Assembly (NCBI RefSeq): GCF_024385505.1
Contig: NZ_JANFLT010000002.1
Coordinates: forward strand, 62,001-126,000
Direction: 5' to 3'
Source of the DNA: Arthrobacter zhaoxinii
GTDB lineage: Bacteria > Actinomycetota > Actinomycetes > Actinomycetales > Micrococcaceae
Length of the DNA: 64,000 bases
Position numbers and translations under genes: made by a program. This document shows positions 1 to 64,000 of the stretch, piece by piece. The notes beneath the pieces are model-generated. The model saw only the letters and a program-made list of their open reading frames with translations. It had not been told where the DNA came from and did not search any database. Within the stretch, counting starts at the first letter, position 1. Each line of letters begins with the position of its first letter.

Positions 1-455
1 CGGACAATCCGCAGAAGACCGCCGAACGCTACAGCAGCGACGGCCGCTGGTACTACACCGGAGACACCGGGTCACGCGACGCCGAAGGCTACACCTACTT
101 CTCCGCCCGGGATGACGATGTGATCATCATGGCCGGTTACCGGATCGGCCCGTTCGAGGTCGAATCCGTCCTGGCCACGCATCCGGAGGTGGCGGAGAGC
201 GCCGTGATCGGCGTGCCGGACGAGCTGCGCGGGGAACGGCTCGAAGCGTACGTGGTGCTCCGCTCCGGCTCCGGCTCCCCCGAGCTGGCGGCGGAACTGC
301 AGCAGCTGGTCAAGACGCAGTATGCCGCCCATGCATATCCGCGGGCGGTGCACTTTGTGGAGGAGCTGCCAAAAACGCCGAGCGGAAAGCTGCAGCGTTT
401 CCTGCTGCGTGCTTCCCGCCCGGCGTCGGAGTCCGAGCCTCCGGTGAACGCCTAG
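1..455 (+). CDS. Acyl-CoA synthetase (AMP-forming), C-terminal part, cut by window edge
   Basis: Only the last ~150 codons are present; the reading frame is open from base 3. The visible part is the C-terminal AMP-binding domain of the ANL superfamily. It contains YYTGDTG, then RIGPFEVE at the hinge, and ends with PKTPSGKLQRFLLR, whose Lys is the adenylation-step lysine. The RIGPFEVES...THPEV wording resembles the acetyl/medium-chain acyl-CoA synthetase branch rather than the long-chain FadD branch, so the substrate is probably a short or medium acyl chain (inference). The stop TAG shares the four bases CTAG with the stop of the converging putA, leaving no room for a terminator between them. 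Confidence 0.85.
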   Translation, partial: DNPQKTAERYSSDGRWYYTGDTGSRDAEGYTYFSARDDDVIIMAGYRIGPFEVESVLATHPEVAESAVIGVPDELRGERLEAYVVLRSGSGSPELAAELQQLVKTQYAAHAYPRAVHFVEELPKTPSGKLQRFLLRASRPASESEPPVNA

Positions 456-3400
456 ATCAGCGCGTCCGAGAGGAAGTTCGGCGTTCCGAAGCGGTGCGCG
501 GTGATGCTGACGGCCTGCTCGTGCAGGAACGGCAGCAGCTCCAGGCGGCCGGATTCGGTGACGGGCTGGGCGTAGACCGCGATGTCCGGGGTGCCGCCGG
601 TGGCTTCGGCCAGCGCCGGGGCGGAGCCGCCGATGAGCCGGACCCGACCGGAGGTCAGCGAGGCAGCCGAAGCCAGCCAGGCGGCGTCGTCCTGAATCTT
701 GAACTCAAGTCCGAGTTCGGTCAGGACGGCCCGCACTCCGGCGGGGAGGTCGACGGCGGCGGACACGGACACGTTCGATCCTGCGGTCAGCGCTGCGGCC
801 AGGACCCGGACGAGCCGGGCTGCGGGCTGACCTTCGGCGAGGCGCACGGTGACCGGAACGGGAACGTACCGGAACACGTTGCGCTCGGCGGACAGGGCGG
901 ACACGTCCTTCGCGGTGCCGAATTCACTGTTCCAGGCACGCGCGTCGCTGTTCGCAGCGCGGCGGAGGAAGGCGGCGTCGTCGGCAGTGAAGACCGAGCC
1001 GGCCGATTCTGCGGCGGCGACCAGGCGTGCTGCCGGCGCTGCTGCGGGCAGTTCAACGGCTGCTTCGGAGCTGCCGTTTACGGCTTCCCAGTTGCCCAGG
1101 CCGATCAGGTAGTTCGGACCGCCGGCCTTGGTGCCCGCACCCACGGCGGACTTCTTCCAGCCGCCGAACGGCTGGCGGCGGACGATGGCGCCGGTGATGC
1201 CGCGGTTCACGTACAGGTTGCCCGCCTGGATGCGGTTCAGCCAGACGTCCATTTCCGCGGGCTCAAGGGAGTGCAGGCCCGCGGTGAGGCCGTAGTCGAT
1301 GTCATTGGCCATGTCGATGGCCTCTTCGAGGGTAGCGGCGGTCATAACGCCCAGGATCGGGCCAAAGTACTCGGTGAGGTGGTACTCCGAGCCGCGGCGG
1401 ACACCGGTGCGGATGCCCGGGCTCCACAGCCGGCCGCTCTCATCGAGCTGTTCCGGCTGCAGCAGCCAGGTTTCGCCCTCGCCCAGTTCGGTAAGGCCCC
1501 GAAGGAGCTTGCCGGCGGCGGGCTCGATGACCGGGCCCATCTGCGTGGTGGGGTCTTCGGGGTAGCCGACCTTCAGTGACTGGACGGCGTCCACGAGCTG
1601 GTTCCGGAAGCGCTGGGACCGAGCCACGGAACCGACCAGGATCACCAGCGACGCGGCGGAGCACTTCTGCCCGGCGTGCCCGAAGGCGGACGCGGCGACG
1701 TCGCGGGCGGCGAGGTCGAAGTCCGCACTCGGGGTGACGATCACGGTGTTCTTGCCCGAGGTTTCGGCCAGGAGCGGCAGATCGGGGCGGAAGGAGCGGA
1801 ACAGTTCGGCGGTCTCGTAGCCGCCGGTCAGGATCACGCGGTCCACGGCCGGGTGGGAGATCAGCTGGCGGCCGAGTTCCTTTTCACCCAGCTGGACGAG
1901 CTGCAGGACGTCGCGCGGAACACCGGCTTCCCAGAGGGCTTCCACCATGACCGCACCGCTGCGGGCGGACTGGCGGGCGGGTTTGATGACGACGGCGGAC
2001 CCGGCGGCCAGCGCCGCAAGGGTCGAGCCGGCCGGGATGGCCACCGGGAAGTTCCACGGCGGGGTGACCACGGTCAGGCGGGCCGGAACGAAGCGGGCGC
2101 CCTCCACGTTGTCGAGTTCGCGGGCGAGCTCGGCGTAGTAATGCGCGAAGTCGATGGCTTCGGAGACCTCGGGGTCCGACTGGTCCAGGGTCTTGCCGGT
2201 TTCGGCTGCCATAACCTCCATCAGATCGGCACGGCGTGCCTCGAGGACTTCGCCCGCGCGGTGCAGGACCTCGGCGCGTTCGGCACCGCTGAGGGCACCC
2301 CAGGCCTTGCTCTTGGTGACGGCGGTGTTGATGACGGCGTCGAGCTCTTCCTCGTTTTGAACAGCTGCCGCTGCGACGGCGGCCTTGCCCAGTTCGGATC
2401 CGGGGACACGGGCGAGGATGCCCCGGCCCCAGGCCTGGTTGGCGGGCAGCGACGGGTCGCTGTCCGGGGTGTTGTCGAAGCTGTCCGTGGCCGCGGCCAC
2501 GGCGGGGAGGCTCCGGTCCTGCACGCGGTGCGGGGCGGGAACGGCGGTGTCCAGGTTCTCCAGCGAGGCCACGAAGCGCAGCTTCTCGCGTTCGAACAAT
2601 GCCTCGTTGTCGGCCAGCTCAAACACGGCAGACATGAAGTTCTCCGAGCTGGCGCCTTCCTCCAGCCGGCGGATCAGGTAGGCAATGGCGACGTCGAATT
2701 CCGCCGGGTGCACCACCGGGGTGTAGAGCAGCAGGCTGCCGACGTCGCGGCGCACCACCTCGGCCTGGCCCGCGGCCATGCCCAGCAGCATTTCGAATTC
2801 GATGCCGTCCCGCACGCCGCGTTCCCCGGCCAGCAGCCAGGCGAACGCGACGTCGAACAGGTTGTGTCCGGCAACGCCGATCCGCACGTTCTTGATGCGG
2901 TCCGGATGCAGGGCGTAGTTGATGACGCGCTTGTAGTTGGTGTCGCTGTCCGCCTTGGTGTGCCAGGTGGCCAGCGGCCAGCCGTGCAGGGAGGCTTCGA
3001 CCTGTTCCATGGGCAGGTTGGCGCCCTTGACCACGCGGACCTTGATGGCGGCACCGCCGTCGGCGCGGCGGGCGGCGGCGAATTCCTGCAGGCGCACCAT
3101 GGCCGAGAGGGCGTCCGGGAGGTAGGCCTGGAGCACGATGCCGGCTTCGAGGTCTTTGAACTCGGGCTGCGAGAGGATTCCGGTGAAGACCGCCATGGTC
3201 ATCTCCAGGTCCTTGTACTCCTCCATGTCCAGGTTGATGAACTTCTTCACCGGGGACTGCGCGGCGCGGAGGAAGAGCGGGGTGAGGGAGTCGATGACGT
3301 GCTGCACGGCCTCGTTGAACGCCCACGGGGAGTGCGGGGCCACGGTGGAGGAGACCTTGATGGAGACGTAGTCGACGTCGTCGCGGGCCAGGAGGGCGTG

Positions 3401-3916
3401 GGTGCCTTCCAGGCGGCGGGCTGCCTCGTGCTGGCCGAGGACGGCCTCGCCGAGGAGGTTCATGTTCAGCCGGGTGTTGTCCTTGCGGATGCCCGCGATG
3501 GCCTTGCCGAGCTTGGCGTCGGTGGCGTCAACGATCAGGTGGCCGACCATTTCGCGCAGCACCTTGCGGGCGGCGGGGATGACCACCTGCGGCACAACCG
3601 GTCCGAGGATGCCGCCGGCGCGCACGGCCGCACGCATGTACCAGGGCAGGAATCCGGGTACACGGGGGGCCAGAGCGGCGAGGTTGCGGGCGGCGACGCG
3701 GATATCTTCGGGGCGCACAACGCCGTCGACGAAGCCCACGGTGAAGCCCAGACCGTCCGGGTCCTTGAGGACCCCGGCCAGCTGGGCGGCGGACGCGTCC
3801 ACGGGCACGGCAGCTGCCTCGGTCAGCCAGCGGCGGACAAGGGCGACGGACTGCTCTGCCAGCTCGGCGCTGGGGGCGGCGTCGGCGGTGGCGCGGTCCT
3901 CATAGGTGTCGGTCAT
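452..3916 (-). CDS. putA: Bifunctional proline dehydrogenase / glutamate-semialdehyde dehydrogenase
   Basis: A 1154-residue fusion that oxidises proline to pyrroline-5-carboxylate with FAD and then to glutamate with NAD. The PRODH barrel spans about residues 130-450, with QAYLPDAL (264-271), RVVKGAN (294-300) and FEMLLGMA (374-381). The ALDH half runs from about 500 to 1150, with the PWNFP motif (619-623), general base Glu719 in ETSGKN and the catalytic Cys752 in GQKC. There is no N-terminal ribbon-helix-helix domain, so unlike enterobacterial PutA it should not repress itself; control probably lies elsewhere. The ATG has only a weak upstream Shine-Dalgarno sequence. A LysR gene diverges 141 bases away and is a candidate regulator (inference). 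Confidence 0.96.
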   Translation of the reverse strand: MTDTYEDRATADAAPSAELAEQSVALVRRWLTEAAAVPVDASAAQLAGVLKDPDGLGFTVGFVDGVVRPEDIRVAARNLAALAPRVPGFLPWYMRAAVRAGGILGPVVPQVVIPAARKVLREMVGHLIVDATDAKLGKAIAGIRKDNTRLNMNLLGEAVLGQHEAARRLEGTHALLARDDVDYVSIKVSSTVAPHSPWAFNEAVQHVIDSLTPLFLRAAQSPVKKFINLDMEEYKDLEMTMAVFTGILSQPEFKDLEAGIVLQAYLPDALSAMVRLQEFAAARRADGGAAIKVRVVKGANLPMEQVEASLHGWPLATWHTKADSDTNYKRVINYALHPDRIKNVRIGVAGHNLFDVAFAWLLAGERGVRDGIEFEMLLGMAAGQAEVVRRDVGSLLLYTPVVHPAEFDVAIAYLIRRLEEGASSENFMSAVFELADNEALFEREKLRFVASLENLDTAVPAPHRVQDRSLPAVAAATDSFDNTPDSDPSLPANQAWGRGILARVPGSELGKAAVAAAAVQNEEELDAVINTAVTKSKAWGALSGAERAEVLHRAGEVLEARRADLMEVMAAETGKTLDQSDPEVSEAIDFAHYYAELARELDNVEGARFVPARLTVVTPPWNFPVAIPAGSTLAALAAGSAVVIKPARQSARSGAVMVEALWEAGVPRDVLQLVQLGEKELGRQLISHPAVDRVILTGGYETAELFRSFRPDLPLLAETSGKNTVIVTPSADFDLAARDVAASAFGHAGQKCSAASLVILVGSVARSQRFRNQLVDAVQSLKVGYPEDPTTQMGPVIEPAAGKLLRGLTELGEGETWLLQPEQLDESGRLWSPGIRTGVRRGSEYHLTEYFGPILGVMTAATLEEAIDMANDIDYGLTAGLHSLEPAEMDVWLNRIQAGNLYVNRGITGAIVRRQPFGGWKKSAVGAGTKAGGPNYLIGLGNWEAVNGSSEAAVELPAAAPAARLVAAAESAGSVFTADDAAFLRRAANSDARAWNSEFGTAKDVSALSAERNVFRYVPVPVTVRLAEGQPAARLVRVLAAALTAGSNVSVSAAVDLPAGVRAVLTELGLEFKIQDDAAWLASAASLTSGRVRLIGGSAPALAEATGGTPDIAVYAQPVTESGRLELLPFLHEQAVSITAHRFGTPNFLSDALI

Positions 3917-4009
3917 GACTTGGTGCTCTTTTCATCTAACAGGCGGTTATCCCCCCGGGGGTACTGGTCCAGTATCCGCTTGTAGTTCAATTAGATAAAG
4001 CGATCTTTT

Positions 4010-4027
4010 CCAACCAATACAGGTTGG
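4010..4027. promoter_or_regulatory. Inverted repeat CCAACC-N6-GGTTGG, candidate LysR operator
   Basis: A perfect 6-bp inverted repeat with a 6-base AT-rich spacer lies in the 141-base gap between putA and the divergent LysR gene, about 30 bases before the LysR start. LysR-type regulators commonly bind such dyads in divergent promoters. Which gene it controls cannot be read from sequence. Confidence 0.4.
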
Positions 4028-4057
4028 CTCTCCTTATCAATTCGAAGGACGTCCCGC

Positions 4058-4963
4058 GTGCTTGATATCCGCCGCCTGCGGCTGCTGCATGAACTGAAAG
4101 TCCGGGGCACGCTGGCGTCCGTTGCCACGGCCTTGAACTTCAGCCCGTCCTCGGTGTCGCAGCAGCTGGCCCTGCTGGAAAAGGAGGTGGGGGTGCCGCT
4201 GCTGCGCAAGACCGGGCGGCGGGTCACGCTCACTCCGCAGGCCGAGATCCTGGTGGAGCACGCGGCCGGCATCCTGGATGCCATGGAGCGGGCCGAAGCG
4301 GGTCTGGCTGAGTCCCTGATCACCGTGACGGGAACGGTCCGGCTGGCTGTCTTCCAATCCGCGGCTCTGGCCCTGATGCCGGATGCCCTGACCATCCTTG
4401 GCCGGGATTATCCGGAGGTGCGAATCGAAATGACCCAGCGCGAACCGGAAACCGCCCTCTATGAAACCTGGGCCCGGGATTTCGACCTGGTGATTGCCGA
4501 ACAGTACCCCGGGCACGCGGCACCCAGGCATCCCGGGCTGGACCGGGTGCAGCTCACCACGGACGCTATCAATCTGGCGGTGCCTGCCGGGGAGTTGGAG
4601 GGCGGTGAGGTCCGGTCCATCGCAGACACCGCGTCCCGTGCCTGGGTGATGGAACCCCGCGGGGCTGCCTCGCGGCACTGGGCTGAGCAGGCGTGCCGGC
4701 AGGCGGGGTTCGAGCCGGATGTCCGGTATGAAACGGCGGACCTGCAGGCGCAGATCCGGCTGATCGAGTCCGGCAACGCCGTCGGCCTCATGCCGGAACT
4801 GGTGTGGACCGGACGCACTCCGACGGTCCGGCTGCTGGATCTGCCGGGGCGGCCGCGGCGGACCATCTTCACCTCGGTCCGGGAGGCAGGAAGCCAGCGT
4901 CCGGCCATCCTCGCGTGCCGGGAGGTCCTGGAGCGGACGGCCCGGCTGGTGTCCTCCGTGTAG
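4058..4963 (+). CDS. LysR-family transcriptional regulator
   Basis: The 301-residue protein has the standard LysR plan. The winged helix-turn-helix occupies residues 1-60 (RTLASVATALNFSPSSVSQQ-type helix pair) and is followed by the two-lobed co-inducer-binding domain (about 90-295). The start is GTG, chosen because GAAGGA lies 8 bases upstream. It is divergent from putA, so regulation of proline oxidation and of itself is the simplest reading. However, known actinobacterial put regulators are of other families, and the effector is unknown. Downstream lie ~860 bases of non-coding repeats. Confidence 0.9.
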   Translation: MLDIRRLRLLHELKVRGTLASVATALNFSPSSVSQQLALLEKEVGVPLLRKTGRRVTLTPQAEILVEHAAGILDAMERAEAGLAESLITVTGTVRLAVFQSAALALMPDALTILGRDYPEVRIEMTQREPETALYETWARDFDLVIAEQYPGHAAPRHPGLDRVQLTTDAINLAVPAGELEGGEVRSIADTASRAWVMEPRGAASRHWAEQACRQAGFEPDVRYETADLQAQIRLIESGNAVGLMPELVWTGRTPTVRLLDLPGRPRRTIFTSVREAGSQRPAILACREVLERTARLVSSV

Positions 4964-5245
4964 GTGGGGCCCCGTGCGCGCTGGGACCGACTCCCAGCAC
5001 AGCGTCCCACCGGGTGGTGCTCCTGGTGCTGTTGGGACCTCAGTAGAAACCACCAGCCCCAAACCGTGGGACCCCGTGCGCGCCGGGGACCGACTCCCAG
5101 CACAGCGTCCCACCGTGGGACTCCGTGCACCCTGGGGTCTCCCCGACAGTACAGCGTCCCACCGGGTGGTGCTCCTGGTGCTGTTGGGACCTCAGCAGAT
5201 ACCACCAACCCCAAACCGTGGGACCCCGTGCGCGCAGACGACATT
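4964..5245. repeat. Intergenic repeat A: two ~150-bp units with an identical 45-bp core
   Basis: A 45-base segment at 4999-5043 recurs exactly at 5151-5195. It is flanked on the right in both cases by a near-identical ~40 bases containing CCAAACCGTGGGACCCCGTG. Further partial copies (GTGGGACYCCGTGC; CCGACTCCCAGCACAGCGTCCCACC at 4987 and 5090, described here by its ends) fill the space between. The reverse strand of the core aligns without gaps, with about 38 of 49 bases matching, to the unit of the array at 52225-52886. It lies between the convergent LysR and PRC-barrel genes. It is not coding in any convincing frame. Confidence 0.85.
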
Positions 5246-5249
5246 TAGT

Positions 5250-5296
5250 GTGCAGTAGATGCAGTCCGGCACCTCAACAGGCAGCATCTACTGCAC
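5250..5296. repeat. 13-bp perfect inverted repeat with 21-base loop
   Basis: GTGCAGTAGATGC at 5250-5262 is mirrored exactly by GCATCTACTGCAC at 5284-5296. No T-tract follows on either side, so a simple terminator is unlikely. The inner word CAGTAGAT/ATCTACTG recurs in the palindromic repeats at 5502-5682, suggesting one repeat family. Confidence 0.7.
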
Positions 5297-5501
5297 TATG
5301 AACCCGCAGCTCGGCTCCGCGTCGGCTGGTTCACAGCTGAGGTCCTCTGCGGTTCCGCCAGGCAGCTTCAGCTGTACACAAGCGGCACCGGACATCCCGC
5401 TCGGTGGTGCTGCTATGGCAGAAGCAGTCCCACCAATAACATCAGCACCACTTGCTGGGATTCCGAGCCGGCTATACGCGCGATTCACGGTGCGGGACTG
5501 A
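5297..5501. other. Non-coding stretch between repeats
   Basis: About 200 bases with lower G+C and less codon bias than the neighbouring genes. Open frames of 80-83 codons exist on both strands, but neither has a ribosome-binding site, actinobacterial third-position bias or a recognisable domain. I see no gene, RNA or mobile element here. Confidence 0.5.
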
Positions 5502-5690
5502 TCTACTGAGCAGATAATGCGCTTATGGCCACCGGACAACCCCGTTATGTGCTCAGCAGATCCCGGACCCCCGGGAAGAGCCCGTTATCTGCTCAGTAGA
5601 TTCGAGGCCCCGGGGAATAACCCCGTTATCTGCTCAGCAGAACCCGGACCGCCGCGAATAACCCCGTTATCTGCTCAGCAGAACCCGTTG
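5502..5690. repeat. ~41-bp tandem repeats with a palindromic core (TTATCTGCTCAGCAGA)
   Basis: Four direct copies of CCCGTTATCTGCTCAGCAGA or a one-base variant start at 5541, 5581, 5622 and 5663, giving a regular 40-41 base period. A fifth, inverted copy lies at 5502-5517. The core TCTGCT-C-AGCAGA is itself an inverted repeat. The sequence between cores is G/C-rich and partly conserved (AATAACCCC, CCCGGACC), so these are tandem units rather than repeats separated by unique spacers. It sits 3' of both flanking genes. Confidence 0.85.
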
Positions 5691-5824
5691 ACCCCCGAAT
5701 AACCCCAGCCCCCAAGCCAGCACAGCGGCCGCGCCCCACGGGCCTGCACCCCCCACCCCGCACAGCACAACGGCGGACCCCGGAAGCCCGGGACCCGCCG
5801 TCGTGCGCGTTGGAGAGTTGGAAC

Positions 5825-6793
5825 CTAGCGGCTGCCGCCGGACCCGGACCCGGACCCGGAGGACCCGGACGAACCTGACCCGGAACCGGACCCGCCGGAC
5901 TTCTTCCCGCGGCCGGAGGAGCTGTCGTTCACGTCCGTGTCGATCTGCTCCTTGCGGACCTCCTCGGAGACGCTCTCGGTGCCGGTGACCGTCTCGGTAT
6001 CCAGGCGGACACGCTCCACCGGCTCGGTGTGCTTGGACACCACTGCTTCTTCGGCGTGGAGGGTCACTTCGTGCTCGTCTTCGCTGAGTTCGGCGCCGGA
6101 GAGGGCATCACCCGCATTGGCGTCCGTAATGGGCTCACGCTCGATCCGCACTTCCTCGTGGCTGACCGGCACCTGCTTGGTGACGGTCTCCGTCACGATG
6201 TACTTGCGCAGCCGCGCCTTGCCCACTGCCCGGCTCTCGGTGCCGACGTTGAGCCGTTCCTCCGAACGGGTCATGGCGTCGTCTCCGCTGGATCCCGAGC
6301 CCGAACCCGAACCCGAGCCCGAGCCCGACCCGGAGGACGAGGAAAGGCTGGACGTGCCCGAACTGGTGGACGTGCCGGCGGTCCGTGAATCCGAAACGGT
6401 ACCGCTGCCCATGCTGCTGTCCCGCGTCTCAGTGATGGTGTCGGTTTCCGAGACGGACTCGGAGGATCCGTCGTCGTAACTGAAGCCGTAGTAGCGGTAG
6501 AGGGTGACTTCCTCGTCGGGGCTGATCGAACCGTCGCTTTCAATGTGCGGCGCGTTCTTAACCTCCTCCTTGGAGTAAGGCACCAGGACGTCGGCGCCCT
6601 CAACGGTTGCCTCGCTGAGGGGAATGAACGTTTCCGAGGTGCCGAAGAGGCCGGTGTTCACGGTGACCCATGCCGGTTCGTCGGTCTGGTCGTCCAGGTA
6701 GAAGGTACCTACGGCGCCGATCCGGTCACCGTTTGGACCCACCACATTGCCCGAACTACTCATGAGTCCTTCGACCTGCTGATTCGTGATCAT
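5825..6793 (-). CDS. PRC-barrel and DUF2382 domain protein
   Basis: 322 residues. An N-terminal PRC-barrel (about 1-110) is followed by a Ser/Gly-rich linker with a run of alternating S and G (about 155-168), then a DUF2382 domain (about 172-285) with paired EEA/EEVRIER and VVSKHTEPVERVRL strands, and a second Ser/Gly tail. PRC-barrel/DUF2382 proteins are associated with stress responses in bacteria; the molecular function is not known. The start ATG has a strong AGGAGA 6 bases upstream. The protein is acidic, has no signal peptide or membrane segment, and is likely cytoplasmic. The low-complexity linkers are unusually long for the family. Confidence 0.85.
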   Translation of the reverse strand: MITNQQVEGLMSSSGNVVGPNGDRIGAVGTFYLDDQTDEPAWVTVNTGLFGTSETFIPLSEATVEGADVLVPYSKEEVKNAPHIESDGSISPDEEVTLYRYYGFSYDDGSSESVSETDTITETRDSSMGSGTVSDSRTAGTSTSSGTSSLSSSSGSGSGSGSGSGSGSSGDDAMTRSEERLNVGTESRAVGKARLRKYIVTETVTKQVPVSHEEVRIEREPITDANAGDALSGAELSEDEHEVTLHAEEAVVSKHTEPVERVRLDTETVTGTESVSEEVRKEQIDTDVNDSSSGRGKKSGGSGSGSGSSGSSGSGSGSGGSR

Positions 6794-7007
6794 CTTGTTC
6801 TCCTCGCGACAGCGAATCCGCCGAGTCGGTTGACCGACGGCAATTCACCACCGGCCTGAGCGGAGACAGCAGGGCGATCGGTAATCCGCCTGCGGCCCCG
6901 GGCCGGCTGGTTGACTGGTGAGGAACCTGGCACACATACCAAGCCCACTTACAATTCCAACCGCTGGCCCTTCAGGCCGTCAATAGGTACTTATAGAGAG
7001 GGAAGAA

Positions 7008-8696
7008 CTACGCGTCCTGCAGCAGCTTGTCCCGCACCTGGCGGCGCAGCACCTTGCCCAGCATGGACTTGGGCAGTTCTTCAATGGCCACGATCCGGCG
7101 CGGCACCTTGTACGGGGTGAGCCGTTCGCGGCAGTAGGCGCGCAGCGCGGCCTCGTCGAGTTCGGCACCCTCCTGCAGGACGACGGCGGCCACCACCTGC
7201 TCGCCGCCGTCGGCCCGGGGCAGACCCACCACGGCGGCATCGAGGATGTACTGCTGCGTGCGCAGCACGTCCTCCACCTCCGACGGCGAGACGTTGAACC
7301 CGCCGGTAATGATCAGTTCCTTGCGGCGGTCCACCACCTTGACGAAGCCGTCCTCATCCACGGTGACAATGTCCCCGGTGCGCAGCCAGCCGCCGTCGAG
7401 CAGTATCTCGGCGGTTCCCTCGGGATTGTTCCAGTACCCGGCAAAGACCTGCGGTCCGCGGACCAGCAGCTCGCCGGGGGCACCGCGTTCAACGTCGTTC
7501 TCCGGGTGTTCCGGGTCCACCACGCGCATGTCGGTGCTCGGGAAGGGAACACCGATGGTGCCGTTGCGGCGCGATTCGGCGAACGGGTTGCCCAGGGCCA
7601 CCGGGGAGGATTCGGTGAGGCCGTACCCTTCAACCAGCAGCCCGCCGGAGACCTCTTCCCAGAGCTTCACCGTGGCGGCGGGGAGGGTCATGGCTCCGGA
7701 GATGGCGTAGCGGATGGTGGACAGGTCCACGCCGCGCTTCTTGGACTCGTTGGCGGTCTTTTCGTAGATCGGCGGAACGGCGCAGAAGACGGTGGGCTTG
7801 GATTTCTTGGCTGCGGCCAGCACCAGGTCCACGTCGAACTTGGGGAACAACACCAGCCGCGATCCGGTCAGGACCGAGAAGGTTAGGTACAGGGTCAGGC
7901 CGAAGGCGTGGAACATCGGCAGGACGCCGTAAATGACTTCCTTGCCCTCCTGCGCGCCGTGCATCCAGGCCTTGCCCTGCAGGGCGTTGGACCGCAGGTT
8001 GTAATGCGTCAGCATCACGCCCTTGGGCAGCCCGGTGGTGCCGGAGGTGTACTGCAGCGCCGCCAGGTCGGTGACCTCCGGGCGCGGGTACTCCGCTGCC
8101 AGCGGTGCGTTGTCCAGCAGCTCTTCCCAGGACATGGTGTTTTCGGTCTTGGCCGTCAGGCCCGCCCGGGTGCGCCGCAGGGACGGAACGGGCAGCGCCA
8201 GCGCCATCCGCTTGACGCGGGGCATTGCCTTGGTGATGTTCACGGCCACGATGGTTTCCACGGCCACGTCGCCGGGGAAGTCCTGGACCTTCTCCACCGC
8301 CTTGTCCCAGACGATGGCCACCTTCGCCCCGTGGTTCTCGAACTGGTGGCGCAGCTCGCGCTCCGTGTACAGCGGGTTGTGGCCGACGACGACGGCGCCC
8401 AGCCGGAGCACGGCATAGAACGCGATGAGGTACTGGGGGCAGTTGGGCAGGATGACGGCGACCCGGTGTCCCTTGCGCACGCCCAGCTTCCGGAGACCTT
8501 CAGCGGCCCGGCGAATCCGGTCGCCCAGGTCCCGATACGTGGTTTCCGCGCCGAAGAATTCCAGGGCCACCTTGCTGCCGAACCGCTCCACGGCGTCTTC
8601 CATCATGGCTGTCAGGGACTCCGTGGGCAGCTCAATCTGCGCGGGAACGCCGGGCTGATAGTTCTTGACCCAATGCGGTTCCGGGGCAGCAGACAT
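7008..8696 (-). CDS. fadD: Long-chain fatty-acid-CoA ligase
   Basis: A 562-residue AMP-forming acyl-CoA synthetase that activates fatty acids with ATP and CoA. The P-loop-like motif YTSGTTGLPKG lies near residue 216. The GYGLTESSP motif and the GWLRTGD and DRRKELIITGG signatures follow, and PKSMLGKVLRR near the C-terminus carries the catalytic lysine. I start at the ATG whose upstream AAGGAG is 6 bases away; an in-frame TTG 24 bases earlier would add MSDQKESS but lacks a ribosome-binding site. A TATAGT box lies about 35 bases upstream. It is transcribed alone; the next gene upstream is separated by 80 bases. Confidence 0.92.
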   Translation of the reverse strand: MSAAPEPHWVKNYQPGVPAQIELPTESLTAMMEDAVERFGSKVALEFFGAETTYRDLGDRIRRAAEGLRKLGVRKGHRVAVILPNCPQYLIAFYAVLRLGAVVVGHNPLYTERELRHQFENHGAKVAIVWDKAVEKVQDFPGDVAVETIVAVNITKAMPRVKRMALALPVPSLRRTRAGLTAKTENTMSWEELLDNAPLAAEYPRPEVTDLAALQYTSGTTGLPKGVMLTHYNLRSNALQGKAWMHGAQEGKEVIYGVLPMFHAFGLTLYLTFSVLTGSRLVLFPKFDVDLVLAAAKKSKPTVFCAVPPIYEKTANESKKRGVDLSTIRYAISGAMTLPAATVKLWEEVSGGLLVEGYGLTESSPVALGNPFAESRRNGTIGVPFPSTDMRVVDPEHPENDVERGAPGELLVRGPQVFAGYWNNPEGTAEILLDGGWLRTGDIVTVDEDGFVKVVDRRKELIITGGFNVSPSEVEDVLRTQQYILDAAVVGLPRADGGEQVVAAVVLQEGAELDEAALRAYCRERLTPYKVPRRIVAIEELPKSMLGKVLRRQVRDKLLQDA

Positions 8697-8777
8697 GGAG
8701 GACTCCTTCTGGTCGGACAATACTTCGACTATATCGAGGCACTAGCCCTGTGGATAAAAAAGTTGTGCCGCGCCACG

Positions 8778-9743
8778 CTATCCGACGGCGGGGTCCAGGG
8801 ACGCCAGATACCGGGCCAGGGCACGGGGCGCGGACCGCGGTGCCACCGCTTCGACGGCGGCGTTGTAGTTCGTGTTGGTGTTCACGTCATAGGTGAGCAG
8901 CCGGCCGTCCGCGGCCTCGATGAACTCAATGCCGCAGACCTCCAGCCGGTTGCGCCGGGCGAATTCCAGGTACTTGCCGATCACGGGATGGTCGAAATCC
9001 TCGCGCAGGCTGAACAGCTGGGTGTCCGCGTCCGGGGCAATGGTGGCGCCGGGCGGCATGATCGGCTTGCCGGTGGACGGGTCGATGGCGCAGGCATCGG
9101 CGGGGCAGAGCTGGAATCCGCCGCGGGCCGTGTCTGCCTTGATGGCGTACAGGAATTCCCCGCCCACAATCTCCGCCCGGGTGATGAAGGGCTCGGCGGC
9201 AACGATGTACTCCTGGATCAGGGTGATGCCGTCCGCCGGCTCCTCGAACTCCTCCGACGCGACGTAGTCCGCCAGTTCGCCGTGGGATTCGAACTTCCGG
9301 ACCCCGAGTCCCTTGCCGCCCTGGTTGTGCTTGGTGATGAACGGCGCCTCGAATTCCTTCGCTGCGGCCAGGATCTGGTGCCGTCCGACGGCGGCGACGG
9401 TGCGCGGAGTGTCGATGCCCGCGGCGCGCAGCGCGGTCAGCTGGTCCACCTTGCTCATTTCCAGTTCCAGGACGCGGCGGCCGTTGACCGTCCGGCGGCC
9501 GTGCGCTTCAAGCCAGGACAGCACCGCCCGGGCGTAGTCCTTGGACAGCCCGTGGTCCCTGGTGTGCGAGGAGGCGCTGATCCGGGACCAGAAGATCCCC
9601 TCCGGCGGCACGGAGTCCAGGTCCAGGACGCCGTCGGTGAGCAGCCATTCCTCCACGTGCACGCCTTCGGCTTCGAAGGCGCGGGCAAACGGCGGGAACC
9701 ACTCGGGGTTCTCATGCAGGGCATAGACCGTGGGGGTGCTCAT
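8778..9743 (-). CDS. ATP-grasp ligase, RimK/glutathione-synthetase-like
   Basis: 321 residues with an ATP-grasp fold. KHNQGGKGLGVRKF (about 139-152) resembles the flexible glycine-rich loop, LIQEYI the hinge strand, and VCGIEFIE plus YDVNTNTNYN (near 265-295) the acidic and Asn ligands for Mg-ATP. Such enzymes join an acyl-phosphate to an amine, for example in alpha-L-glutamate ligation. The substrate here is not identifiable and no acceptor-protein gene is adjacent. It may be co-transcribed with the SDR upstream (115-base gap), but that link is weak. Confidence 0.75.
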   Translation of the reverse strand: MSTPTVYALHENPEWFPPFARAFEAEGVHVEEWLLTDGVLDLDSVPPEGIFWSRISASSHTRDHGLSKDYARAVLSWLEAHGRRTVNGRRVLELEMSKVDQLTALRAAGIDTPRTVAAVGRHQILAAAKEFEAPFITKHNQGGKGLGVRKFESHGELADYVASEEFEEPADGITLIQEYIVAAEPFITRAEIVGGEFLYAIKADTARGGFQLCPADACAIDPSTGKPIMPPGATIAPDADTQLFSLREDFDHPVIGKYLEFARRNRLEVCGIEFIEAADGRLLTYDVNTNTNYNAAVEAVAPRSAPRALARYLASLDPAVG

Positions 9744-9857
9744 GGGACTCGCTTTCGCCGGTTCGTCGTCGGCCGGGAGGGCCGGCGGTGCAGGGCAACC
9801 CTAGGCCCGACGGCGGGGCGATGCCAGCTTCCGTGACGCCCGACGTCGGCCGCTCCC

Positions 9858-10610
9858 CTACCGCCCCCTGCCTGCCAGCTTGGCCACGAGAGCCTGCGGC
9901 GCCCGGTTGCCGACAGTGGCCAGCACCCGGTACCGCTTGGACGGAATGGAGATGCCCTTGCCCGCGAAGGCATCCGCGAGGGCTTCACGCACCACGCGGT
10001 CCGCATTGAGCCACATCCATTTGGGGTAGATGGTCTTGTCCATTTCCATCCGCGCGTGGAAATCCGTGTGGACAAAGCCCGGGCAGACGGCGGTCACGGT
10101 AATGCCCCGGTCCCGGTAATAGAGGTTGGCCCAGCGGCTGAAGTTGATCACCCAGGCCTTCGCGGCGCTGTAGGTTCCCCGCGGGATGAATCCGGCCACC
10201 GAGGCCACATTGACGATCCGGCCGCCGCCGCGGGAGGACATGGCATTCAGCGCGGCGTGGCTCAGCTGCAGCGGCGCGCCCACCAGCACATTCAAGTGGT
10301 CCACTTCGTCCTGCAGTTCGTTGCGGGCAAAATCGTTCTTCAGCCCGTAGCCGGCGTTGTTGACCAGCAGTCCGACGTCGGGTTTCCGCACGCGGTCCGC
10401 GACGGCGGCCACCCCTTCCGGGGTAGCGAGGTCCGCCGCAATCCACTCGGTCTTCACCGAGTAGTCCCGTGCCAGTTCCTCCGCGGTGGATTCCAGGCGC
10501 CCGGTGTTCCGCCCGGTGAGCACCAGGTTGTACCCGCGCTCCGCGAGCTGGCGGGCGAACTCCGCGCCGATCCCGGATGTGGCTCCTGTGATAACTGCTG
10601 TCTGCGTCAT
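9858..10610 (-). CDS. Short-chain dehydrogenase/reductase (SDR)
   Basis: 250 residues of the classical SDR type. The TGATSGIG cofactor motif is at residues 8-15, NNAG near 88 and the catalytic Ser-Tyr-Lys set in NVASVAGF...YSAAK near 137-156. Arg/Thr after the glycine motif (TGRNTG) suggests an NADP preference (inference). The YdfG/DltE-like sequence does not reveal the substrate. AAGGTGG precedes the ATG by 4 bases. Confidence 0.85.
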   Translation of the reverse strand: MTQTAVITGATSGIGAEFARQLAERGYNLVLTGRNTGRLESTAEELARDYSVKTEWIAADLATPEGVAAVADRVRKPDVGLLVNNAGYGLKNDFARNELQDEVDHLNVLVGAPLQLSHAALNAMSSRGGGRIVNVASVAGFIPRGTYSAAKAWVINFSRWANLYYRDRGITVTAVCPGFVHTDFHARMEMDKTIYPKWMWLNADRVVREALADAFAGKGISIPSKRYRVLATVGNRAPQALVAKLAGRGR

Positions 10611-10742
10611 ACCGCCACCTTTCTATGCCGCGGCGGGTTTGGCAACGCGGCCGGTTGTCCACACCCCTTGCCGGTGCCGGCGGCGGTCCCTAGCTTGGGA
10701 GGAGCACCTGGCCCGTTTCCCCTCACCGATCCGTCCCTTCCC

Positions 10743-11429
10743 ATGTTCTTCTCCGCTTCTGCTTCCTCCGCCCGCTGGGAGGACCGTGCCGACGCCGGCC
10801 GGGACCTCGCCGTCGGGCTGGCCGCCTTTACAGGTGCACCCGGACTGCTGGTCCTGGGCCTCCCCCGCGGCGGAGTCCCCGTGGCAGCCGAAGCGGCGCG
10901 GGCATTGTCCGCCCCGCTGGACGTGGTGGTGGTGCGCAAGATCGGCTTTCCCGAGCAGCCGGAGCTGGCCGCCGGCGCGGTGGCGGGCATCGCGGGAACG
11001 GTCTGCACGGTCCGCAACGAGGACGTACTCCGCTACTGGCGCAGCCGCGATCCCGGCGCGGAGGACCTGTTTGCAGCCGCGGCCGAGGAACAGCTCGCCG
11101 AGGTCCGGCGCCGGGAGGAGCTGTTCCGGCCGGGAGCGCCGGCGCGGAATATCACCGGCGCGACGGTCATTGCAGTGGATGACGGGGTGGCCACCGGAGC
11201 GACCATGCGCGCTGCCCTGGGAGCGGTCCGAAAGCTGGGGCCGGGGAGGCTGGTCGCTGCGGCCCCGGTGGCCTGCGGCAGTACGGCGGGACTCCTCGTC
11301 CCGCCGGCCGACGACGTCGTGGTGCCCTGGCCGGACAGCGGACTGGACGCGGTGGGGCTGGCCTACCGCCGGTTCGGCCAGACCACGGACGCCGAGGTCC
11401 GTGCACTGCTGGGCGTCGAAGGGGATTGA
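10743..11429 (+). CDS. Phosphoribosyltransferase-fold protein
   Basis: 228 residues. The type-I phosphoribosyltransferase signature appears as VIAVDDGVATGATM (about residues 141-154), where the two Asp residues and the TG loop bind PRPP. An N-terminal LVLGLPRGGVPVA carries the second conserved loop. This stand-alone family is common in actinobacteria, sometimes fused to a dienelactone-hydrolase-like domain that is absent here. The base substrate is unknown. I placed the start at the first ATG consistent with the conserved fold; the frame is open further upstream but that region is antisense to the SDR promoter. HdeD follows after 150 bases. Confidence 0.8.
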   Translation: MFFSASASSARWEDRADAGRDLAVGLAAFTGAPGLLVLGLPRGGVPVAAEAARALSAPLDVVVVRKIGFPEQPELAAGAVAGIAGTVCTVRNEDVLRYWRSRDPGAEDLFAAAAEEQLAEVRRREELFRPGAPARNITGATVIAVDDGVATGATMRAALGAVRKLGPGRLVAAAPVACGSTAGLLVPPADDVVVPWPDSGLDAVGLAYRRFGQTTDAEVRALLGVEGD

Positions 11430-11579
11430 CCGCCGCCGGTGGAAGGCACCCCGCCAATCCCGTGCCGGGCCGGCCGGTTCCGGGACAGTTCCCTAGAGAA
11501 GCAGGCCCGCCGCGGCGGATACTAGGGGGTGACCGGCGTCCGCCGGACCGGGGGGAGAATCTCTCTGGAGGTCTTGAGA

Positions 11580-12176
11580 ATGTCCGCATCAGGCAGCTCT
11601 TTCCATCAAGAGGGCGGGTTCGCGTTGGACGCCTTGAACCTCGCCAAGTCCGCCGTGCGGGGCATCCGCCTCGGACTGGGCATTACCGGGCTGGTTTCGG
11701 TGGTCCTGGGGCTGCTGGTCCTGTTCTGGCCCGGGGCGACGCTCGAGGTTCTCGCGGCCCTCTTCGGCCTGTATTTCGTAGTCGCCGGCGCCGTCCGCAT
11801 CCTGCTCGGCATCTTCACCGGGCTGGGCGCAGGATTGAAAATCCTCAACATTCTGGTGGGCCTGGCCCTGCTGGTGGTGGGGGTTATTGCCGTCCGCAAT
11901 CCCATGGAAACCCTGACGGCGCTGGGGCTGGTCATCGGGATCGCCTGGATAGTGGAGGGCGTTATGGCCCTGGCCGAGTCAGACCGCGGCGGGTCCCGCT
12001 GGTTCGCCATTGTCCTGGGCGTCCTCAGCATTCTCGCCGGAATAGTGGTGCTCTTCCTCCCCCTGGAAACCCTCGCGGTTCTGGTGATTTACGGCGGGAT
12101 CTTCCTTGTGGTCCTGGGAGCCATCCAGATTGTCCGGGCCTTTGCCTTCGGCCGCGGCATGCCCCGGAACGCCTAG
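11580..12176 (+). CDS. HdeD-family membrane protein
   Basis: 198 residues with six hydrophobic segments arranged as three similar pairs. The repeated motifs LGLLVLFWPG, VGVIAVRNP and AGIVVLFLP are typical of the DUF308/HdeD family, associated with acid and general stress. ATG is chosen because GGAG lies 9 bases upstream; an in-frame GTG 51 bases earlier lacks such a site. The C-terminus ends in a short basic tail, consistent with a cytoplasmic end. The function is not established in actinobacteria. Confidence 0.85.
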   Translation: MSASGSSFHQEGGFALDALNLAKSAVRGIRLGLGITGLVSVVLGLLVLFWPGATLEVLAALFGLYFVVAGAVRILLGIFTGLGAGLKILNILVGLALLVVGVIAVRNPMETLTALGLVIGIAWIVEGVMALAESDRGGSRWFAIVLGVLSILAGIVVLFLPLETLAVLVIYGGIFLVVLGAIQIVRAFAFGRGMPRNA

Positions 12177-12510
12177 CTTCCCTGCTTCATGGCAGCTAGG
12201 CCGCCGGCCGCGCCCGAGCCGGGCGGCGCGCCGGCGGCATGCGCCAAGCCGGCCGGGCGTGCGCTGCGGGCGTGCGCACCGGAACCGGGCACATCCGCAC
12301 CCAGCAAGCTCCCAGCAGACCTCCAGCCCGCGTTAACGCACCGCTAACCTCAAGGCGCTCCCGGCCGTAACATCCCGGCCCCACCCTTAAAGCAGCGCCG
12401 CTAATACCGGGGTGCCCGGCCGGCCGCGGGGGGCCGGCCCGTCCATATTCTCCGCCCGGCTGCGTCGGCAGAAGCAGAAACGGGCGCACAACCCGAACGG
12501 GAGTACCTCC
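12177..12510. other. Intergenic region upstream of the ammonium transporter
   Basis: 334 bases without a gene. It holds the promoter of the ammonium transporter. A GTTAAC at 12332 and GCTAAC at 12343 are spaced 11 bases apart, loosely recalling the GTnAC half-sites of actinobacterial GlnR nitrogen control; the match is poor and I rate it only as possible. No RNA or repeat is evident. Confidence 0.3.
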
Positions 12511-13797
12511 ATGGACTCTGGAAACACGGCCTGGCTGCTGGCCAGTTCCGCTTTGGTCTGCCTGATGATCCCCGGGATCGCCTTCTTCTACGGCGGCATG
12601 GTGGGCTCACGGCGGATCCTGAACATGATGATGATGTGCTTCGGCGGGGCCAGCCTCGTCGCCGTCCTATGGGTGCTTTACGGCTATTCCGCAGCATTCG
12701 GCGATTCGCTGGGCGGCGTGGGCCTGCTGGGCGACCCGCTGGAATACCTCGGCCTCTCCGCGCTCCTCGCTGAAGATCCCGCCGCGTCCATCCCGGTAGC
12801 GCTGTTCGCAGCCTTCCAGCTGATGTTCGCCTGCGTGACCACTGCGCTGGTGGCCGGTTCCGCGGCCGGGCGGATGAAGTTCGGGGCCTGGATGGTCTTC
12901 GCCGGTCTTTGGGCCACGCTGGTCTATTTCCCGGTGGCGCACTGGGTCTTCGCTTTCGACAACGCGGAAGGCACCGTCGTCGGCGGCTGGATCGCCAACC
13001 GGCTGGGCGCCATCGACTTTGCCGGCGGCACCGCGGTGCACCTGAACGCCGGTGTTGCTGCCCTAGCCCTGGCGCTGGTCCTGGGCCGCAGCAAGGGCTG
13101 GCCGAACTCGCACGGCCAGCCGCACAGCCGGCCGCTGATCCTGCTGGGTGCAAGCCTGCTGTGGATCGGCTGGTACGGCTTCAACGCGGGCTCAGCCCTC
13201 AGCGCGGGCCATTCCGCCGCCGTCGTCTTCCTGAATACCGCTGTCGCGGCCGCCGCCGGCCTGCTGGGCTGGATGCTGATGGAACGGCTGCGGCTGGGCC
13301 GCTCCTCGAGCCTGGGTGCGGCGTCGGGCCTGATTGCCGCGCTGGTGGCCATCACCCCGGCGTGTGGCGCGGTGAGCCCGCTGGGCGCCGTCGCCATCGG
13401 TGCGATCGCCGGGCTGGTCTGCTCGCTGGCCATCGAACTGAAGTTCCGCCTCGGGTTCGATGATTCGCTGGACGTGGTGGCCGTGCACGCGGTCGGCGGT
13501 CTGCTGGGCACCCTCCTGATTGGCCTGTTCGCCACGGAGGCAGCACCCAACGGGGTGAGCGGCCTCTTCTACGGCGGCGGCTTCTCCCTGCTCGGCAGCC
13601 AGGCCGTCGCCTGCGGTGCCGTTCTGGTCTACTCCTTCGTAGTGACCTGGGTGATTGCCAAGGTGCTGCAGCTGACCATCGGCCTGCGCATCCCGGAGGA
13701 GAGCGAGCTTCGGGGCATCGATCTCATGGCCCACTCCGAATCCGCCTACCTGAATGATGAAGAACCCGTGGAGCTCGGCGCACCCACCCGCACCTAG
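12511..13797 (+). CDS. amt: Ammonium transporter (Amt/MEP/Rh)
   Basis: 428 residues and about 11 transmembrane helices. FYGGMVGSRR follows helix 1, FGAWMVFAGLWATLVYFPVAHW carries helix 5, and two conserved pore histidines are supplied by DFAGGTAVHLNAG and VVAVHAVGGLLG. It conducts ammonium or ammonia across the plasma membrane. The ATG has GGGAG 7 bases upstream. No glnK or glnD is adjacent, unlike in many actinobacterial amt operons. A strong hairpin follows 20 bases after the stop. Confidence 0.93.
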   Translation: MDSGNTAWLLASSALVCLMIPGIAFFYGGMVGSRRILNMMMMCFGGASLVAVLWVLYGYSAAFGDSLGGVGLLGDPLEYLGLSALLAEDPAASIPVALFAAFQLMFACVTTALVAGSAAGRMKFGAWMVFAGLWATLVYFPVAHWVFAFDNAEGTVVGGWIANRLGAIDFAGGTAVHLNAGVAALALALVLGRSKGWPNSHGQPHSRPLILLGASLLWIGWYGFNAGSALSAGHSAAVVFLNTAVAAAAGLLGWMLMERLRLGRSSSLGAASGLIAALVAITPACGAVSPLGAVAIGAIAGLVCSLAIELKFRLGFDDSLDVVAVHAVGGLLGTLLIGLFATEAAPNGVSGLFYGGGFSLLGSQAVACGAVLVYSFVVTWVIAKVLQLTIGLRIPEESELRGIDLMAHSESAYLNDEEPVELGAPTRT

Positions 13798-13816
13798 GTC
13801 CGGGGTACCGAAAGGA

Positions 13817-13851
13817 GGAACGGGCGCACCCGCTGCGGGTGCGCCCGTTCC
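13817..13851. terminator. Hairpin between amt and the TPP enzyme
   Basis: A perfect 15-bp stem (GGAACGGGCGCACCC / GGGTGCGCCCGTTCC) closes on a 5-base loop, between two converging genes whose stops flank it. It lacks a T-tract but its position suits a bidirectional terminator. Confidence 0.75.
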
Positions 13852-13885
13852 CGTGTTCCAGGAGCTGCTCCGGCCCCCGGCAGGC

Positions 13886-15679
13886 TCAGAGATCCCGGTA
13901 GAGTCCCTCTTCCTGCTCCAGGTAGATATCCAGCAGCCGGCGGGCATGCTCACCCGCGGCGCCCTCCTGCGCCAGTCCGTCCTTCATGGTCTCGGCCTGG
14001 GCGGCACCGCTGGGGAACGGCGGCAGCAGCGGCACCGCGGGATCGGTGACCACTTCGATCAGGAACGGCCGCGTGGCGGCGAGCGCCACATCCCAGGCCT
14101 CGCCCAGCAGTTCCGGATCCTCCACCCGGATGCTTTCCAGCCCCAGCAGCTTGGCGTACTCGGCGTACGGAAAGTCCGGCAGCGACTGGCTGGCCTCGAA
14201 CCGCGGATCGCCCTCCATCTCGCGCTGTTCCCAGGTGACCTCGGCCAGCTCACGGTTGTTGAGCACGCAGAGAACGAAGCGGGGGTCCTCCCACTTCTGC
14301 CAGAGCCGGCTCAGGGTGATCAGTTCGGTCACCCCGGCCATCTGCATGGCGCCGTCGCCGGAGAGCGCCACCACCGGACGGTCCGGGTACGCCAGCTTCG
14401 CGGCCAAACCGTACGGCACGGCGCAGCCCATGCTGGCCAGCGTGCTGGACAGGTGCGCGGGCACGCCCTCCGGAAGGTGCAGGTGCCGCGCGTACCAGTA
14501 CACGGAACTGCCGACGTCGACCGCCACCTGCGCGTTGTCCGGCAGGCGCCGGTTCAGCTCGTACACCACCCGTTCCGGGTTCACCGGATCGGCGGGCGTC
14601 ATGGCCCGCTTCCGGGCCAGCTCGTGCCAGCGGCGGACGCTTTCCTGCACCTGCCGCCGCCAGGGCGCGTCCGGCCGGGCTTCCAGCAGCGGAATCAAGG
14701 CGTCCAGGGTGGCGACGGCGTCTCCGGTGATGCCGACCTCCACCGGGTAGCGGTTGCCGACCGCGGACGCGTCCCGGTCGATCTGCACTCCCCGCGCGGT
14801 CCCGGGCCTGGGATAGAACTCCGTCCACGGATCGCTGGATCCGATGATCAGCAGGGTGTCGCAGTTATCCATCACGTAGCCGGCGGAACTGGTGCCCAGA
14901 TGGCCCATGGTTCCGGCGGAAAGCGGCAGCGTTTCATCCACGTACGGTTTGCCGAGCAGGCTGGTGGTGATGCCGGCACCGATCTTGTCGGCCAAAGCGT
15001 AAACCTGGGCGCGGGCATCGCGGGCACCCTGCCCCACCAGCAGGGCCACCCGCTCGCCGGAGTTGATCACTTCCGCGGCGGCACGGATATCCGCTTCAGC
15101 CGGTGAGGTCCGCGCGGGGCTGAACACCGGGACGGTGTTGAGGATGCCGTGCTCCTGTTCCAGCTCCGGCGCCGGTGCCTGCTGCACGTCATGCGGAATG
15201 ATGACGACGGCGGGTGTTCCGGTGGCCAGCGCCTTCTTGAATGCGCGGTCCAGCACCAACGGGACCTGTTCAGGGGAGTTGATCTGCTGGCGGAACGCCG
15301 AGGCCACGTCCCTGGTCAGGTTCATCAGGTCCACTTCCTGCATGTAGGAGGACCCCAGCACGCTGCGGGACTGCTGGCCGACAATGGCCACCACCGGCGC
15401 CCCGTCCAGCCGCGCGTCGTACAGGCCGTTGAGCAGGTGGATCGCGCCGGGCCCCTGAGTGGACATCACCACGCCCACTCCGCCCGTGTATTTGGCATGT
15501 CCCACGGCCATGAAGGCGGCGTTTTCCTCGTGCCGGACCTGGATGAACTCGGGGTCGCCGCTGCGGCGCATGGCACCCAGGACGGTATTGATGCCGTCTC
15601 CGCTGTAGCCGAACACCCGGTCCACGTTCCAGGCCTGCAGGCGTTCGACAATCAGATCCGCTACGAGCCGCTCACTCAT
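13886..15679 (-). CDS. Thiamine-diphosphate enzyme, pyruvate oxidase/dehydrogenase type
   Basis: 597 residues. The N-terminal PYR domain carries the activating Glu51 in HEENAAF. A central FAD/Rossmann-like domain spans about 190-340 and the C-terminal PP domain holds GDGAMQM...NN, which binds TPP and Mg. This order matches PoxB/YdaP-type pyruvate oxidases (quinone-dependent, forming acetate and CO2). Acetolactate synthase is less likely because no small subunit is near and the WNVDRVFGYSGDG start is pox-like. GAAGGGA precedes the ATG. No partner gene is adjacent. Confidence 0.85.
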   Translation of the reverse strand: MSERLVADLIVERLQAWNVDRVFGYSGDGINTVLGAMRRSGDPEFIQVRHEENAAFMAVGHAKYTGGVGVVMSTQGPGAIHLLNGLYDARLDGAPVVAIVGQQSRSVLGSSYMQEVDLMNLTRDVASAFRQQINSPEQVPLVLDRAFKKALATGTPAVVIIPHDVQQAPAPELEQEHGILNTVPVFSPARTSPAEADIRAAAEVINSGERVALLVGQGARDARAQVYALADKIGAGITTSLLGKPYVDETLPLSAGTMGHLGTSSAGYVMDNCDTLLIIGSSDPWTEFYPRPGTARGVQIDRDASAVGNRYPVEVGITGDAVATLDALIPLLEARPDAPWRRQVQESVRRWHELARKRAMTPADPVNPERVVYELNRRLPDNAQVAVDVGSSVYWYARHLHLPEGVPAHLSSTLASMGCAVPYGLAAKLAYPDRPVVALSGDGAMQMAGVTELITLSRLWQKWEDPRFVLCVLNNRELAEVTWEQREMEGDPRFEASQSLPDFPYAEYAKLLGLESIRVEDPELLGEAWDVALAATRPFLIEVVTDPAVPLLPPFPSGAAQAETMKDGLAQEGAAGEHARRLLDIYLEQEEGLYRDL

Positions 15680-15821
15680 GGTTTTCCCTTCCGCGCTTCC
15701 GCCCGACCCGTTGCTGCCCCCCCCCGCCGAGACAACAAATGATCAGGCTGCTTATGGTCAATGCCTATCAACCTATCCCAGAAGGCTTCGCTGGGTACCG
15801 GTGCACCGTTATCCTCGTCCC

Positions 15822-16364
15822 ATGCAAAAGGTCATCTATTACGTTGCCGCCTCCCTGGACGGTTTTATCGCTACGGAGGACAACCGCCTGGACTGGCTGC
15901 TCCAGTTCGGTTTCGAGGCCTTCCAGGACCATTACAACCGGTTCATGGCCGACGTCGGCGCCGTGGTGATGGGCGCGGAAACCTACCGCTGGCTTCGGGC
16001 GGAGGAGCCGGAGAGCTGGGAGTATTCGCAGCCGTGCTGGGTGCTCAGCCACCGGGAGGAACCGGCTCCGCCGGAGGGCGACATCCGGTTTGCCTCGGGG
16101 CACGTCCGGGAGATCCTGCGGGAAGTCCGTGACGCGGCGGGAGAGCGCAACATCTGGGTTGTGGGCGGCGGCAACGTGGCGGCCCAGTTCGCCGAGGCCG
16201 GCCTGCTGGATGAATTGTGGGTGACCTACATGCCGGTGGCGCTGGGCAGTGGCCGGCGGCTGCTGCCGGTGTCCGGGCCCACCGCGCCCATGCGCCTGCT
16301 TGCCGCCACCTCGTTCGACGGCGGCGCCACCGAACTCCGATACGGCGTATCGAAAGCGCAATAG
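15822..16364 (+). CDS. Dihydrofolate reductase-family protein (RibD C-terminal fold)
   Basis: 180 residues matching the YyaP/YwjB branch of the DHFR/RibD-C superfamily. It opens with VIYYVAASLDGFIA, has VVMGAETYRW near residue 47 and ends with NIWVVGGGNVAAQF, the NADPH-binding glycine motif. The substrate is unknown; true DHFR residues for folate are absent. The start ATG lies 6 bases after TATCCT with no Shine-Dalgarno sequence, so the message is probably leaderless. The neighbours do not suggest a pathway. Confidence 0.85.
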   Translation: MQKVIYYVAASLDGFIATEDNRLDWLLQFGFEAFQDHYNRFMADVGAVVMGAETYRWLRAEEPESWEYSQPCWVLSHREEPAPPEGDIRFASGHVREILREVRDAAGERNIWVVGGGNVAAQFAEAGLLDELWVTYMPVALGSGRRLLPVSGPTAPMRLLAATSFDGGATELRYGVSKAQ

Positions 16365-16550
16365 CCCGGCGTTTAGGGCACCGGCAATGCGGCACTTACC
16401 GTTTTCGCGGACAATGACAGACATTCTGCACTCGCACGGCGTAAATGGTGGCTGATTTGTTGCCACGATGCTTGTTTACATTCCAGCCTGTCCGCCACGG
16501 CATTCCACCCGCGTCCCGGCTGGCCGCTTATACCCAAGTGGACCTGTAAT

Positions 16551-16577
16551 GTTTGCTGTGACTCCGCTCATGGTATT
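16551..16577 (+). promoter_or_regulatory. Possible SigB-type promoter (GTTTGC-N15-GGTATT)
   Basis: GTTTGC at 16551 and GGTATT at 16572 with a 15-base spacer resemble the GTTT...GGGTAT pattern of actinobacterial stress sigma factors. It lies 37 bases before the RsbQ-like gene. One mismatch in the -10 makes this a weak call. Confidence 0.3.
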
Positions 16578-16613
16578 GCGGGCACGGCATAAGAAAAGCA
16601 GGCGTACAGGTAA

Positions 16614-17429
16614 ATGAAGACTGATATCCGCACCCGGAACAACGTTCAAGTGCTGGGACGAGCGGACGGACCCGTGCTGCTTTTCGCCCATGGATTCGGT
16701 TGCGACCAGGGAATGTGGTCGCGGGTACTGCCCCGCTTCACCGATGACTACAAAGTGGTCCTCTTCGACCATGTAGGGGCAGGCGGTTCCAACCTGGATG
16801 CGTATACCCCGGCTAAGTACTCCACCCTGGACGGCTACGTGGCCGACGTCCTGGAACTGTGCGAGGACCTGGACCTGCAGGACGTCACCTTCATTGGTCA
16901 CAGCGTCAGCGCCATGATGGCCATCGCGGCCGGTGCCACCGCGGCCGAGCGTCTTGCCCGGATCATCCTGGTTGCCCCTTCGCCCAGCTACATGGACTAT
17001 CCCGAGGACGGCTACGTGGGCGGCTTCAGCAGGGCCGATCTGGATGAACTCCTCGAATCCCTGGACACCAATTACCTGGTCTGGGCCGCCACCATGGCCC
17101 CGGTAATCATGGGCAACCCCGCCGCACCGGCCCTGGGCACCGAACTCGAAGGCAGCTTCTGTCGGGTCAACCCTGGCATTGCCCGGCAGTTCGCCCGCGT
17201 GGCGTTCCTGACCGACGTGCGGAGCCTCCTGCCCAAGGTGGCCGTGCCCTCACTCATCATGCAGGCTTCAGCGGACCTTCTGGCCCCGGACCATGTGGGC
17301 CGCTACCTGCAGGAGCACCTCCCGCAGAGCACCCTGGTGCAGATGAAGGCCACCGGGCATCTCCCCCACGTCAGTGCACCGGAGGAGACCGCGGACATCA
17401 TCCTCGGTTACCTGCAGCAATCCAAGTAG
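16614..17429 (+). CDS. rsbQ: RsbQ/KAI2-like alpha/beta hydrolase
   Basis: 271 residues. The catalytic triad is visible as Ser97 in GHSVSAMM, Asp221 in SADLL and His249 in TGHL. Spacing and wording closely follow Bacillus RsbQ (Ser96, Asp219, His247), and the family includes the plant karrikin and strigolactone receptors D14/KAI2. In Bacillus, RsbQ works with the PAS-containing phosphatase RsbP to report energy stress. Here the next gene, 7 bases on, is a PAS histidine kinase. The hydrolase probably makes or senses a small hydrophobic ligand for its PAS domain (inference). There is no signal peptide, so it is cytoplasmic. AGG sits close to the ATG. Confidence 0.85.
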   Translation: MKTDIRTRNNVQVLGRADGPVLLFAHGFGCDQGMWSRVLPRFTDDYKVVLFDHVGAGGSNLDAYTPAKYSTLDGYVADVLELCEDLDLQDVTFIGHSVSAMMAIAAGATAAERLARIILVAPSPSYMDYPEDGYVGGFSRADLDELLESLDTNYLVWAATMAPVIMGNPAAPALGTELEGSFCRVNPGIARQFARVAFLTDVRSLLPKVAVPSLIMQASADLLAPDHVGRYLQEHLPQSTLVQMKATGHLPHVSAPEETADIILGYLQQSK

Positions 17430-17436
17430 GCCGACC

Positions 17437-18999
17437 GTGGACCTGGATTTCCAGCTCGACTACCGCGCCCTGTCCCAGTCCGCTCCGTCGGGGTATTTCG
17501 TCACCCTGGCGGACGGTACGGTGGTGGACGCCAACGGCACGGCACTAAGGTGGATCGGCAAGAGCCTGGAAGAGGTCCGAGGCACCAGCCTGTTGAAGCT
17601 TCTGCCCGTGGGCGACCGGATTGTGTACACCACCCATGCAATGCCTCAGTTACAGCTGAACTCGGCGTTCGCCGAACTCGCTGTCGACCTCCTGGGGCCG
17701 GACGGCCAGCGCATCCCGGTCCTGCTTTCCGCGACCCGTTCCCCCGCCGCAGACGGGCGGCCGGTCCTCGACCAGGTGGTTGCGTTCTACGCCCACGAGC
17801 GCCGGCTGTATGAGCGGGACCTGATTTCCGCTCTGCGCACCGCCGAGGACGCCGAGGCCGCCCGTGCCGAGGCGGAAGCCAGCCTCACCGCGCAGGCAGT
17901 GGTGCTGCAGGAAAAGGACGTGGTGCTACAGGCCTCGCTGCTCGAGAGCCTCCGGAAGGAGTCGATGCTCGAGACCATCCTGAATACGGTTCGGGTAGGC
18001 GTGGTGGTTATTGGCGAGGACGGCCGGCGCATCCTGACCAATTCCCACCAGATCCTCCACGAACGCCTGGCCCGGCCTACCTACACCATCAATCCAACCG
18101 AAGCCGAGATGCTGATCTTCGGTCCGGACCGAACCACCCCGGTCCCCAGGGACCAGCGCCCGGTGTACCGCGCAGCCCAGGGCCACTCCTTCTCGGACCA
18201 GCTGGTCTGGTACGGGAACGGCGAGGAACAAAAGGCACTGAGTGTTTCGGCCCGGTCCGTCAAGGGCGACGACGACGCCTTCCGCGGCTCCGTGATCGCC
18301 TACAGCGACGTCACCGGTCTGGTAAACGCCGTGGCGGCGAAGGACGACTTCGTGGCCAATGTGTCCCACGAGCTGCGCACGCCGCTGACTTCGATCATGG
18401 GCTATCTGGAACTGGCTCTGGATGAAGAAGACGCCATCCCGGCCTACGTTGCGTCCTCGCTGAAGGTGGCACAGCGGAATTCCGAGAAGCTCCTGCACCT
18501 GGTCTCGGACCTGCTGAGCGCCGCGGCCGGATCCGCCAATGTCCAGCAGGAACGCACCGATCTCAGCGAACTGGTCCGCGCCGGCATCACCTCCGCCGCC
18601 CCCCGCGCCGAAATCAACGCGGTGACCATTGTCGCCGAGGTCCCCGAAACCCTGCCGGCCATGGTGGATCCCAAGCGCATCTCCCAGGTACTGGACAACC
18701 TGCTTTCCAACGCGGTGAAGTACTCGCCCGACGGCGGCCGGGTCACGGTCAGCGCGTGGCGCAGCGAGGACGGGGCGACCGTTCTTCAAGTGGCGGACTC
18801 CGGGATCGGCATGACCGCGGCCGAACAGTCCGAGGTCTTCACCAAGTTCTTCCGCTCGGGTACCGCGCGCCGGGCCCAGATCCCCGGCGTCGGGCTGGGC
18901 CTGGTCATCACCAAACGCATTGTGGAGGAACACGGCGGCACCATCACCATGCAGAGCAAGGCCGGCAAGGGCACTGTCTTTACGGTCACACTGCCCTGA
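17437..18999 (+). CDS. PAS sensor histidine kinase, partner of the RsbQ-like hydrolase
   Basis: 520 residues from a GTG start 7 bases after the RsbQ stop. The first PAS domain (about 10-115) contains the IVYTTHAMPQLQ...IPVLLSAT wording usual in PAS domains of RsbP/RsbU-type phosphatases. An alanine/glutamate-rich coiled coil (about 125-175) leads to a second, weaker PAS (180-295). A HisKA domain has phospho-acceptor His311 in NVSHELRTPL, and an HATPase_c domain (about 400-520) has N, G1 (DSGIGM) and G2 (GVGLGL) boxes. There is no transmembrane segment, so it is a soluble sensor. No response regulator is adjacent; the partner is unknown. Confidence 0.9.
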   Translation: MDLDFQLDYRALSQSAPSGYFVTLADGTVVDANGTALRWIGKSLEEVRGTSLLKLLPVGDRIVYTTHAMPQLQLNSAFAELAVDLLGPDGQRIPVLLSATRSPAADGRPVLDQVVAFYAHERRLYERDLISALRTAEDAEAARAEAEASLTAQAVVLQEKDVVLQASLLESLRKESMLETILNTVRVGVVVIGEDGRRILTNSHQILHERLARPTYTINPTEAEMLIFGPDRTTPVPRDQRPVYRAAQGHSFSDQLVWYGNGEEQKALSVSARSVKGDDDAFRGSVIAYSDVTGLVNAVAAKDDFVANVSHELRTPLTSIMGYLELALDEEDAIPAYVASSLKVAQRNSEKLLHLVSDLLSAAAGSANVQQERTDLSELVRAGITSAAPRAEINAVTIVAEVPETLPAMVDPKRISQVLDNLLSNAVKYSPDGGRVTVSAWRSEDGATVLQVADSGIGMTAAEQSEVFTKFFRSGTARRAQIPGVGLGLVITKRIVEEHGGTITMQSKAGKGTVFTVTLP

Positions 19000-19127
19000 T
19001 TCGGCTTGCATTTGCGCGGATTTTGAGGCCAAATACGCTTTGTGCCATTATCCGAAAGGTAAAAGTCCTTCCCCGCGTGCCCGCACCCGGTGAGGGCAGG
19101 AAGCTGCGTCCCGCAGCAATGCGTTGA

Positions 19128-19619
19128 ATGGATTTTTCGGTAATGGCAGAAACCAGCAAGGTGCGCAGAGTCGTCCGCCGGCTGGGCTCGTTTTCAGCAG
19201 TCGGCGCCGTCGCCTTCGTGGTTGACGTAGCCCTGTTCAATATTCTCTCTGCCACGCTGGTGCCCGATCATCCGATCGTGGCCAAGACCATTTCCGTGCT
19301 GGCCGCCACCACTGTTTCGTGGCTGGGCAGCCGGTACCTGACGTTCCGGAAGCTGCGTACCCGGAGCATCCGCAGCGAGACGCTGCTATTCGCCCTGACC
19401 AACCTTGTGGGCCTGCTGATCTCCACGGGCTGCCTGTACATTTCCCACTATGTGCTGGATTTCCGCAGCACCTTTGCGGACAACATGTCCGGCAATGTGG
19501 TGGGCATCGCCCTGGGCAATATTTTCCGCTACTTCGCGTACCGGTACGTGGTGTTCAACGGGCCGAGCGACCGCGCGGGGCAACCGGAAACAGAACCGGA
19601 AAGCACCCGCGCGGCCTAG
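19128..19619 (+). CDS. GtrA-family membrane protein
   Basis: 163 residues with four transmembrane helices and the GtrA signatures FSAVGAVAFVVDVALFN and GNIFRYFAYRYVVF. GtrA-like proteins are thought to help move lipid-linked sugars for cell-envelope glycans. No glycosyltransferase is nearby. An alternative ATG 15 bases downstream (MAETSK) is equally possible since neither has a clear ribosome-binding site. The C-terminal ~20 residues are hydrophilic. Confidence 0.85.
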   Translation: MDFSVMAETSKVRRVVRRLGSFSAVGAVAFVVDVALFNILSATLVPDHPIVAKTISVLAATTVSWLGSRYLTFRKLRTRSIRSETLLFALTNLVGLLISTGCLYISHYVLDFRSTFADNMSGNVVGIALGNIFRYFAYRYVVFNGPSDRAGQPETEPESTRAA

Positions 19620-19634
19620 CCGCTTCCGCGGGGG

Positions 19635-21014
19635 TTACTTCTTCTGCGGGGTACGGATCAGCTTCTTGTTGACGAACTCGGCCATGCCGAACCGGCCCAG
19701 CTCACGGCCGACGCCGGAGCGCTTGACGCCGCCGAAGGGCAGGTCCTCCTGCGTCCCGGAGGTGCCGTTGATCCAGACCATGCCGCTTTCCAGTTGGTCG
19801 GCTACGTTCAGGGCGCGGTTTTCGTCCGTGCTGAACACCGCGCCGCCGAGGCCGAACGGGGAATTGTTGGCCAGTTCAATGGCTTCTTCCTCGCTGGAGA
19901 CCTTGTAGATGACGGCCGCGGGGCCGAACAGCTCTTCGGAGAACGCCCGCATTTCGGGCGTGACATCGGTCAGGACGGTGGGCTGCACATAGGCGCCCGG
20001 GCCGTCGATCAGGCTGCCGCCGGTGTGCAGGGTGGCGCCCTTGTCCACGGCGTCGCGGATCTGCTCCACCAGACCGTCGGCTGCCGCCTGCGTGGAGAGC
20101 GGGCCGAACCGGGTTTCCGGCTGCAGCGGATCGCCGGGCTCAATGGCGGCCATCCGCGCGGTGAACTTCTCCACGAAATCGTCGTAGAGGTCCTCCATCA
20201 CAATGAAGCGCTTGGCAGCGTTGCAGGCCTGCCCGCCGTTGCCCATCCGGCCGAGGACAGCGGCCTTGACCGTGGTGTCGAGGTCCTCGGTGTCCAGGAC
20301 GATGAACGGATCGCTGCCGCCGAGTTCGAGGACGTACTTCTTCAGGTTCCGGCCGGCGACCTCGGCGACGGCGGACCCCGCCCGCTCGGAACCGGTCAGG
20401 GAAACGCCCTGGATCCGCGGATCGGCGATGATGTCCGCAGCCTGCTCGTTGGTGGCGAACAGGTTGATGTAGGCACCCTCGGGCACTCCGGCGTCGGCGA
20501 AGATCTGTGCCATCGCCAGGGCGGACTGCGGGCAGTTGTTGGCGTGCTTGAGCAGCACCGTGTTGCCCAGCATCAGGTTCGGACCGGCGAAGCGGGCCAC
20601 CTGGTAGTACGGGTAGTTCCAGGGCATGATGCCCAGCAGGGCGCCCACGGGCTCGGTGCGGACCACGGCGTTGCCGCCGCCCTTGACGTCCAGCTGCTCG
20701 TCGGCCATGAAGCCGGGGCCCTGGGTGGCGTAGTACTCGTAGATGTTGGCGGAGAGGGCAACCTCGCTCTTCGCCTCGCGCAGCGGCTTGCCCATTTCCA
20801 GGGCAATCAGCTTGGCGAGCTCGTCGGCACGCTCCCGGTACAGTTCCGCAACGCGGGTGATGACCTTGGTGCGGTTTTCCATGGGCTCGTTCCGCCAGCT
20901 GGCGAAGGCCTCATGTGCTGCAGTGACGGCCTGGTTGATTTCGGCGTCGGTGGCTTCAGCGAATTCCTGAAGGGTTTCTCCGGTGGCTGGATTTACGCTC
21001 TTGTAAGCACTCAT
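19635..21014 (-). CDS. gabD: NAD(P)-dependent succinate-semialdehyde dehydrogenase
   Basis: 459 residues of the ALDH superfamily. PWNYP (131-135), general base Glu230 in LELGGSDPF and catalytic Cys264 in GQACNAAKR fit the GabD/SSADH branch, which oxidises succinate semialdehyde to succinate. The TAGCGT box lies 7 bases before this ATG, giving a leaderless start; a GTG 9 bases upstream with GGGAG is the alternative. No GABA transaminase is in the window, so the physiological aldehyde is not certain. Confidence 0.85.
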
Positions 21015-21158
21015 ATTGGCCACGCTACTCCCGTAAATCGGGTCTGCAAAAGCCTGGAATTACGGGACTAAATCCGCCTCAGCGCTTGTTGTAGGGCAGC
21101 CGCGGACAATCGCCGGAAGGCGGCCGGGAAGGGTGCAACCAGGCCGGTTGCCGGTGCG

Positions 21159-21881
21159 TCAGCGGCGCAGGCGGGCTTTCCAGAACCTCGGGCGCGGCCA
21201 GCCCTGGGCCGAGCTGCGGCGGTCCTCCGTCCGGGGGCGCCGGCTGAGCCGGACACTGAATTCCCCCGGTCCGGGCAACCGCCAGCCGCGCCGGCGGGCC
21301 ACGGTGCACAGCACGGCGCAGGTGCCGATGGCCACACCCATGCCGACGTTCTGCAGACCCAGCTGGTAGAGGATCACCATTTCGACGGCGGCCACCAGCG
21401 CGCCCGTGGCGTACAGGGTGTTGCCGCCGAAGATGGCCGGCACCCGGCCCACCACGATGTCGCGGATCATGCCGCCGCCCACCGCTGTGACAACACCGAT
21501 CAGGATGGCGGGAAGCCATTCGAGCCCCAGTCCCAGCGCCTTGGCCGTGCCGGTGGCGGCCCAGCAGCCCAGCGCGAAGGCGTCGATCACAATAAGGAAC
21601 CGGTTGGCCCACTTGCCCTTGAGCTCAATGGCATAGGCAATGGCGGCCCCGGCGATGGCCGCAAAGAGATAGGCGGGGTTTGTCAGCGCTACGGGCGTGC
21701 CGGCCTGCAGGAGGGTGTCACGCAGCACACCGCCGCCCAGCGCCGAGGTGAGCGCCAGGACCAGGAAGCCCACCGGGTCCATCCGCAGCTGCCGCGCCAC
21801 GGCGCCACCGAGGACGCCGTTCGCCAGCACACCGGCGAGGTCAACGGCGTCGAACACCGCCCTCGGGTCGAAAAGATCCAC
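21159..21881 (-). CDS. TRIC-type trimeric cation channel protein
   Basis: 240 residues and seven predicted helices in two repeats, each with the conserved glycine motif (GGGVLRD near residue 60 and GGGMIRD near 145). This is the TRIC/UPF0126 (YadS) family, homotrimeric potassium-type channels. The GTG start is chosen for AGGAG 4 bases upstream. An ATG 42 bases earlier (21923) extends the frame by 14 Gly/Arg-rich residues with no ribosome-binding site. The C-terminal ~45 residues are very basic, rich in Arg and Trp, an extension not usual in the family. Confidence 0.8.
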   Translation of the reverse strand: MDLFDPRAVFDAVDLAGVLANGVLGGAVARQLRMDPVGFLVLALTSALGGGVLRDTLLQAGTPVALTNPAYLFAAIAGAAIAYAIELKGKWANRFLIVIDAFALGCWAATGTAKALGLGLEWLPAILIGVVTAVGGGMIRDIVVGRVPAIFGGNTLYATGALVAAVEMVILYQLGLQNVGMGVAIGTCAVLCTVARRRGWRLPGPGEFSVRLSRRPRTEDRRSSAQGWPRPRFWKARLRR

Positions 21882-22003
21882 GCCGCTCCTGCTGTTTCCG
21901 TTGCCCGTTCTGCCGCCGCCCATTCTACGTGGCTAGCGCGGGGACACACCCATCAGCAGGTAGCCGCTCAGCCTGGCCTGCCGGGAAATGCCCGGCCCGG
22001 CGG

Positions 22004-22294
22004 TCAGCTGTCGTCCCCCTGGGGATACTCGTCGTCGTTCCCGGGGACGTCCGCTTTCTGTTCCAGGATGTCCGCTTCGGACCCCTCGGGATGGGCCGGC
22101 CCCTCGGGCCCGGCGTCCCCGGTGCCTGGAACTGCTGGAATCTCCTGCTCAATGCCGTCTGCCTCGGAACCGTCCCGGTGGACTTCTCCGGCCGGGCCGG
22201 CATCGTCGGCGCCGGGGACCGCGGGCAGTGACTGCTCCGCCCGGTCGGCCTCCGAACCGTCGGGAAGAACCGGTGGGTCAGCGTCCTTACGCAT
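22004..22294 (-). CDS. Small acidic protein with internal repeats
   Basis: 96 residues made of about three copies of a ~29-residue unit beginning (D/E)GSEAD..EQ and, in the first two copies, continuing with PAVPG...DAGP. It is strongly acidic and probably disordered, with no cysteine, signal peptide or membrane segment. A textbook GGAGG lies 7 bases before the ATG, which is why I accept it as a real gene. Short proteins with an EADxxEQ motif are common in this bacterial group and have no known function. It lies between the TRIC channel and the glucose dehydrogenase on the same strand. Confidence 0.7.
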   Translation of the reverse strand: MRKDADPPVLPDGSEADRAEQSLPAVPGADDAGPAGEVHRDGSEADGIEQEIPAVPGTGDAGPEGPAHPEGSEADILEQKADVPGNDDEYPQGDDS

Positions 22295-22394
22295 GTGCGT
22301 GCCTCCAATGCGGGTTGCCGTGGCCGCCGCGGGCGGCTTCAGTCTCTTCTGTCTATCACCGAAGCCGCCCGGTAGAAATACCCCGTCGAACCCT

Positions 22395-23444
22395 CTAGGA
22401 GTCCTGCAGGTCCAGCACTACCTTGATGTCGCCGTCGCGGTCCTCGAAGGCCTGTGCATAGTCCGCCAGGGGAACGCGGCGGGAGATCAGCTGCTCCAGC
22501 CAGCGGGCGTCACTCTTGGCGAGGGCCGCAGCGGCTTTGAGGTAGTGGCGGCGGTTGGCGTTGACGGTGCCGAAGACCACGCGGTTGTCCATGACCAGGT
22601 TCAGGTTCAGTTCGCCCAGGTCCACGGGCTGCTCGCCGCCCGGCTCGGAAACCCCGGTGAGGCAGGTGACCGAGTTCTTGGCGCCGTGCTGCAGGACGTC
22701 GCGGATTACCGTTGGCACGCCGGTGCATTCGATGATGATGTCCGGCTTGATGCCGGACTCGGGGAGGGTATCCGTGTGGAAAACGGCGCCCAGGTCCTTG
22801 GTCAGCTTCTCCTTCGGCCCGTCCTCCTCCAGATCGAACACGTGCACCTCGAGTCCGCGCTGGACTCCGAACAAAGCACCGAGCAGTCCGACGGGGCCGG
22901 CTCCGGTGACAGCGACTACCTGCGGCCGGAAGTAGGCACGGCCGCCGATCCGGTCAATCTGCTCCCAGGCCTTGGCCAGGATGGTGGCCGGTTCCAGCAG
23001 CACGCCTACGCGTTCCAGCGAGGGTTCCAGCTTCACCATGTCCTCGGGGTCCCCGCGCCAGTATTCGCGCGCGAAACCGTCGAGCCCTTCGATGCCGTGC
23101 TCGGTGTAGGTGCCGGTCAGGCACATGTCCCATTCACCGGCGGCGCAGGCCCGGCAGTTCTCGGCGCAGGGGCGGCGGACAATCCCGACCACGAGGTCTC
23201 CGGCGGCGAGGTCGGAATCCTCGGGGGCCTCGACGACGCGGCCCAGGTTCTCGTGTCCCATCACCAGGTAGTCCCGGTCCTCGGGCGCGGTGCCGAATTC
23301 GGCAGCGATAACCTCACGGTCGGTGGCGCACAGGCCCACCGCGAGGGTCTCCACCAGCACGCTGCCCTCGGTTGCCTCCGGCTCCGGCAGGTCCCGAAGC
23401 TCCAGCGAATCCTTCTGCCCCGGGGTGATGATTAGTGCCTGCAT
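22395..23444 (-). CDS. Zinc-binding MDR dehydrogenase, glucose 1-dehydrogenase-like
   Basis: 349 residues of the medium-chain dehydrogenase family. CATDRE (about 39-44) and GHENLG give the catalytic zinc site, four cysteines in CAENCRACAAGEWDMC (about 95-110) the structural zinc, and VTGAGPVGLLGAL the Rossmann fold. NANRRHY and the GDP-type insert match glucose/galactose 1-dehydrogenases, which oxidise aldose to lactone with NAD(P). Start ATG has GGAAGGAA upstream; the longer open frame would read back into the tmRNA. An SMP-30 lactonase gene 2 kb away could act on the product (inference). Confidence 0.8.
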   Translation of the reverse strand: MQALIITPGQKDSLELRDLPEPEATEGSVLVETLAVGLCATDREVIAAEFGTAPEDRDYLVMGHENLGRVVEAPEDSDLAAGDLVVGIVRRPCAENCRACAAGEWDMCLTGTYTEHGIEGLDGFAREYWRGDPEDMVKLEPSLERVGVLLEPATILAKAWEQIDRIGGRAYFRPQVVAVTGAGPVGLLGALFGVQRGLEVHVFDLEEDGPKEKLTKDLGAVFHTDTLPESGIKPDIIIECTGVPTVIRDVLQHGAKNSVTCLTGVSEPGGEQPVDLGELNLNLVMDNRVVFGTVNANRRHYLKAAAALAKSDARWLEQLISRRVPLADYAQAFEDRDGDIKVVLDLQDS

Positions 23445-23554
23445 GTGTTTCCTTCCCGTGGCTGCCTGCTGTCTGTATCCCAGATTAGCGGCACGGCGGC
23501 AGTGCCCGGGAAACGGCTGCGAACCGGGGTCGCAGCCCGCCCGGACACAGAGAA

Positions 23555-23576
23555 GGCCTGCCCCGGAGGGCAGGCC
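23555..23576 (-). terminator. Rho-independent terminator of tmRNA
   Basis: A 9-bp stem GGCCTGCCC/GGGCAGGCC with a 4-base loop lies 8 bases beyond the tmRNA 3' end, followed on the minus strand by a T-rich TTCTCT. Confidence 0.8.
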
Positions 23577-23583
23577 GTCAAAG

Positions 23584-23953
23584 TGGTGGAGATGGGGGGA
23601 ATCGAACCCCCGTCCGGTGCTGTATTGCCAGGGCTTCTCCGGGCGCAGTATGCGTCGGATTTTCTCGGCCCCGGCCATCGTGCATACGAGTGGCTGATCC
23701 GGGCCCAGCCGTCAAAATGTCCCGAACACTCCGACGGCGGAAGTGTTCAGCAGTGGCCCTCTAAACGACGCCAGCATCCGGAGCGAGAGCAACTCCGGGC
23801 TGACGGACTACTCCGGCTGCTTAGGCAGCGAGAGCGAAGTCAGTGCGCATAGGTTTGGCACTTATTGTTTTGCAGAGAGCGTTAACGAGATAACTCTGCG
23901 TTCTCGGCCCGCTTCCCCTGGCTCAACAAACATCGTCGAAACCGATCATCCCC
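23584..23953 (-). ncRNA. ssrA: Transfer-messenger RNA
   Basis: About 370 bases. The 5' end reads GGGGAUGAUCGGUUUCGAC and the 3' end carries the T-arm GGGGGUUCGAUUCCCCCC and an encoded CCA, together forming the Ala-tRNA-like domain. The messenger part ends GAC UUC GCU CUC GCU GCC UAA. Taking GCC as resume codon, the proteolysis tag is AKPMRTDFALAA; the last six residues are certain, the start of the tag is inferred. It rescues stalled ribosomes with SmpB, whose gene is not in the window. The G3:U70-type wobble pair supports alanine charging. Confidence 0.97.
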
Positions 23954-23956
23954 GTA

Positions 23957-23982
23957 TTGAATTACCAATTTGAATTACCAAT
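23957..23982. repeat. 13-bp perfect tandem duplication in the tmRNA promoter
   Basis: TTGAATTACCAAT occurs twice head-to-tail immediately upstream of the tmRNA 5' end (reading on the minus strand). It covers the expected -10 to -35 zone, so it may duplicate a promoter element. Confidence 0.75.
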
Positions 23983-24138
23983 CCAGCTGCAGCCACCGGC
24001 TGCCCGGTGCTGCGTTACGCCCCTTTCGGGACGTCCAATGGTTTTAACGACGCCGGCCCGCGGATCATTCCCGCTGGATCGCACCTTTTTGATGCTCGTT
24101 CCGACGCACCGGGAGGGATCTGCGGGCCGGCCGAACGG

Positions 24139-24435
24139 CTAGCGGCGGCGGCCGAAAACCAGGGAGGCCGCGGCCACGGCACCGGTGACGGTGTAGACGG
24201 CAGGCCAGGCACCCATCTTCTTGGCCAGCGGGTGGGACAGGCCGAAGGCGGCCACGTAGCCGGCGGTCAGGGCCGCGGCGGTGCCCGTTCCGGCATCGCG
24301 CTTCCAGAGGGCAAACGCACCGGCGCCTGCGGCGGCGAGCACCGCCCCGCCCAGCTGGCGGTTACCCGTGGAACGTGCGGTCTTGTAGCCGCCGATCAGG
24401 CCGGCGGTGGTGATCAGGGGGGTCAGCAGGGACAA
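24139..24435 (-). CDS. Small membrane protein with TTG start
   Basis: 98 residues with three or four hydrophobic segments (GLIGGYKTA, GAVLAAAGAGAFALW, ALTAGYVAAFGLSHPLA, VYTVTGAVAAASLVF) and a basic GRRR end. TTG is chosen as start because GAGGAG lies 5-6 bases upstream and the next ATG in frame is deep in the gene. It is similar in style to conserved Micrococcaceae inner-membrane proteins of unknown role. It is divergent from the P-loop kinase gene by 142 bases. Confidence 0.7.
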   Translation of the reverse strand: MSLLTPLITTAGLIGGYKTARSTGNRQLGGAVLAAAGAGAFALWKRDAGTGTAAALTAGYVAAFGLSHPLAKKMGAWPAVYTVTGAVAAASLVFGRRR

Positions 24436-24577
24436 GGTTTTCTCCTCAAATAGGCAACAGACCCAGCTTATGCCGGGCCCGACGGAGCCGTCTAAGCACC
24501 GTTGGTGGCTGTCGGGGGCCCTGCCGCAACCGTCATAGACTGGTCCTCCCCAGGAACAGCCCTGTGAGCGGAGGACC

Positions 24578-25240
24578 GTGCCAGATTCCCTGACGACTTT
24601 GACAGAGCTGAAAAACCGGCTCTCGGCGTTGACTGAGCGGCAGGCAGGAACCGTGATCGTCGGCGTCGCCGGTGCCCCGGGCGCCGGGAAGACCACCCTG
24701 GTGGAAGCATTGGTCCGCGAGTTGAACGGCGCTTCGGACGACGCCGAGACGCAGCAGTTTGCCCATGTACCCATGGACGGCTTTCACCTCTCGGACCGGG
24801 AGCTGGCCCGGCAGGGCCTGCTGGCTCGTAAGGGAGCCCCGGAAACCTTCGATGCCTGCGGCTATGCGGCGCTCCTCGACCGTCTCCGCGCCACGCGGAC
24901 GGCGGTGGTGTATGCCCCCGGTTTTGAACGGACGCTCGAGCAGCCGCTGGCCGGCGACATTCCTGTCTTCCCGGCGGCGAACGTGATCCTGACCGAGGGG
25001 AACTATCTGCTGCTGGACCGGCCCCCGTGGCAGGAGGTCCGATCCCGGTGCTCGGAGGTCTGGTACTGCGAGCCCGACGATGAGCTGCGCGTGCAGCGAC
25101 TGGTGGAACGGCATGTGCGGTTCGGCAAGGCGCGGGACCGGGCCGCTGCCTGGGTCCGCGACGTGGACGAACCCAACGCCCGGCTGGTGCAGGAGTCCAG
25201 GGAACGCGCCGACGTCGTGATCCGCATGCCCTGGACCTGA
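24578..25240 (+). CDS. Nucleoside/nucleotide kinase-family P-loop protein
   Basis: 220 residues. Walker A GAPGAGKTT is at residues 32-40, MDGFHLSD carries the catalytic Asp typical of uridine- and pantothenate-kinase-like folds, and LTEGNYLLLD is the Walker B strand. It matches the bacterial YggC/FrcK-like and yeast Yfh7 group, whose substrate is generally unknown (fructose or nucleoside proposed). The start is GTG with GGAGG only 3 bases upstream, so the true start may lie slightly downstream. SMP-30 follows in the same direction after 133 bases. Confidence 0.8.
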   Translation: MPDSLTTLTELKNRLSALTERQAGTVIVGVAGAPGAGKTTLVEALVRELNGASDDAETQQFAHVPMDGFHLSDRELARQGLLARKGAPETFDACGYAALLDRLRATRTAVVYAPGFERTLEQPLAGDIPVFPAANVILTEGNYLLLDRPPWQEVRSRCSEVWYCEPDDELRVQRLVERHVRFGKARDRAAAWVRDVDEPNARLVQESRERADVVIRMPWT

Positions 25241-25373
25241 CCGCCCCGGAGCAGGCCGGCACGGAAAACCGGGCGGGCTTTGGGCCGCCGCCCCTGCCTC
25301 GCGTATAAAAGGACGCAGACTGCAAGGACGGAAACGGGCCCTCGATGAGCCGCCCTCATAAGGAGACACAAGC

Positions 25374-26294
25374 ATGGACGCACGCCCCTCGACACTGCTG
25401 GAAGACGGAGCCTCGCTGGAGCAGGTGGGTACGGGCGCGGTCTGGGCCGAAGGTCCCACCTGGATTCCGGAGCGCAACGCCGTGCGGTACAGCGACGTGC
25501 GGTCCAACCGGATCCTCGAATACAGCGAAACCACCGGCGAGCTGAGCGTCTACGGCGCCGACGTGGAGTTCACCAACGGCCGGGCCCTGGATCCGGACGG
25601 GTCCGTGGTGCAGTGCTCGCACGGACGCCGGGCCGTCGAACGGGACCGCAGCGGCAGCGTGGAAACCCTGGTGGACCGCTTCGGCGATGTCCGCTTCAAT
25701 TCGCCCAACGACGTCGTGGTGAAATCCGACGGCACCATCTGGTTCTCGGATCCCTCCTACGGCATCGACAATCCCGCCGAAGGCCACCCCGGCGAGCTGG
25801 AGTACGGGGACCGGTATGTGTTCCGCTTCGACCCGGCCAGCGGGGACCTCTCCGCGGTGATTACCGACATCATGGCCCCCAACGGCCTGGCATTCTCTCC
25901 GGACGAGTCCGTCCTCTACGTCTCGGACACCGCGGAGGAGGCCGTTTCCCCTCACGGCCCGGCGCAGTCCGACGGCAATCCGATCCGCGCCTACGACGTC
26001 GTCGAAGGCCGGCAGGCGAAGAACGGCCGGGTGTTCGTGCGGGTTGGCCCCGGCGTGCCCGACGGATTCCGGGTGGATACGGACGGGAACGTCTGGTCCT
26101 CCGGCGGCGACGGCGTGCGCGTCTTCTCCCCGGCCGGCGAGCTGCTCGAACACATCCCGGTGCCCGAAACCGTCAGCAACGTCTGCTTCGGCGGGCAGGA
26201 CGGCCGGACGCTCTACATGACGGCGACCACCAGCCTGTACCGGATCCGCACCACGGCCAGCGACGCCGCGGCCGCCCTGCGCGCGAACCGGTAG
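25374..26294 (+). CDS. SMP-30/gluconolactonase-family protein
   Basis: 306 residues of six-bladed beta-propeller type. The metal ligands can be placed at Glu26 (WAEGPTW), Asn in NSPNDVVV, Asn in PNGLAFSPDE and Asp in the later DGFRVDTDGN strand. The family hydrolyses sugar lactones or other cyclic esters using a divalent metal. AGGAGA lies 8 bases before the ATG. No signal peptide. Given the glucose-dehydrogenase-like gene nearby and the glycerate genes downstream, a sugar-acid lactone is a reasonable substrate (inference). Confidence 0.85.
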   Translation: MDARPSTLLEDGASLEQVGTGAVWAEGPTWIPERNAVRYSDVRSNRILEYSETTGELSVYGADVEFTNGRALDPDGSVVQCSHGRRAVERDRSGSVETLVDRFGDVRFNSPNDVVVKSDGTIWFSDPSYGIDNPAEGHPGELEYGDRYVFRFDPASGDLSAVITDIMAPNGLAFSPDESVLYVSDTAEEAVSPHGPAQSDGNPIRAYDVVEGRQAKNGRVFVRVGPGVPDGFRVDTDGNVWSSGGDGVRVFSPAGELLEHIPVPETVSNVCFGGQDGRTLYMTATTSLYRIRTTASDAAAALRANR

Positions 26295-26363
26295 CGGTAG
26301 CGCGAACCGGTAAGGGGCGGCGGCGCAGACCGGGCAGCCGTTCGCCCGCCCTAGACTGGGGAT

Positions 26364-27440
26364 ATGTCAGCGCCGCTAGGCAGTGCATTGGCGCAACGCG
26401 TCGTGGACCGCATCTCCCCCACGCTTCACCACAACGTCAACGTCATGGACGCAGCAGGACTCATCATCGCCTCGCGGGATGCCTCCCGCATCGGGACACT
26501 GCACGCGGGTGCCCGGGAGGCCGCAGCCACGGGGAAACCCGTTGTCATCCGGCCCTCCGCGGAACGCGACGGCATGCGGGCCGGTGTGAATTGTCCGATT
26601 GAACTCGACGGTGCCGTTGTCGGGGTGGTCGGCCTGACCGGCGCCCCCGACGTGGTGATGCCGCTGGCGGACGTTGTGGTCCTGACCATCCGGCTACTGC
26701 TCGAGCGCGACCGCGAGATGGACAGTACCGCGTTGCGTGAGGCGCGGGACAGGGAACTGCTCGCGCGCCTGGTCAACGGCGGCTCCCCGTCGGCCTCCCT
26801 GGAACAGGAGCTAGCGGCGGGTTCCCCAGCCCTGCCCGGACCGTGGCGACTGGCCGCCGTCCTGGACCGCACCGCCGCAGGTCCGCCCGCCCACCGGCTC
26901 CCGCTCCGTTCCGGCCCGGTCGGTGATCTGGTGTCCCGGTCGGGCCGCTACCGCTCGGCTTCGTTTCAGGGTGCCCTCTGGATTCTGCTGCCAGCCCACG
27001 ACGCCGGAGCGCTCCGCACCGCGGCGTCGGACAGCGGCTCGGTGCTGCTGCTGGGCGATACCTGCACCGGGACGGAGTCGCTGCAATCGGCCGCGAGGTC
27101 CCTCGGCCTCCTGGTTGCCCGTCCGGAGATCCTCCCCACGGCATCCGCCGTCCTCCATCTTCGGGAGTTAAGCGCCGAACTGGCCGTGGCCTGCATGCCC
27201 CGCGAAACTGCCGGACACCTGGCCGCCCGCATAACTGACCTGACCGACACCCAGCGGACAACGCTGTCCGCTTTCCTGGACGCCGGCGGATCCTTCTCCG
27301 AGGTTTCCCGCGTCCTCTACGCCCACCGGAACACCATCATCCAGAGACTCGACCGCATTGCGGAGGTGACGCAGCTGAACCCCCGGAACGCACATCAGGC
27401 GTTAACGCTGCGGCTGGGCCTGGTGGCTGCACGTGCATAA
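26364..27440 (+). CDS. cdaR: CdaR-family transcriptional activator of the glycerate genes
   Basis: 358 residues. The N-terminal sugar-diacid recognition domain (about 1-135) opens with LAQRVVDRISPTLHHNVNVMDAAG, as in Escherichia coli CdaR. A GGDEF-like middle region and a PucR-type C-terminal HTH (FSEVSRVLYAHRNTIIQRL, near 310-330) follow. CdaR senses glycerate or related sugar acids and activates their catabolic genes; the kinase and permease downstream fit exactly. Start ATG is 6 bases after TAGACT without a Shine-Dalgarno sequence, indicating a leaderless message. Confidence 0.9.
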   Translation: MSAPLGSALAQRVVDRISPTLHHNVNVMDAAGLIIASRDASRIGTLHAGAREAAATGKPVVIRPSAERDGMRAGVNCPIELDGAVVGVVGLTGAPDVVMPLADVVVLTIRLLLERDREMDSTALREARDRELLARLVNGGSPSASLEQELAAGSPALPGPWRLAAVLDRTAAGPPAHRLPLRSGPVGDLVSRSGRYRSASFQGALWILLPAHDAGALRTAASDSGSVLLLGDTCTGTESLQSAARSLGLLVARPEILPTASAVLHLRELSAELAVACMPRETAGHLAARITDLTDTQRTTLSAFLDAGGSFSEVSRVLYAHRNTIIQRLDRIAEVTQLNPRNAHQALTLRLGLVAARA

Positions 27441-27450
27441 CCAGTGCGTT

Positions 27451-27492
27451 ATGACCACTAAACAGCTCTAAAAGAAAATAATAAGTGGTCAT
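27451..27492. promoter_or_regulatory. Inverted repeat ATGACCACT-N24-AGTGGTCAT, candidate CdaR operator
   Basis: Perfect 9-bp arms flank an AT-rich 24-base spacer in the 96-base gap between cdaR and the glycerate kinase gene. It lies about 45 bases before the kinase start, a suitable place for an activator. A terminator is less likely, since the spacer is long and no T-run follows. Confidence 0.5.
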
Positions 27493-27536
27493 TTTCGCCA
27501 TAGGACTGTGAGTATCAACACTCTAATGTTGACAGA

Positions 27537-28766
27537 GTGCCCAATTCCCGCCCACCCGTAGTTGTTGTCGCGCCAGATTCGTTTAAGGGCAGCGTTTCCG
27601 CCGCCGGTGCCGCCGCAGCCATGGCCCGCGGGGCGCGCTTGGCGTTCGGCGCGGCTGCCGAGATCGTTGAGCTGCCAATGGCCGACGGCGGCGAGGGGAC
27701 ACTCGACGCACTGCTGGCAACCTGGCACCGCCCGCCGTTGAGCACGGCGACTACCGACGCGCTGGGACGCCCGAAGACGGCCCGCTACGGCAGCTCTGCA
27801 GACGGCCGGGTCGGCATCATCGAAGCCGCCGAGGGAAACGGTCTCCCTGATGTCTCGGACATTCCCCTGCAGCCGCTGCGGGCGGACAGCCACGGGGTAG
27901 GCACTATCGCCAAGCGGCTTCTGGATGACGGCGCCGAGGAGATCCTGCTGTGCATTGGCGGTTCAGCCAGCACGGACGGCGGAACCGGCCTGCTCACAGC
28001 CTTGGGGGCACGCTTTCTGGACGCAGCCGGCAATCCCGTAGCGCCAGGCGGCGGCGGGCTCACCAGTATCTGCTCCGTCGACACGTCCGGCCTGCATCCG
28101 CGTGCGGCCACCGTGCAGTGGAGGATCGCCGTCGACGTGGACAATCCCCTGTGTGGGCAACGAGGAGCGGCGGCGGTTTTCGGGCCGCAGAAGGGTGCAG
28201 GCCCGGCGGACATCGAGTTGCTTGACGCCGGTCTCGCCAACCTTGCCCGGATCCTTGCCGACCTCGCTGCAGGAACCCGGCCACCGGCGGAGGACAAGTC
28301 CGGCCGTCAGGGTCCGCCCTATCTCTCCACCCCCGGTTTCGGTGCTGCCGGCGGCCTGCCCTTGGCGCTGGTGGCCCTGCTCGGAGCAGAAACCGTTCCG
28401 GGGGCGGAACTGGTGGCAGACGCGGTCGGCCTCGACGCCGCCCTGGCGCGCGCCGACGTCGTCCTGACCGGTGAAGGCTGCCTGGATACACAGTCGCTGG
28501 GCGGCAAAGTGGTAGATGCGGTCCGCCGCCTCGCGCCGGCGTCCGCCCCCGTCCTTGTGGTCGCCGGAACCGTCCAGCTCAGCGCGGCGCAGTGCCGGGA
28601 GGCCGGCATCACTGCTGCCGTGTCCATCGCCCGGGGAGCCTCTACGCTCCCCGAACTTACGGCCGCTGCGGACATCCTCATTGAGGACGCCGCCGCCCAC
28701 ATCTGCTCCGTGCTTGCGTTCGACTCCGCCGCACCAAGGAGTTTGGGACTTCACGAAAACTCGTGA
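27537..28766 (+). CDS. glxK: Glycerate kinase
   Basis: 409 residues of the GarK/GlxK class, phosphorylating glycerate with ATP to 2-phosphoglycerate (class II). APDSFKGS near the N-terminus, the MADGGEGT motif, GGSASTDGGTG (about 140) and the LTGEGCLDTQS strand are the diagnostic motifs. GTG is the start; a TAATGT box ends 7 bases before it, suggesting a leaderless message. It sits between cdaR and the GntP permease, 55 bases before the latter, consistent with a glycerate-uptake operon. Confidence 0.9.
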   Translation: MPNSRPPVVVVAPDSFKGSVSAAGAAAAMARGARLAFGAAAEIVELPMADGGEGTLDALLATWHRPPLSTATTDALGRPKTARYGSSADGRVGIIEAAEGNGLPDVSDIPLQPLRADSHGVGTIAKRLLDDGAEEILLCIGGSASTDGGTGLLTALGARFLDAAGNPVAPGGGGLTSICSVDTSGLHPRAATVQWRIAVDVDNPLCGQRGAAAVFGPQKGAGPADIELLDAGLANLARILADLAAGTRPPAEDKSGRQGPPYLSTPGFGAAGGLPLALVALLGAETVPGAELVADAVGLDAALARADVVLTGEGCLDTQSLGGKVVDAVRRLAPASAPVLVVAGTVQLSAAQCREAGITAAVSIARGASTLPELTAAADILIEDAAAHICSVLAFDSAAPRSLGLHENS

Positions 28767-28821
28767 TTCCATGATTTGCCCTGTTGATAAACACCGAAGT
28801 TTTTCACTTTAAAGGAACCCC

Positions 28822-30177
28822 ATGATTGATCTGCTGATATTGCTGCTGCTGGTAATCGGCATCGTTGCCGTCACGGCGAAGCTGAAAATCTCGCCATTCC
28901 TCGCCCTCCTCGCAGCCGCCTTTATCGGGGCACTGGCGTTCCGCCTGCCGGTCGAGGAAATCATCCCGACCATTACGACGGCGTTCGGCAACACCATGGG
29001 CAACATCGGCCTGGTGATCCTTTTCGGCACGATGATCGGTGTGATCCTTGAGCGGTCCGGCGGCGCGATTGCCATGGCTGACGCGCTGATCAAGGTCCTG
29101 GGGACGCGGTTTCCCACCCTGACCATGAGCATCATCGGCTACATCGTGTCCATCCCCGTGTTCTGCGATTCCGGGTTCATCATTCTCAACTCGCTCAAGA
29201 AAGCCATGGCTGAGCGGGCCAAGGTGTCCCTGGTCGCCATGTCGATAGCGTTGATGACCGGCCTGTATGCCACCCACACAATGGTTCCGCCCACTCCGGG
29301 TCCGCTGGCCGCCGCGTCCAACCTGAATGTGGTGGACAGCCTGGGCCTGCTGATTGTCCTCGGCCTCGTGGTGGCCGCAATTTCGGCGGGGGCCGCCCTG
29401 CTCTTCGCCAACCGGTTCCTGAACAAGGACGTTGAACTGCTGCCCGTTCCCGCCGAAGAGGCGGACGTCAGCTACGAGGATCTGCGGACCCAGTACGGAA
29501 AGCTGCCAAGCGCCTTCATGGCCTTCCTGCCGATCCTGCTGCCCATTGCGCTCATCTGCCTGTCCTCGATAGCCAAGCTGCCCGGCGCGCCCATGGGTAG
29601 CGGCGGCCTGGCCGCAACCGTGAATTTTGTCGGCACCCCCGTGGTGGCGCTGGCGCTCGGCTTGGGGGCGGCGGTGTTCCTGCTGCGCGGCAAGGGCAAG
29701 CTCGAGTCCTTCAACACCCAGATCACGGATTCCATCGTGCTGGCAGCCCCCATCCTGCTGATCACCAGTGCCGGAGCAGCCTTCGGCGGAGTGCTGGGCA
29801 AGAGCTCCATCACCGCTTTCCTGTCCGACAACCTCGCAACGCTGGGTCTGGGCATTGCAGTGCCGTTCGTGATCTCCGCGGCGCTGAAGACGGCGCAGGG
29901 CTCCTCCACAGTTGCCATGGTGACGACGTCGGCCATGCTCCTGCCGCTGCTGGAGCCGCTGGGTCTGGCCGGTGGTGCAGGCCCCGTCCTCGCGGTGCTC
30001 GCCGTCGGTGCCGGTGCCATGGTGGTGTCACACGCCAACGACTCGTACTTCTGGGTGGTCTCCCAGTTCAGCCGTATTCCGACGGCCACCGCGTACCGCA
30101 CGCTGACACCGGCCACTGCCGTGCAGGGCGTTGCCGGCTTTGCAGCGGTATGGGTCCTGAGCCTGTTCCTGCTCTAA
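28822..30177 (+). CDS. GntP-family gluconate/glycerate permease
   Basis: 451 residues with 12-14 hydrophobic helices. FGNTMGNIGLVILFGTMIG, SIPVFCDSGFIILN and THTMVPPTPGPLAAA are hallmark stretches of the GntP proton symporters, which carry gluconate, glycerate or other sugar acids. Its place after glycerate kinase under CdaR suggests glycerate. AAAGGA lies upstream of the ATG. A G/C-rich stretch with partial dyad symmetry follows the stop. Confidence 0.9.
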   Translation: MIDLLILLLLVIGIVAVTAKLKISPFLALLAAAFIGALAFRLPVEEIIPTITTAFGNTMGNIGLVILFGTMIGVILERSGGAIAMADALIKVLGTRFPTLTMSIIGYIVSIPVFCDSGFIILNSLKKAMAERAKVSLVAMSIALMTGLYATHTMVPPTPGPLAAASNLNVVDSLGLLIVLGLVVAAISAGAALLFANRFLNKDVELLPVPAEEADVSYEDLRTQYGKLPSAFMAFLPILLPIALICLSSIAKLPGAPMGSGGLAATVNFVGTPVVALALGLGAAVFLLRGKGKLESFNTQITDSIVLAAPILLITSAGAAFGGVLGKSSITAFLSDNLATLGLGIAVPFVISAALKTAQGSSTVAMVTTSAMLLPLLEPLGLAGGAGPVLAVLAVGAGAMVVSHANDSYFWVVSQFSRIPTATAYRTLTPATAVQGVAGFAAVWVLSLFLL

Positions 30178-30306
30178 GGCTGACGGTGCCCGGCGGAATT
30201 AGCCGGCGGGGGTACCCGGCCGGCGGACGCAGGTCCATACTTCTGCCGTAGCTGGTGCCGTACACCTTGATTCCGGCCCTGCCGCCGGGCACGGAGGGGA
30301 GCCGAT

Positions 30307-31773
30307 ATGTCCACAGTCGCCGGAGGCGGCGGGTCCGTTCTTCGCCGCAAGCCCATTGAGGAAATCGACGAGGAAAAAACCGGGAACAAGCTGTTCAAGA
30401 GCCTCGGCCTCTGGCAGCTGACCGCCATCGGCGTGGGCGGCATCATCGGCGTCGGGATCTTCACCCTTGCCGGGCTGGTGGCCAACGGCGGTCCCGACGC
30501 CGCCCCCGTGGGTCCTGCGGTCCTGATCTCGTTCCTGGTGGCCGGCTTGGCCAGCGCTGCTGCGGCCCTGTCCTACGCCGAGTTCGCGGGATTGGTGCCG
30601 CGGGCCGGGTCCGCCTACACCTACGGGTATGTGGCGCTGGGTGAACTGATCGGATGGTTCATCGGCTGGGACCTGCTGCTGGAATACACTGCGATCGTGG
30701 CGGTGGTGGCCATCGGCATCTCCGGCTATTTCGCCGAGTTCCTCGCCGGTTTCGGCATCGACATGCCGGTCTGGATGCAGGGCACCGGAGATACCGTGGA
30801 GGGCGGACTGATCAACCTGCCCGCCGCCGTCGTCTGCCTGTTCATCACGTGGATTCTCAGCCGCGGAACCAAGACCTTCGGCCGCTTTGAACTGGTGGCC
30901 GTGGGCCTGAAAGTCCTGCTGATTGTGTTCATTGTGGGGCTGGGCTTTTTCTACGTGGACACGGACAATTACACGCCGTTCCTGCCCAGCGGTTTCGGCG
31001 CCGTGTTCACCGGGGCAGCCACCGTGTTCTTTGCCGTCTTCGGCTATGACGCCATGAGCACCGCCGCCGAGGAAGCCACGGACGGCAAAAAACACATGCC
31101 CAAGGCCATCCTGCTCTCCCTGGCCGTTGCGATGGTCCTGTACATCCTGGCCACGCTGGTGCTGACCGGCATGCAGAACTACCAGGACATCAGCCCCACC
31201 GCCGGTTTCGCCTCGGCCTTCCAGTCCGTCGGACTGCCCGTCATCGCCACCGTCATTTCCGCCTTCGCCGTGCTGTCCATCCTCACCGTGATGCTCACCT
31301 TCCTGCTCGGTGTCACCCGGGTCTGGTTCGCCATGAGCAGGGACGGGCTGCTGCCGGCCTGGTTCTCCGGAACGGACAGGCGCGGCACCCCGCAGCGCGT
31401 GACCTGGATCGCCGGCGGCACCTCGGCCCTGCTGGCCGGGTTCTTCCCCATCCGTGCCGTGGCCGACCTGACGAACATCGGCATCCTCGCCGCCTTCGTG
31501 GTGGTCTGCGTGGCCGTGATTGTGCTGCGCTACCGCCAGCCGGACGCCCCGCGTGAATTCCGGCTGCCCCTGATGCCCTGGGTGCCGGCGTTCGGCGTGC
31601 TGGCCTCCGGGTTCCTGATGCTGCAGCTGCACTGGGAAACCTGGCTGCGGTTCGGCATCTGGCTGGTGATCGGGATGCTGGTGTACGCGGTCTACGGGTA
31701 CCGGCATTCCCTGCTCAACCCCAACAGTCCGAGGCACCTGCCCCTCCGCGCGAATCCCCGGCCGGAAAACTGA
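30307..31773 (+). CDS. APC-superfamily amino acid permease
   Basis: 488 residues, 12 helices after a ~35-residue hydrophilic N-terminus. GVGGIIGVGIFTLAG in helix 1 is the substrate-binding unwound segment of the APC fold, followed by FAGLVPRAGSAYTYGYVALGE. The layout resembles the YfnA/CAT (cationic amino acid) subgroup. GGAGGGGAG precedes the ATG. It is monocistronic as far as can be seen; substrate not determined. Confidence 0.88.
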   Translation: MSTVAGGGGSVLRRKPIEEIDEEKTGNKLFKSLGLWQLTAIGVGGIIGVGIFTLAGLVANGGPDAAPVGPAVLISFLVAGLASAAAALSYAEFAGLVPRAGSAYTYGYVALGELIGWFIGWDLLLEYTAIVAVVAIGISGYFAEFLAGFGIDMPVWMQGTGDTVEGGLINLPAAVVCLFITWILSRGTKTFGRFELVAVGLKVLLIVFIVGLGFFYVDTDNYTPFLPSGFGAVFTGAATVFFAVFGYDAMSTAAEEATDGKKHMPKAILLSLAVAMVLYILATLVLTGMQNYQDISPTAGFASAFQSVGLPVIATVISAFAVLSILTVMLTFLLGVTRVWFAMSRDGLLPAWFSGTDRRGTPQRVTWIAGGTSALLAGFFPIRAVADLTNIGILAAFVVVCVAVIVLRYRQPDAPREFRLPLMPWVPAFGVLASGFLMLQLHWETWLRFGIWLVIGMLVYAVYGYRHSLLNPNSPRHLPLRANPRPEN

Positions 31774-31892
31774 CCGTACTGCCCCAACACGCAATGTTGC
31801 CGGGCATCATATCTTCCAATTCAATAAATACCGGCTATTATCTGCCTTACGGGTTCCGAATCTTGAAACCCTTAGCCGGGGGGAATAATCAA

Positions 31893-32291
31893 ATGGGCAG
31901 TCAGTCTCAGGCCATGCCTGCTGCGCGGAGGCGGTCCGCCATGCTTTTCCGCCGGGCCCGCAGCGGCCTAGTGCTCATTGCCGTTTTCTGGACCTGGATG
32001 CTTTTCGACGCAGCTGATTTTATTGCCGCTCTTTTCGGTTCGCCCATACATGCTGCTCTTGCCGTATTTGCTCTCGGCACATTGACACTTATATCGCTGC
32101 TTTTCCTCCCCATTTGTCTTGCGTACCTCGTGCTCAACCGGCCGTCGCTGCAGGCGGGGTCGCCGGCCGCACCCGCCCGCCGGACGCAGGGCAACGGCCT
32201 GGCACCTGTGATCCGGATGATGCCCCGCCGCGCCGCTGCCCGTGGCGAGACCGTCCGCGCAGCCGCTAAACGGCGGGACCTCGCTTCCTAA
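31893..32291 (+). CDS. Small two-helix membrane protein
   Basis: 132 residues with two hydrophobic helices (about 25-45 and 52-80) and a basic C-terminus rich in Arg and Ala. The ATG is preceded by a GGGGG run 9 bases upstream; the frame is open a further 99 bases but that part is AT-rich and unlike coding sequence. I do not recognise a family. Both tails are basic, so they are probably cytoplasmic. Confidence 0.6.
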   Translation: MGSQSQAMPAARRRSAMLFRRARSGLVLIAVFWTWMLFDAADFIAALFGSPIHAALAVFALGTLTLISLLFLPICLAYLVLNRPSLQAGSPAAPARRTQGNGLAPVIRMMPRRAAARGETVRAAAKRRDLAS

Positions 32292-32330
32292 CCAGCGCGG
32301 CCGCCCCGTCCTTAGAGGCTCTGTGCAGGA

Positions 32331-32666
32331 ATGTCAGAGGCAGTTGCCATTGTGGAGGGCATGAGTTCCTCCATAGGCACCGGGATGCCCTCCGCCCCCG
32401 CCGCCCCTGCCGGCCCTGTCACCCACGCCCACTACCGCCGGGAACCCTACGTCCGCTGCCGGACCGGAAACGGCACCGTTGATGCAAAGGCCGTGGCCTG
32501 GACCCGCACGGAGGTCCTCCTGCACTGGATCGACGACGACGGCCAGGCCCACAACCGGTGGACGCCGGCTCCCACAGTGCGCCGGATTGCCCGCGATGAA
32601 TCCGTCTGGCGTGACCCCTATGACGACTTCCGCTTCTATTACCAGGCCTCCCCCGCCGCTGCCTGA
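32331..32666 (+). CDS. Hypothetical small protein
   Basis: 111 residues. After a Pro/Ala-rich N-terminus there is a compact domain (about 38-105) with HYRREPYVRCR, WTRTEVLLHWIDDDG and a Trp/Tyr-rich VWRDPYDDFRFYY end. The aromatic-rich layout suggests a small beta-barrel, but I recognise no family. The start is ambiguous: the second Met (11 codons in) has GGAGG just upstream. Followed by a 9-bp tandem repeat. Confidence 0.6.
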   Translation: MSEAVAIVEGMSSSIGTGMPSAPAAPAGPVTHAHYRREPYVRCRTGNGTVDAKAVAWTRTEVLLHWIDDDGQAHNRWTPAPTVRRIARDESVWRDPYDDFRFYYQASPAAA

Positions 32667-32674
32667 CCCGGGGG

Positions 32675-32709
32675 CTCCGGGTACTCCGGGTACTCCGGGT
32701 ACTCCGGGA
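32675..32709. repeat. 9-bp tandem repeat (CTCCGGGTA, about 4 copies)
   Basis: Three perfect copies and a fourth with one change, beginning 8 bases after a stop codon. Simple-sequence repeat likely to vary in number by slippage; no function evident. Confidence 0.85.
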
Positions 32710-32885
32710 CAGGACAAGAACCGCAGCACGCGAAACCCTATTCCGTCGATACTTGCGCCGCGCATCCTTAATTTTCCGAGTTATTCACTGCAGCTGGAAG
32801 TGGCGGGATCCCTGCCCCGGAAGCGTCCGGCGGGACCCCTGACAGACACGAAGGAATAACGGTTCACTAAAGGAGGGGTTTGACC

Positions 32886-32913
32886 TTGACATCGGCGTCC
32901 GAACAAATATCGT
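32886..32913 (+). promoter_or_regulatory. Consensus promoter TTGACA-N16-TATCGT driving a leaderless gene
   Basis: A perfect -35 hexamer and a -10 box separated by 16 bases. The -10 ends 7 bases before the ATG at 32921, so transcription should begin at or next to the start codon. This is the clearest leaderless promoter in the window. Confidence 0.75.
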
Positions 32914-32920
32914 TCTCGGC

Positions 32921-33412
32921 ATGATCAATTCAGTCTCGAGCCTTCCGTTTGTCATTTCTGCGTCCGAATTCACCACCACAACCACCGATCCTGCCGTAAG
33001 CGCCGGCGCTCTTTTCGGTGGCTTCCTCGTTATGCTGGTCATCTCCGCCGTAGTCGGCGGCCTTGCAATGATGGGCATGTTCAAGAAAGCCGGCCGCAAA
33101 ACCTGGGAAGCGTTTATTCCCGTGTACTCCACTGTGGTGCTGTTCCGCATAGCGGGCATGTCCGGCTGGTGGCTGCTGGCCCTCATGGTGCCGATCCTGC
33201 AGATCGTGGCCATGGTGCTCCTGGCAATCAACCTTGCGAAGGTCTTCGGCCAGACCGCGGTCATTGCGGTGCTGATTGTCCTGTTCAGCTTCGTGATGTA
33301 CTTCTACCTCTCCTACGGCTCCGCCCGCTACCTCGGCCCGCAGGCCAGCAAGGGCCCCTTCGGTGCAACCGGCAACCAGAGCAACCCCAGCTACACGCCG
33401 GCCAGCCGCTAA
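32921..33412 (+). CDS. DUF5684-type membrane protein
   Basis: 163 residues with four transmembrane helices. MMGMFKKAGRKTWEAFIPVYSTVVLFRIAGMSGWW is the conserved part (about residues 50-82, seen here as KAGRKTWEAFIPVY followed by GMSGWW), known from DUF5684 proteins and signal-peptidase-associated membrane proteins. No catalytic Ser/Lys pair is present. The start is leaderless under the promoter just upstream. The function is unknown. Confidence 0.75.
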   Translation: MINSVSSLPFVISASEFTTTTTDPAVSAGALFGGFLVMLVISAVVGGLAMMGMFKKAGRKTWEAFIPVYSTVVLFRIAGMSGWWLLALMVPILQIVAMVLLAINLAKVFGQTAVIAVLIVLFSFVMYFYLSYGSARYLGPQASKGPFGATGNQSNPSYTPASR

Positions 33413-33430
33413 CACCCTTCCTATCCGTCC

Positions 33431-33464
33431 AAGGCGCGCATCCCCGCACGGATGCGCGCCTTTT
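33431..33464 (+). terminator. Rho-independent terminator
   Basis: An 11-13 bp stem (AAGGCGCGCATCC / GGATGCGCGCCTT) with a 6-base loop and TTTT tail, 18 bases after the stop of the DUF5684 gene. Confidence 0.88.
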
Positions 33465-33577
33465 CCTTTGCCCGCGGACCCCTCCGGGACGGCACGCCGG
33501 GCAGTGGGTTCCGCACTGCAGAGGGGACCCACGAAGAATTGTTAGGGGCGCCGAACTTTAGGTGCTAGGTTGCTGTC

Positions 33578-34837
33578 ATGGCACGTACCGTCCCGCTCCC
33601 CGACACCACCGCGCGCCCCGCAGCCCGTCCCCGCAACATCCTGTGGCTGCTCGGCCCCGCACTGGTGGCCGGCGTCGCCTACCTGGACCCGGGCAACGTC
33701 GCCAGCAACATGACCGCAGGAGCGCAGTTCGGCTATCTGCTCGTCTGGGTGGTGGTAACCGGCAACGTCATGGCATGGCTGATCCAGTACCTCTCGGCCA
33801 AGCTCGGCCTGGTCACCGGCCGCAGCCTGCCCGAGCTGCTCGGTGAACGCATCGGCAGGAAACCGGCCCGGCGGCTGTACTGGCTACAGGCCGAACTGGT
33901 GGCCATGGCCACCGACGTGGCGGAGGTGATCGGCGGCGCCGTCGCGCTCTGGCTGCTCTTCGACCTCCCCCTGTTCCTGGGCGGGATCATCACCGGCGGC
34001 ATTTCCATAGTGGTGCTGCAGCTGCAGAACAGCGGCCGGCACCGGAGCTTCGAATATGTCATTGTCACGCTGATGCTGGTGATTGCCGTCGGCTTCACCG
34101 CCGGTGTCTTCCTCAACCCGCCCGACGGCGGTGCGGTGGTCGAAGGCCTCGTGCCCCGTTTCGAAGGCAGCGAGTCGGTGCTGCTCGCGGCGTCCATTCT
34201 GGGCGCCACCGTAATGCCGCACGCCATTTACGCGCATTCCGCCCTGACCCGTGACCGGTTCCCCGGACGCACCGCGACCCTGACAACTACCCGGCTGATC
34301 AAGGCCACCAAGTGGGACGTGACCATCGCGCTGGCTGTGGCGGGGTCGGTGAACCTGGCCATCCTGCTGCTCGCCGCCGGGTCGCTCCAGGGCGTGGCGG
34401 GAACCGACACGCTCGAGGGTGCGCATGCTGCCATTGCCGCCTCGCTGGGCGGGGTGGTGGCCACCCTGTTCGCCGTCGGGCTGCTCGCGTCCGGTTTGGC
34501 TTCGACGTCGGTGGGCGCGTATGCGGGCGCCGAGATCATGCAGGGCCTGCTGAAAATCCGTATTCCCATGCTGCTGCGCCGCCTGATCACCCTGCTTCCC
34601 GCACTGGCGATCCTCGCCCTCGGCATCGATCCCACCTGGGCGCTGATCCTCAGCCAGGTCATCCTCTCCTTCGGCATTCCGTTCGCCTTGATTCCGCTGG
34701 TCTGGCTGACCGCGCAGCGGGACCTGATGGGGAGCCACCGCAACCACTGGTGGACCACGGGCCTGGGCGTGCTGGTCTCGGTGCTGCTGGTTGGACTGAA
34801 CGTCACCCTGCTGGTGCTGACCTTCACCGGTGCCTGA
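33578..34837 (+). CDS. mntH: Nramp-family divalent metal transporter
   Basis: 419 residues, 11 helices. The DPGN metal-binding motif is at residues 37-40 and the MPH motif of helix 6 near 210, so both halves of the Mn/Fe site are intact. It imports manganese or iron with protons. The start is 6 bases after TAGGTT without a Shine-Dalgarno sequence (leaderless). Upstream, TTAGGGGCGCCGAAC loosely resembles a DtxR/MntR-type half-palindrome. It converges on trxB with only 2 bases between stops. Confidence 0.92.
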   Translation: MARTVPLPDTTARPAARPRNILWLLGPALVAGVAYLDPGNVASNMTAGAQFGYLLVWVVVTGNVMAWLIQYLSAKLGLVTGRSLPELLGERIGRKPARRLYWLQAELVAMATDVAEVIGGAVALWLLFDLPLFLGGIITGGISIVVLQLQNSGRHRSFEYVIVTLMLVIAVGFTAGVFLNPPDGGAVVEGLVPRFEGSESVLLAASILGATVMPHAIYAHSALTRDRFPGRTATLTTTRLIKATKWDVTIALAVAGSVNLAILLLAAGSLQGVAGTDTLEGAHAAIAASLGGVVATLFAVGLLASGLASTSVGAYAGAEIMQGLLKIRIPMLLRRLITLLPALAILALGIDPTWALILSQVILSFGIPFALIPLVWLTAQRDLMGSHRNHWWTTGLGVLVSVLLVGLNVTLLVLTFTGA

Positions 34838-34839
34838 GG

Positions 34840-35817
34840 CTAGCCGTTCAGCGAACCCTCCACGAGCGCGGTGGCGATACTGTCCGCATCCGCCTGCGCC
34901 GCCAGGTAGCGTTCGGCATCCAGTGCCGCCGAGCAGCCGGTGCCGGCTGCGGTGATGGCCTGCCGGTAGCGGTGGTCCACGGCGTCGCCGCACGCAAACA
35001 CCCCGTCCAGGTTGGTCTGGGTGCTCGGGGCGGCCACTCTGATGTAGCCGTCCGGATCCAGCTGCACCTGTCCGGCCAGCAGATCGGTGCGCGGAGCGTG
35101 GCCGATGGCCACGAAGATCCCCCGCACCGGCAGCTCGCGCGTTGCACCGGTGACGGTGTCCGTGAGCGTCATTCCGGTGACCTGGTCCGAGCCGTGGATG
35201 GCGGTGACCTCGCTGTTGAACTCGAACCGGATCTTGGAATGGTCCCGTGCCCGCTGGGCCATGATGCGGGAGGCGCGCAGGGCGTCCCGGCGCACGACGA
35301 CGGTCACCGAGTCCGCGAAGCGGGTCAGGAAGAGTGCTTCCTCCATGGCCGAATCCCCGCCTCCGACCACCGCAATGTCCTGGCTGCGGAAGAAAAAACC
35401 GTCGCAGGTGGCGCACCAGGAAATCCCCCGGCCGTTGAGCTGCTTTTCCTCCGGCAGCCCCAGCTCCTTGTAGACGGATCCGGTGGCGAGGATGACGCTG
35501 CGGGCCTTGTGGCTTTTCCCGCCGCCGGTGACCACGCGTTTGGTGTGCGTGCCCAGATCCACCGACACGACGTCGTCGTACTCCACCAGTGCACCGAACT
35601 TCTCCGCCTGCCGGCGCAGGTTGTCCATCAGGTCCGGTCCCAGGACGCCGTCCGGGAAGCCCGGGAAGTTCTCCACTTCGGTGGTGTTCATTAACGCGCC
35701 GCCGGCGGTCACGGAACCGGCGAGGATGCGCGGTTTCAACCCTGCACGGGCTGCGTAGATCCCGGCCGTGTAACCGGCCGGTCCGGACCCGATGATGAGG
35801 ACGGAATCAGTGCCCAT
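34840..35817 (-). CDS. trxB: Thioredoxin reductase
   Basis: 325 residues. FAD-binding GSGPAGYTAGIYAARA at the N-terminus, the redox-active Cys135-Ala-Thr-Cys138 pair, NADPH-binding VVGGGDSAMEEA and the C-terminal GVFACGDAVD FAD motif. It transfers electrons from NADPH to thioredoxin. No trxA follows, although trxB-trxA are commonly linked near the actinobacterial origin, so this may be a second, stand-alone reductase. GAAGGGA lies upstream of the ATG. Confidence 0.92.
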   Translation of the reverse strand: MGTDSVLIIGSGPAGYTAGIYAARAGLKPRILAGSVTAGGALMNTTEVENFPGFPDGVLGPDLMDNLRRQAEKFGALVEYDDVVSVDLGTHTKRVVTGGGKSHKARSVILATGSVYKELGLPEEKQLNGRGISWCATCDGFFFRSQDIAVVGGGDSAMEEALFLTRFADSVTVVVRRDALRASRIMAQRARDHSKIRFEFNSEVTAIHGSDQVTGMTLTDTVTGATRELPVRGIFVAIGHAPRTDLLAGQVQLDPDGYIRVAAPSTQTNLDGVFACGDAVDHRYRQAITAAGTGCSAALDAERYLAAQADADSIATALVEGSLNG

Positions 35818-35922
35818 CTGCTTTTCCCTTCGCTGCGGCGTTCTTCAAGTCTGGCCGGGGGCGGGTTAGGGTCGGTACCCCGGGCGCGTTTAGCGATGCC
35901 GGAAACGGCAAAGGAGCCAGCA

Positions 35923-36447
35923 GTGGCAGCAGCACTCAAGAACATTCAGCTGATTCAGCTTCCCCGCGGAGTGATCGATGCGCTGGCCGCCGGGAATCTG
36001 CCCGCGGCCAACCGGGAGGCGCCGCTGGAACTTACCGAGCATTTTTCCCGGGACCGGCAGCCGCTGTGGCGGATGAGGAGCGAGCAGCTGCGGGAAAATC
36101 CGGGCGATGCAGTCTGGATTACCCGGGCGATCTTTGACCCAGAAGTCGGACGGGCCGTGGGCCTGGCCGGTTTCCACGGGCCGCCGGATGAGGCAGGCAT
36201 GGTGGAGGTGGGCTACTCCGTGGACCCGGCCTACCGTCGCCAGGGCTACGCCCGGGCCGCTTTGGAAGCCCTGCTTGCGGTGGCTGCCCGGGAACCGTCA
36301 ATCCGGACCGTCCGCGCCACCATCAGCCCGGATAACGATGTTTCCCGGAAGCTGGTGGAGCAGTACGGGTTCGCCGCCAACGGCGAGCAGTGGGATGACG
36401 AGGACGGGCTGGAGATTATTTACGAAGTGCCCGCCGGAGACAGCTGA
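35923..36447 (+). CDS. GNAT-family N-acetyltransferase
   Basis: 174 residues. The acetyl-CoA motif is GYSVDPAYRRQGYARAAL (R/Q-x-x-G-x-A) near residue 92, with VRATISPDNDVSRKLVEQYGF as motif B, typical of RimJ/RimL-like or small-molecule GNATs. GTG is chosen as start because AAGGAG lies exactly 6 bases upstream; an ATG 27 bases earlier has none. Substrate unknown. Confidence 0.8.
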   Translation: MAAALKNIQLIQLPRGVIDALAAGNLPAANREAPLELTEHFSRDRQPLWRMRSEQLRENPGDAVWITRAIFDPEVGRAVGLAGFHGPPDEAGMVEVGYSVDPAYRRQGYARAALEALLAVAAREPSIRTVRATISPDNDVSRKLVEQYGFAANGEQWDDEDGLEIIYEVPAGDS

Positions 36448-36480
36448 CGTCGGTTCCCGGGACCACTCGGGGGCCGCTGC

Positions 36481-37356
36481 TCAGCGGATGCGGGAACGGA
36501 TCCGCAGCGCCGCCAGCAGGACGAAGACCACTACCATCGCCGCCAGGATAAACACCACGTACCCGGCGGATACCTCCCAGTTCCCCACCTGTGCAGTAAT
36601 TCCAAAGATGTCCTGCACCGCGGCCACGGCGTCGGGCTGGTCCGTCACGGCGCCCATGGGTCCGGCGGTCATTTCCTGGCGCACCACCATGGAGGCCTGC
36701 ATAAAGGGCAGCGCGCTGACGAAGTTCTTCACGCCCTCAGGGAAGGCACCCACGGGAATGTAGGACCCGGCAGCGAAGCCGAGGATGGTGCCTACCAGCG
36801 TGGACAGTGCCGCGAAGGACCCCGGGGTGCGGACGAAGGTGACAATGAAGGCGCTGAGCGATCCGAAGGCGACGCAGCTGAGCACCAGATAGCCGTAGGT
36901 GCGGGCCAGCTGACCCGCTGTGAGCACCACCCCGTCCACCGCGGCCAGGTATCCAAGACTCACGGCCAGCACGATGGTGGTCATGATCAGCGCGACCGTG
37001 ACAGTGGACAGCAGATACCCCAGGACCAGCTGCCCCCGGGTGATGGGTGACACCAGGAAGTCCCGGAAGCGCCCCGAAGCGGTGTCGTCCACAATCACGT
37101 TCACGGCGGCGAGCCCCGTGGTGATCGCGGTGATTCCCACAATCCCGGCGAACATCCACGCGTCCACCAGGCCCTTGACGTCCTCCTCGGCGGCCTGCGG
37201 AAACATTTCCTCCAGGCCCTCGGTCTGCTGGTTGCCCAGGAACAGGGTGTAGAGCAGGAACAGGACCAGCGCGCCGAGAAGGGAAAAGAAGAGGTTCAGC
37301 CGGTCACGGAAGTACAGGCGCAGGTTCCGGCCGGTGATATCCAGGACTACGTTCAT
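36481..37356 (-). CDS. ABC-2 type transporter permease
   Basis: 291 residues with six transmembrane helices, the first preceded by RNLRLYFRDRLNLFFSLLG, typical of ABC-2 (DrrB-like) permeases that export drugs, lipids or polysaccharides. A ~60-residue extracytoplasmic loop lies between helices 1 and 2. The ATG overlaps the stop of the ATPase gene by 4 bases (ATGA), so the two are translated together and surely form one exporter. Confidence 0.88.
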   Translation of the reverse strand: MNVVLDITGRNLRLYFRDRLNLFFSLLGALVLFLLYTLFLGNQQTEGLEEMFPQAAEEDVKGLVDAWMFAGIVGITAITTGLAAVNVIVDDTASGRFRDFLVSPITRGQLVLGYLLSTVTVALIMTTIVLAVSLGYLAAVDGVVLTAGQLARTYGYLVLSCVAFGSLSAFIVTFVRTPGSFAALSTLVGTILGFAAGSYIPVGAFPEGVKNFVSALPFMQASMVVRQEMTAGPMGAVTDQPDAVAAVQDIFGITAQVGNWEVSAGYVVFILAAMVVVFVLLAALRIRSRIR

Positions 37357-38282
37357 GCTGCTTCCCCCTGCCGGCCGGTGAGGGCCAGAAAAACGTCGTC
37401 CATGGTTCCGTGGCGGAATTCGAAGTCCAGCACGCTGTCGCCGTGCGCCGCGAGGAGGCGGCGGGCGGTGTCGGACCGGTCCACCCGCAGCCGCAGCACG
37501 TTGCCGTCCGAGCCGGCGACGTCGACCCCGGCGTCGCGGGCGAGGTCCGCCAGCGCCTGCGGTTCGGCGGAGGTGATGGAGAGGATGCTGCTGCTGTATT
37601 CGGCCCGCAGCGTGGTGGGCGTACCGTCGGCGACGATCTTCCCCTTCTCAATCACGCAGACCCGGTCCGCTTCCTCGGTCTCCTCCATGTAATGGGTGGT
37701 CAGGAAGACCGTGAGTCCGTGATTTTCGCGCAGGTCGTGGATGGTGGACCAGACCAGGGCACGGCTGCCCGGATCCAGGCCGGCAGTGGGTTCGTCCAGG
37801 AAGATGATCGACGGCGAGTGCAGCAGCGCGCGGGCGATGTCCACCCGGCGTCGTTCCCCGCCGGAATAGGTGGCATAGCGACGGTCGAGGAAGTCTCCGA
37901 GGCCAACCAGCCGGCCCAGCTCGTCAATGCGGGCATTATTGGCAGCCTTATCCGGGGAGTAGAACCGTGCCCGGGTCTGAAGGTTTTCCCTTCCGGTGAG
38001 AATGGGATCCAGCAGTGAATCCTGGAATACCACGCCGATGGCCTCGCGGACACCGCCTCCGCTGCCGCGTACGTCGTGCCCCGCCACCTCGACAGTGCCG
38101 GCGTCGAACGGGAGCACCGTGGTCAGGCAGGAAATGGTGGTGGACTTCCCGGCGCCGTTGGCACCCAGGAAGGCAAATACGCTTCCTGCCTGCACCTCGA
38201 AGGACAGGTCGTCCACGGCGGCCACCCCGCCGAACCGTTTGGTCAGTCCCCGGACGGAGATTGCGGCGTCCGTAGTTCCCAT
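37353..38282 (-). CDS. ABC transporter ATP-binding protein (DrrA-like)
   Basis: 309 residues. Walker A GANGAGKST (about 39-47), a Q-loop, signature YSGGERRR instead of the usual LSGGQ, Walker B IIFLDEP and the H-loop in FLTTHYMEE. The C-terminal ~90 residues form the DrrA-type regulatory extension. It powers the overlapping permease. GGGGAG lies 5 bases before the ATG, inside the end of the GNAT gene, indicating a three-gene operon. Confidence 0.9.
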   Translation of the reverse strand: MGTTDAAISVRGLTKRFGGVAAVDDLSFEVQAGSVFAFLGANGAGKSTTISCLTTVLPFDAGTVEVAGHDVRGSGGGVREAIGVVFQDSLLDPILTGRENLQTRARFYSPDKAANNARIDELGRLVGLGDFLDRRYATYSGGERRRVDIARALLHSPSIIFLDEPTAGLDPGSRALVWSTIHDLRENHGLTVFLTTHYMEETEEADRVCVIEKGKIVADGTPTTLRAEYSSSILSITSAEPQALADLARDAGVDVAGSDGNVLRLRVDRSDTARRLLAAHGDSVLDFEFRHGTMDDVFLALTGRQGEAA

Positions 38283-38291
38283 TTGGCTCCC

Positions 38292-38831
38292 CTAGCTTTT
38301 GCGGTTCCATGCGTCCAGGAGCAGGTCGTCGAATTCCAACGGAGTCACTGTGTTGTTTTCCCAGTCCGAGCGCAGTATCGCATAGGCCACGGAGGCAAGC
38401 CGGGACCCATCCGCCGTCGGCCACGCCTGCCGGTAGTGCGCTTCCTTGACGAACCCGGCGCGCAGGAAGGTTTTGCGCATGGCAATGTTGTCTTCCCGGG
38501 TCTGCCCTTCGAACCGGACGAGATCCGGCAGTTCGGTGAAGGCAAGCCGGCACAGGGCCCGCACGACGTCGGTGCCCAGGCCTCGGCCCCGGTGGTCTTC
38601 CGCCAGCCGGAGGTCAAAGTCGACGTTCTCGTCGGTCAGTCCCTCCATGACTGCCAGCCCGATGTCTTCGCCGTCGTGCTGCACCCAGTAGCCCTGGGAT
38701 TCCCCGCTCCAGAAGTGCCCCTCCGCCACCCGCTGGTTTGCGGAGGACTCGCCGGGGGCCGGATTCACGTGGAAGGGAAACCGGTTGGATGCCAGGAACG
38801 CTGCGACCGCTCCGGCGTCGTCGGGCGTCAT
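38292..38831 (-). CDS. GNAT-family N-acetyltransferase, first gene of the ABC operon
   Basis: 179 residues from the first ATG. LRLAEDHRGRGLGTDVVRAL near residue 95 is the acetyl-CoA loop (RGRGLG) and EGQTREDNIAMRKTFLRAGF the second motif, of the RimJ/RimL type. The frame continues upstream of this ATG and encodes TTITFRS, the expected first beta strand of a GNAT domain, but no ATG, GTG or TTG lies there before a stop. The true start may therefore be non-standard. The ABC exporter genes follow after 9 bases, so drug or peptide modification together with export is possible (inference). Confidence 0.8.
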   Translation of the reverse strand: MTPDDAGAVAAFLASNRFPFHVNPAPGESSANQRVAEGHFWSGESQGYWVQHDGEDIGLAVMEGLTDENVDFDLRLAEDHRGRGLGTDVVRALCRLAFTELPDLVRFEGQTREDNIAMRKTFLRAGFVKEAHYRQAWPTADGSRLASVAYAILRSDWENNTVTPLEFDDLLLDAWNRKS

Positions 38832-38919
38832 GCTGCGGAAGGTGATGGTCGTGCCGGGAAGTGTAGTCTGCGGGCGTTACGCCGCCGAGAAGCCTGCCCC
38901 GCCTCGTCCCGGCAAAGCA

Positions 38920-38945
38920 AAAACCCCCGGTTTCCCGGGGGTTTT
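38920..38945. terminator. Bidirectional terminator after tRNA-Ala
   Basis: CCCCCGG/CCGGGGG stem with a 4-base loop, flanked by an A-run on the left and TTTT on the right, 5 bases past the tRNA 3' end. Confidence 0.85.
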
Positions 38946-38949
38946 CCTG

Positions 38950-39022
38950 TGGAGCTTAGGGGAATCGAACCCCTGACCTTTTCATTGCGAACGAAACGCT
39001 CTACCAACTGAGCTAAAGCCCC
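38950..39022 (-). tRNA. tRNA-Ala (anticodon CGC)
   Basis: 73 bases, all four arms pair. The anticodon loop is UUCGCAA, giving anticodon CGC (codon GCG). The acceptor stem GGGGCUU/AAGCUCC contains the G3:U70 wobble pair that identifies alanine tRNAs, with A73 as discriminator. CCA is not encoded. Confidence 0.97.
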
Positions 39023-39231
39023 GGAACTGCACCGCGCGGCGTCGGACCGTGGTCCAACCGAAACCGAACAACCGGCCCCGCCAGGCTACACCGATTCTAA
39101 TCACGCTCTTCGGCCCGCGCCAAACCCCCGGCTCCCTTGGAATGCCACCCCGCCCTCGCTACGGTCGGGGAACCGGCACGGCCAGCCAGGGAAAACGGTC
39201 CTGCCAAATGCCCCGGAACCAAGGAGGACCC

Positions 39232-39636
39232 ATGGCCCTGATGACCGAAATGCTTGAGAACCGTCCCGGCGGACCCCGCACCCCGGACCCGCGGCTCCTG
39301 GCCGAGTGCCTGCGGGCCTGCGCGGAATGCGCCCAGGTGTGCAATGCCTGTGCGGATGCCTGCCTTGCTGAGGAGATGGTGGCGGATCTGGCCGGCTGCA
39401 TCCGCATCGATCTGGACTGCGCCGGGATCTGCGCAACCACCTCCGCGGTGTTGTCCCGGACAGGGACCACGGGTCCGGCGACCGCGAGCCTGCTGCACGC
39501 GTGCATCGCGGCCTGCGCTGCCTGCGCCGAGGAATGCCAGCAGCACGCCTCCATGCACCAGCATTGCCGGATCTGTGCGGAGGCCTGCCGGCGCTGCCTC
39601 AATGCCTGCGAAAAGCTCCTGCTCTCGCTCGGCTAG
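39232..39636 (+). CDS. Cys-rich four-helix-bundle copper-binding protein (DUF326/Csp-like)
   Basis: 134 residues with 18 cysteines, nearly all arranged as CxxxC or CxxC along helices (for example CLRACAECAQVC and CIAACAACAEEC), plus several His near HASMHQHC. This is the pattern of DUF326 and copper storage (Csp) proteins, which bind many Cu(I) ions inside a four-helix bundle. There is no Tat or Sec signal, so it would be the cytosolic type. ATG is fixed by AAGGAGG 5 bases upstream; the frame is open earlier but not coding-like. Confidence 0.85.
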   Translation: MALMTEMLENRPGGPRTPDPRLLAECLRACAECAQVCNACADACLAEEMVADLAGCIRIDLDCAGICATTSAVLSRTGTTGPATASLLHACIAACAACAEECQQHASMHQHCRICAEACRRCLNACEKLLLSLG

Positions 39637-39652
39637 CACGGACCCCCTGGCC

Positions 39653-40168
39653 TCACGCCGCCTGCGCCAACACCATGCCCCGGACGTAGGCCGCCTGCCC
39701 CACATGCTCCAGACAGTCGGCCAAGGTGCTTACCAGCCGTATGCCCAGCGTCACCGGCGGGTCCCAGGCCCGGTCCACAATCTGCTCCAGGTCCTCGCCC
39801 GACAGTCCCGAGACGAAGGCCGCGGTGCGGGAGTGCACGTCCCCGTAATAGCCCACCAGCAGCTCCGCGGACTGCACTTGGACCAGTGCCACCTGCTCGG
39901 AAGTGTGCCCGTACCCGGTGTCCTCCACCGCGAGCGGCAGCCCCACCCGTTCCGCCCAGCCGTTGGCGGTCCAGACCTGTTCCTGCCCGGCCACCTCGGC
40001 AACCTGATAATCCTCCACGCGGGACAGATGCCAGATCAGCCAGGAAACGGAGTTTCCGTCCGGATAGGGGCGGTGGTTGAGGGTTCCGGCATCGAGGTTG
40101 TTCACGGCCCGGCGGACGGCGCTGGGCAACCGACCGAAGGCATCAACAAGAAGATCGCTCTGGTTCAT
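39653..40168 (-). CDS. DinB/DUF664-family protein
   Basis: 171 residues, predicted four-helix bundle. The metal-ligand histidines expected for the DinB superfamily are seen in WLIWHLSRVEDYQ near residue 44 and CLEHVGQAAY near 155. In actinobacteria, members of this family often use mycothiol, so a mycothiol-dependent transferase is likely but unproven. A GTG 30 bases upstream is the other start; I prefer ATG because GAGGGA lies about 10 bases before it. Confidence 0.8.
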   Translation of the reverse strand: MNQSDLLVDAFGRLPSAVRRAVNNLDAGTLNHRPYPDGNSVSWLIWHLSRVEDYQVAEVAGQEQVWTANGWAERVGLPLAVEDTGYGHTSEQVALVQVQSAELLVGYYGDVHSRTAAFVSGLSGEDLEQIVDRAWDPPVTLGIRLVSTLADCLEHVGQAAYVRGMVLAQAA

Positions 40169-40313
40169 GGCGGCAGGTTCCCTCGGAGTCGGCGGCACGG
40201 TTTCGCCATCTTTTCACGGTGGCCGGGGTCCGGGAAGAGCCGTTTCGGTGCCAAAGCAGAAAACCCGGGACCGAACGGTTCCATTGACGGCGTGCGGTCC
40301 TAAAATTGCTCGC

Positions 40314-40538
40314 ATGAGCTGGACAGACGAACGTCCCGCATGGCTTCCGCCCATCCCGCCACCGCACCGCGGCCAGGTCCGGATTGTCCTGGGAATGATC
40401 CTGGTCTGCAGCGCCATGCTGACCAGCCTGGTGGTCGCCGCCTTCGGGGCCCTGCTGAGCATGTACATTCTGTGGCCGCTGGCCGGCGGGCTGCTGCTGC
40501 TTATGTCCGGGCTGCTCAGCCGCCGCCGCGGCGCGTAG
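40314..40538 (+). CDS. Small two-helix membrane protein
   Basis: 74 residues. A hydrophilic Pro-rich head (RPAWLPPIPPPHR) precedes two hydrophobic helices and an SRRRGA tail. TAAAAT ends 7 bases before the ATG and there is no Shine-Dalgarno sequence, so it appears to be a leaderless gene. I recognise no family. The same head-and-two-helix layout is frequent in actinobacterial small membrane proteins. Confidence 0.65.
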   Translation: MSWTDERPAWLPPIPPPHRGQVRIVLGMILVCSAMLTSLVVAAFGALLSMYILWPLAGGLLLLMSGLLSRRRGA

Positions 40539-40600
40539 CGGCACGTCCCGGGGCCTGGCTCCGCGGCAGGTGCGCGCCGGCGTGCGCTTAGGATTGGCCC

Positions 40601-41317
40601 ATGACACCCCCCGAACCCACCGGTGCCGGCTCCCAGTCCCAGACCCTCTCCCGCGGAATCCGGGCGCTGGAACTCCTCGCCGAAGCGGAGAACCCGCTGA
40701 GCATCGCCGAGCTCTCCGAAGGACTCGGGGTACACCGTTCCATCGCCTACCGGATCCTGCGCACGCTGGAGTCCCATTCGCTGGTGATGCGCGACGACGC
40801 CGGCCGGGTTTCGGCCGCACCCGGCCTGGCGGCACTGGCCCGGGGCGTCTCGCGGGACCTGCAGTCGGCGGCCCTGCCCGAGCTCAGCATCCTGGCCAAC
40901 GAGCTGTCCATGACTGCCTTCGTTGCCGTCTGGGACCGGCAGAACTGTGTCACCCTGATGACGGTGGAGCCCACCCACAGCCGCATGGCCCTGATCCAGC
41001 GCCCGGGCACCCGCCACTCCTTCACCGCCGGTGCGCCGGGCATCGCCATCCAGTCCGCGATGACCGAGGACCAGTGGGACCGGCTGGCCCCCGGCCAGAA
41101 CTACCGCAGCGAAAGCCGGACCGCCCGCGAGCGCGGCTATGCGGTCAGCCACAACGAGGTCATCGAAGGGGTCTCCGCTGTGGCCGCACCCGTGACGGCC
41201 TCCGGCCAGCTGCCGGCCGCCGTCTCCGTGGTCTATTTCGGCTCCGGCAAGGACGAAGACGCCATGGGGCTTCGCCTGGCGGAAACCGCCCGGCGGATCG
41301 AAGCCGCGCTCCGCTAG
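40601..41317 (+). CDS. IclR-family transcriptional regulator
   Basis: 238 residues. The N-terminal winged helix (about 18-75; RALELLAEAENPLSIAELSEGLGVHRS as the reading helix region) is followed by the IclR effector domain (85-235) with GAPGIAIQSAM and the RERGYAVSHNEVIEGVSAVAAPV signature. The start is leaderless: TAGGAT lies 6 bases before the ATG. The adjacent P1B ATPase is not an obvious target, so the regulon is unknown. Confidence 0.88.
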   Translation: MTPPEPTGAGSQSQTLSRGIRALELLAEAENPLSIAELSEGLGVHRSIAYRILRTLESHSLVMRDDAGRVSAAPGLAALARGVSRDLQSAALPELSILANELSMTAFVAVWDRQNCVTLMTVEPTHSRMALIQRPGTRHSFTAGAPGIAIQSAMTEDQWDRLAPGQNYRSESRTARERGYAVSHNEVIEGVSAVAAPVTASGQLPAAVSVVYFGSGKDEDAMGLRLAETARRIEAALR

Positions 41318-41349
41318 AACGACGGCGGCCGCCCTGCGCGCCCCGGAAG

Positions 41350-41370
41350 TTAGGCAAGGTTTATCTTGCT
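41350..41370. promoter_or_regulatory. Possible DtxR/MntR-type metal-regulator box
   Basis: TTAGGCAAGGTTTATCTTGC contains GCAAG-N6-CTTGC dyad symmetry and starts with TTAGGC as in IdeR/DtxR boxes. It lies 36 bases before the metal ATPase gene. The match to consensus is partial. Confidence 0.35.
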
Positions 41371-41405
41371 GGAAACTGCTCGGCGGCAGGCTTAAAACGG
41401 AAGAC

Positions 41406-43325
41406 ATGTGGAGGAGGATTCGGGGCGCGGTGCGCCGTTATCCGCTGGTGTTCACCACGCTGCTGGTGGGCCTGGCGGTCCTTGCCCTGCAGGCGGCCGG
41501 CGCCGGACCCGCCGCGGCCTGGACCGCAGGTCTGTATGCGGGTGCCGTGGCGCTGAAGACCGCCGCGGAAATGCTCCGGAACATCCGCGCCGGGAACTGG
41601 GGGCTGGACATCCTGGCCGTCATCGCCATCCTCAGCACCGTCGTCGTCGGTGAATACCTGGCCGCGCTGATCATTGTCCTGATGCTCTCCGGCGGGGAAG
41701 CACTGGAGGACTATGCGGCCGGCCGGGCACGGGGTGAGCTTGATGCCCTGCTGGACCGGGCGCCGCAGGTTGCGCATCGACTGCCCTCCCGCGCCGGGGG
41801 GTCGCTGCCCGGGAACGAGCGCATCCCCCGGGGTGCGGCGGAAGACATTCCGGCCACCGAGGTGGCTGCCGGGGACATCCTGCTGATCAAGCCGGCCGAA
41901 GTGGTGCCGGTGGACGGCGTCCTGCTGGATCCTGCGGCGGAGTTTGACGAATCCTCCCTCACCGGCGAGCCCCTCCCGGTGGCGCGCAAGGCCGGAGCCA
42001 CGGTGATGAGCGGTTCCGTCAACGGCACCCATGCGGTTTCCCTCCGCGCCACGGCGACGACGGCGGACAGCCAGTACCAGCGCATCGTGGCCCTGGTGCA
42101 GGAAGCTGCGGAGTCGAAGGCACCGGTCGTCCGGCTGGCGGACCGGTTTGCCGTCCCCTTCACCCTGGTGTCGCTGCTGATCGCCGGCACCGCCTGGGCC
42201 CTCTCCGGCGATCCGGTCCGGTTTGCCGAGGTACTGGTGCTGGCCACACCCTGTCCGTTGCTGATCGCCGCTCCGGTCGCCTTCATGGGCGGCATGAGCC
42301 GGGCGGCCCGCAGCGGCATCATCGTCAAGGGCGGGGCGGTGCTGGAGCAGCTGGCGCGGGCACGGAGCGCTGCCTTCGATAAGACCGGAACCCTGACCTA
42401 CGGCCGGCCCGGGCTTGTCTCAGTGAATCCTGCTCCCGGCTTCAGCCCGGACGAGCTCCTGTCACTGGCAGCCTCCGCCGAGCAGTATTCCTCCCACGTC
42501 CTGGCCGCCGCGGTCCTGGCCGCCGCCCGGAACCGGGGGCTGCAGCCGGCTCCTGCCGACACGGCGCAGGAGGTCACCGCCAACGGCGTCGAAGCGCTCA
42601 TCGGGGGCCGGACCGTCCGGATCGGGAAGCGCCGGTTTATCACCGAAACGGACCCGCAGGTGCCTTCTGCGGACCTCGCCCCCGGGCAGATGGTGGTGTA
42701 TCTCAGTGTGGACGGCCGGTTCGCCGGCACCCTGGTGATGAGCGACGCCGCCCGCACGAATGCAGCCGCCACCCTGAGGCAGCTGCACGGGCTGGGGATC
42801 CGCGAAACGGTGATGCTCACCGGCGACGGCCCGGCCACCGCGCGGGCCGTCGGCAATACGGTGGGGATTACGGATGTGCGCGCCGGGCTGCTTCCGGAGG
42901 ACAAGGTGCGCGCCGTCGCAGCCCTGCCGCTGCGTCCGGTGGTGATGGTGGGCGACGGCGTCAATGACGCGCCGGTGCTGGCGGCGGCCGACGTCGGGAT
43001 CGCCATGGGTGCACGGGGTTCCACGGCTGCCAGCGAGTCCGCCGACGTCGTGATCATGGCCGACGATGTTTCCAAGGTGGCCACCGCGGTGGAAATCGGC
43101 CGGCGAACGATGCAGGTGGCCCTGGGCAGCATCTGGCTCGGCATTGTCCTGAGCCTGGCCCTGATGCTGGTGGCGTCCTTCGGTTACATTCCGGCGGTCG
43201 CCGGTGCCCTGACCCAGGAACTGGTGGATCTGGCCGCCATCCTCAACGCCCTGCGTGCCCTTCACGGCGGGGGACGCCGCCCGTCCCGCCCCGCACGACG
43301 GCAGGGGCCCGGCGAACAGGGATAA
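41406..43325 (+). CDS. P1B-type heavy-metal ATPase, noncanonical motifs
   Basis: 639 residues. Phosphorylation Asp325 (DKTGTLT), TGE at 187-189 and GDGVND near 519 are intact. The transmembrane metal motif is TPC (281-283), not CPC or SPC, and the nucleotide-domain His-Pro motif is replaced by His364-Val (SSHVLA). There is no N-terminal metal-binding domain and only about six membrane helices, as in the short P1B-4/5 pumps that carry Co, Fe or Ni. The exported metal is therefore uncertain. A DtxR-like box lies upstream, which would favour iron or manganese (inference). Confidence 0.88.
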   Translation: MWRRIRGAVRRYPLVFTTLLVGLAVLALQAAGAGPAAAWTAGLYAGAVALKTAAEMLRNIRAGNWGLDILAVIAILSTVVVGEYLAALIIVLMLSGGEALEDYAAGRARGELDALLDRAPQVAHRLPSRAGGSLPGNERIPRGAAEDIPATEVAAGDILLIKPAEVVPVDGVLLDPAAEFDESSLTGEPLPVARKAGATVMSGSVNGTHAVSLRATATTADSQYQRIVALVQEAAESKAPVVRLADRFAVPFTLVSLLIAGTAWALSGDPVRFAEVLVLATPCPLLIAAPVAFMGGMSRAARSGIIVKGGAVLEQLARARSAAFDKTGTLTYGRPGLVSVNPAPGFSPDELLSLAASAEQYSSHVLAAAVLAAARNRGLQPAPADTAQEVTANGVEALIGGRTVRIGKRRFITETDPQVPSADLAPGQMVVYLSVDGRFAGTLVMSDAARTNAAATLRQLHGLGIRETVMLTGDGPATARAVGNTVGITDVRAGLLPEDKVRAVAALPLRPVVMVGDGVNDAPVLAAADVGIAMGARGSTAASESADVVIMADDVSKVATAVEIGRRTMQVALGSIWLGIVLSLALMLVASFGYIPAVAGALTQELVDLAAILNALRALHGGGRRPSRPARRQGPGEQG

Positions 43326-43385
43326 TGGACACTGGCCGGCGTCCATGCCCGGCCGGTGACAGGTTTAGACGCTAGGGGAATGTCC

Positions 43386-44381
43386 ATGACGTTGGTCGAC
43401 AATGCGGTGTATGTGGACGGCAAGCGCTTCCACAATCCGGACAGCCTCGATGAGACCTTTGAACTGACCCGCAGTTCCGGCGGCATGGCCTGGATCGGTT
43501 TGTACCGCCCGGACGAGGTGGAGCTGCTGGCCGTGGCCGAGGAGTTCGGCCTGAACCTGCTCATTGTCGAAGACGCCCTGGCCGGCCACCAGCGCTCGAA
43601 GCTTGAACAGTACGGTGACCAGCTGTTCCTGGTCCTGCGTCCCGCCCGCTACCTTGACGACGTCGAACGCGTGGAGTTCGGCGAGCTGCACCTGTTCGTG
43701 GGACCCAACTTCGTGGTGACCGTCCGGCATGCCGAATCCCCGGACCTCACCCGGGTCCGCAAGCGGCTGGAACAGGAGCCGGAGCTGCTCGCGCTGGGGC
43801 CGCAGGCGGTGCTCTACGCCGTGCTGGACCAGGTGGTGGATGAATACGCGCCCGTGGCGGCCGGACTCGAAAACGACATTGACGAGATCGAGGACCAGCT
43901 GTTCGGCGGCGACGCCGAGGTTCCCCGCCGCATCTACGAACTTTCCCGCGAAGTCATCCAGTTCCACCGTGCCATCAGTCCGTTGGAAAACGTGGTGGGC
44001 GAACTGCGCCAGAACGCGGACCAGTACGGCATTCCCACGGACCTGCACGACAACCTCGGCGACGTGCTGGACCATGTGCTGCGCCTGGTGGACCGGGTCA
44101 ATGCGTACCGCGCGATCCTGGAGAATGCGCTCACCCTCTCCTCCACGCTCGCGTCCAACCGGCTCGCAGAAACCAGCATTGAACAGAACGAACAGGTGAA
44201 GCGGATCTCCTCCTGGGCCGCCATCCTCTTTGCCCCCACCCTGGTGGGCACCATTTACGGCATGAACTTTGAGCACATGCCCGAGCTCGGCTGGGAATTC
44301 GGATATCCGCTGGCGATCCTGGCGATGTTCGGGATGGGCTTCGTCCTGTACATGACCTTCAAGCGGAACAAGTGGCTCTGA
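43386..44381 (+). CDS. corA: CorA-type magnesium/cobalt channel
   Basis: 331 residues. The long cytoplasmic N-terminal domain is followed by two C-terminal helices with the diagnostic YGMN-FEHMPEL loop at the extracellular mouth. It forms a pentameric Mg2+ (Co2+) uptake channel. The ATG with AGGGGA 6 bases upstream gives MTLVDNAVYVDG as start; earlier in-frame GTG and ATG codons (43356, 43380) have no spaced ribosome-binding site. A large hairpin follows the stop. Confidence 0.92.
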   Translation: MTLVDNAVYVDGKRFHNPDSLDETFELTRSSGGMAWIGLYRPDEVELLAVAEEFGLNLLIVEDALAGHQRSKLEQYGDQLFLVLRPARYLDDVERVEFGELHLFVGPNFVVTVRHAESPDLTRVRKRLEQEPELLALGPQAVLYAVLDQVVDEYAPVAAGLENDIDEIEDQLFGGDAEVPRRIYELSREVIQFHRAISPLENVVGELRQNADQYGIPTDLHDNLGDVLDHVLRLVDRVNAYRAILENALTLSSTLASNRLAETSIEQNEQVKRISSWAAILFAPTLVGTIYGMNFEHMPELGWEFGYPLAILAMFGMGFVLYMTFKRNKWL

Positions 44382-44383
44382 CG

Positions 44384-44419
44384 CGCCGGGGCGCCGCCGT
44401 CGACGGCGGTACCCCGGCG
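44384..44419. terminator. Long G/C hairpin between converging corA and MFS genes
   Basis: Outer arms CGCCGGGG/CCCCGGCG enclose a 16-base perfect palindrome (CCGCCGTCGACGGCGG). No T-tract; it sits 2 bases after the corA stop in a convergent gap. Confidence 0.6.
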
Positions 44420-44454
44420 GACCGGTGGCAGCGAGCGCGGCGGACCGGCAGCCG

Positions 44455-45816
44455 CTAGCGGCGGGAGTCCTGCTTCGGAGCATCCTCCACGTGCAGGTCG
44501 TTGCCCTTGGTTTCCTTCACCATGGTCACCGCGACGAGGGACACCACGCACAGCACCATGATGTAGATGCCGATCGAGGGCGACCAGCCGGTCTCGTTCA
44601 GCAGTGCCTGGGCAATGGTCGGCGCGAACGCCCCGCCCAGGATGGCCCCGAGGGCGTACCCAATGGAGACCCCCGAGTACCGCACCCGCGCCGGGAACAT
44701 CTCGGCGTACATGGCGGACTGCGGGCCGTAGGACAGGCCCAGGCCGATGGTCAGGACAAAGATCGCCACCGCAAACAACACGATGTTGGTGGTGTCGATG
44801 AGCAGGAACATCGGAACCGACCACAGGAACACCCAGGCGTAGCCGATCTGGAACGTCCGGACCCGGCCGATCCGGTCGGACAGGATTCCGCCGTAGAGCG
44901 TGAAGATCAGCCAGCCGAAGGACCCCAGCGTGGTGGCCAGCAGCACCGAGGGCCGGTCCATGCCCAGCCCGCCCGTCTCCGGCTTGCCCGTGGCATAGGA
45001 GGCGAAGAACGCAATGACCAGGTACCCGGCCGCGTTGTTTGCAACGAAGATCAGCGCGCTGAGGACCACCTCGCGGCTGTTGTGCCGAAACAGCTGGCCC
45101 AGCGGCGCCGAGGATTCCTTCTTCCGCTCCTGGATCTCCTTGAACACGGGGCTTTCGGCCACCGAACGGCGGATGAAGTAACCCACGGCGATCAGCACCA
45201 CGGAGAGCAGGAACGGAATGCGCCAGCCCCAGGCCATGAACTGCTCCTCGCTCAGGCTGGTGCTGAGCACGTACATGACGAACGTCGCCAGGATCATGCC
45301 GATCGGCACGCCGATCTGCGGATACGCGCCGAACAGTCCGCGCTTGTTCACCGGCGCATGCTCCACCGACAGCAGGGCCGCTCCGCCCCATTCCCCGCCC
45401 GCAGAGAAGCCCTGCAGGATGCGCAGCAGGATGAGCAGGATGGGGCCGGCGATGCCGATCTGCGCGTAGGTAGGCACCACGCCGATCAGCGCGGTGGAGG
45501 CACCCATCATGATCAGGGTGAACACCAGCATCTTCTTCCGGCCGATCCGGTCCCCCAGGTGTCCGGCAACCACGGCGCCCAGCGGGCGGAAGAGGAAGCT
45601 GATGCCGATGGTTGCGAAGGAGACCACCTGCCCCAGCGGCCCGTCATTGATGGGACCGAAATACAGGGTGGCCAGAACCAGGCCCGCAGCCTGGGCGTAA
45701 ATAAAGAAGTCGTACCACTCGATGGTGGTGCCGACCAGTGTCCCGGCGAGGACCTTGCGTTCCTCCCGGCTCATCGGCCCGGAAGAGGGCACGGCGGACG
45801 CGGCGTTGGTGCTCAT
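44455..45816 (-). CDS. MFS transporter, metabolite:H+ symporter (MHS) family
   Basis: 453 residues, 12 helices. The start GTTIEWYDFFIYAQAAGLV and the loop GHLGDRIGRKKML are diagnostic of the MHS subfamily (ProP, ShiA, KgtP, citrate carriers), which import organic acids or betaines. Substrate cannot be read. GGAG precedes the ATG by about 6 bases. It diverges from the next MFS gene across 240 bases. Confidence 0.9.
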   Translation of the reverse strand: MSTNAASAVPSSGPMSREERKVLAGTLVGTTIEWYDFFIYAQAAGLVLATLYFGPINDGPLGQVVSFATIGISFLFRPLGAVVAGHLGDRIGRKKMLVFTLIMMGASTALIGVVPTYAQIGIAGPILLILLRILQGFSAGGEWGGAALLSVEHAPVNKRGLFGAYPQIGVPIGMILATFVMYVLSTSLSEEQFMAWGWRIPFLLSVVLIAVGYFIRRSVAESPVFKEIQERKKESSAPLGQLFRHNSREVVLSALIFVANNAAGYLVIAFFASYATGKPETGGLGMDRPSVLLATTLGSFGWLIFTLYGGILSDRIGRVRTFQIGYAWVFLWSVPMFLLIDTTNIVLFAVAIFVLTIGLGLSYGPQSAMYAEMFPARVRYSGVSIGYALGAILGGAFAPTIAQALLNETGWSPSIGIYIMVLCVVSLVAVTMVKETKGNDLHVEDAPKQDSRR

Positions 45817-46056
45817 CTAAAACTCCATTGTTTTGAGACGGATAAAAACCGGAGAGCGATCACTCCCACATCCGGATGCCCGCATCGTACGCCCGCCGCA
45901 GCCGGCGGGACCTGCACCGGAACCGGCGAGTTTCAAAGCTGCAGGGTTTGCCACGAACCGCCCGGGGGTATGCCGTGCACGGAAGTAGGTCCACAATGGA
46001 CTTCGGCTCTTTTTGCGCCTCTTCCACTTTCTCGACTGAAACGGCACCAACGCACT

Positions 46057-47559
46057 GTGAATACCTCCAAGCCGGACATCAAACCCTGGCCGGCCCTCTG
46101 GTCCCTGGTCATCGGATTCTTCATGATTCTGGTGGACTCCACGATCGTCAACATCGCCACCCCGGCCATCATGGCGGATCTGGATGCCGGCCTGGATAAG
46201 GTCATCTGGGTCATCAGCGCCTATCTGCTGGCCTACGCCGTGCCGCTGCTGATCACCGGCCGTCTCGGCGACCGGTTCGGCCCGCGGCGCGTCTACCTGA
46301 TCGGACTGGTGGTCTTCACCCTCTCCAGCCTCTGGTGCGGCTTCGCCAACAGCGTGGACGCACTGATCCTGGCGCGCGTCTTCCAGGGCTTCGGCGCCGC
46401 GCTGATGACTCCGCAGACCATGTCCGTGATCACCCGGATCTTCCCGCCGAACAAGCGCGGCACTGCGCTGGGCCTGTGGGGCGCGACCGCCGGCGTCGCC
46501 ACCCTGGTGGGACCCATCCTGGGCGGCGTCCTCGTGGACGCGCTCGGCTGGGAATGGATTTTCTTCATCAACGTGCCCGTCGGCGTCGTGGGCTTCATCC
46601 TCGCCTACCGCCTGGTGCCGAAGCTTGCCACGTCCGTGCACCGCTTCGACTACCTGGGCGTCCTGCTCAGCGCTGCGGGCATGTTCGCCCTGGTGTTCGG
46701 CATCCAGGAAGGCGAGAGCTACAACTGGGGCACCATCGCCGGACCCGTCTCCGTCTGGTCCCTGATCATTACCGGCATCGTGCTCCTCGCCGCGTTTGTG
46801 CTGTGGCAGCGGTTCAACCGTGCCGAGCCGCTGCTGCCGCTGAAGCTTTTCCGGGACCGCAACTTCTCCCTGGCGAACATCTCCATCACCGGCATGGGCT
46901 TCGCCGTGACGGCGTTCTCCCTTCCGCTGATCCTCTTCGCGCAGAACGTGCGCGGGTTGAGCCCCACGCAGGCGGCCCTGCTGCTGGCCCCCATGGCAGT
47001 GCTGTCCGGGGTCCTGGCCCCGATCGCCGGCAAGACCGTGCAGCGCGGGAACCCCAAGTTCATTGCCGTGTTCGGCTTCGCGGCCATGGCGGCGTCCCTC
47101 ATCTGGCTCGGCGCGCTTCTGAGCCCGGACGTGCCCTACTGGCAGCTGGTGCTTCCGATGCTCCTGATGGGCCTGGCGAACGCGTGCATCTGGCCCTCGG
47201 TTTCCCTGACGGCCACCCGGAACCTGGCGGCCGACGTCGCCGGTGCCGGTTCCGGTGTCTACAACACCACCCGGCAGTTCGGCGCGGTGATCGGCAGCAG
47301 TGCCATCGCGGCCATTATGCAGTCCCGGCTGACGGCGCATCTGGGCGGCGGAGCGGCCGACGGCGGCACGGCGCCGGCCGCGGGCGCGTTCCCCGAAGCG
47401 CTCAAGGCAGGATACTCCGAGGCAATGGGCCAGTCCCTGTACCTGCCCGCCGCGGTTATTCTCCTGGCCCTGCTGGCGTCGCTGTTCTACGCCAAGCCGG
47501 CCCCGGAGCTCACCTCCCGCGGTGCGCGGGAAGCCGCACCGACCGTCTCGAAGGGCTGA
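46057..47559 (+). CDS. MFS transporter, DHA2 (EmrB/QacA) family
   Basis: 500 residues, 14 helices. GFFMILVDSTIVNIATPAIM is the helix-1 motif D of drug:H+ antiporters, and GRLGDRFGPRRVY is motif A. Start is GTG at the point where similarity to the family begins; no clear ribosome-binding site is visible, so the start is tentative. It is likely an efflux pump of unknown drug range. A terminator follows 22 bases after the stop. Confidence 0.88.
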   Translation: MNTSKPDIKPWPALWSLVIGFFMILVDSTIVNIATPAIMADLDAGLDKVIWVISAYLLAYAVPLLITGRLGDRFGPRRVYLIGLVVFTLSSLWCGFANSVDALILARVFQGFGAALMTPQTMSVITRIFPPNKRGTALGLWGATAGVATLVGPILGGVLVDALGWEWIFFINVPVGVVGFILAYRLVPKLATSVHRFDYLGVLLSAAGMFALVFGIQEGESYNWGTIAGPVSVWSLIITGIVLLAAFVLWQRFNRAEPLLPLKLFRDRNFSLANISITGMGFAVTAFSLPLILFAQNVRGLSPTQAALLLAPMAVLSGVLAPIAGKTVQRGNPKFIAVFGFAAMAASLIWLGALLSPDVPYWQLVLPMLLMGLANACIWPSVSLTATRNLAADVAGAGSGVYNTTRQFGAVIGSSAIAAIMQSRLTAHLGGGAADGGTAPAAGAFPEALKAGYSEAMGQSLYLPAAVILLALLASLFYAKPAPELTSRGAREAAPTVSKG

Positions 47560-47580
47560 CCGCGCTGCCCGGACAGCAGG

Positions 47581-47613
47581 AAACCGGGCAGAGCCCCCGC
47601 TCCGCCCGGTTTT
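47581..47613. terminator. Bidirectional terminator between MFS and Mn catalase
   Basis: AAACCGGGC/GCCCGGTTT stem with an inner GAGC/GCTC pairing, ending TTTT on the plus strand and flanked by AAA on the other. Confidence 0.82.
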
Positions 47614-47617
47614 CGGG

Positions 47618-48499
47618 CTATTCCTTCTTCAGCTTGTCCTGCGCAGCCCCTGCTGCCTTCTCCACGGGGTTGGGCACATCGGTGGTGCCGTAGAACCGTG
47701 CGTCCGGGCGGGTGGGGGGCGGCATGGGGGCCCGGGTGGTGGGACCGTCGTGGTAACTGAACTCGCCCTTCCCGTCCGGGGCGGGCCCCTTGGCCCAGGA
47801 ACCTTCCTTCGCATGCTCCCCGTCGGAGAAGTTCAGGTACTGGTAGGACACCTCGCGGTGTTCCTTGTTGAGCGGGAAGTTGCTGGGTACCGGTAGCTGT
47901 TCCATGTTCTCCGCCTGAAGTTCCAGGGCCGCGGTGGTCCACTGGTTCTGGTGCATGGTGTCCCGGGCCAGCAGGAACGCCAGCAGGTCCCGCACCCCGT
48001 GGTCATCGGTCATGTGGTAAAGCCGGGCGACGGCGAGGCGGCCCTGCATTTCAATGTTGGCGTTGGACGTAAAGTCCGCCAGCATATTGCCGCTGGCCGT
48101 GATGTACCCGCCGGTCCACGGGTTACCGTTGCTGTCCACCGGACGGGCACCGGCACCGGCCGCGATGGCGTGCTGCACATCCATGCCGCCCACCACTGCT
48201 GCAACCGTGGGATCGTCCTGGACCGCGTCGCCGGTGATCCCCAGCGGGGCCTTTTCCAGCAGCTGCGCAATCATGACGGCTAGCATTTCCACGTGGCCCA
48301 TTTCCTCGGCGGCGATGCCGTACAGCAGGTCCCGGTATTTGCCCGGGATGTGCGCATTCCAGGATTGGAATCCGTACTGCATGGCTACCGTGATTTCGCC
48401 GTACTGTCCGCCCAGGGCCTCCTGCAGCTTCCGGGCGAATACGGCATCCGGCTTATCCGGGGTGGCTTTGAACTGGAGTTCTTGTTTGTGGAAAAACAT
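47618..48499 (-). CDS. Manganese catalase
   Basis: 293 residues. This ferritin-like enzyme splits hydrogen peroxide with a di-manganese centre. Ligands are visible in GIAAEEMGHVEMLA (Glu, Glu, His near 65-73) and LLARDTMHQNQW (near 180); LQFKATPDKPD at the N-terminus is also typical. The start MFFHKQE is fixed by GGAGGA 5 bases upstream. The C-terminal ~60 residues are Pro/Lys-rich and probably wrap the hexamer. It converges with the MFS gene. No iron-type catalase is in the window. Confidence 0.92.
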   Translation of the reverse strand: MFFHKQELQFKATPDKPDAVFARKLQEALGGQYGEITVAMQYGFQSWNAHIPGKYRDLLYGIAAEEMGHVEMLAVMIAQLLEKAPLGITGDAVQDDPTVAAVVGGMDVQHAIAAGAGARPVDSNGNPWTGGYITASGNMLADFTSNANIEMQGRLAVARLYHMTDDHGVRDLLAFLLARDTMHQNQWTTAALELQAENMEQLPVPSNFPLNKEHREVSYQYLNFSDGEHAKEGSWAKGPAPDGKGEFSYHDGPTTRAPMPPPTRPDARFYGTTDVPNPVEKAAGAAQDKLKKE

Positions 48500-48699
48500 G
48501 CAATTCCTCCGCACCTTGTGGACCGGCGCCGAAGTCGGCTGTCCCTCGGTCGGGGGTGCCGTGGCCGGTCACGGTGATTCCAAAGTAGACCCGCGCCGAA
48601 GCCCGTGGAAGACCGTACCCCGGACTTGCCGGAGCGTGGCAGGGAACCGCCCCGTTTCCTTGCCGGAAGAAGGGCTGCAGCACCGATAGTGTCCTTGCC

Positions 48700-50175
48700 A
48701 TGGTCTCCCAGGAACATTCCGAAACCCCCGTCCGCCCCGGCCCGGATGCAAACCCCGCACCGGATGTCACCGATGACTTCGCGGTGCGGCGGCACACCCT
48801 GCCCTCGGGTCTGGCGTACACCACCACCGCCGGCCGGATGGTGTTCCGCAAGGAAGAAGTCCGCGACGGGAAGTCGGACGGGTTCCTGCCCAAGGCGGAG
48901 ATCTTCGTGGTTGCCTACACCGCTGATGCCCCGGAGACCGGCCCCAACCGCCGCCCCGTGGTGTTCGCCTTCAACGGCGGGCCGGGATCCTCGTCCGTGT
49001 GGCTGCACATGGGGCTGCTGGGCCCGCGGATGGTGGACTCGGGCGACGCCGGCGCGCTGACCCCTCCCCCGTTCGGTCTGGTGGACAACCCGCAGACCCT
49101 GCTGGAACACGCGGACCTGGTGCTGATCGACCCCGTGAACACCGGTTTCTCCCGCGTGGTGGACGGCAATGACGCCGCCGAGTTCCACGGGTTCGAGGAG
49201 GACCGGGACCTGGTGGCCGAAGTGATCCGGCTCTGGACCACACGCAACAACCGCTGGCTGAGCCCGAAGTACCTGGTGGGCGAGTCCTACGGCACCCTGC
49301 GCGCGGTGGCCGTCGCCGGGAAGCTGTTCGACGCCTACGGAATGGCGGTCAGCGGACTGGGCCTGATCTCCACGGTGCTGAACCTGGCCACCCTGGATTT
49401 CGCACCCGGGCGGGACACCCCCTACGCCCTGCATCTGCCCACCTACGCCGCCATCGCGCATTTCCACGGCCGGCACCCGGGACGCGAGCTGGCCGACGTC
49501 GTCCGCGAAGCCGAAGAGTACGCCTCCCGTGACTACGGCTACGCGCTGACCCAGGGTGCCCGGCTGGGCGCAGGGGAACTCGACGACGTCGTTACCCGCC
49601 TGGCCGCGATCACCACCCTGAGCGAGGGTTTCATCCGCCGCACCAACCTGCGCTGGGACTACGCCATGTTCTCCGCGGAGCTGCTCCGGGACCAGAACCT
49701 GGCGGTGGGCCGCATTGACGGCCGGTTCACCGCGGCGCCGGCGCATCAGCAGGACTGGATCAACTGGGATGACCCCAGCCTGGTGGCCATCAACGGACCC
49801 TACTCCGCGGCAATCAACCACTACCTCCGCACGGAGCTCGGCTACGAGAACGATCTCCCGTACGAAATCCTCACCGGCCGGGTCCAGCCGTGGAGCTACA
49901 AGGCCTTCGAGGGTGTGCCCGTGGACGTCACCGGCACCCTGGAACGGCTGCTGGTGCACAACCCGGGCCTGCGGGTGCACGTGGACTACGGCTACTACGA
50001 CGGCGCCACGCCGCACTTCGCCGCCGAGTACGTGTGGGCCCACATGCGGCTGAGCGAGGAAGCACGGTCCCGGTTCACGCACCACTACTACGAGGCCGGG
50101 CACATGATGTACGTGAAGCCCGACTGCCGGGCGGACCAGCTGCGGAACCTCGCTGGGTTTGTGACTGGAGCCTAG
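48700..50175 (+). CDS. S10-family serine carboxypeptidase-like protein
   Basis: 491 residues. FNGGPGSSS (about 92-100) and nucleophile Ser197 in VGESYG match the S10 family; the Asp of the triad is expected in VDYGYYDGATP (near 430) and His in YYEAGHMMYV (near 470). Eukaryotic members are secreted, but no signal peptide is present here, so it acts in the cytoplasm or is exported by another route. The start ATG is 7 bases after TAGTGT without Shine-Dalgarno (leaderless). Monocistronic. Confidence 0.88.
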   Translation: MVSQEHSETPVRPGPDANPAPDVTDDFAVRRHTLPSGLAYTTTAGRMVFRKEEVRDGKSDGFLPKAEIFVVAYTADAPETGPNRRPVVFAFNGGPGSSSVWLHMGLLGPRMVDSGDAGALTPPPFGLVDNPQTLLEHADLVLIDPVNTGFSRVVDGNDAAEFHGFEEDRDLVAEVIRLWTTRNNRWLSPKYLVGESYGTLRAVAVAGKLFDAYGMAVSGLGLISTVLNLATLDFAPGRDTPYALHLPTYAAIAHFHGRHPGRELADVVREAEEYASRDYGYALTQGARLGAGELDDVVTRLAAITTLSEGFIRRTNLRWDYAMFSAELLRDQNLAVGRIDGRFTAAPAHQQDWINWDDPSLVAINGPYSAAINHYLRTELGYENDLPYEILTGRVQPWSYKAFEGVPVDVTGTLERLLVHNPGLRVHVDYGYYDGATPHFAAEYVWAHMRLSEEARSRFTHHYYEAGHMMYVKPDCRADQLRNLAGFVTGA

Positions 50176-50242
50176 GGTTCGGCCCTCCGGCGGGCGGCGG
50201 AACAGTGCCGCGAAGGCTGTTTCGCTACGGAGGGACGCCGGT

Positions 50243-50743
50243 TTAGCGGGTCGCGAAGTGAAGCCAGACTGCTCCGCCCCAGAGTCCACCTGCGGTCAGC
50301 GCCAGCGCGAGCTCCGCCAGGATCCCGAGGCCCATCGCCTTCAGGGTGGCCACGCTGGAGGACCACGCGGTGGGCAGGTCCCGCTTGCGGAGCCACTCGC
50401 TGAACAGCAGGCCGACGGCGAATCCGATGAACAGCCCGACGGCGGGAATGGTGAACATGCCGACGATGCCCACGCCCACGCCGGCCACAATGGAGCGCTT
50501 GGGGATTTCCCGTTCCTTGAGCCGCCGTCCGGTGAGTAACGCGCTGGAGAGCATTCCGGCGATCAGGAGGACCGCGCCGATGCCGAAGGCCCACCAGGCA
50601 GGCGCGCTCTGCACCCCCAGAGCCCAGCCCAGCATGGCAATGATGATCAGGATGCTGCCCGGCAGCACGGGCAGCACAATGCCGATCAGACCCACGGCGA
50701 TGACCAGGGCTGCGGCAATGGTTACAAGAAGGTCGGGATCCAT
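50243..50743 (-). CDS. DUF456-domain membrane protein
   Basis: 166 residues with four or five helices. GLIGIVLPVLPGSILIIIAMLGWAL followed by a basic KEREIPKRS loop and GIVGMFTIPAVGLFIGF is the DUF456 signature. Function unknown; the family is widespread in bacteria. ATG is preceded by a G-rich run and lies 6 bases after AACACT, a weak leaderless candidate. The frame is open a further 129 bases upstream but is not coding-like. Confidence 0.8.
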   Translation of the reverse strand: MDPDLLVTIAAALVIAVGLIGIVLPVLPGSILIIIAMLGWALGVQSAPAWWAFGIGAVLLIAGMLSSALLTGRRLKEREIPKRSIVAGVGVGIVGMFTIPAVGLFIGFAVGLLFSEWLRKRDLPTAWSSSVATLKAMGLGILAELALALTAGGLWGGAVWLHFATR

Positions 50744-50899
50744 GCCCCCAGTGTTCCACCAGCGGCCTGCGCTGCTGTGTATTTGCGGGCCGGGGTGGCT
50801 GCATTTTCCCGGCCGCATTTTCCCGCCCGCCGCCGCATTCCGGGAAGTGGCCGGCAACGTGCGCTGGCGCACAACGGTGCGGTCAGGTGGAGGAATTAC

Positions 50900-50911
50900 T
50901 AAGGATGCTTA
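50900..50911. promoter_or_regulatory. TAAGGATGCTTA, near-copy of the palindrome at 53999
   Basis: One mismatch from the perfect palindrome TAAGCATGCTTA found upstream of the SDR and universal stress genes. Here it lies 53 bases before the membrane-protein gene, overlapping a likely TATAAG -10 region. Confidence 0.4.
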
Positions 50912-50963
50912 TAAGGTGGCATCTTCAGCCCGATTCACCGGACGGAAAACAGGAGAGCAGTAA

Positions 50964-52136
50964 ATGAGCACCGAACCAGGGAACACAAACGCTTCCAACA
51001 CCGGACGCGGCGCCTCTGAGGGCGGCCCGTTCCGGGACCGGTCCGACCGGCCGGCACCCGTTGACAACAGCCAGGCCGTTCCCGTGGACGGACACCGGGA
51101 GGACACCGCCACCCGGGCCATGGACACCGACGCCGCTGCGCTGCACACCTCCAGCCGGCGCTCGGGCAGCCATGCTGCCGAACCCGCCGCCGGCTACGTC
51201 GACGACGACGCCGCCAACCGCCCGACGTCTGCCTCCGATTCCCGTTCGGACTCCGAAGATACGCGCACCCGGGTCGCACCGGTCGCCGCAGGTTCGACCG
51301 GCACGGACGGCACCGGTGAACACCGGGGCGCTACGTCGGTATCCGCCGTGCGCGACCACCGTGATGCAGACACCGACCGCGACGCGGACCGCGACGCTGA
51401 GAACCGGCACGAGACCGCTGCCCGCACTTCCGCGGACGGCCGTGACTCGGACCGAGACAACGGCCGGAACGGGAAGCATGACGGCGACGTCGTGCGGACC
51501 GGCAACCGCCGGCATGATGACCGGGACGCTGAGCACACCCGCGGGGCTGCCCTGCCCAACCGCGAGGCACTGCTCGCCCGGGAAAAGGAACGCTTCGGCG
51601 GCTTCAAGTTCGGTGCAGCGTTCTTCGGCTGGTTGACCGCTACGGGCATGGTGGTGCTGCTTTCGGCACTGGCCGCGGCCATCGGTGCCGCAGTGGGTGT
51701 CTCGGCTGAAACCAACCTGGGCCAGGCCCTGGAATCCGCCGCAGCCAACCAGTCCGCCGGCATCATCGGCGCTATCATCATGCTCCTGGTCCTGCTGCTC
51801 TCCTACTTTGCCGGCGGGTACGTCGCCGGCCGCATGGCCCGCTTCAACGGCGCCAAGCAGGGCCTGGCCGTCTGGCTGTGGGCACTGGTGGCGGCCGCCG
51901 TCGTCATCATCCTGGGTTTGATCTTCGGCAGCGACATCCGCAGCATCAGCCAGCTCAACTCAGTTGCCCCGCTGCCGGAGAACCTCGAAGGCGTGGACGC
52001 CGGCACCTGGATTGCCGTCACGGCGAGCCTTGTTGCGACGCTGCTCGGCGCCATCCTCGGCGGCCTGGCCGGTATGCGTTACCACCGTCGTATTGACCGT
52101 GCGGACTTCCGCACGGAGGAGACCACCGTCCGCTAA
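50964..52136 (+). CDS. Membrane protein with long charged disordered N-terminus
   Basis: 390 residues. About 205 N-terminal residues are extremely polar, dominated by Asp, Arg, Thr and Ser with repeated DxDRDADRD runs, and surely disordered. The C-terminal half has four transmembrane helices with LLSYFAGGYVAGRMARFNGAKQGL in the middle, resembling TIGR04086/YrzE-like membrane proteins. AGGAGAGCAGTAA precedes the ATG. The large tail may be an adhesive or osmotic-stress element (inference). No domain of known function. A repeat array lies directly downstream. Confidence 0.8.
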   Translation: MSTEPGNTNASNTGRGASEGGPFRDRSDRPAPVDNSQAVPVDGHREDTATRAMDTDAAALHTSSRRSGSHAAEPAAGYVDDDAANRPTSASDSRSDSEDTRTRVAPVAAGSTGTDGTGEHRGATSVSAVRDHRDADTDRDADRDAENRHETAARTSADGRDSDRDNGRNGKHDGDVVRTGNRRHDDRDAEHTRGAALPNREALLAREKERFGGFKFGAAFFGWLTATGMVVLLSALAAAIGAAVGVSAETNLGQALESAAANQSAGIIGAIIMLLVLLLSYFAGGYVAGRMARFNGAKQGLAVWLWALVAAAVVIILGLIFGSDIRSISQLNSVAPLPENLEGVDAGTWIAVTASLVATLLGAILGGLAGMRYHRRIDRADFRTEETTVR

Positions 52137-52224
52137 GACGCGGCTTTACGGTACCAGCGGCCACTGCATCCCCGGTTCCGGGGTGCGGCGGCCGCTTTTG
52201 TTTTTGCTCGGGCAGCACCCCCTC

Positions 52225-52886
52225 CAGCACGGCATTCCAGCCAGCAGTGGGATCCTGTGCCGTCCCGGTCGCTCCCAGCAGCACCACCAGCACCATTCCG
52301 TGGGACCCTGTGCCGTCCCGGACCCCATCGCCAGCACGGCATCCCAGCCGACGGGACACTTGTTGCCTCCTGGGACCCCATCGCCAGCACAGCATCCCAG
52401 CCGGCGGGACACTTGTTGCCTCCCGGGACCCCACCAGCACCACCAGCACCATTCCGTGGGACCGCGTGCTGTCCCGGCCGCTCTCAGCAACACGGCATCC
52501 CAGCCGGTGGGACACTTGTTGCCTCCTGGGACCCCACCAGCACGACCAGCACCATTCCGTGGGACCCTGTGCCGGTCCCGGCCGCCCCCACCAGCACGGC
52601 ATCCCAGCCGGCGGGATACTTGCTACCTCCTGGGACCCCACCAGCGCCACCAGCACCATTCCGTGGGACCCTGTGCCGCCCCGGACCCCATCGCCAGCAC
52701 GGCATCCCACCCGGTGGGACACTTGTTGCCTCCTGGGGCCCCACCAGCACCACAGGCACCATCCCCTGGGACCCTGTGCTGCGGCGCCGGCCTCCCAGCA
52801 GCACGGCATCCCAGCCGTTGGGACACTTGCTACCTCCTGGGACCCCACCAGCGCCACCAGCACCATTCCGTGGGACCCTGTGCTGC
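52225..52886. repeat. Intergenic repeat B: ~104-bp units, six to seven copies
   Basis: The word CAGCACGGCATCCCAGCCGG (with variants) starts near 52226, 52331, 52384, 52488, 52591, 52691 and 52797, and CACCATTCCGTGGGACCCTGTGC (variants; described by its ends) near 52291, 52448, 52550, 52654, 52758 and 52861. Main spacing is 100-107 bases, with one 53-base half unit. The module carrying TGGGACCCCACCAGCACCAC aligns to the reverse strand of repeat A at 4964-5245. All six frames stay open for long stretches only because stops are absent from the unit. It lies between converging genes. Confidence 0.9.
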
Positions 52887-52927
52887 CCGGGGCCCCACAA
52901 ACCAACTGGACCGGACGCGCCCGCCAC

Positions 52928-52994
52928 CTTAAACACCTGAGGCCCCGCAACTTAAACATCTGAGGCCCCGCAACTGCGGAGCCTCAGATGTTTA
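52928..52994. terminator. Duplicated hairpin 3' of the SDR gene
   Basis: A 23-bp direct duplication (52928-52950, 52951-52973) whose second copy forms a perfect 14-bp stem TAAACATCTGAGGC/GCCTCAGATGTTTA with 52981-52994; a 5-bp inner stem (CCGCA/TGCGG) fills the loop. Lies 14 bases past the SDR stop, so it probably ends that transcript; the left copy gives a second, alternative stem partner. Confidence 0.75.
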
Positions 52995-53008
52995 GCAAAC
53001 CGGAACCG

Positions 53009-53917
53009 TTACGGGGACGGGGTTCCGCCGTTGACGTTCAGGGTTTCGCCAACCACGTAGCTGGATTCCGGGGACGCCAGGAAGACGTAGGCCGGGGCCA
53101 GTTCGGTGGGCTGTCCGGCACGGCCCAGCGGGGTGCTCTGGCCGAACTCCGTCAGCGCTTCCTTCTGCTGTCCGTCGGACGGCTGGAGCGGAGTCCAGAA
53201 CGGACCCGGCGCCACGGCATTCACGCGGATGCCCTTGGGCGCCAGCTGCTGACCCAGACCCTTGGTGAAATTGTTGATGGCCGCCTTGGTGCTGGCGTAG
53301 TCCAGCAGATCGGCGGACGGGTTGTATGCCTGGATCGAGGTGGTGTTGATGATGGTCGATCCGGCCGGCAGGTGCTTCAGCGCAGCCTTCGTCACCCGGA
53401 AGAAGGAGTAGATATTGGTCTTGAACGTGTGGTCCAGCTGCTCATCGGAGAGATCTTCGAGGCTCTCCACGGCAATCTGCTTACCCGCGTTGTTGACCAG
53501 GATGTCCAGCCCGCCCAGGGCCGAAACGGCATCCTCGACCAGCTGACGGCAATACTCGGGATCCTTGAGATCACCGGGAAGCCGCACCAGCTTACGGCCG
53601 GTCTTCTCGACCACCTCGGCAATGTGCTGGGCGTCCGGCTCCTCCTCGGGAAGGTAGGAGATGGCGACGTCGGCCCCCTCGCGGGCGAAGGCAATGGCCA
53701 CGGCCGCACCAATGCCGGAGTCGCCGCCGGTGATGAGCGCCTTGCGGCCCTCCAGGCGGCCGGTGCCGCGGTAGGTGTCCTCGCCGTGGTCCACGTGCGG
53801 GGTCATGTCCTTGTCCAGGCCCGGCTCGGGCTGGTCCTGGATGGGCGGGGCGATGGACGGGTAGCGGTCCACGGGGTTCTGGAAGGTGTACTGGTCCGAC
53901 TTGTTGCCGTTGGTCAT
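53009..53917 (-). CDS. SDR oxidoreductase, YghA/general-stress type
   Basis: 302 residues. A ~45-residue N-terminal extension (FQNPVDRYP...QPEPGLDKDM) precedes the Rossmann fold with TGGDSGIG, NNAGKQ and the Ser-Tyr-Lys triad in NTTSIQAY...YASTKAA. This extension is typical of Bacillus GSP39/YhdF and Escherichia coli YghA, stress-induced aldehyde or ketone reductases. It diverges from the universal stress gene and shares with it a 12-bp palindrome, suiting joint stress control (inference). The ATG is preferred over a GTG 12 bases earlier. Confidence 0.88.
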   Translation of the reverse strand: MTNGNKSDQYTFQNPVDRYPSIAPPIQDQPEPGLDKDMTPHVDHGEDTYRGTGRLEGRKALITGGDSGIGAAVAIAFAREGADVAISYLPEEEPDAQHIAEVVEKTGRKLVRLPGDLKDPEYCRQLVEDAVSALGGLDILVNNAGKQIAVESLEDLSDEQLDHTFKTNIYSFFRVTKAALKHLPAGSTIINTTSIQAYNPSADLLDYASTKAAINNFTKGLGQQLAPKGIRVNAVAPGPFWTPLQPSDGQQKEALTEFGQSTPLGRAGQPTELAPAYVFLASPESSYVVGETLNVNGGTPSP

Positions 53918-53998
53918 AGAAGTTCCCACTTTCGGTAGGTCAGTCCATTCGGGCGGTCCTGTCCGGACCGCCGTAATAGGCGGGCGCTCACGCTAACG

Positions 53999-54010
53999 TA
54001 AGCATGCTTA
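53999..54010. promoter_or_regulatory. 12-bp palindrome TAAGCATGCTTA in a divergent promoter
   Basis: Perfect palindrome between the divergent SDR and universal stress genes, 82 and 128 bases from their starts. A one-mismatch copy occurs at 50900, upstream of another gene. Confidence 0.5.
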
Positions 54011-54137
54011 TTACCCTATGCCCGATTGATGGTTCTGCTCAAGTCCGCGGTTCCGCCGCACAAATCGCCGCTGCTCTGGCCCTGCCCGCTGCCGGGGGCG
54101 CAAACTGCTGCTTATCCAACTGCTTGGAAGGAACACC

Positions 54138-54578
54138 ATGACTGAGGGAACCCGGAAACGGATTGTGGTCGGAGTCGATGGCTCAGAGGAGTCGCTGGAG
54201 GCGCTTCGCCTCGCACGTCGGCTGGCGGACCTGCTGGACTGCCGTATTGATGCCATCACGGTGTGGGAGTTTCCGGCAATGCTGGCCACGCCGTTTCCCA
54301 CCGCCGATTGGTCGCCGCGGGTGGAAGCCGAGCGGGGCCTGGCCGAGGCGGTGGAAGCAGCCTTCGCAGGGGTGGGCACTCCTGAGGATCTGACCCAGTC
54401 AGCGGTGGCCGGGCAGACCGCCGGGGTGCTGATGGACGCCAGCCGCGGGGCGGAGATGCTGGTGGTGGGCAACCGCGGTCGCGGCGGTTTTGCCGGGCTG
54501 CTGCTCGGTTCCGTCAGCACCACTGTGGCCGCACATGCCTACTGCCCGGTACTGATCGCCCGGCCGCACCGGGATTAG
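54138..54578 (+). CDS. Universal stress protein (UspA family)
   Basis: 146 residues, single Usp domain. VVGVDGSEESLEALRLARRLA at the N-terminus and VVGNRGRGGFAGLLLGSVS near residue 118 form the ATP-binding site (G-x2-G-x9-G-S), so an ATP-binding UspFG-type protein is expected. GGAAGGAA lies just before the ATG. The stop codon lies within the first unit of a repeat array. Confidence 0.9.
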   Translation: MTEGTRKRIVVGVDGSEESLEALRLARRLADLLDCRIDAITVWEFPAMLATPFPTADWSPRVEAERGLAEAVEAAFAGVGTPEDLTQSAVAGQTAGVLMDASRGAEMLVVGNRGRGGFAGLLLGSVSTTVAAHAYCPVLIARPHRD

Positions 54579-54728
54579 CCCGACAATATCGGGACTAGCG
54601 GGGCCGCATCAGGACTAACGGAGCGGACTAGGCCGCATCAGGACTAGCGGGGCGGAAGCCCGGCCACATCAGGACTAACGGGGCCGAATCCCGGGCCGCA
54701 CCAGGACTACCTGCACCGGGACTAGCGG
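54563..54728. repeat. ~30-bp degenerate tandem repeats spanning two gene ends
   Basis: About five to six copies of a unit resembling CCGCATCAGGACTAACGGGG, at roughly 54563, 54585, 54603, 54632, 54662, 54694 and 54713. The first unit contains the stop of the universal stress gene (CACCGGGATTAG) and the last the stop of the convergent MFS gene (CACCGGGACTAG). This suggests local duplication of a 3' end. Confidence 0.75.
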
Positions 54729-56266
54729 TGAGCCGGAACCCGGCGCAGCAGCACCGCAGCCCCAGCGGCAGCCAGCACCATGGTGATCACGCCGATCAGC
54801 GAGGTGATATTGACGCCGGAATCGAAGGCGGCCTGCGCGGAATGCAGCAGCGCCGAGCCCGTCTCGGCAGGCAGTCCGCGGGCAGCCTCCACCGCCCCGC
54901 CGAGGGTTTCCCCGGCCGAAGCAGCCTGTTCGGGGTCCAGCCCGGACGGAACGGAGACGCCGCTGCGGTAAGCCGCGGTGAGAATGCTGCCCAGCACCGC
55001 GGTGCCCAGGACGGATCCGATTTCGTAGGCGGTCTCGGAAATAGCCGAGGCGGATCCGGCACGGGACGGCGGAACGCTGGCCAGGATCAGGTCATTGGAA
55101 ATGGTTTCCGCTGCCCCCACCCCGACGCCGAGCAGCAGGAACGCGATGACCAGCTGGAGCACGGTCACCGACTCCCCCGCGGCAAAGACCAGGGCATAGC
55201 CGGCTCCGTTGAAGAGCAGACCGCCGGCCACCACAACCGCAGGGCGGACCCGCTTGACCAGGGGCACCACGGCCAGGCCGGTGATGATGGTGAGCACCAG
55301 CCCGGGAAGCATGGTCAGGCCGGCCTCGATGGGCGTCTGTCCGACCACCAGCTGCAGATGCTGCGAGAGGAAGAAGATGAAGCCCACCATGGCGAACAGG
55401 CTGAGCAGGTTCGCAGCGATGGAGCCGCTGAAGACCGGGTTTCGGAACAGCCGGACGTCGAGCATCGGCTTTTCGCGCGAAAGCTGGCGGCGGACAAAGA
55501 GGAAGCCCAATACCAGGCCGACGGCGATGAACGGCAGGCCGGCCGCGGCGCCGTCGTGCGCGAATTCCTTGATCCCGTAGGTGACCGAGAGCATGGCACC
55601 CATGACCAGCACAACGCCGAGCACGTCGACGGCGCCGGGGCTGGGGTCCTTGGATTCGGGCAGCAGCATCGGGGCGAAGATCAGCAGCGGCAGCAGCACC
55701 GGGATGGACAGCAGGAACACGGAGCCCCACCAGAAGTGCTCGAGCAGTACGCCGCCGACGATCGGGCCGAGGGCCGCGCCGCCGGAGAAACCCGCAGCCC
55801 AGATGGCCACCGCGATCCGGCGCTGGGACGGATCGGTGAAAATGTTGCGAATCAGCGACAGCGTGGCGGGCATCAGCATGGCACCGAAGACGCCCATCAG
55901 GGCGCGGGCCACAATCAGCAGGGCCGCCGAAGGGGCAAAGGCGGCCACGAGGGAGAAGACGCCGAAGCCCACGCTGCCGATCATCAGCAGGCGGAGCCGG
56001 CCGATCCGGTCACCGAGACTGCCCATGGGCACCAGCAGGCCGGCCAGGACCAGGGCGTAGACGTCCACGATCCACAGCAGTTCGACGCCGGTGGGCGCCA
56101 GTGCCTGCGACAGCGACGGGATGGCGAAGCTGAGGACGTTGTTGTCAATGGAGATGAGCAGAACGGGCAGCATCAGGACTGCGAGCCCCCACCATTCGCG
56201 CGTGCCTGCACGCGTAACTGCGGGATTTTCCTGGACCGCCAGCACAGCGTCCTCCTTCTGGAACAT
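54722..56266 (-). CDS. MFS drug efflux pump, DHA2 family
   Basis: 514 residues, 14 helices. LISIDNNVLSFAIPSLSQAL is the helix-1 motif and MGSLGDRIGRLRL motif A; the VGAAETISNDLILASVPPSRAGSASAISETAYEIG region resembles QacA/SmvA antiseptic pumps. It is divergent from a TetR gene with a shared operator, the usual arrangement for a substrate-induced pump. The start MFQKEDAVLAVQ has GAGGACG nearby; a downstream start is possible. Confidence 0.88.
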   Translation of the reverse strand: MFQKEDAVLAVQENPAVTRAGTREWWGLAVLMLPVLLISIDNNVLSFAIPSLSQALAPTGVELLWIVDVYALVLAGLLVPMGSLGDRIGRLRLLMIGSVGFGVFSLVAAFAPSAALLIVARALMGVFGAMLMPATLSLIRNIFTDPSQRRIAVAIWAAGFSGGAALGPIVGGVLLEHFWWGSVFLLSIPVLLPLLIFAPMLLPESKDPSPGAVDVLGVVLVMGAMLSVTYGIKEFAHDGAAAGLPFIAVGLVLGFLFVRRQLSREKPMLDVRLFRNPVFSGSIAANLLSLFAMVGFIFFLSQHLQLVVGQTPIEAGLTMLPGLVLTIITGLAVVPLVKRVRPAVVVAGGLLFNGAGYALVFAAGESVTVLQLVIAFLLLGVGVGAAETISNDLILASVPPSRAGSASAISETAYEIGSVLGTAVLGSILTAAYRSGVSVPSGLDPEQAASAGETLGGAVEAARGLPAETGSALLHSAQAAFDSGVNITSLIGVITMVLAAAGAAVLLRRVPAHR

Positions 56267-56304
56267 CGTTGGGGATTCATCACGGGAAATACCCGAATCT
56301 CTAC

Positions 56305-56326
56305 TGTACCGTCTAGACTGTACGGT
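56305..56326. promoter_or_regulatory. TetR-type operator between pump and regulator
   Basis: ACCGT (56308-56312) and ACGGT (56322-56326) form an inverted repeat within TGTACCGTCTAGACTGTACGGT, which also holds a repeated CTGTAC. It is 42 bases before the pump gene and 47 before the tetR gene. Confidence 0.55.
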
Positions 56327-56372
56327 GGCGAATCTGCGACAGTATGGTCAGCTGATGGCGTAGCGTGAAGTC

Positions 56373-56939
56373 ATGTCCAACTCTCGCCCCGCCCGGGACC
56401 GCATCCTCGACGCCTATGAGGAACTGCTCATCAACGAAGGCCCCCGCGGCGCCACCCTGGACGCCGTCGTCGCGCGCGCCGAGGTTTCCAAAGGCGGCCT
56501 GCTCTATCACTTCAAGAACAAGGAAGCGATGGCCGGTGCCCTGATCGAAAAGCTCCGCGGCCTCGCCGCCACCGACCTGCAGACCATGCGCGAGGACCCC
56601 GAAGGCCCCGCCCGGTACCTGGTCCGCAGCTCCGTCTATGTGGGCAGCGAGCTGGACCGGGCCCTGATCAGCGTCGTCCGCCTGGCCCAGGCCTCGGACC
56701 CCGTGGCGTCGGACCTGCTGCAGGAGATCCACCGCAGCTGGTTCGATCTGGTCCATGACGAGGTGGGCGATCCCGGCATTGCCCGCGCCATCACCCTGCT
56801 GGCAGACGGGCTGTACTACAACGAGGGCCTCCCCGGCGGCTGGCCGCAGGCCACCCGCGACAGCAGCCCGCACTCGGTGACGGACCTGCTGGAAATCGTG
56901 GACGTGCTGAAGTCCCACGCCCGGCAGACACGCGCGTAA
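56373..56939 (+). CDS. TetR/AcrR-family repressor
   Basis: 188 residues. HTH at about residues 25-46 (ATLDAVVARAEVSKGGLLYHF-like, ending in YHFKNKEAM), followed by an all-helical ligand domain with TetR_C-type PESDP-like ending. It most likely represses the divergent DHA2 pump. Start ATG lies 6 bases after TAGCGT with no Shine-Dalgarno sequence (leaderless). Confidence 0.88.
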   Translation: MSNSRPARDRILDAYEELLINEGPRGATLDAVVARAEVSKGGLLYHFKNKEAMAGALIEKLRGLAATDLQTMREDPEGPARYLVRSSVYVGSELDRALISVVRLAQASDPVASDLLQEIHRSWFDLVHDEVGDPGIARAITLLADGLYYNEGLPGGWPQATRDSSPHSVTDLLEIVDVLKSHARQTRA

Positions 56940-56969
56940 CCTCCGCATGCCAACACTCGGCGCGCATTT

Positions 56970-57067
56970 CCCTGCGGTTTGGGAAGCACCCTGCGGTTTG
57001 TGACAATCCCTGCGCTGCGCAGTGCAGGGATCCGGACAAACCGCAGGGCCACGGACAAACCGAGGGG
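56970..57067. repeat. Four copies of CCCTGCGGTTTG, two inverted, forming a long hairpin
   Basis: Direct copies at 56970 and 56989; inverted copies (CAAACCGCAGGG and a variant) at 57037 and 57056. The inner pair forms a 13-bp stem from 56989 to 57048, with an additional 8-bp stem (ATCCCTGC/GCAGGGAT) inside and a GCGC-rich tip. It sits between tetR and the RraA-like gene, both on the plus strand. Confidence 0.8.
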
Positions 57068-57136
57068 CCGCGGTTGATCCGGCAGCGCCCGGCGTGGCAG
57101 GGACGCTCCCCACACGCCGTCTGTCACAGTGGTGCC

Positions 57137-57604
57137 ATGAAAACGAGCACAGCTGACCTTTTCGACGAACGCGGCGACGAGCTGGCGTCGGTGTCCCTGC
57201 AGTTCCAGGACCTGGGCGGGCAGGTGAGTTTCACCGGCCCGATCCGCACCGTCCGCTGCCTGGAGGACAACGGCATCATCAAGACCCTGCTGAACTCCCC
57301 CGGCGAGGGGGCAGTCCTGGTGGTCGACGGCGCCGGATCCCTAAACACCGCTTTGATGGGGGACCTGATTGCCGGGGCTGCCGTGGAGAACGGCTGGGCC
57401 GGCGTCGTTATCAACGGAGCCATCCGTGACCGCGCCGCCGTCGCAAAGCTGCCTCTGGGCGTGAAGGCGCTGGGCTCGAATCCCCGCAAGAGCGCCAAAA
57501 ACTCTGTCGGCGAGGTGGATGTACCCGTAGAGTTCGGCGGCGTCACCTTCCGTCCCGGTGCGGTGCTCTACGCCGACGAGGACGGGATCCTCGTCGAACC
57601 CTAG
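57137..57604 (+). CDS. RraA-family protein
   Basis: 155 residues. GDLIAGAAVENGWAGVVINGAIRD (about residues 75-98) is the RraA hallmark. Members either inhibit RNase E or act as 4-hydroxy-4-methyl-2-oxoglutarate/oxaloacetate aldolase; the Arg and Asp in GAIRD and the GDL motif needed for the aldolase are present, so enzyme activity is likely (inference). It is followed after 8 bases by a dienelactone hydrolase, suggesting joint transcription. Confidence 0.85.
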   Translation: MKTSTADLFDERGDELASVSLQFQDLGGQVSFTGPIRTVRCLEDNGIIKTLLNSPGEGAVLVVDGAGSLNTALMGDLIAGAAVENGWAGVVINGAIRDRAAVAKLPLGVKALGSNPRKSAKNSVGEVDVPVEFGGVTFRPGAVLYADEDGILVEP

Positions 57605-57612
57605 GAGACCCG

Positions 57613-58200
57613 ATGGCCAACGTCCTGCTTTTCCACCACGCACTCGGCCTGACCTCCGGCATGGATGCCTTCGCCGAGGTCCTGCGCGAAGCGGGCCATA
57701 CGGTGACGGTGCCCGATCTCTATGACGGGCGTACCTTCACCGATCTGGAGGACGGGGTGGCCTATGCCCAGGAGATCGGCATGGACACCATCGAGGAGCT
57801 GGGCGTCAGTATTGCGAACCGGTTCCCGGAGGACATGGTCTATATCGGCTTCTCCCTCGGCGTGATCCCGGCCCAGCGGCTGGCGCAGACCCGCCCCGGG
57901 GCCCGTGGTGCGGTGCTGATCAGCGCCTGCATCCCGCTTGGTGCCTTCGCCGACACGTGGCCGGACGGTGTGCCGGTGCAGATCCACGGCATGGACGCCG
58001 ATGAGGAATTCGTGGACAGCGGGGACCTGGACGCGGCCGAGAATCTGGCCGCGTCCACACCGGATGCGGAGCTCTTCCTCTATATGGGAGCGTCACACCT
58101 GTTCGCGGACATCAGCCTGCCGGATTACGACATGGACGCCGCGTTCACGCTCACCCGGCTGGTGCTGCAGTTGCTCAGCCGCGTGGACGGAGAAGCTTAG
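57613..58200 (+). CDS. Dienelactone hydrolase-family protein
   Basis: 195 residues, alpha/beta hydrolase. The nucleophile is Ser81 in GFSLG; classical dienelactone hydrolases have Cys there, so it is a serine-type relative. His occurs in YMGASHLFAD near the end and Asp in HGMDADEEF, completing a triad. Start ATG follows AGGAGACCCG. The stop overlaps the convergent HpcH/CitE-type gene by 4 bases (TTAG). Confidence 0.85.
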   Translation: MANVLLFHHALGLTSGMDAFAEVLREAGHTVTVPDLYDGRTFTDLEDGVAYAQEIGMDTIEELGVSIANRFPEDMVYIGFSLGVIPAQRLAQTRPGARGAVLISACIPLGAFADTWPDGVPVQIHGMDADEEFVDSGDLDAAENLAASTPDAELFLYMGASHLFADISLPDYDMDAAFTLTRLVLQLLSRVDGEA

Positions 58201-59042
58201 GCGTTCCAGAGTCCGTAGGAGTCCGCCAGAGAGGAGATCTTCTGGGCGCGGGCCAGGCGCGGCAGGTAGGAGCCGTCGCCCACCACCGCGCCGGCGGCAT
58301 GCGCTTCCAGCAGCTCGTGGGCCCAGGTGATTTCGGATTCGCTCGGTGAGAGGCCCTGGTTGATGAAGTCCGTGGCCTCGGGCATCAGGCACAGCTTGCC
58401 GGTCATGCCCATGCTCTGGGTGACCTTGCAGGCGTCCAGCAGCTTTTCCCCGAGCGCGCCGACGGTGGGACCGTCGATCGGGCCGGGCAGCTGGCCGACG
58501 CGGGAGGCGACGACGAGCTTGGAGCGGGCGTAGGCCAGCGCCATCGGATCGTCCGAGGCGCCGGTGTCGCGGCGGAAATCGCCGACGCCGAAGGCGAGCC
58601 GGAATGTGCCCGGTGCGCTGGCGATGGCGGTGGCGTTTTCAATGCCGAGGGCCGATTCCACCAGTGCGAGCACCGGCGTGCCGGCCTGCAGCCGCATGGC
58701 CGTGTGGGTGACCTGCTCGGGCTTTTCCGTCATCGCGAGCATCACGCCGCGCAGCCCCGGGGCCTTCGAGAGGGCGGCGAGGTCATCGGCCCAGTAGTCG
58801 GTTTCGATCCCGTTGACGCGCACCCAGGCGGTCATGCCGGTGGAGAGGGCCTCGACGACGCGTTCGCGGGCGTCGGCCTTGCCGCCGGCGGGAACGGCAT
58901 CCTCCATGTCGAAGACCACCGAGTCGGCCTCGGACGCCAGCGCCGGTGCAAAGTTCGCTTCATCTGCGGCGGAGGCCAGCAGCCAGGAACGGGACAGTTT
59001 TGCGGGAAGGGCAGCGGCGCGGCTGTTTCGGAAGGGGGCCAT
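58197..59042 (-). CDS. HpcH/HpaI-CitE-type CoA ester lyase
   Basis: 281 residues with a TIM barrel. The metal-binding acidic pattern appears as VVFDMEDAV (Asp near residue 43-46), LVESALGIENA (Glu near 130) and FGVGDFRRD (Asp near 155). CitE-like actinobacterial proteins cleave citramalyl- or malyl-CoA esters; no citrate lyase alpha or gamma subunit is near, so it is a stand-alone enzyme. The start is leaderless (TAATGT 7 bases before the ATG). Confidence 0.85.
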   Translation of the reverse strand: MAPFRNSRAAALPAKLSRSWLLASAADEANFAPALASEADSVVFDMEDAVPAGGKADARERVVEALSTGMTAWVRVNGIETDYWADDLAALSKAPGLRGVMLAMTEKPEQVTHTAMRLQAGTPVLALVESALGIENATAIASAPGTFRLAFGVGDFRRDTGASDDPMALAYARSKLVVASRVGQLPGPIDGPTVGALGEKLLDACKVTQSMGMTGKLCLMPEATDFINQGLSPSESEITWAHELLEAHAAGAVVGDGSYLPRLARAQKISSLADSYGLWNA

Positions 59043-59238
59043 AAATAAGACATTACTTTCAGGATCGGCGGTTCCGAAAATGCGACGGGCGTCATGTGGG
59101 CACCGTCACCAGCATCCTGGAGCTAAGGTGACGCCAACGTCCGCGACGGAGATCCGCGACAACCCCATCCTTGGACTCAGGACCCTGCATACTCCTCCGA
59201 ACCGATTATAGAAAAGCGGGAACACTGAACTGGAACTA

Positions 59239-59802
59239 CTACTGCGCCTGCTCAGTCTCACGGAAGAGGACACAAATCGACAGCAGAATGGATGGCAGGG
59301 TGGCGGTGATGGCAACTATGGCTAATCCAGGTATCCCGCCCATAAACGCCAAGATCATGTCAACAAACACCAACCCTGCAGAAGCCCCGAGCAACATACC
59401 CGGGATTGGTTTGGACCTGCGGCGGTGCTGGACAATCACCATAATCCCGAGCGTCAGCACGGCAAGAGCACCGATCAGATGGAAGAAGATCAGGAACCCG
59501 GCCCCCAAGTCACCGGAAAGCATGTCGGAGTATGCGACTAGACCCATGAGCATGAACATGCTCCAACACCCGAGAAGGATCCCGAGTATTCCTGCGGAGA
59601 TCCGCAACCCCGATGACGGAGGAAGAACCGCCGACTGAAGATATGGCTGCGGATATCCCGATTGGCCGTGGTTGTACCCCGGTACTGGCTGAGACTGAAC
59701 ATATACGACCTGCTGGCCGGGCTGCAGGTACACAACCTGCGGAACCGGCGGATACGTCGGCTGGCCGGGCGGCTGTGGCGGGTTGCCTAGATGGTTCTCC
59801 AT
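59239..59802 (-). CDS. Hypothetical membrane protein with Pro/Gln/Tyr-rich head
   Basis: 187 residues. The first 60 residues are Pro, Gln and Tyr-rich (PGQPTYPPVPQVVYLQPGQ), followed by four transmembrane helices. The G+C content is lower than the neighbours. The layout resembles actinobacterial DUF4190-like small membrane proteins, but I cannot assign a family. Divergent or separated from all neighbours; the start ATG has a weak upstream AAGG. Confidence 0.65.
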   Translation of the reverse strand: MENHLGNPPQPPGQPTYPPVPQVVYLQPGQQVVYVQSQPVPGYNHGQSGYPQPYLQSAVLPPSSGLRISAGILGILLGCWSMFMLMGLVAYSDMLSGDLGAGFLIFFHLIGALAVLTLGIMVIVQHRRRSKPIPGMLLGASAGLVFVDMILAFMGGIPGLAIVAITATLPSILLSICVLFRETEQAQ

Positions 59803-59915
59803 GGTGCCTTTCGAGACAAAGTTGTTGTGCCACCGAGCGGCACGGAGATAGGGACCGAGCCTACCTGCTGCCGCGCCTAGCGGCCGTCAGGCTCGGGGCT
59901 AACCGTTGGCTTCGA

Positions 59916-61274
59916 CTATGCCCCGCCCCGGTGCAGCAGCCGGCCGGCGGGAACGGCAGGGTCGACGTCGACGCCGGCCAGCAGCGTCCGGCGCACGACG
60001 CCGGTGAGCCGCTTCCCCGCGTACGGCGTGACCGGGTTCCGGTGCTGCAGGGCGGGCGGGTCCACGGTGAAGGTTTCCTCCGGCGCGAAGACCGCGAAGT
60101 CGGCGTCCTTGCCCGGCACAATGCCGCCCTTCCGGTCCAGCCCGGCCAGTGCCGCGGGAGCCGCGGACATCCAGTGCAGCACCCGTTCCAGCGGAATTCC
60201 GCGGGAACGGCCCTCGGTCCAGATCAGCGCCAGGCCCAGCTGCAGCGAGGACACCCCGCCCCAGGCGACGCCGAAATCTCCGCGCACCAGGTCCTTGAGG
60301 TCAGAGGTGCTGGGTGAATGGTCGGACACGATGCAGTCAATGGTGCCGTCCGCCAGGCCGGCCCAGAGCTGTTCCCGGTTCGCCTCCCCGCGGATGGGCG
60401 GGCAGCATTTGAACGCCGTGGCGCCGTCGGGGATCTCCTCAGCTGTCAGGGTCAGGTAGTGGGGGCAGGTCTCGGCGGTGAGCCGGACGCCGTCGTCCTT
60501 CGCCGCGCGGATCAGGGGCAGCGCCTCGGCCGAGGACAGGTGCAGGATGTGCGCCCGCGCCCCGGTGCGCCGCGCCGCGTCGATGACCCGGCCGACGGCG
60601 GTGTTCTCCGCTTCCGGCGGCCGCGAGGCCAGGAACCCGGCGTACCGGGAACCGGCAGGGGTGGGTTGGATCTTGCCCGGATCCTCGGCGTGGACGATCA
60701 GCAGCGCGTCGAAGGTTTTCAGTTCGGCGAGGACCGCTTCCATTTCCGCCGGTTCCAGGTGCGGGAATTCGTCCACGCCGGAATGGACCAGGAAGCATTT
60801 GAAGCCGAAGACCCCGGCGTCATGCAGCGGGCGCAGGTCGGCTGCGTTTCCCGGAACGGCGCCGCCCCAGAACCCGACATCGACGGCGGCCTGCGGCTCC
60901 GCACACGCCCGTTTGGTCTCCAGGGCGTCCACGGTCACGGTGGGCGGGATGCTGTTCAGCGGCATGTCGACCAGGGTGGTGATGCCGCCGGCCGCCGCCG
61001 CCCGGGTGGCGGAGGCGAATCCCTCCCATTCGGTGCGGCCCGGTTCGTTCACGTGCACGTGGGTGTCCACCAGTCCGGGCAGCAGGACTTCCTCCCCGGC
61101 CAGTTCCAGCAGCCGCTCCCCCGCCAGCCCGGTGCCCAGCGGCACGACGGCGGCAATCGATCCGTCCCGGACGCCGACCTCCGCCGGTCCGATCCCGCCG
61201 GGGGTCAGCACGGCGCTGCCGCGGATCACCAGGTCGTACCCCGCGCCGTCGTTGTACCCCGCGGCGTCGTGCAT
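59916..61274 (-). CDS. allB: Allantoinase
   Basis: 452 residues of the cyclic amidohydrolase family; it opens allantoin to allantoate. Metal ligands: [16 protein letters not shown] (HxH) near residue 60, the carboxylated Lys in [10 protein letters not shown] near 148, His in VHAED and HLSS, and Asp in [12 protein letters not shown] overlaps the allE stop (TGATG). Last gene of the purine operon seen here. Confidence 0.93.
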
Positions 61275-62098
61275 CACCGGCCCCCGAGCAGGACCTGGCG
61301 GTTCACGTCCTTGTACAGGAGGTAGCGGAAGTTCGAGGGACCGCCGGCGTAACAGGCCTGCGGGCAGAACGCGCGCAGGGACAGGTAATCCCCCTCCTCC
61401 ACCTCCACCCAGTCCTGGTTCAGCCGGTACACGGCCTTGCCCTCGAGCACGTACAGTCCGTGCTCCATCACGTGGGTTTCGGCGAACGGAATCACGGCTC
61501 CTGGTTCGAAGGTCACCACGTTCACGTGCATGTCATAGGCGACGTCCTCCACCGGCATCATCCGGGTGGTACGCCATTTGTTGTCGGTGCCGGGCATCGG
61601 CGTCGGTTCAATCTCCGACTCGTTGCCGAACACCGGCGCCGGGGTGTGCCCCGGCAGCGGCTGGTGGGCCTTGCGGATCCAGGTGAACTTGGCCGGTTCC
61701 TGCCCCTCGTTGAACGCCCCCCACAGCGTTTCCGGCGGCAGGTAGGCGAACCCGCCCGGGGTCAGCACGTGGTCCCGGCCCAGGCGGCGGACGGTGAGCG
61801 TGCCCTCGAGGACAAAGAGGAAGGACTGCACTTCCAGTTCCGGTTCGGGCGCCCGGGAGCCGCCGCCCGGGGCAATCTCCATCAGGTACTGGGCGAAGGT
61901 GGTGGCGCCGCCGGCCACGGGCCGGTTCAGGATCCAGGCACGGGTGCCGGTCCATTCAGGCAGCACGCTCACCACGATGTCCCGCAGCACCCCGCGCGGA
62001 ATCACGGTGTAGGCCTCGGTGACCACGGCGCGTCCGGTGAGCAGGTCGGTCTGGGCGGGCAGGCCGCCCTCGGGGGCGTAGTAGCGGGGGCGATTCAC
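61274..62098 (-). CDS. allE: (S)-ureidoglycine aminohydrolase
   Basis: 274 residues, a bicupin that releases ammonia from (S)-ureidoglycine formed from allantoate. [15 protein letters not shown] and [21 protein letters not shown] carry the two cupin motifs; the second holds the expected Mn ligands (Glu, His, His, Gln positions in ETHVMEHG...). Start is GTG overlapping the previous stop by four bases (GTGA), showing tight coupling. Its presence implies the ureidoglycolate route for allantoate. Confidence 0.93.
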
Positions 62099-63405
62099 TT
62101 TTGAACCTTTTCGTCGGCGGCGGTGGGACGGGCAGCGGCCAGGGCGGTAAGTTCGACGCCGGTCAGCCCGGTTTCCTGCGTAATTTCCGTTTCGGTGAGC
62201 GCTCCGCAGAGCAGGCCGCGGCGCACGAAGCGGGCCAGGGCACGGGCCGTGGCCGGTTCGTCGAGCACGCTGCCGCCGCGTTTCTGCACGTAGTTGCGCA
62301 GGCGCGCCGCGGCGACGTCGAACCCTTCCCGGTAGAAGGCGTACGTGGCCAGGAAGCGGGTGGGCAGCTGCGCCGGATGCAGGTCCCAGCCCTGGTAGAA
62401 GCCGCGTTCCAGGGAGCGGCGCACCAGCCGCGCATGCAGCTGCCAGGCCGACCGGATCTCGTCCGGCGTGCCCAGCGGCAGGATGTTGGTGGAGCCGTCC
62501 GAAAGCCGGACGCCGGTGCCGGCGGCGGCCACCTGCATCACGGCCTTGGCGTAGTCCGCGGCCGGGTGCTCCATGGACTGGTAGGGGGCGGCGATCTGCA
62601 CCGCGTCGGAATAGTCGTAGGTGCCGTAGTGCAGGGCCGAGACCCGGCCCCGGCCCCGGTGGATCAGCTGCGCGGCGGGCACGGTGCCGTTGGCCGCCAG
62701 GATCAGCTGCGGGGTTTCCACCTGCACCTCGAACCGCAGCCGCCCTTCGGGCAGGCCGTGGGCATCCTCCAGCAGTTCACAGACGTAGACCATGGCCTCG
62801 ACCTGGTCCACGGTGGAAACCTTGGGCAGGGTCAGTACCAGTCCGTCCGGCAGCGGCCCGGCAGCGAGCAGCCCGGCGAGGAACAGGTCCAGGGTGCGGA
62901 CGCCGCGGGCCCGGGTGCCTGCTTCAAAGGACTTGAACCGGATGCCGACAAACGGCGGGGCGGTGCCGGCCGCGACCGCCCCGGCCACGGCGGCGGCCGC
63001 CTGCCGGGCGTGGCCGTCCTCCTCGTCGTCGGGCCGGGAGCCGTAGCCGTCCTCAAAGTCCAGGCGCAGGTCCTCGATGGGTTCGGTGCGCAGCTTCGCC
63101 TCCACGAGGGGCACAACGGCGCCGGCCACGTCCGGGTCGAGGCCCAGCCGGTCTGCCAGCTCGGCCAGGGATCCGTAGGCCGCCAGGGCGGCCAGCGCGT
63201 CCTCGCCCCAGGTTCCGGGCAGGGCCGGCACGCAGCGGTCCGCCGGGATGTAGACGGTGGAGACGGGCTGGCGGCTGCCGTCGTCGCCCGGGTAGGCGGC
63301 GGCGAGCAGCCGGTCGGTGTCCGCGAGGGCGGCGTCCAGCCGGGCCAGATGGTCGGCGCCGAGGACGGATTGGGGCGGGTTGGAGTTCCCGGACCGAGGG
63401 GACAT
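62095..63405 (-). CDS. DUF6986 aldolase-like protein of the purine operon
   Basis: 436 residues. A TIM-barrel of the HpcH/malate-synthase-like superfamily: LRLDFEDGYG (about 118-127) gives the acidic metal site and FEVQVETPQLI near 230 the catalytic Glu. DUF6986 proteins are found with uricase and allantoinase genes in actinobacteria; the reaction is not established, though glyoxylate or ureidoglycolate handling would fit the pathway. ATG overlaps the uricase stop by one base. No adjacent CoA enzyme is visible. Confidence 0.85.
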   Translation of the reverse strand: MSPRSGNSNPPQSVLGADHLARLDAALADTDRLLAAAYPGDDGSRQPVSTVYIPADRCVPALPGTWGEDALAALAAYGSLAELADRLGLDPDVAGAVVPLVEAKLRTEPIEDLRLDFEDGYGSRPDDEEDGHARQAAAAVAGAVAAGTAPPFVGIRFKSFEAGTRARGVRTLDLFLAGLLAAGPLPDGLVLTLPKVSTVDQVEAMVYVCELLEDAHGLPEGRLRFEVQVETPQLILAANGTVPAAQLIHRGRGRVSALHYGTYDYSDAVQIAAPYQSMEHPAADYAKAVMQVAAAGTGVRLSDGSTNILPLGTPDEIRSAWQLHARLVRRSLERGFYQGWDLHPAQLPTRFLATYAFYREGFDVAAARLRNYVQKRGGSVLDEPATARALARFVRRGLLCGALTETEITQETGLTGVELTALAAARPTAADEKVQK

Positions 63406-64000
63406 CAGCAGAACCCACCCACGGTGTTCCACACCTGGGCATCCGGGTCCGTGCCCTCGCGCAGGACCGAGGCTTCGATCAGCCCGTAGGGGCGGTCCGC
63501 GGCGAAGAAGACCTCGTTGGGGTTATCCAGGCCAAAGGGTGACAGGTCCACCAGGAAGTGATGGTTGTTGGGCAGGGAGAGCCGCACTTCCACAATCTCC
63601 GGATGCGCGGCAATCACGGCCTTGCCCATTTCATACATGCTCTGCTGCAGGGCCAGGGAATGCGTGGTGGCGAAGGCGTCCAGGAGCAGGGTCCGGGCCG
63701 AGGCGTAAAGGTCGTTGAAATCCAGGCCGGCCAGGTCCGTCTCCGGGGCGTAGCGCCATGTGGCCGTGACGTCGGTGGCGAGGATCCGGTCGGTGGTTTC
63801 GGCGAGGGTGGTGTAGCGGTCCCGCGGGAAGCCGTGGAACTCCGAGCCGGTGGATTTCAGCACCGTGAGGCCGCTGATCCCGGAGACGAGGTGCTGCTGA
63901 CCGGCGGCGGACAGCAGCAGCGCGGTGCGGACTTCGGACTTGTCCTTGGCGAAGGCATGGTCATGGTCGCTGATCCGGTTCCAGAAGTACTGCTCCGCGG
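63405..64000 (-). CDS. Urate oxidase (uricase), N-terminus cut by window edge
   Basis: About 198 C-terminal codons. TGSEFHGFPRDRYTTL, LPNNHHFLVDLSPF and the EVFFAADRPYGLIEA end are classical cofactor-free uricase motifs; the NHHF His is catalytic. It oxidises urate to 5-hydroxyisourate. The frame remains open to the window edge; expected length ~300 residues, so ~100 are missing. It is the first gene seen in this operon; hydroxyisourate hydrolase and OHCU decarboxylase are presumably beyond the edge. Confidence 0.93.
   Translation of the reverse strand, partial: AEQYFWNRISDHDHAFAKDKSEVRTALLLSAAGQQHLVSGISGLTVLKSTGSEFHGFPRDRYTTLAETTDRILATDVTATWRYAPETDLAGLDFNDLYASARTLLLDAFATTHSLALQQSMYEMGKAVIAAHPEIVEVRLSLPNNHHFLVDLSPFGLDNPNEVFFAADRPYGLIEASVLREGTDPDAQVWNTVGGFC

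Follow-up and report, generated by a model that had tools for sequence, protein, structure and literature searches.

An RsbQ-type hydrolase paired with a soluble PAS histidine kinase of apparently chimeric make in Arthrobacter zhaoxinii

Background

In Bacillus subtilis, the alpha/beta hydrolase RsbQ works with RsbP, in which a PAS domain is joined by a helical linker to a PP2C phosphatase. The idea that such a sensor can drive a kinase is not new: RsbQ together with RsbP-type PAS domains was described with PP2C, histidine kinase or GGDEF outputs by Nadezhdin, Brody and Price (2011; PMC3183031), and kinase outputs are reported only from Gram-negatives in the parts of that paper cited here. In the modules described there, rsbQ lies directly upstream, the RsbP-type PAS domain is the most N-terminal, its end lacks the DIT motif, and a coiled-coil linker of at least 21 residues follows; five of the proteins have extra PAS domains. 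More recently, the helical linker was proposed as a point at which sensor modules can be exchanged among PP2C, GGDEF and kinase outputs (eLife 2025; PMC12143880).

The rsbQ-kinase locus

The window analysed here is a stretch of 64,000 nucleotides from the genome of the soil bacterium Arthrobacter zhaoxinii (contig NZ_JANFLT010000002.1, positions 62,001 to 126,000). As a first-pass annotation had it, a hydrolase gene is followed after 7 bases by a kinase gene (Table 1). Alignment confirms the hydrolase as a true RsbQ homologue with the full triad claimed for it: B. subtilis RsbQ (1wom) is its top match among the 195 distinct PDB sequences matched (phmmer, 271.5 bits, E 7.8e-80, residues 3-268), and Ser97, Asp221 and His249 align with the RsbQ triad. 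The plant receptors KAI2 and D14, which are small-molecule sensors, are also relatives by sequence match. GID1 represents another branch of the alpha/beta hydrolase fold. The partner of the hydrolase here is a bacterial PAS kinase, a difference from KAI2/D14 and GID1 alike.

Table 1. Features of the rsbQ-kinase locus (positions in the window) and the candidate response regulator (position in its own contig)
Feature	Position	Strand	Basis
Conserved block CCTGTAAtGTTTGCTGtGACTCCGCT	16543..16568	+	alignment of 12 upstream loci
GTTTGC-N15-GGTATT element	16551..16577	+	read in sequence; GGTATT half not conserved
RsbQ-type alpha/beta hydrolase, 271 aa (stop ends at 17429)	16614..17429	+	phmmer to 1wom; triad in alignments
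Triad codons Ser97, Asp221, His249	16902-16904, 17274-17276, 17358-17360	+	
Soluble PAS histidine kinase, 520 aa, GTG start at 17437	17437..18999	+	Pfam; start position common to relatives
PAS1, RsbP type, residues 1-118, predicted RsbQ-contacting domain	17437..17790	+	Pfam PAS 8-108; signature positions; AlphaFold2
Linker, one predicted helix, residues 120-184; putative chimera join near residue 150 (about 17884)	17794..17988	+	AlphaFold2; BLAST limits
PAS2, residues 187-291, DIT-like motif (DVT) at end	17995..18309	+	AlphaFold2 PAS order of elements
HisKA dimerisation/phosphoacceptor domain	18337..18519	+	PF00512, 59.8 bits, residues 301-361
HATPase_c catalytic domain	18667..18996	+	PF02518, 101.5 bits, residues 411-520
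OmpR-type response regulator, candidate partner	G000:C6:552301-553116		linkage to kinase family

Some close relatives of the kinase (at loci L006, L007 and L012) have Met at the position of the GTG start. The annotation's soluble kinase with a HisKA/HATPase_c rather than a PP2C output is borne out: a hydropathy scan found no transmembrane segment, and both transmitter domains have Pfam matches. This output sets the locus apart from the RsbQP sigma-B system, where a PP2C acts on RsbV; the triad-bearing RsbQ, the PAS domain and the predicted helical linker are common to both. PAS2 gave no match in a Pfam scan of the window protein, and that of the paralogue C2_320 matches PAS_4.

The first PAS domain had been read as RsbP-type, and this holds at five signature positions, placed by our own count from the text of PMC3183031: L48, R53, H59, E72 and P86 correspond to L, basic, H/Y, E and P. 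All 26 window-type kinases keep these five residues, and a paralogue without RsbQ has changed at five of the ten PAS1 positions compared. Cys10, Leu13 and the aromatic residue at 55, which are 75% consensus rather than absolute positions, are absent and replaced by S, F and V. Position 55 is V or L in the kinases of the genus, and L (19), M (7) or F (3) in the 29 GGDEF rows; in B. subtilis RsbP, changing Phe55 to Ala was reported to inhibit RsbQ binding. True RsbQ partners also differ from one another at signature positions, Glu72 for example being Gly in 50 of 80 PP2C rows. The window domain ends in FYAHERR and, like its counterparts in PMC3183031, without the DIT motif.

The linker is predicted as a 65-residue helix in a single-chain AlphaFold2 model whose pTM is only 0.36. 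Its spacing is 63 residues in the window kinase and 24 of 25 relatives; the one variant, with 42, differs by exactly 21 residues.

Conservation and independent origin of the pairing

In 29 Arthrobacter-like genomes, a PAS kinase follows RsbQ at 43 of the 44 loci of the genus. The pairing is therefore far beyond chance, and it has passed the test of conservation in related genomes that the first-pass annotation set for it. Beyond the genus, 13 of 16 RsbQ matches were read at the family level and 23 loci, fewer than listed, at the order level. The 80 named loci are the best 80 of at least 579 matches, and the tally of 174 rows counts some loci twice: L004 duplicates L002, and several unnamed loci recur in the named set. 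Output classes were assigned by phmmer with seeds from the same loci rather than by scanning every protein against Pfam.

The hypothesis that all RsbQ-kinase pairs go back to one origin was rejected (AU test, 39 chosen rows, p 0.0002); the group tested had been named once a first tree had been seen. What is new is the actinobacterial version, which is genus-wide and independent of the Gram-negative one. RsbQ does adjoin a kinase with an RsbP-type PAS, as annotated; the wiring as an idea was preceded by PMC3183031. The window module shares with those described there the upstream rsbQ, the N-terminal position of the PAS domain, the kinase output, the long helical linker (predicted here) and the extra PAS domain; it differs in its separate origin, its transmitter and its PAS1 lacking Cys10, Leu13 and the aromatic residue at 55. 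A search of viral contigs found no relative of PAS1.

Two-part ancestry of the kinase

The sequence of the kinase shows a two-part ancestry. Residues 1-146 match GGDEF-type modules (54%) but no membrane kinase. The kinase family is the only match of residues 160-296 (41-49%), and residues 297-520 are 54-61% identical to it; among other RsbQ-kinase pairs, the best kinase core gives 37%. BLAST limits from the two sides converge near residue 150 (medians 150 and 151.5), which falls inside the predicted helix of the linker. The kinase thus looks like a chimera, GGDEF-linked in type from residue 1 to about 150 and derived from a resident membrane kinase family for the rest. It was probably built by a join inside the helix, to which a local RsbQ-PAS-GGDEF module gave the input half and a member of the resident membrane kinase family the half with PAS2 and the transmitter. 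This fits the swapping proposed in PMC12143880, a study concerned with RsbU/RsbT and PP2C dimers; no actinobacterial RsbQ kinase appears in the parts of it cited here.

A sigma-B output is disfavoured

One could imagine that the pair feeds a sigma-B-like general stress pathway through a PP2C response regulator or partner switching, as RsbQP does in Bacillus. The genome does encode a SigB/F/G-like sigma factor (C2:336813, 201.7 bits, below the family cut-off of 234.35), and in Mycobacterium smegmatis the two-component system RsfSR acts on SigF (PMC10950880, in the part cited here). However, the only two SpoIIE matches in the genome read by eye as PstP-like PP2Cs rather than RsbU or RsbP, and neither shares its place with a receiver domain. 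There is also no evident stand-alone RsbW among nine PF13581 matches, of which seven were assigned to kinases, the strongest by reading and six by lying on known kinases. We consider this output very improbable.

The upstream region bears on the same question. The GTTTGC-N15-GGTATT element that had been likened to a stress-sigma promoter is indeed present, but that reading was rejected as evidence: of 12 aligned upstream regions, that of the window included, only 2 retain its GGTATT half, whereas a longer block (CCTGTAAtGTTTGC...) is conserved. GTTTGC is exact in 8 of the 12. In a fuzzy search, the CCTGTAAtGTTTGCTGtGACTCCGCT block occurred once in the window; it had no match in 19 other loci of the genome or in 16 second-copy loci (see below).

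A candidate response regulator

As annotated, no receiver domain lies next to the kinase; the only one found on the contig, a NarL type by reading, lies some 27 kb off. The family of the kinase itself suggests the missing partner, an OmpR-type protein that gives one match at E <= 1e-60 in each of the 29 genomes of the genus (full length in 28, receiver half only in G023). By gene neighbourhood this regulator is linked to the kinase family. When an overlap of 60 bases is allowed, all 29 genomes have it in divergent orientation to a family kinase; a stricter script returned only 13 of 29 loci because stop-to-stop reading frames overlap the regulator start. A second family kinase is convergent with it in 12 of 29. 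Family-wide, the regulator adjoins a family kinase in the best 30 loci, by score, of a longer list, six of them from the genus.

The core of the window kinase is 51-53% identical over 372-376 aa to two membrane kinases, and its identity to the four remaining members of the C6:552301-linked family is 46-53%. In the core tree, the window kinase and the membrane kinases fall in one group of 56 rows (96 SH-aLRT, with long-branch warnings), the RsbQ-linked kinases lying beside, not inside, the regulator-linked clade. All 25 relatives of the window kinase and all 17 second-copy kinases carry T-S-G-Y-L at the HisKA positions compared; T, S, G and Y are each present in 22 of the 23 regulator-linked kinases counted (of 30, shorter pieces being dropped). 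T-S-G-Y is not unique to the family, since the hybrid kinase C6:84133, with a 45% identical core, also has T-S-G-Y-L.

The kinase, standing apart from the regulator on the genome, may have changed partner. It adjoins no regulator, and the genome has 14 receiver domains, so that another receiver (NarL-type, MtrA, PhoP-like or other) could be its target. We regard this as unlikely, given that its core is only 31-34% identical to the three other orthodox kinases compared, against 46-53% for the C6:552301-linked family.

A second pair and the role of hydrolysis

The same genome has a second RsbQ-kinase pair, whose RsbQ has Ser249 in place of the triad His. Of the 16 distinct sequences in the clade of this second copy, 15 carry Asn, Ser or Thr instead of the catalytic His. 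Most of the other core positions examined are kept, and dN/dS values of 0.19-0.26 indicate purifying selection. All 163 distinct sequences from outside the clade retain the complete triad. This contrast, 15 of 16 against 0 of 163, together with the purifying selection, favours a receptor role, as in plant GID1, which lost its catalytic His and is a receptor only (review PMC10191409, in the part cited here).

The loss has another conceivable explanation, namely that the second-copy RsbQs are enzymes with a migrated base, for example His252, which is present in 16 of 16 of these sequences and elsewhere shares its position with Gln and Asn (H 62, Q 60, N 40; n=163). We think this improbable: His252 also stands beside His249 in the triad-intact window RsbQ, and the variety of Asn, Ser and Thr at 249 suggests a free position, not a new base.

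The receptor role has a stronger competitor in Model 1 of Nadezhdin et al., where catalysis is essential and RsbQ hands its product to PAS1, the real sensor. The intact triad of the window RsbQ and of all the sequences outside the second-copy clade is in line with such a handover, and triad substitutions were reported to be null in B. subtilis. The second-copy clade nevertheless keeps its RsbQ-kinase operons under selection without the His, and we hold a handover to be possible, if somewhat doubtful.

Proposed mechanism

Our preferred reading, to which we give a probability of about two in three, is that RsbQ and PAS1 form a bipartite sensor driving a histidine kinase of chimeric make whose target is the OmpR-type regulator at C6:552301. 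RsbQ would bind, and the window copy probably can hydrolyse, a hydrophobic metabolite, which the first-pass annotation suggested could be lactone-like, and would dock on PAS1. The resulting change would travel along the continuous helix, as a coiled coil, to PAS2 and on to the HisKA-HATPase transmitter, where it would shift autokinase or phosphatase activity in one direction or the other. The kinase would most likely phosphorylate the regulator, and as many as five paralogous kinases may have this node in common.

A bolder extension is that RsbQ of the genus has given up hydrolysis and become purely a ligand receptor for histidine kinases, in parallel with plant GID1, the His-less copy signalling by binding alone, with both RsbQ-kinase pairs, the RsbQ-less paralogue and two membrane kinases converging on the one regulator. 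We put this forward tentatively, with less than even confidence.

Significance

Work on B. subtilis left open what signal RsbQ perceives and whether ligand hydrolysis is needed, a question also debated for the strigolactone receptors of plants. With one RsbQ that keeps the triad and one that lacks the His, each beside a kinase of its own, a single genome would make the receptor and product models comparable side by side. The apparent chimera would be a natural case of a sensor moved from one output to another by way of its helical linker. Naming a candidate regulator also opens an experimental route to the regulon and the signal. If the convergence is true, Arthrobacter would have a many-to-one network in which soluble sensors resembling hormone receptors and membrane sensors feed a single output.

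Pairing of RsbQ with a soluble histidine kinase

On sequence comparison, the hydrolase of the window is a true RsbQ: the B. subtilis protein is its best PDB match, with KAI2 and D14 behind. The full catalytic triad announced by the first-pass annotation is borne out by the alignment with RsbQ, in which Ser97, Asp221 and His249 all line up. So is the soluble kinase said to follow after 7 bases: its gene starts with a GTG at that distance, Pfam recognizes PAS, HisKA and HATPase_c in the product, and a hydropathy scan reveals no transmembrane segment. An AlphaFold2 model built on 17 related sequences puts the strands of the first PAS domain (PAS1) within residues 19-118, after which come one helix (120-184), another PAS-like domain (187-291), a hairpin of helices (293-363) and the ATP-binding domain (372-519); with a mean pLDDT of 75.4 and a pTM of 0.36, the domain placement is not reliable.

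The pair is confirmed; its principle is already known. Nadezhdin, Brody and Price (2011; PMC3183031) described 45 RsbQ/RsbP-PAS pairs of adjacent genes, whose outputs are PP2C, histidine kinase or diguanylate cyclase, as a bipartite sensing module, so that the headline idea of RsbQ-kinase coupling is published; they report kinase outputs in Gram-negatives only. Titles and abstract openings of the four papers found on RsbQ and actinobacteria name no actinobacterial RsbQ-kinase pair, and one paper mentions both RsbQ and Arthrobacter, each once, in searches mostly outside subscription journals. What is new is a genus-wide actinobacterial variant, separately derived.

Features of the window and of the rest of the genome, with one locus of another genome
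Feature	Position	Strand	Remarks
Conserved upstream block	16543-16568		
RsbQ-type hydrolase gene	16614-17429	+	best PDB match B. subtilis RsbQ, 271.5 bits
PAS histidine kinase gene	17437-18999	+	520 residues
tmRNA	23584-23953	-	
tRNA	38950-39022	-	
Second RsbQ gene	C2:242305-243081 (L004:9291-10109)	-	catalytic His replaced by Ser; own PAS kinase after it, L004:7675-9291
RsbQ-less PAS kinase	C2:320165 (L119:3665-5305)	-	
Hybrid kinase	C6:84133 (L111:2639-4366)		receiver-like N-terminus
OmpR-type regulator	C6:552301-553116		Response_reg + Trans_reg_C; divergent from kinase C6:550985
Second-type kinase of G016	L242:900-2441		ATP-binding motifs look degenerate

Distribution and outputs

RsbQ was found in 28 of 29 Arthrobacter-like genomes (here, the genus), at 44 loci: 26 belong to the window type, 17 to a second type and one to neither. 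Tabulating the downstream domains, as had been proposed, showed the pair to be conserved, since a PAS kinase follows RsbQ at all 26 window-type and all 17 second-type loci (43 of 44). The remaining locus (L032, in G014) holds a triad-intact RsbQ without PAS partner, adjoining flavodoxin-like and superoxide-dismutase-like frames, named by reading their translations.

In other genera of the family, where 13 of 16 matches were read, the partner is GGDEF at 10 loci and none was seen at 3. Three loci from such genera (L041, L043, L046) belong to one RsbQ clade, with no PAS or output partner in the downstream stretch examined. Within the order, 23 of a longer list of loci divide into 12 GGDEF and 11 PP2C; a phylum sample of 26 comprises 19 PP2C, 2 kinases, 1 GGDEF and 4 others; and the best 80 of at least 579 named loci comprise 50 PP2C, 13 kinases (two of which have been counted above with the genus), 7 GGDEF and 10 others, the classes being assigned by phmmer with seeds from these same loci. 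A few actinobacteria outside the genus thus have kinase outputs too (L089, L095, L174, L211). An RsbQ beside GGDEF in a record that bears the title Vibrio cholerae strain 35D (L153) shares 63% identity with that of the window; the record may be mistitled or contaminated.

Separate origin of the pair

In the RsbQ tree, the genus proteins cluster with the family's GGDEF-linked RsbQs, apart from the kinase-linked ones of Bacteroidota, Noviherbaspirillum and cyanobacteria. A common group of all 17 kinase-linked RsbQs, chosen for the AU test after the first tree had been seen, was rejected (p-AU 0.0002, 39-row set).

For residues 1-146 of the window kinase the matches are GGDEF modules of the family (54%), with no membrane kinase among them. 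Only one kinase family is matched by residues 160-296. Residues 297-520 match that same family at 54-61%; over this stretch a hybrid kinase of the genome reaches 45%, and the best core among other RsbQ-kinase pairs 37%. The GGDEF-like and kinase-like BLAST regions (ends 131-203, starts 144-174) join near residue 150, within the predicted helix. PAS1 and PAS2 lie 63 residues apart in the window kinase and in 24 of 25 relatives; the remaining relative has 42 residues between them, exactly three heptads fewer, as a coiled coil would lead one to expect. Judged by these matches, the kinase looks like a chimera of a GGDEF-module input and a kinase half of the resident family.

Ten PAS1 positions were compared, the nine of Nadezhdin et al. 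plus Pro62, with numbering mapped by count. The window domain retains Leu48, a basic residue at 53, His59, Pro62, Glu72 and Pro86. It deviates at three positions, where Cys10 is replaced by Ser, Leu13 by Phe and the aromatic residue at 55 by Val, next to a Tyr at 56. All 80 PP2C rows and all 13 other kinase rows carry an aromatic residue at position 55, if His is included; the genus kinases have V or L there, and the GGDEF modules L, M or F. Positions 53, 55, 59, 62 and 72 are changed together in the RsbQ-less paralogue C2:320165, in keeping with a requirement for them in pairing with RsbQ; support is weak because some also vary in RsbQ-paired proteins, Glu72 giving way to Gly in 50 of 80 PP2C rows and the basic residue at 53 to Gln in 8 of the 17 second-type rows.

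Candidate response regulator

The genome encodes 14 receiver domains and 10 HisKA kinases. Five of these kinases share a core. Besides the window kinase, to which the others are 46-53% identical, the group takes in the partner of the second RsbQ, C2:320165 as a third PAS1-bearing member, and C6:550985 and C6:556038, whose hydrophobic N-termini are probably transmembrane. The OmpR-type protein C6:552301 is a candidate for the partner regulator. It has one match in each of the 29 genus genomes (full length in 28, receiver half only in G023), divergent in all 29 from a kinase most like C6:550985 when 60 bases of overlap are allowed; a stricter first script gave only 13, since stop-to-stop frames overlap the regulator start. 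A second membrane kinase converges on its other side in 12 of 29. In a family search, a family kinase adjoins each of the best 30 regulator loci of a longer list, 24 of them outside the genus.

The HisKA positions that we take, from EnvZ/HK853 work, to govern partner choice read T-S-G-Y-L in all 25 window-type and 17 second-type kinases. Among regulator-linked kinases (23 of 30, shorter pieces dropped), 22 have the T, as do 22 the S, 22 the G and 22 the Y, with the final L in 17, and three other orthodox kinases differ at these positions. Two findings count against the assignment: T-S-G-Y-L is shared by the hybrid kinase C6:84133, and in the core tree, which carries a long-branch warning among outgroups, the RsbQ kinases stand beside the regulator-linked clade, not within it.

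A stress-sigma promoter, GTTTGC-N15-GGTATT, had been proposed at 16551-16577; it did not hold up, GGTATT being present in only 2 of 12 aligned loci. The longer upstream block is conserved in these 12 more than its surroundings and, judged by that conservation, is not a sigma-B promoter. The genome has a SigB-like sigma factor. Sigma-B output is not supported: no RsbU/RsbP-type phosphatase was found in the genome, and no RsbW is evident among its PF13581 matches, two weak ones being unread.

A second RsbQ without the catalytic histidine

Among 179 distinct RsbQ sequences, all 163 outside the second-type clade have Ser97, Asp221 and His249. In the 16 within it, position 249 is Asn (11), Ser (3), Thr (1) or His (1), and two carry Thr in place of Ser97. 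All 16 have Gln at position 26, against His in all 162 others with a letter there, a change less telling because B. subtilis RsbQ has Pro. The sole His249 bearer, L232, is placed inside the clade with weak support, so that the His may have been lost several times, or lost once and then regained. At L242, the second-type kinase adjoins a His-less RsbQ, possibly as a decaying or kinase-dead pair.

Purifying selection seems to act on second-type rsbQ genes (dN/dS 0.19-0.26, five pairs), with somewhat looser constraint than for the window type, where five pairs with dS over 0.2 gave 0.06-0.19 and one nearly identical pair gave 0.5. In B. subtilis RsbQ, triad substitutions are described as abolishing signalling (PMC3183031). 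According to a review of plant receptors (PMC10191409), GID1, having lost the catalytic His, is a receptor only, and inactive D14 Asp218Ala still complements the mutant. Loss of the His, purifying selection and these plant cases make second-type RsbQs candidate natural receptor-only members. For that copy they favour Model 2 of Nadezhdin et al. (a receptor) over Model 1 (product handed to PAS1); for the window RsbQ, with its full triad, either model may hold. The value of the finding lies in a named candidate regulator, a clear chimera and a His-less twin.
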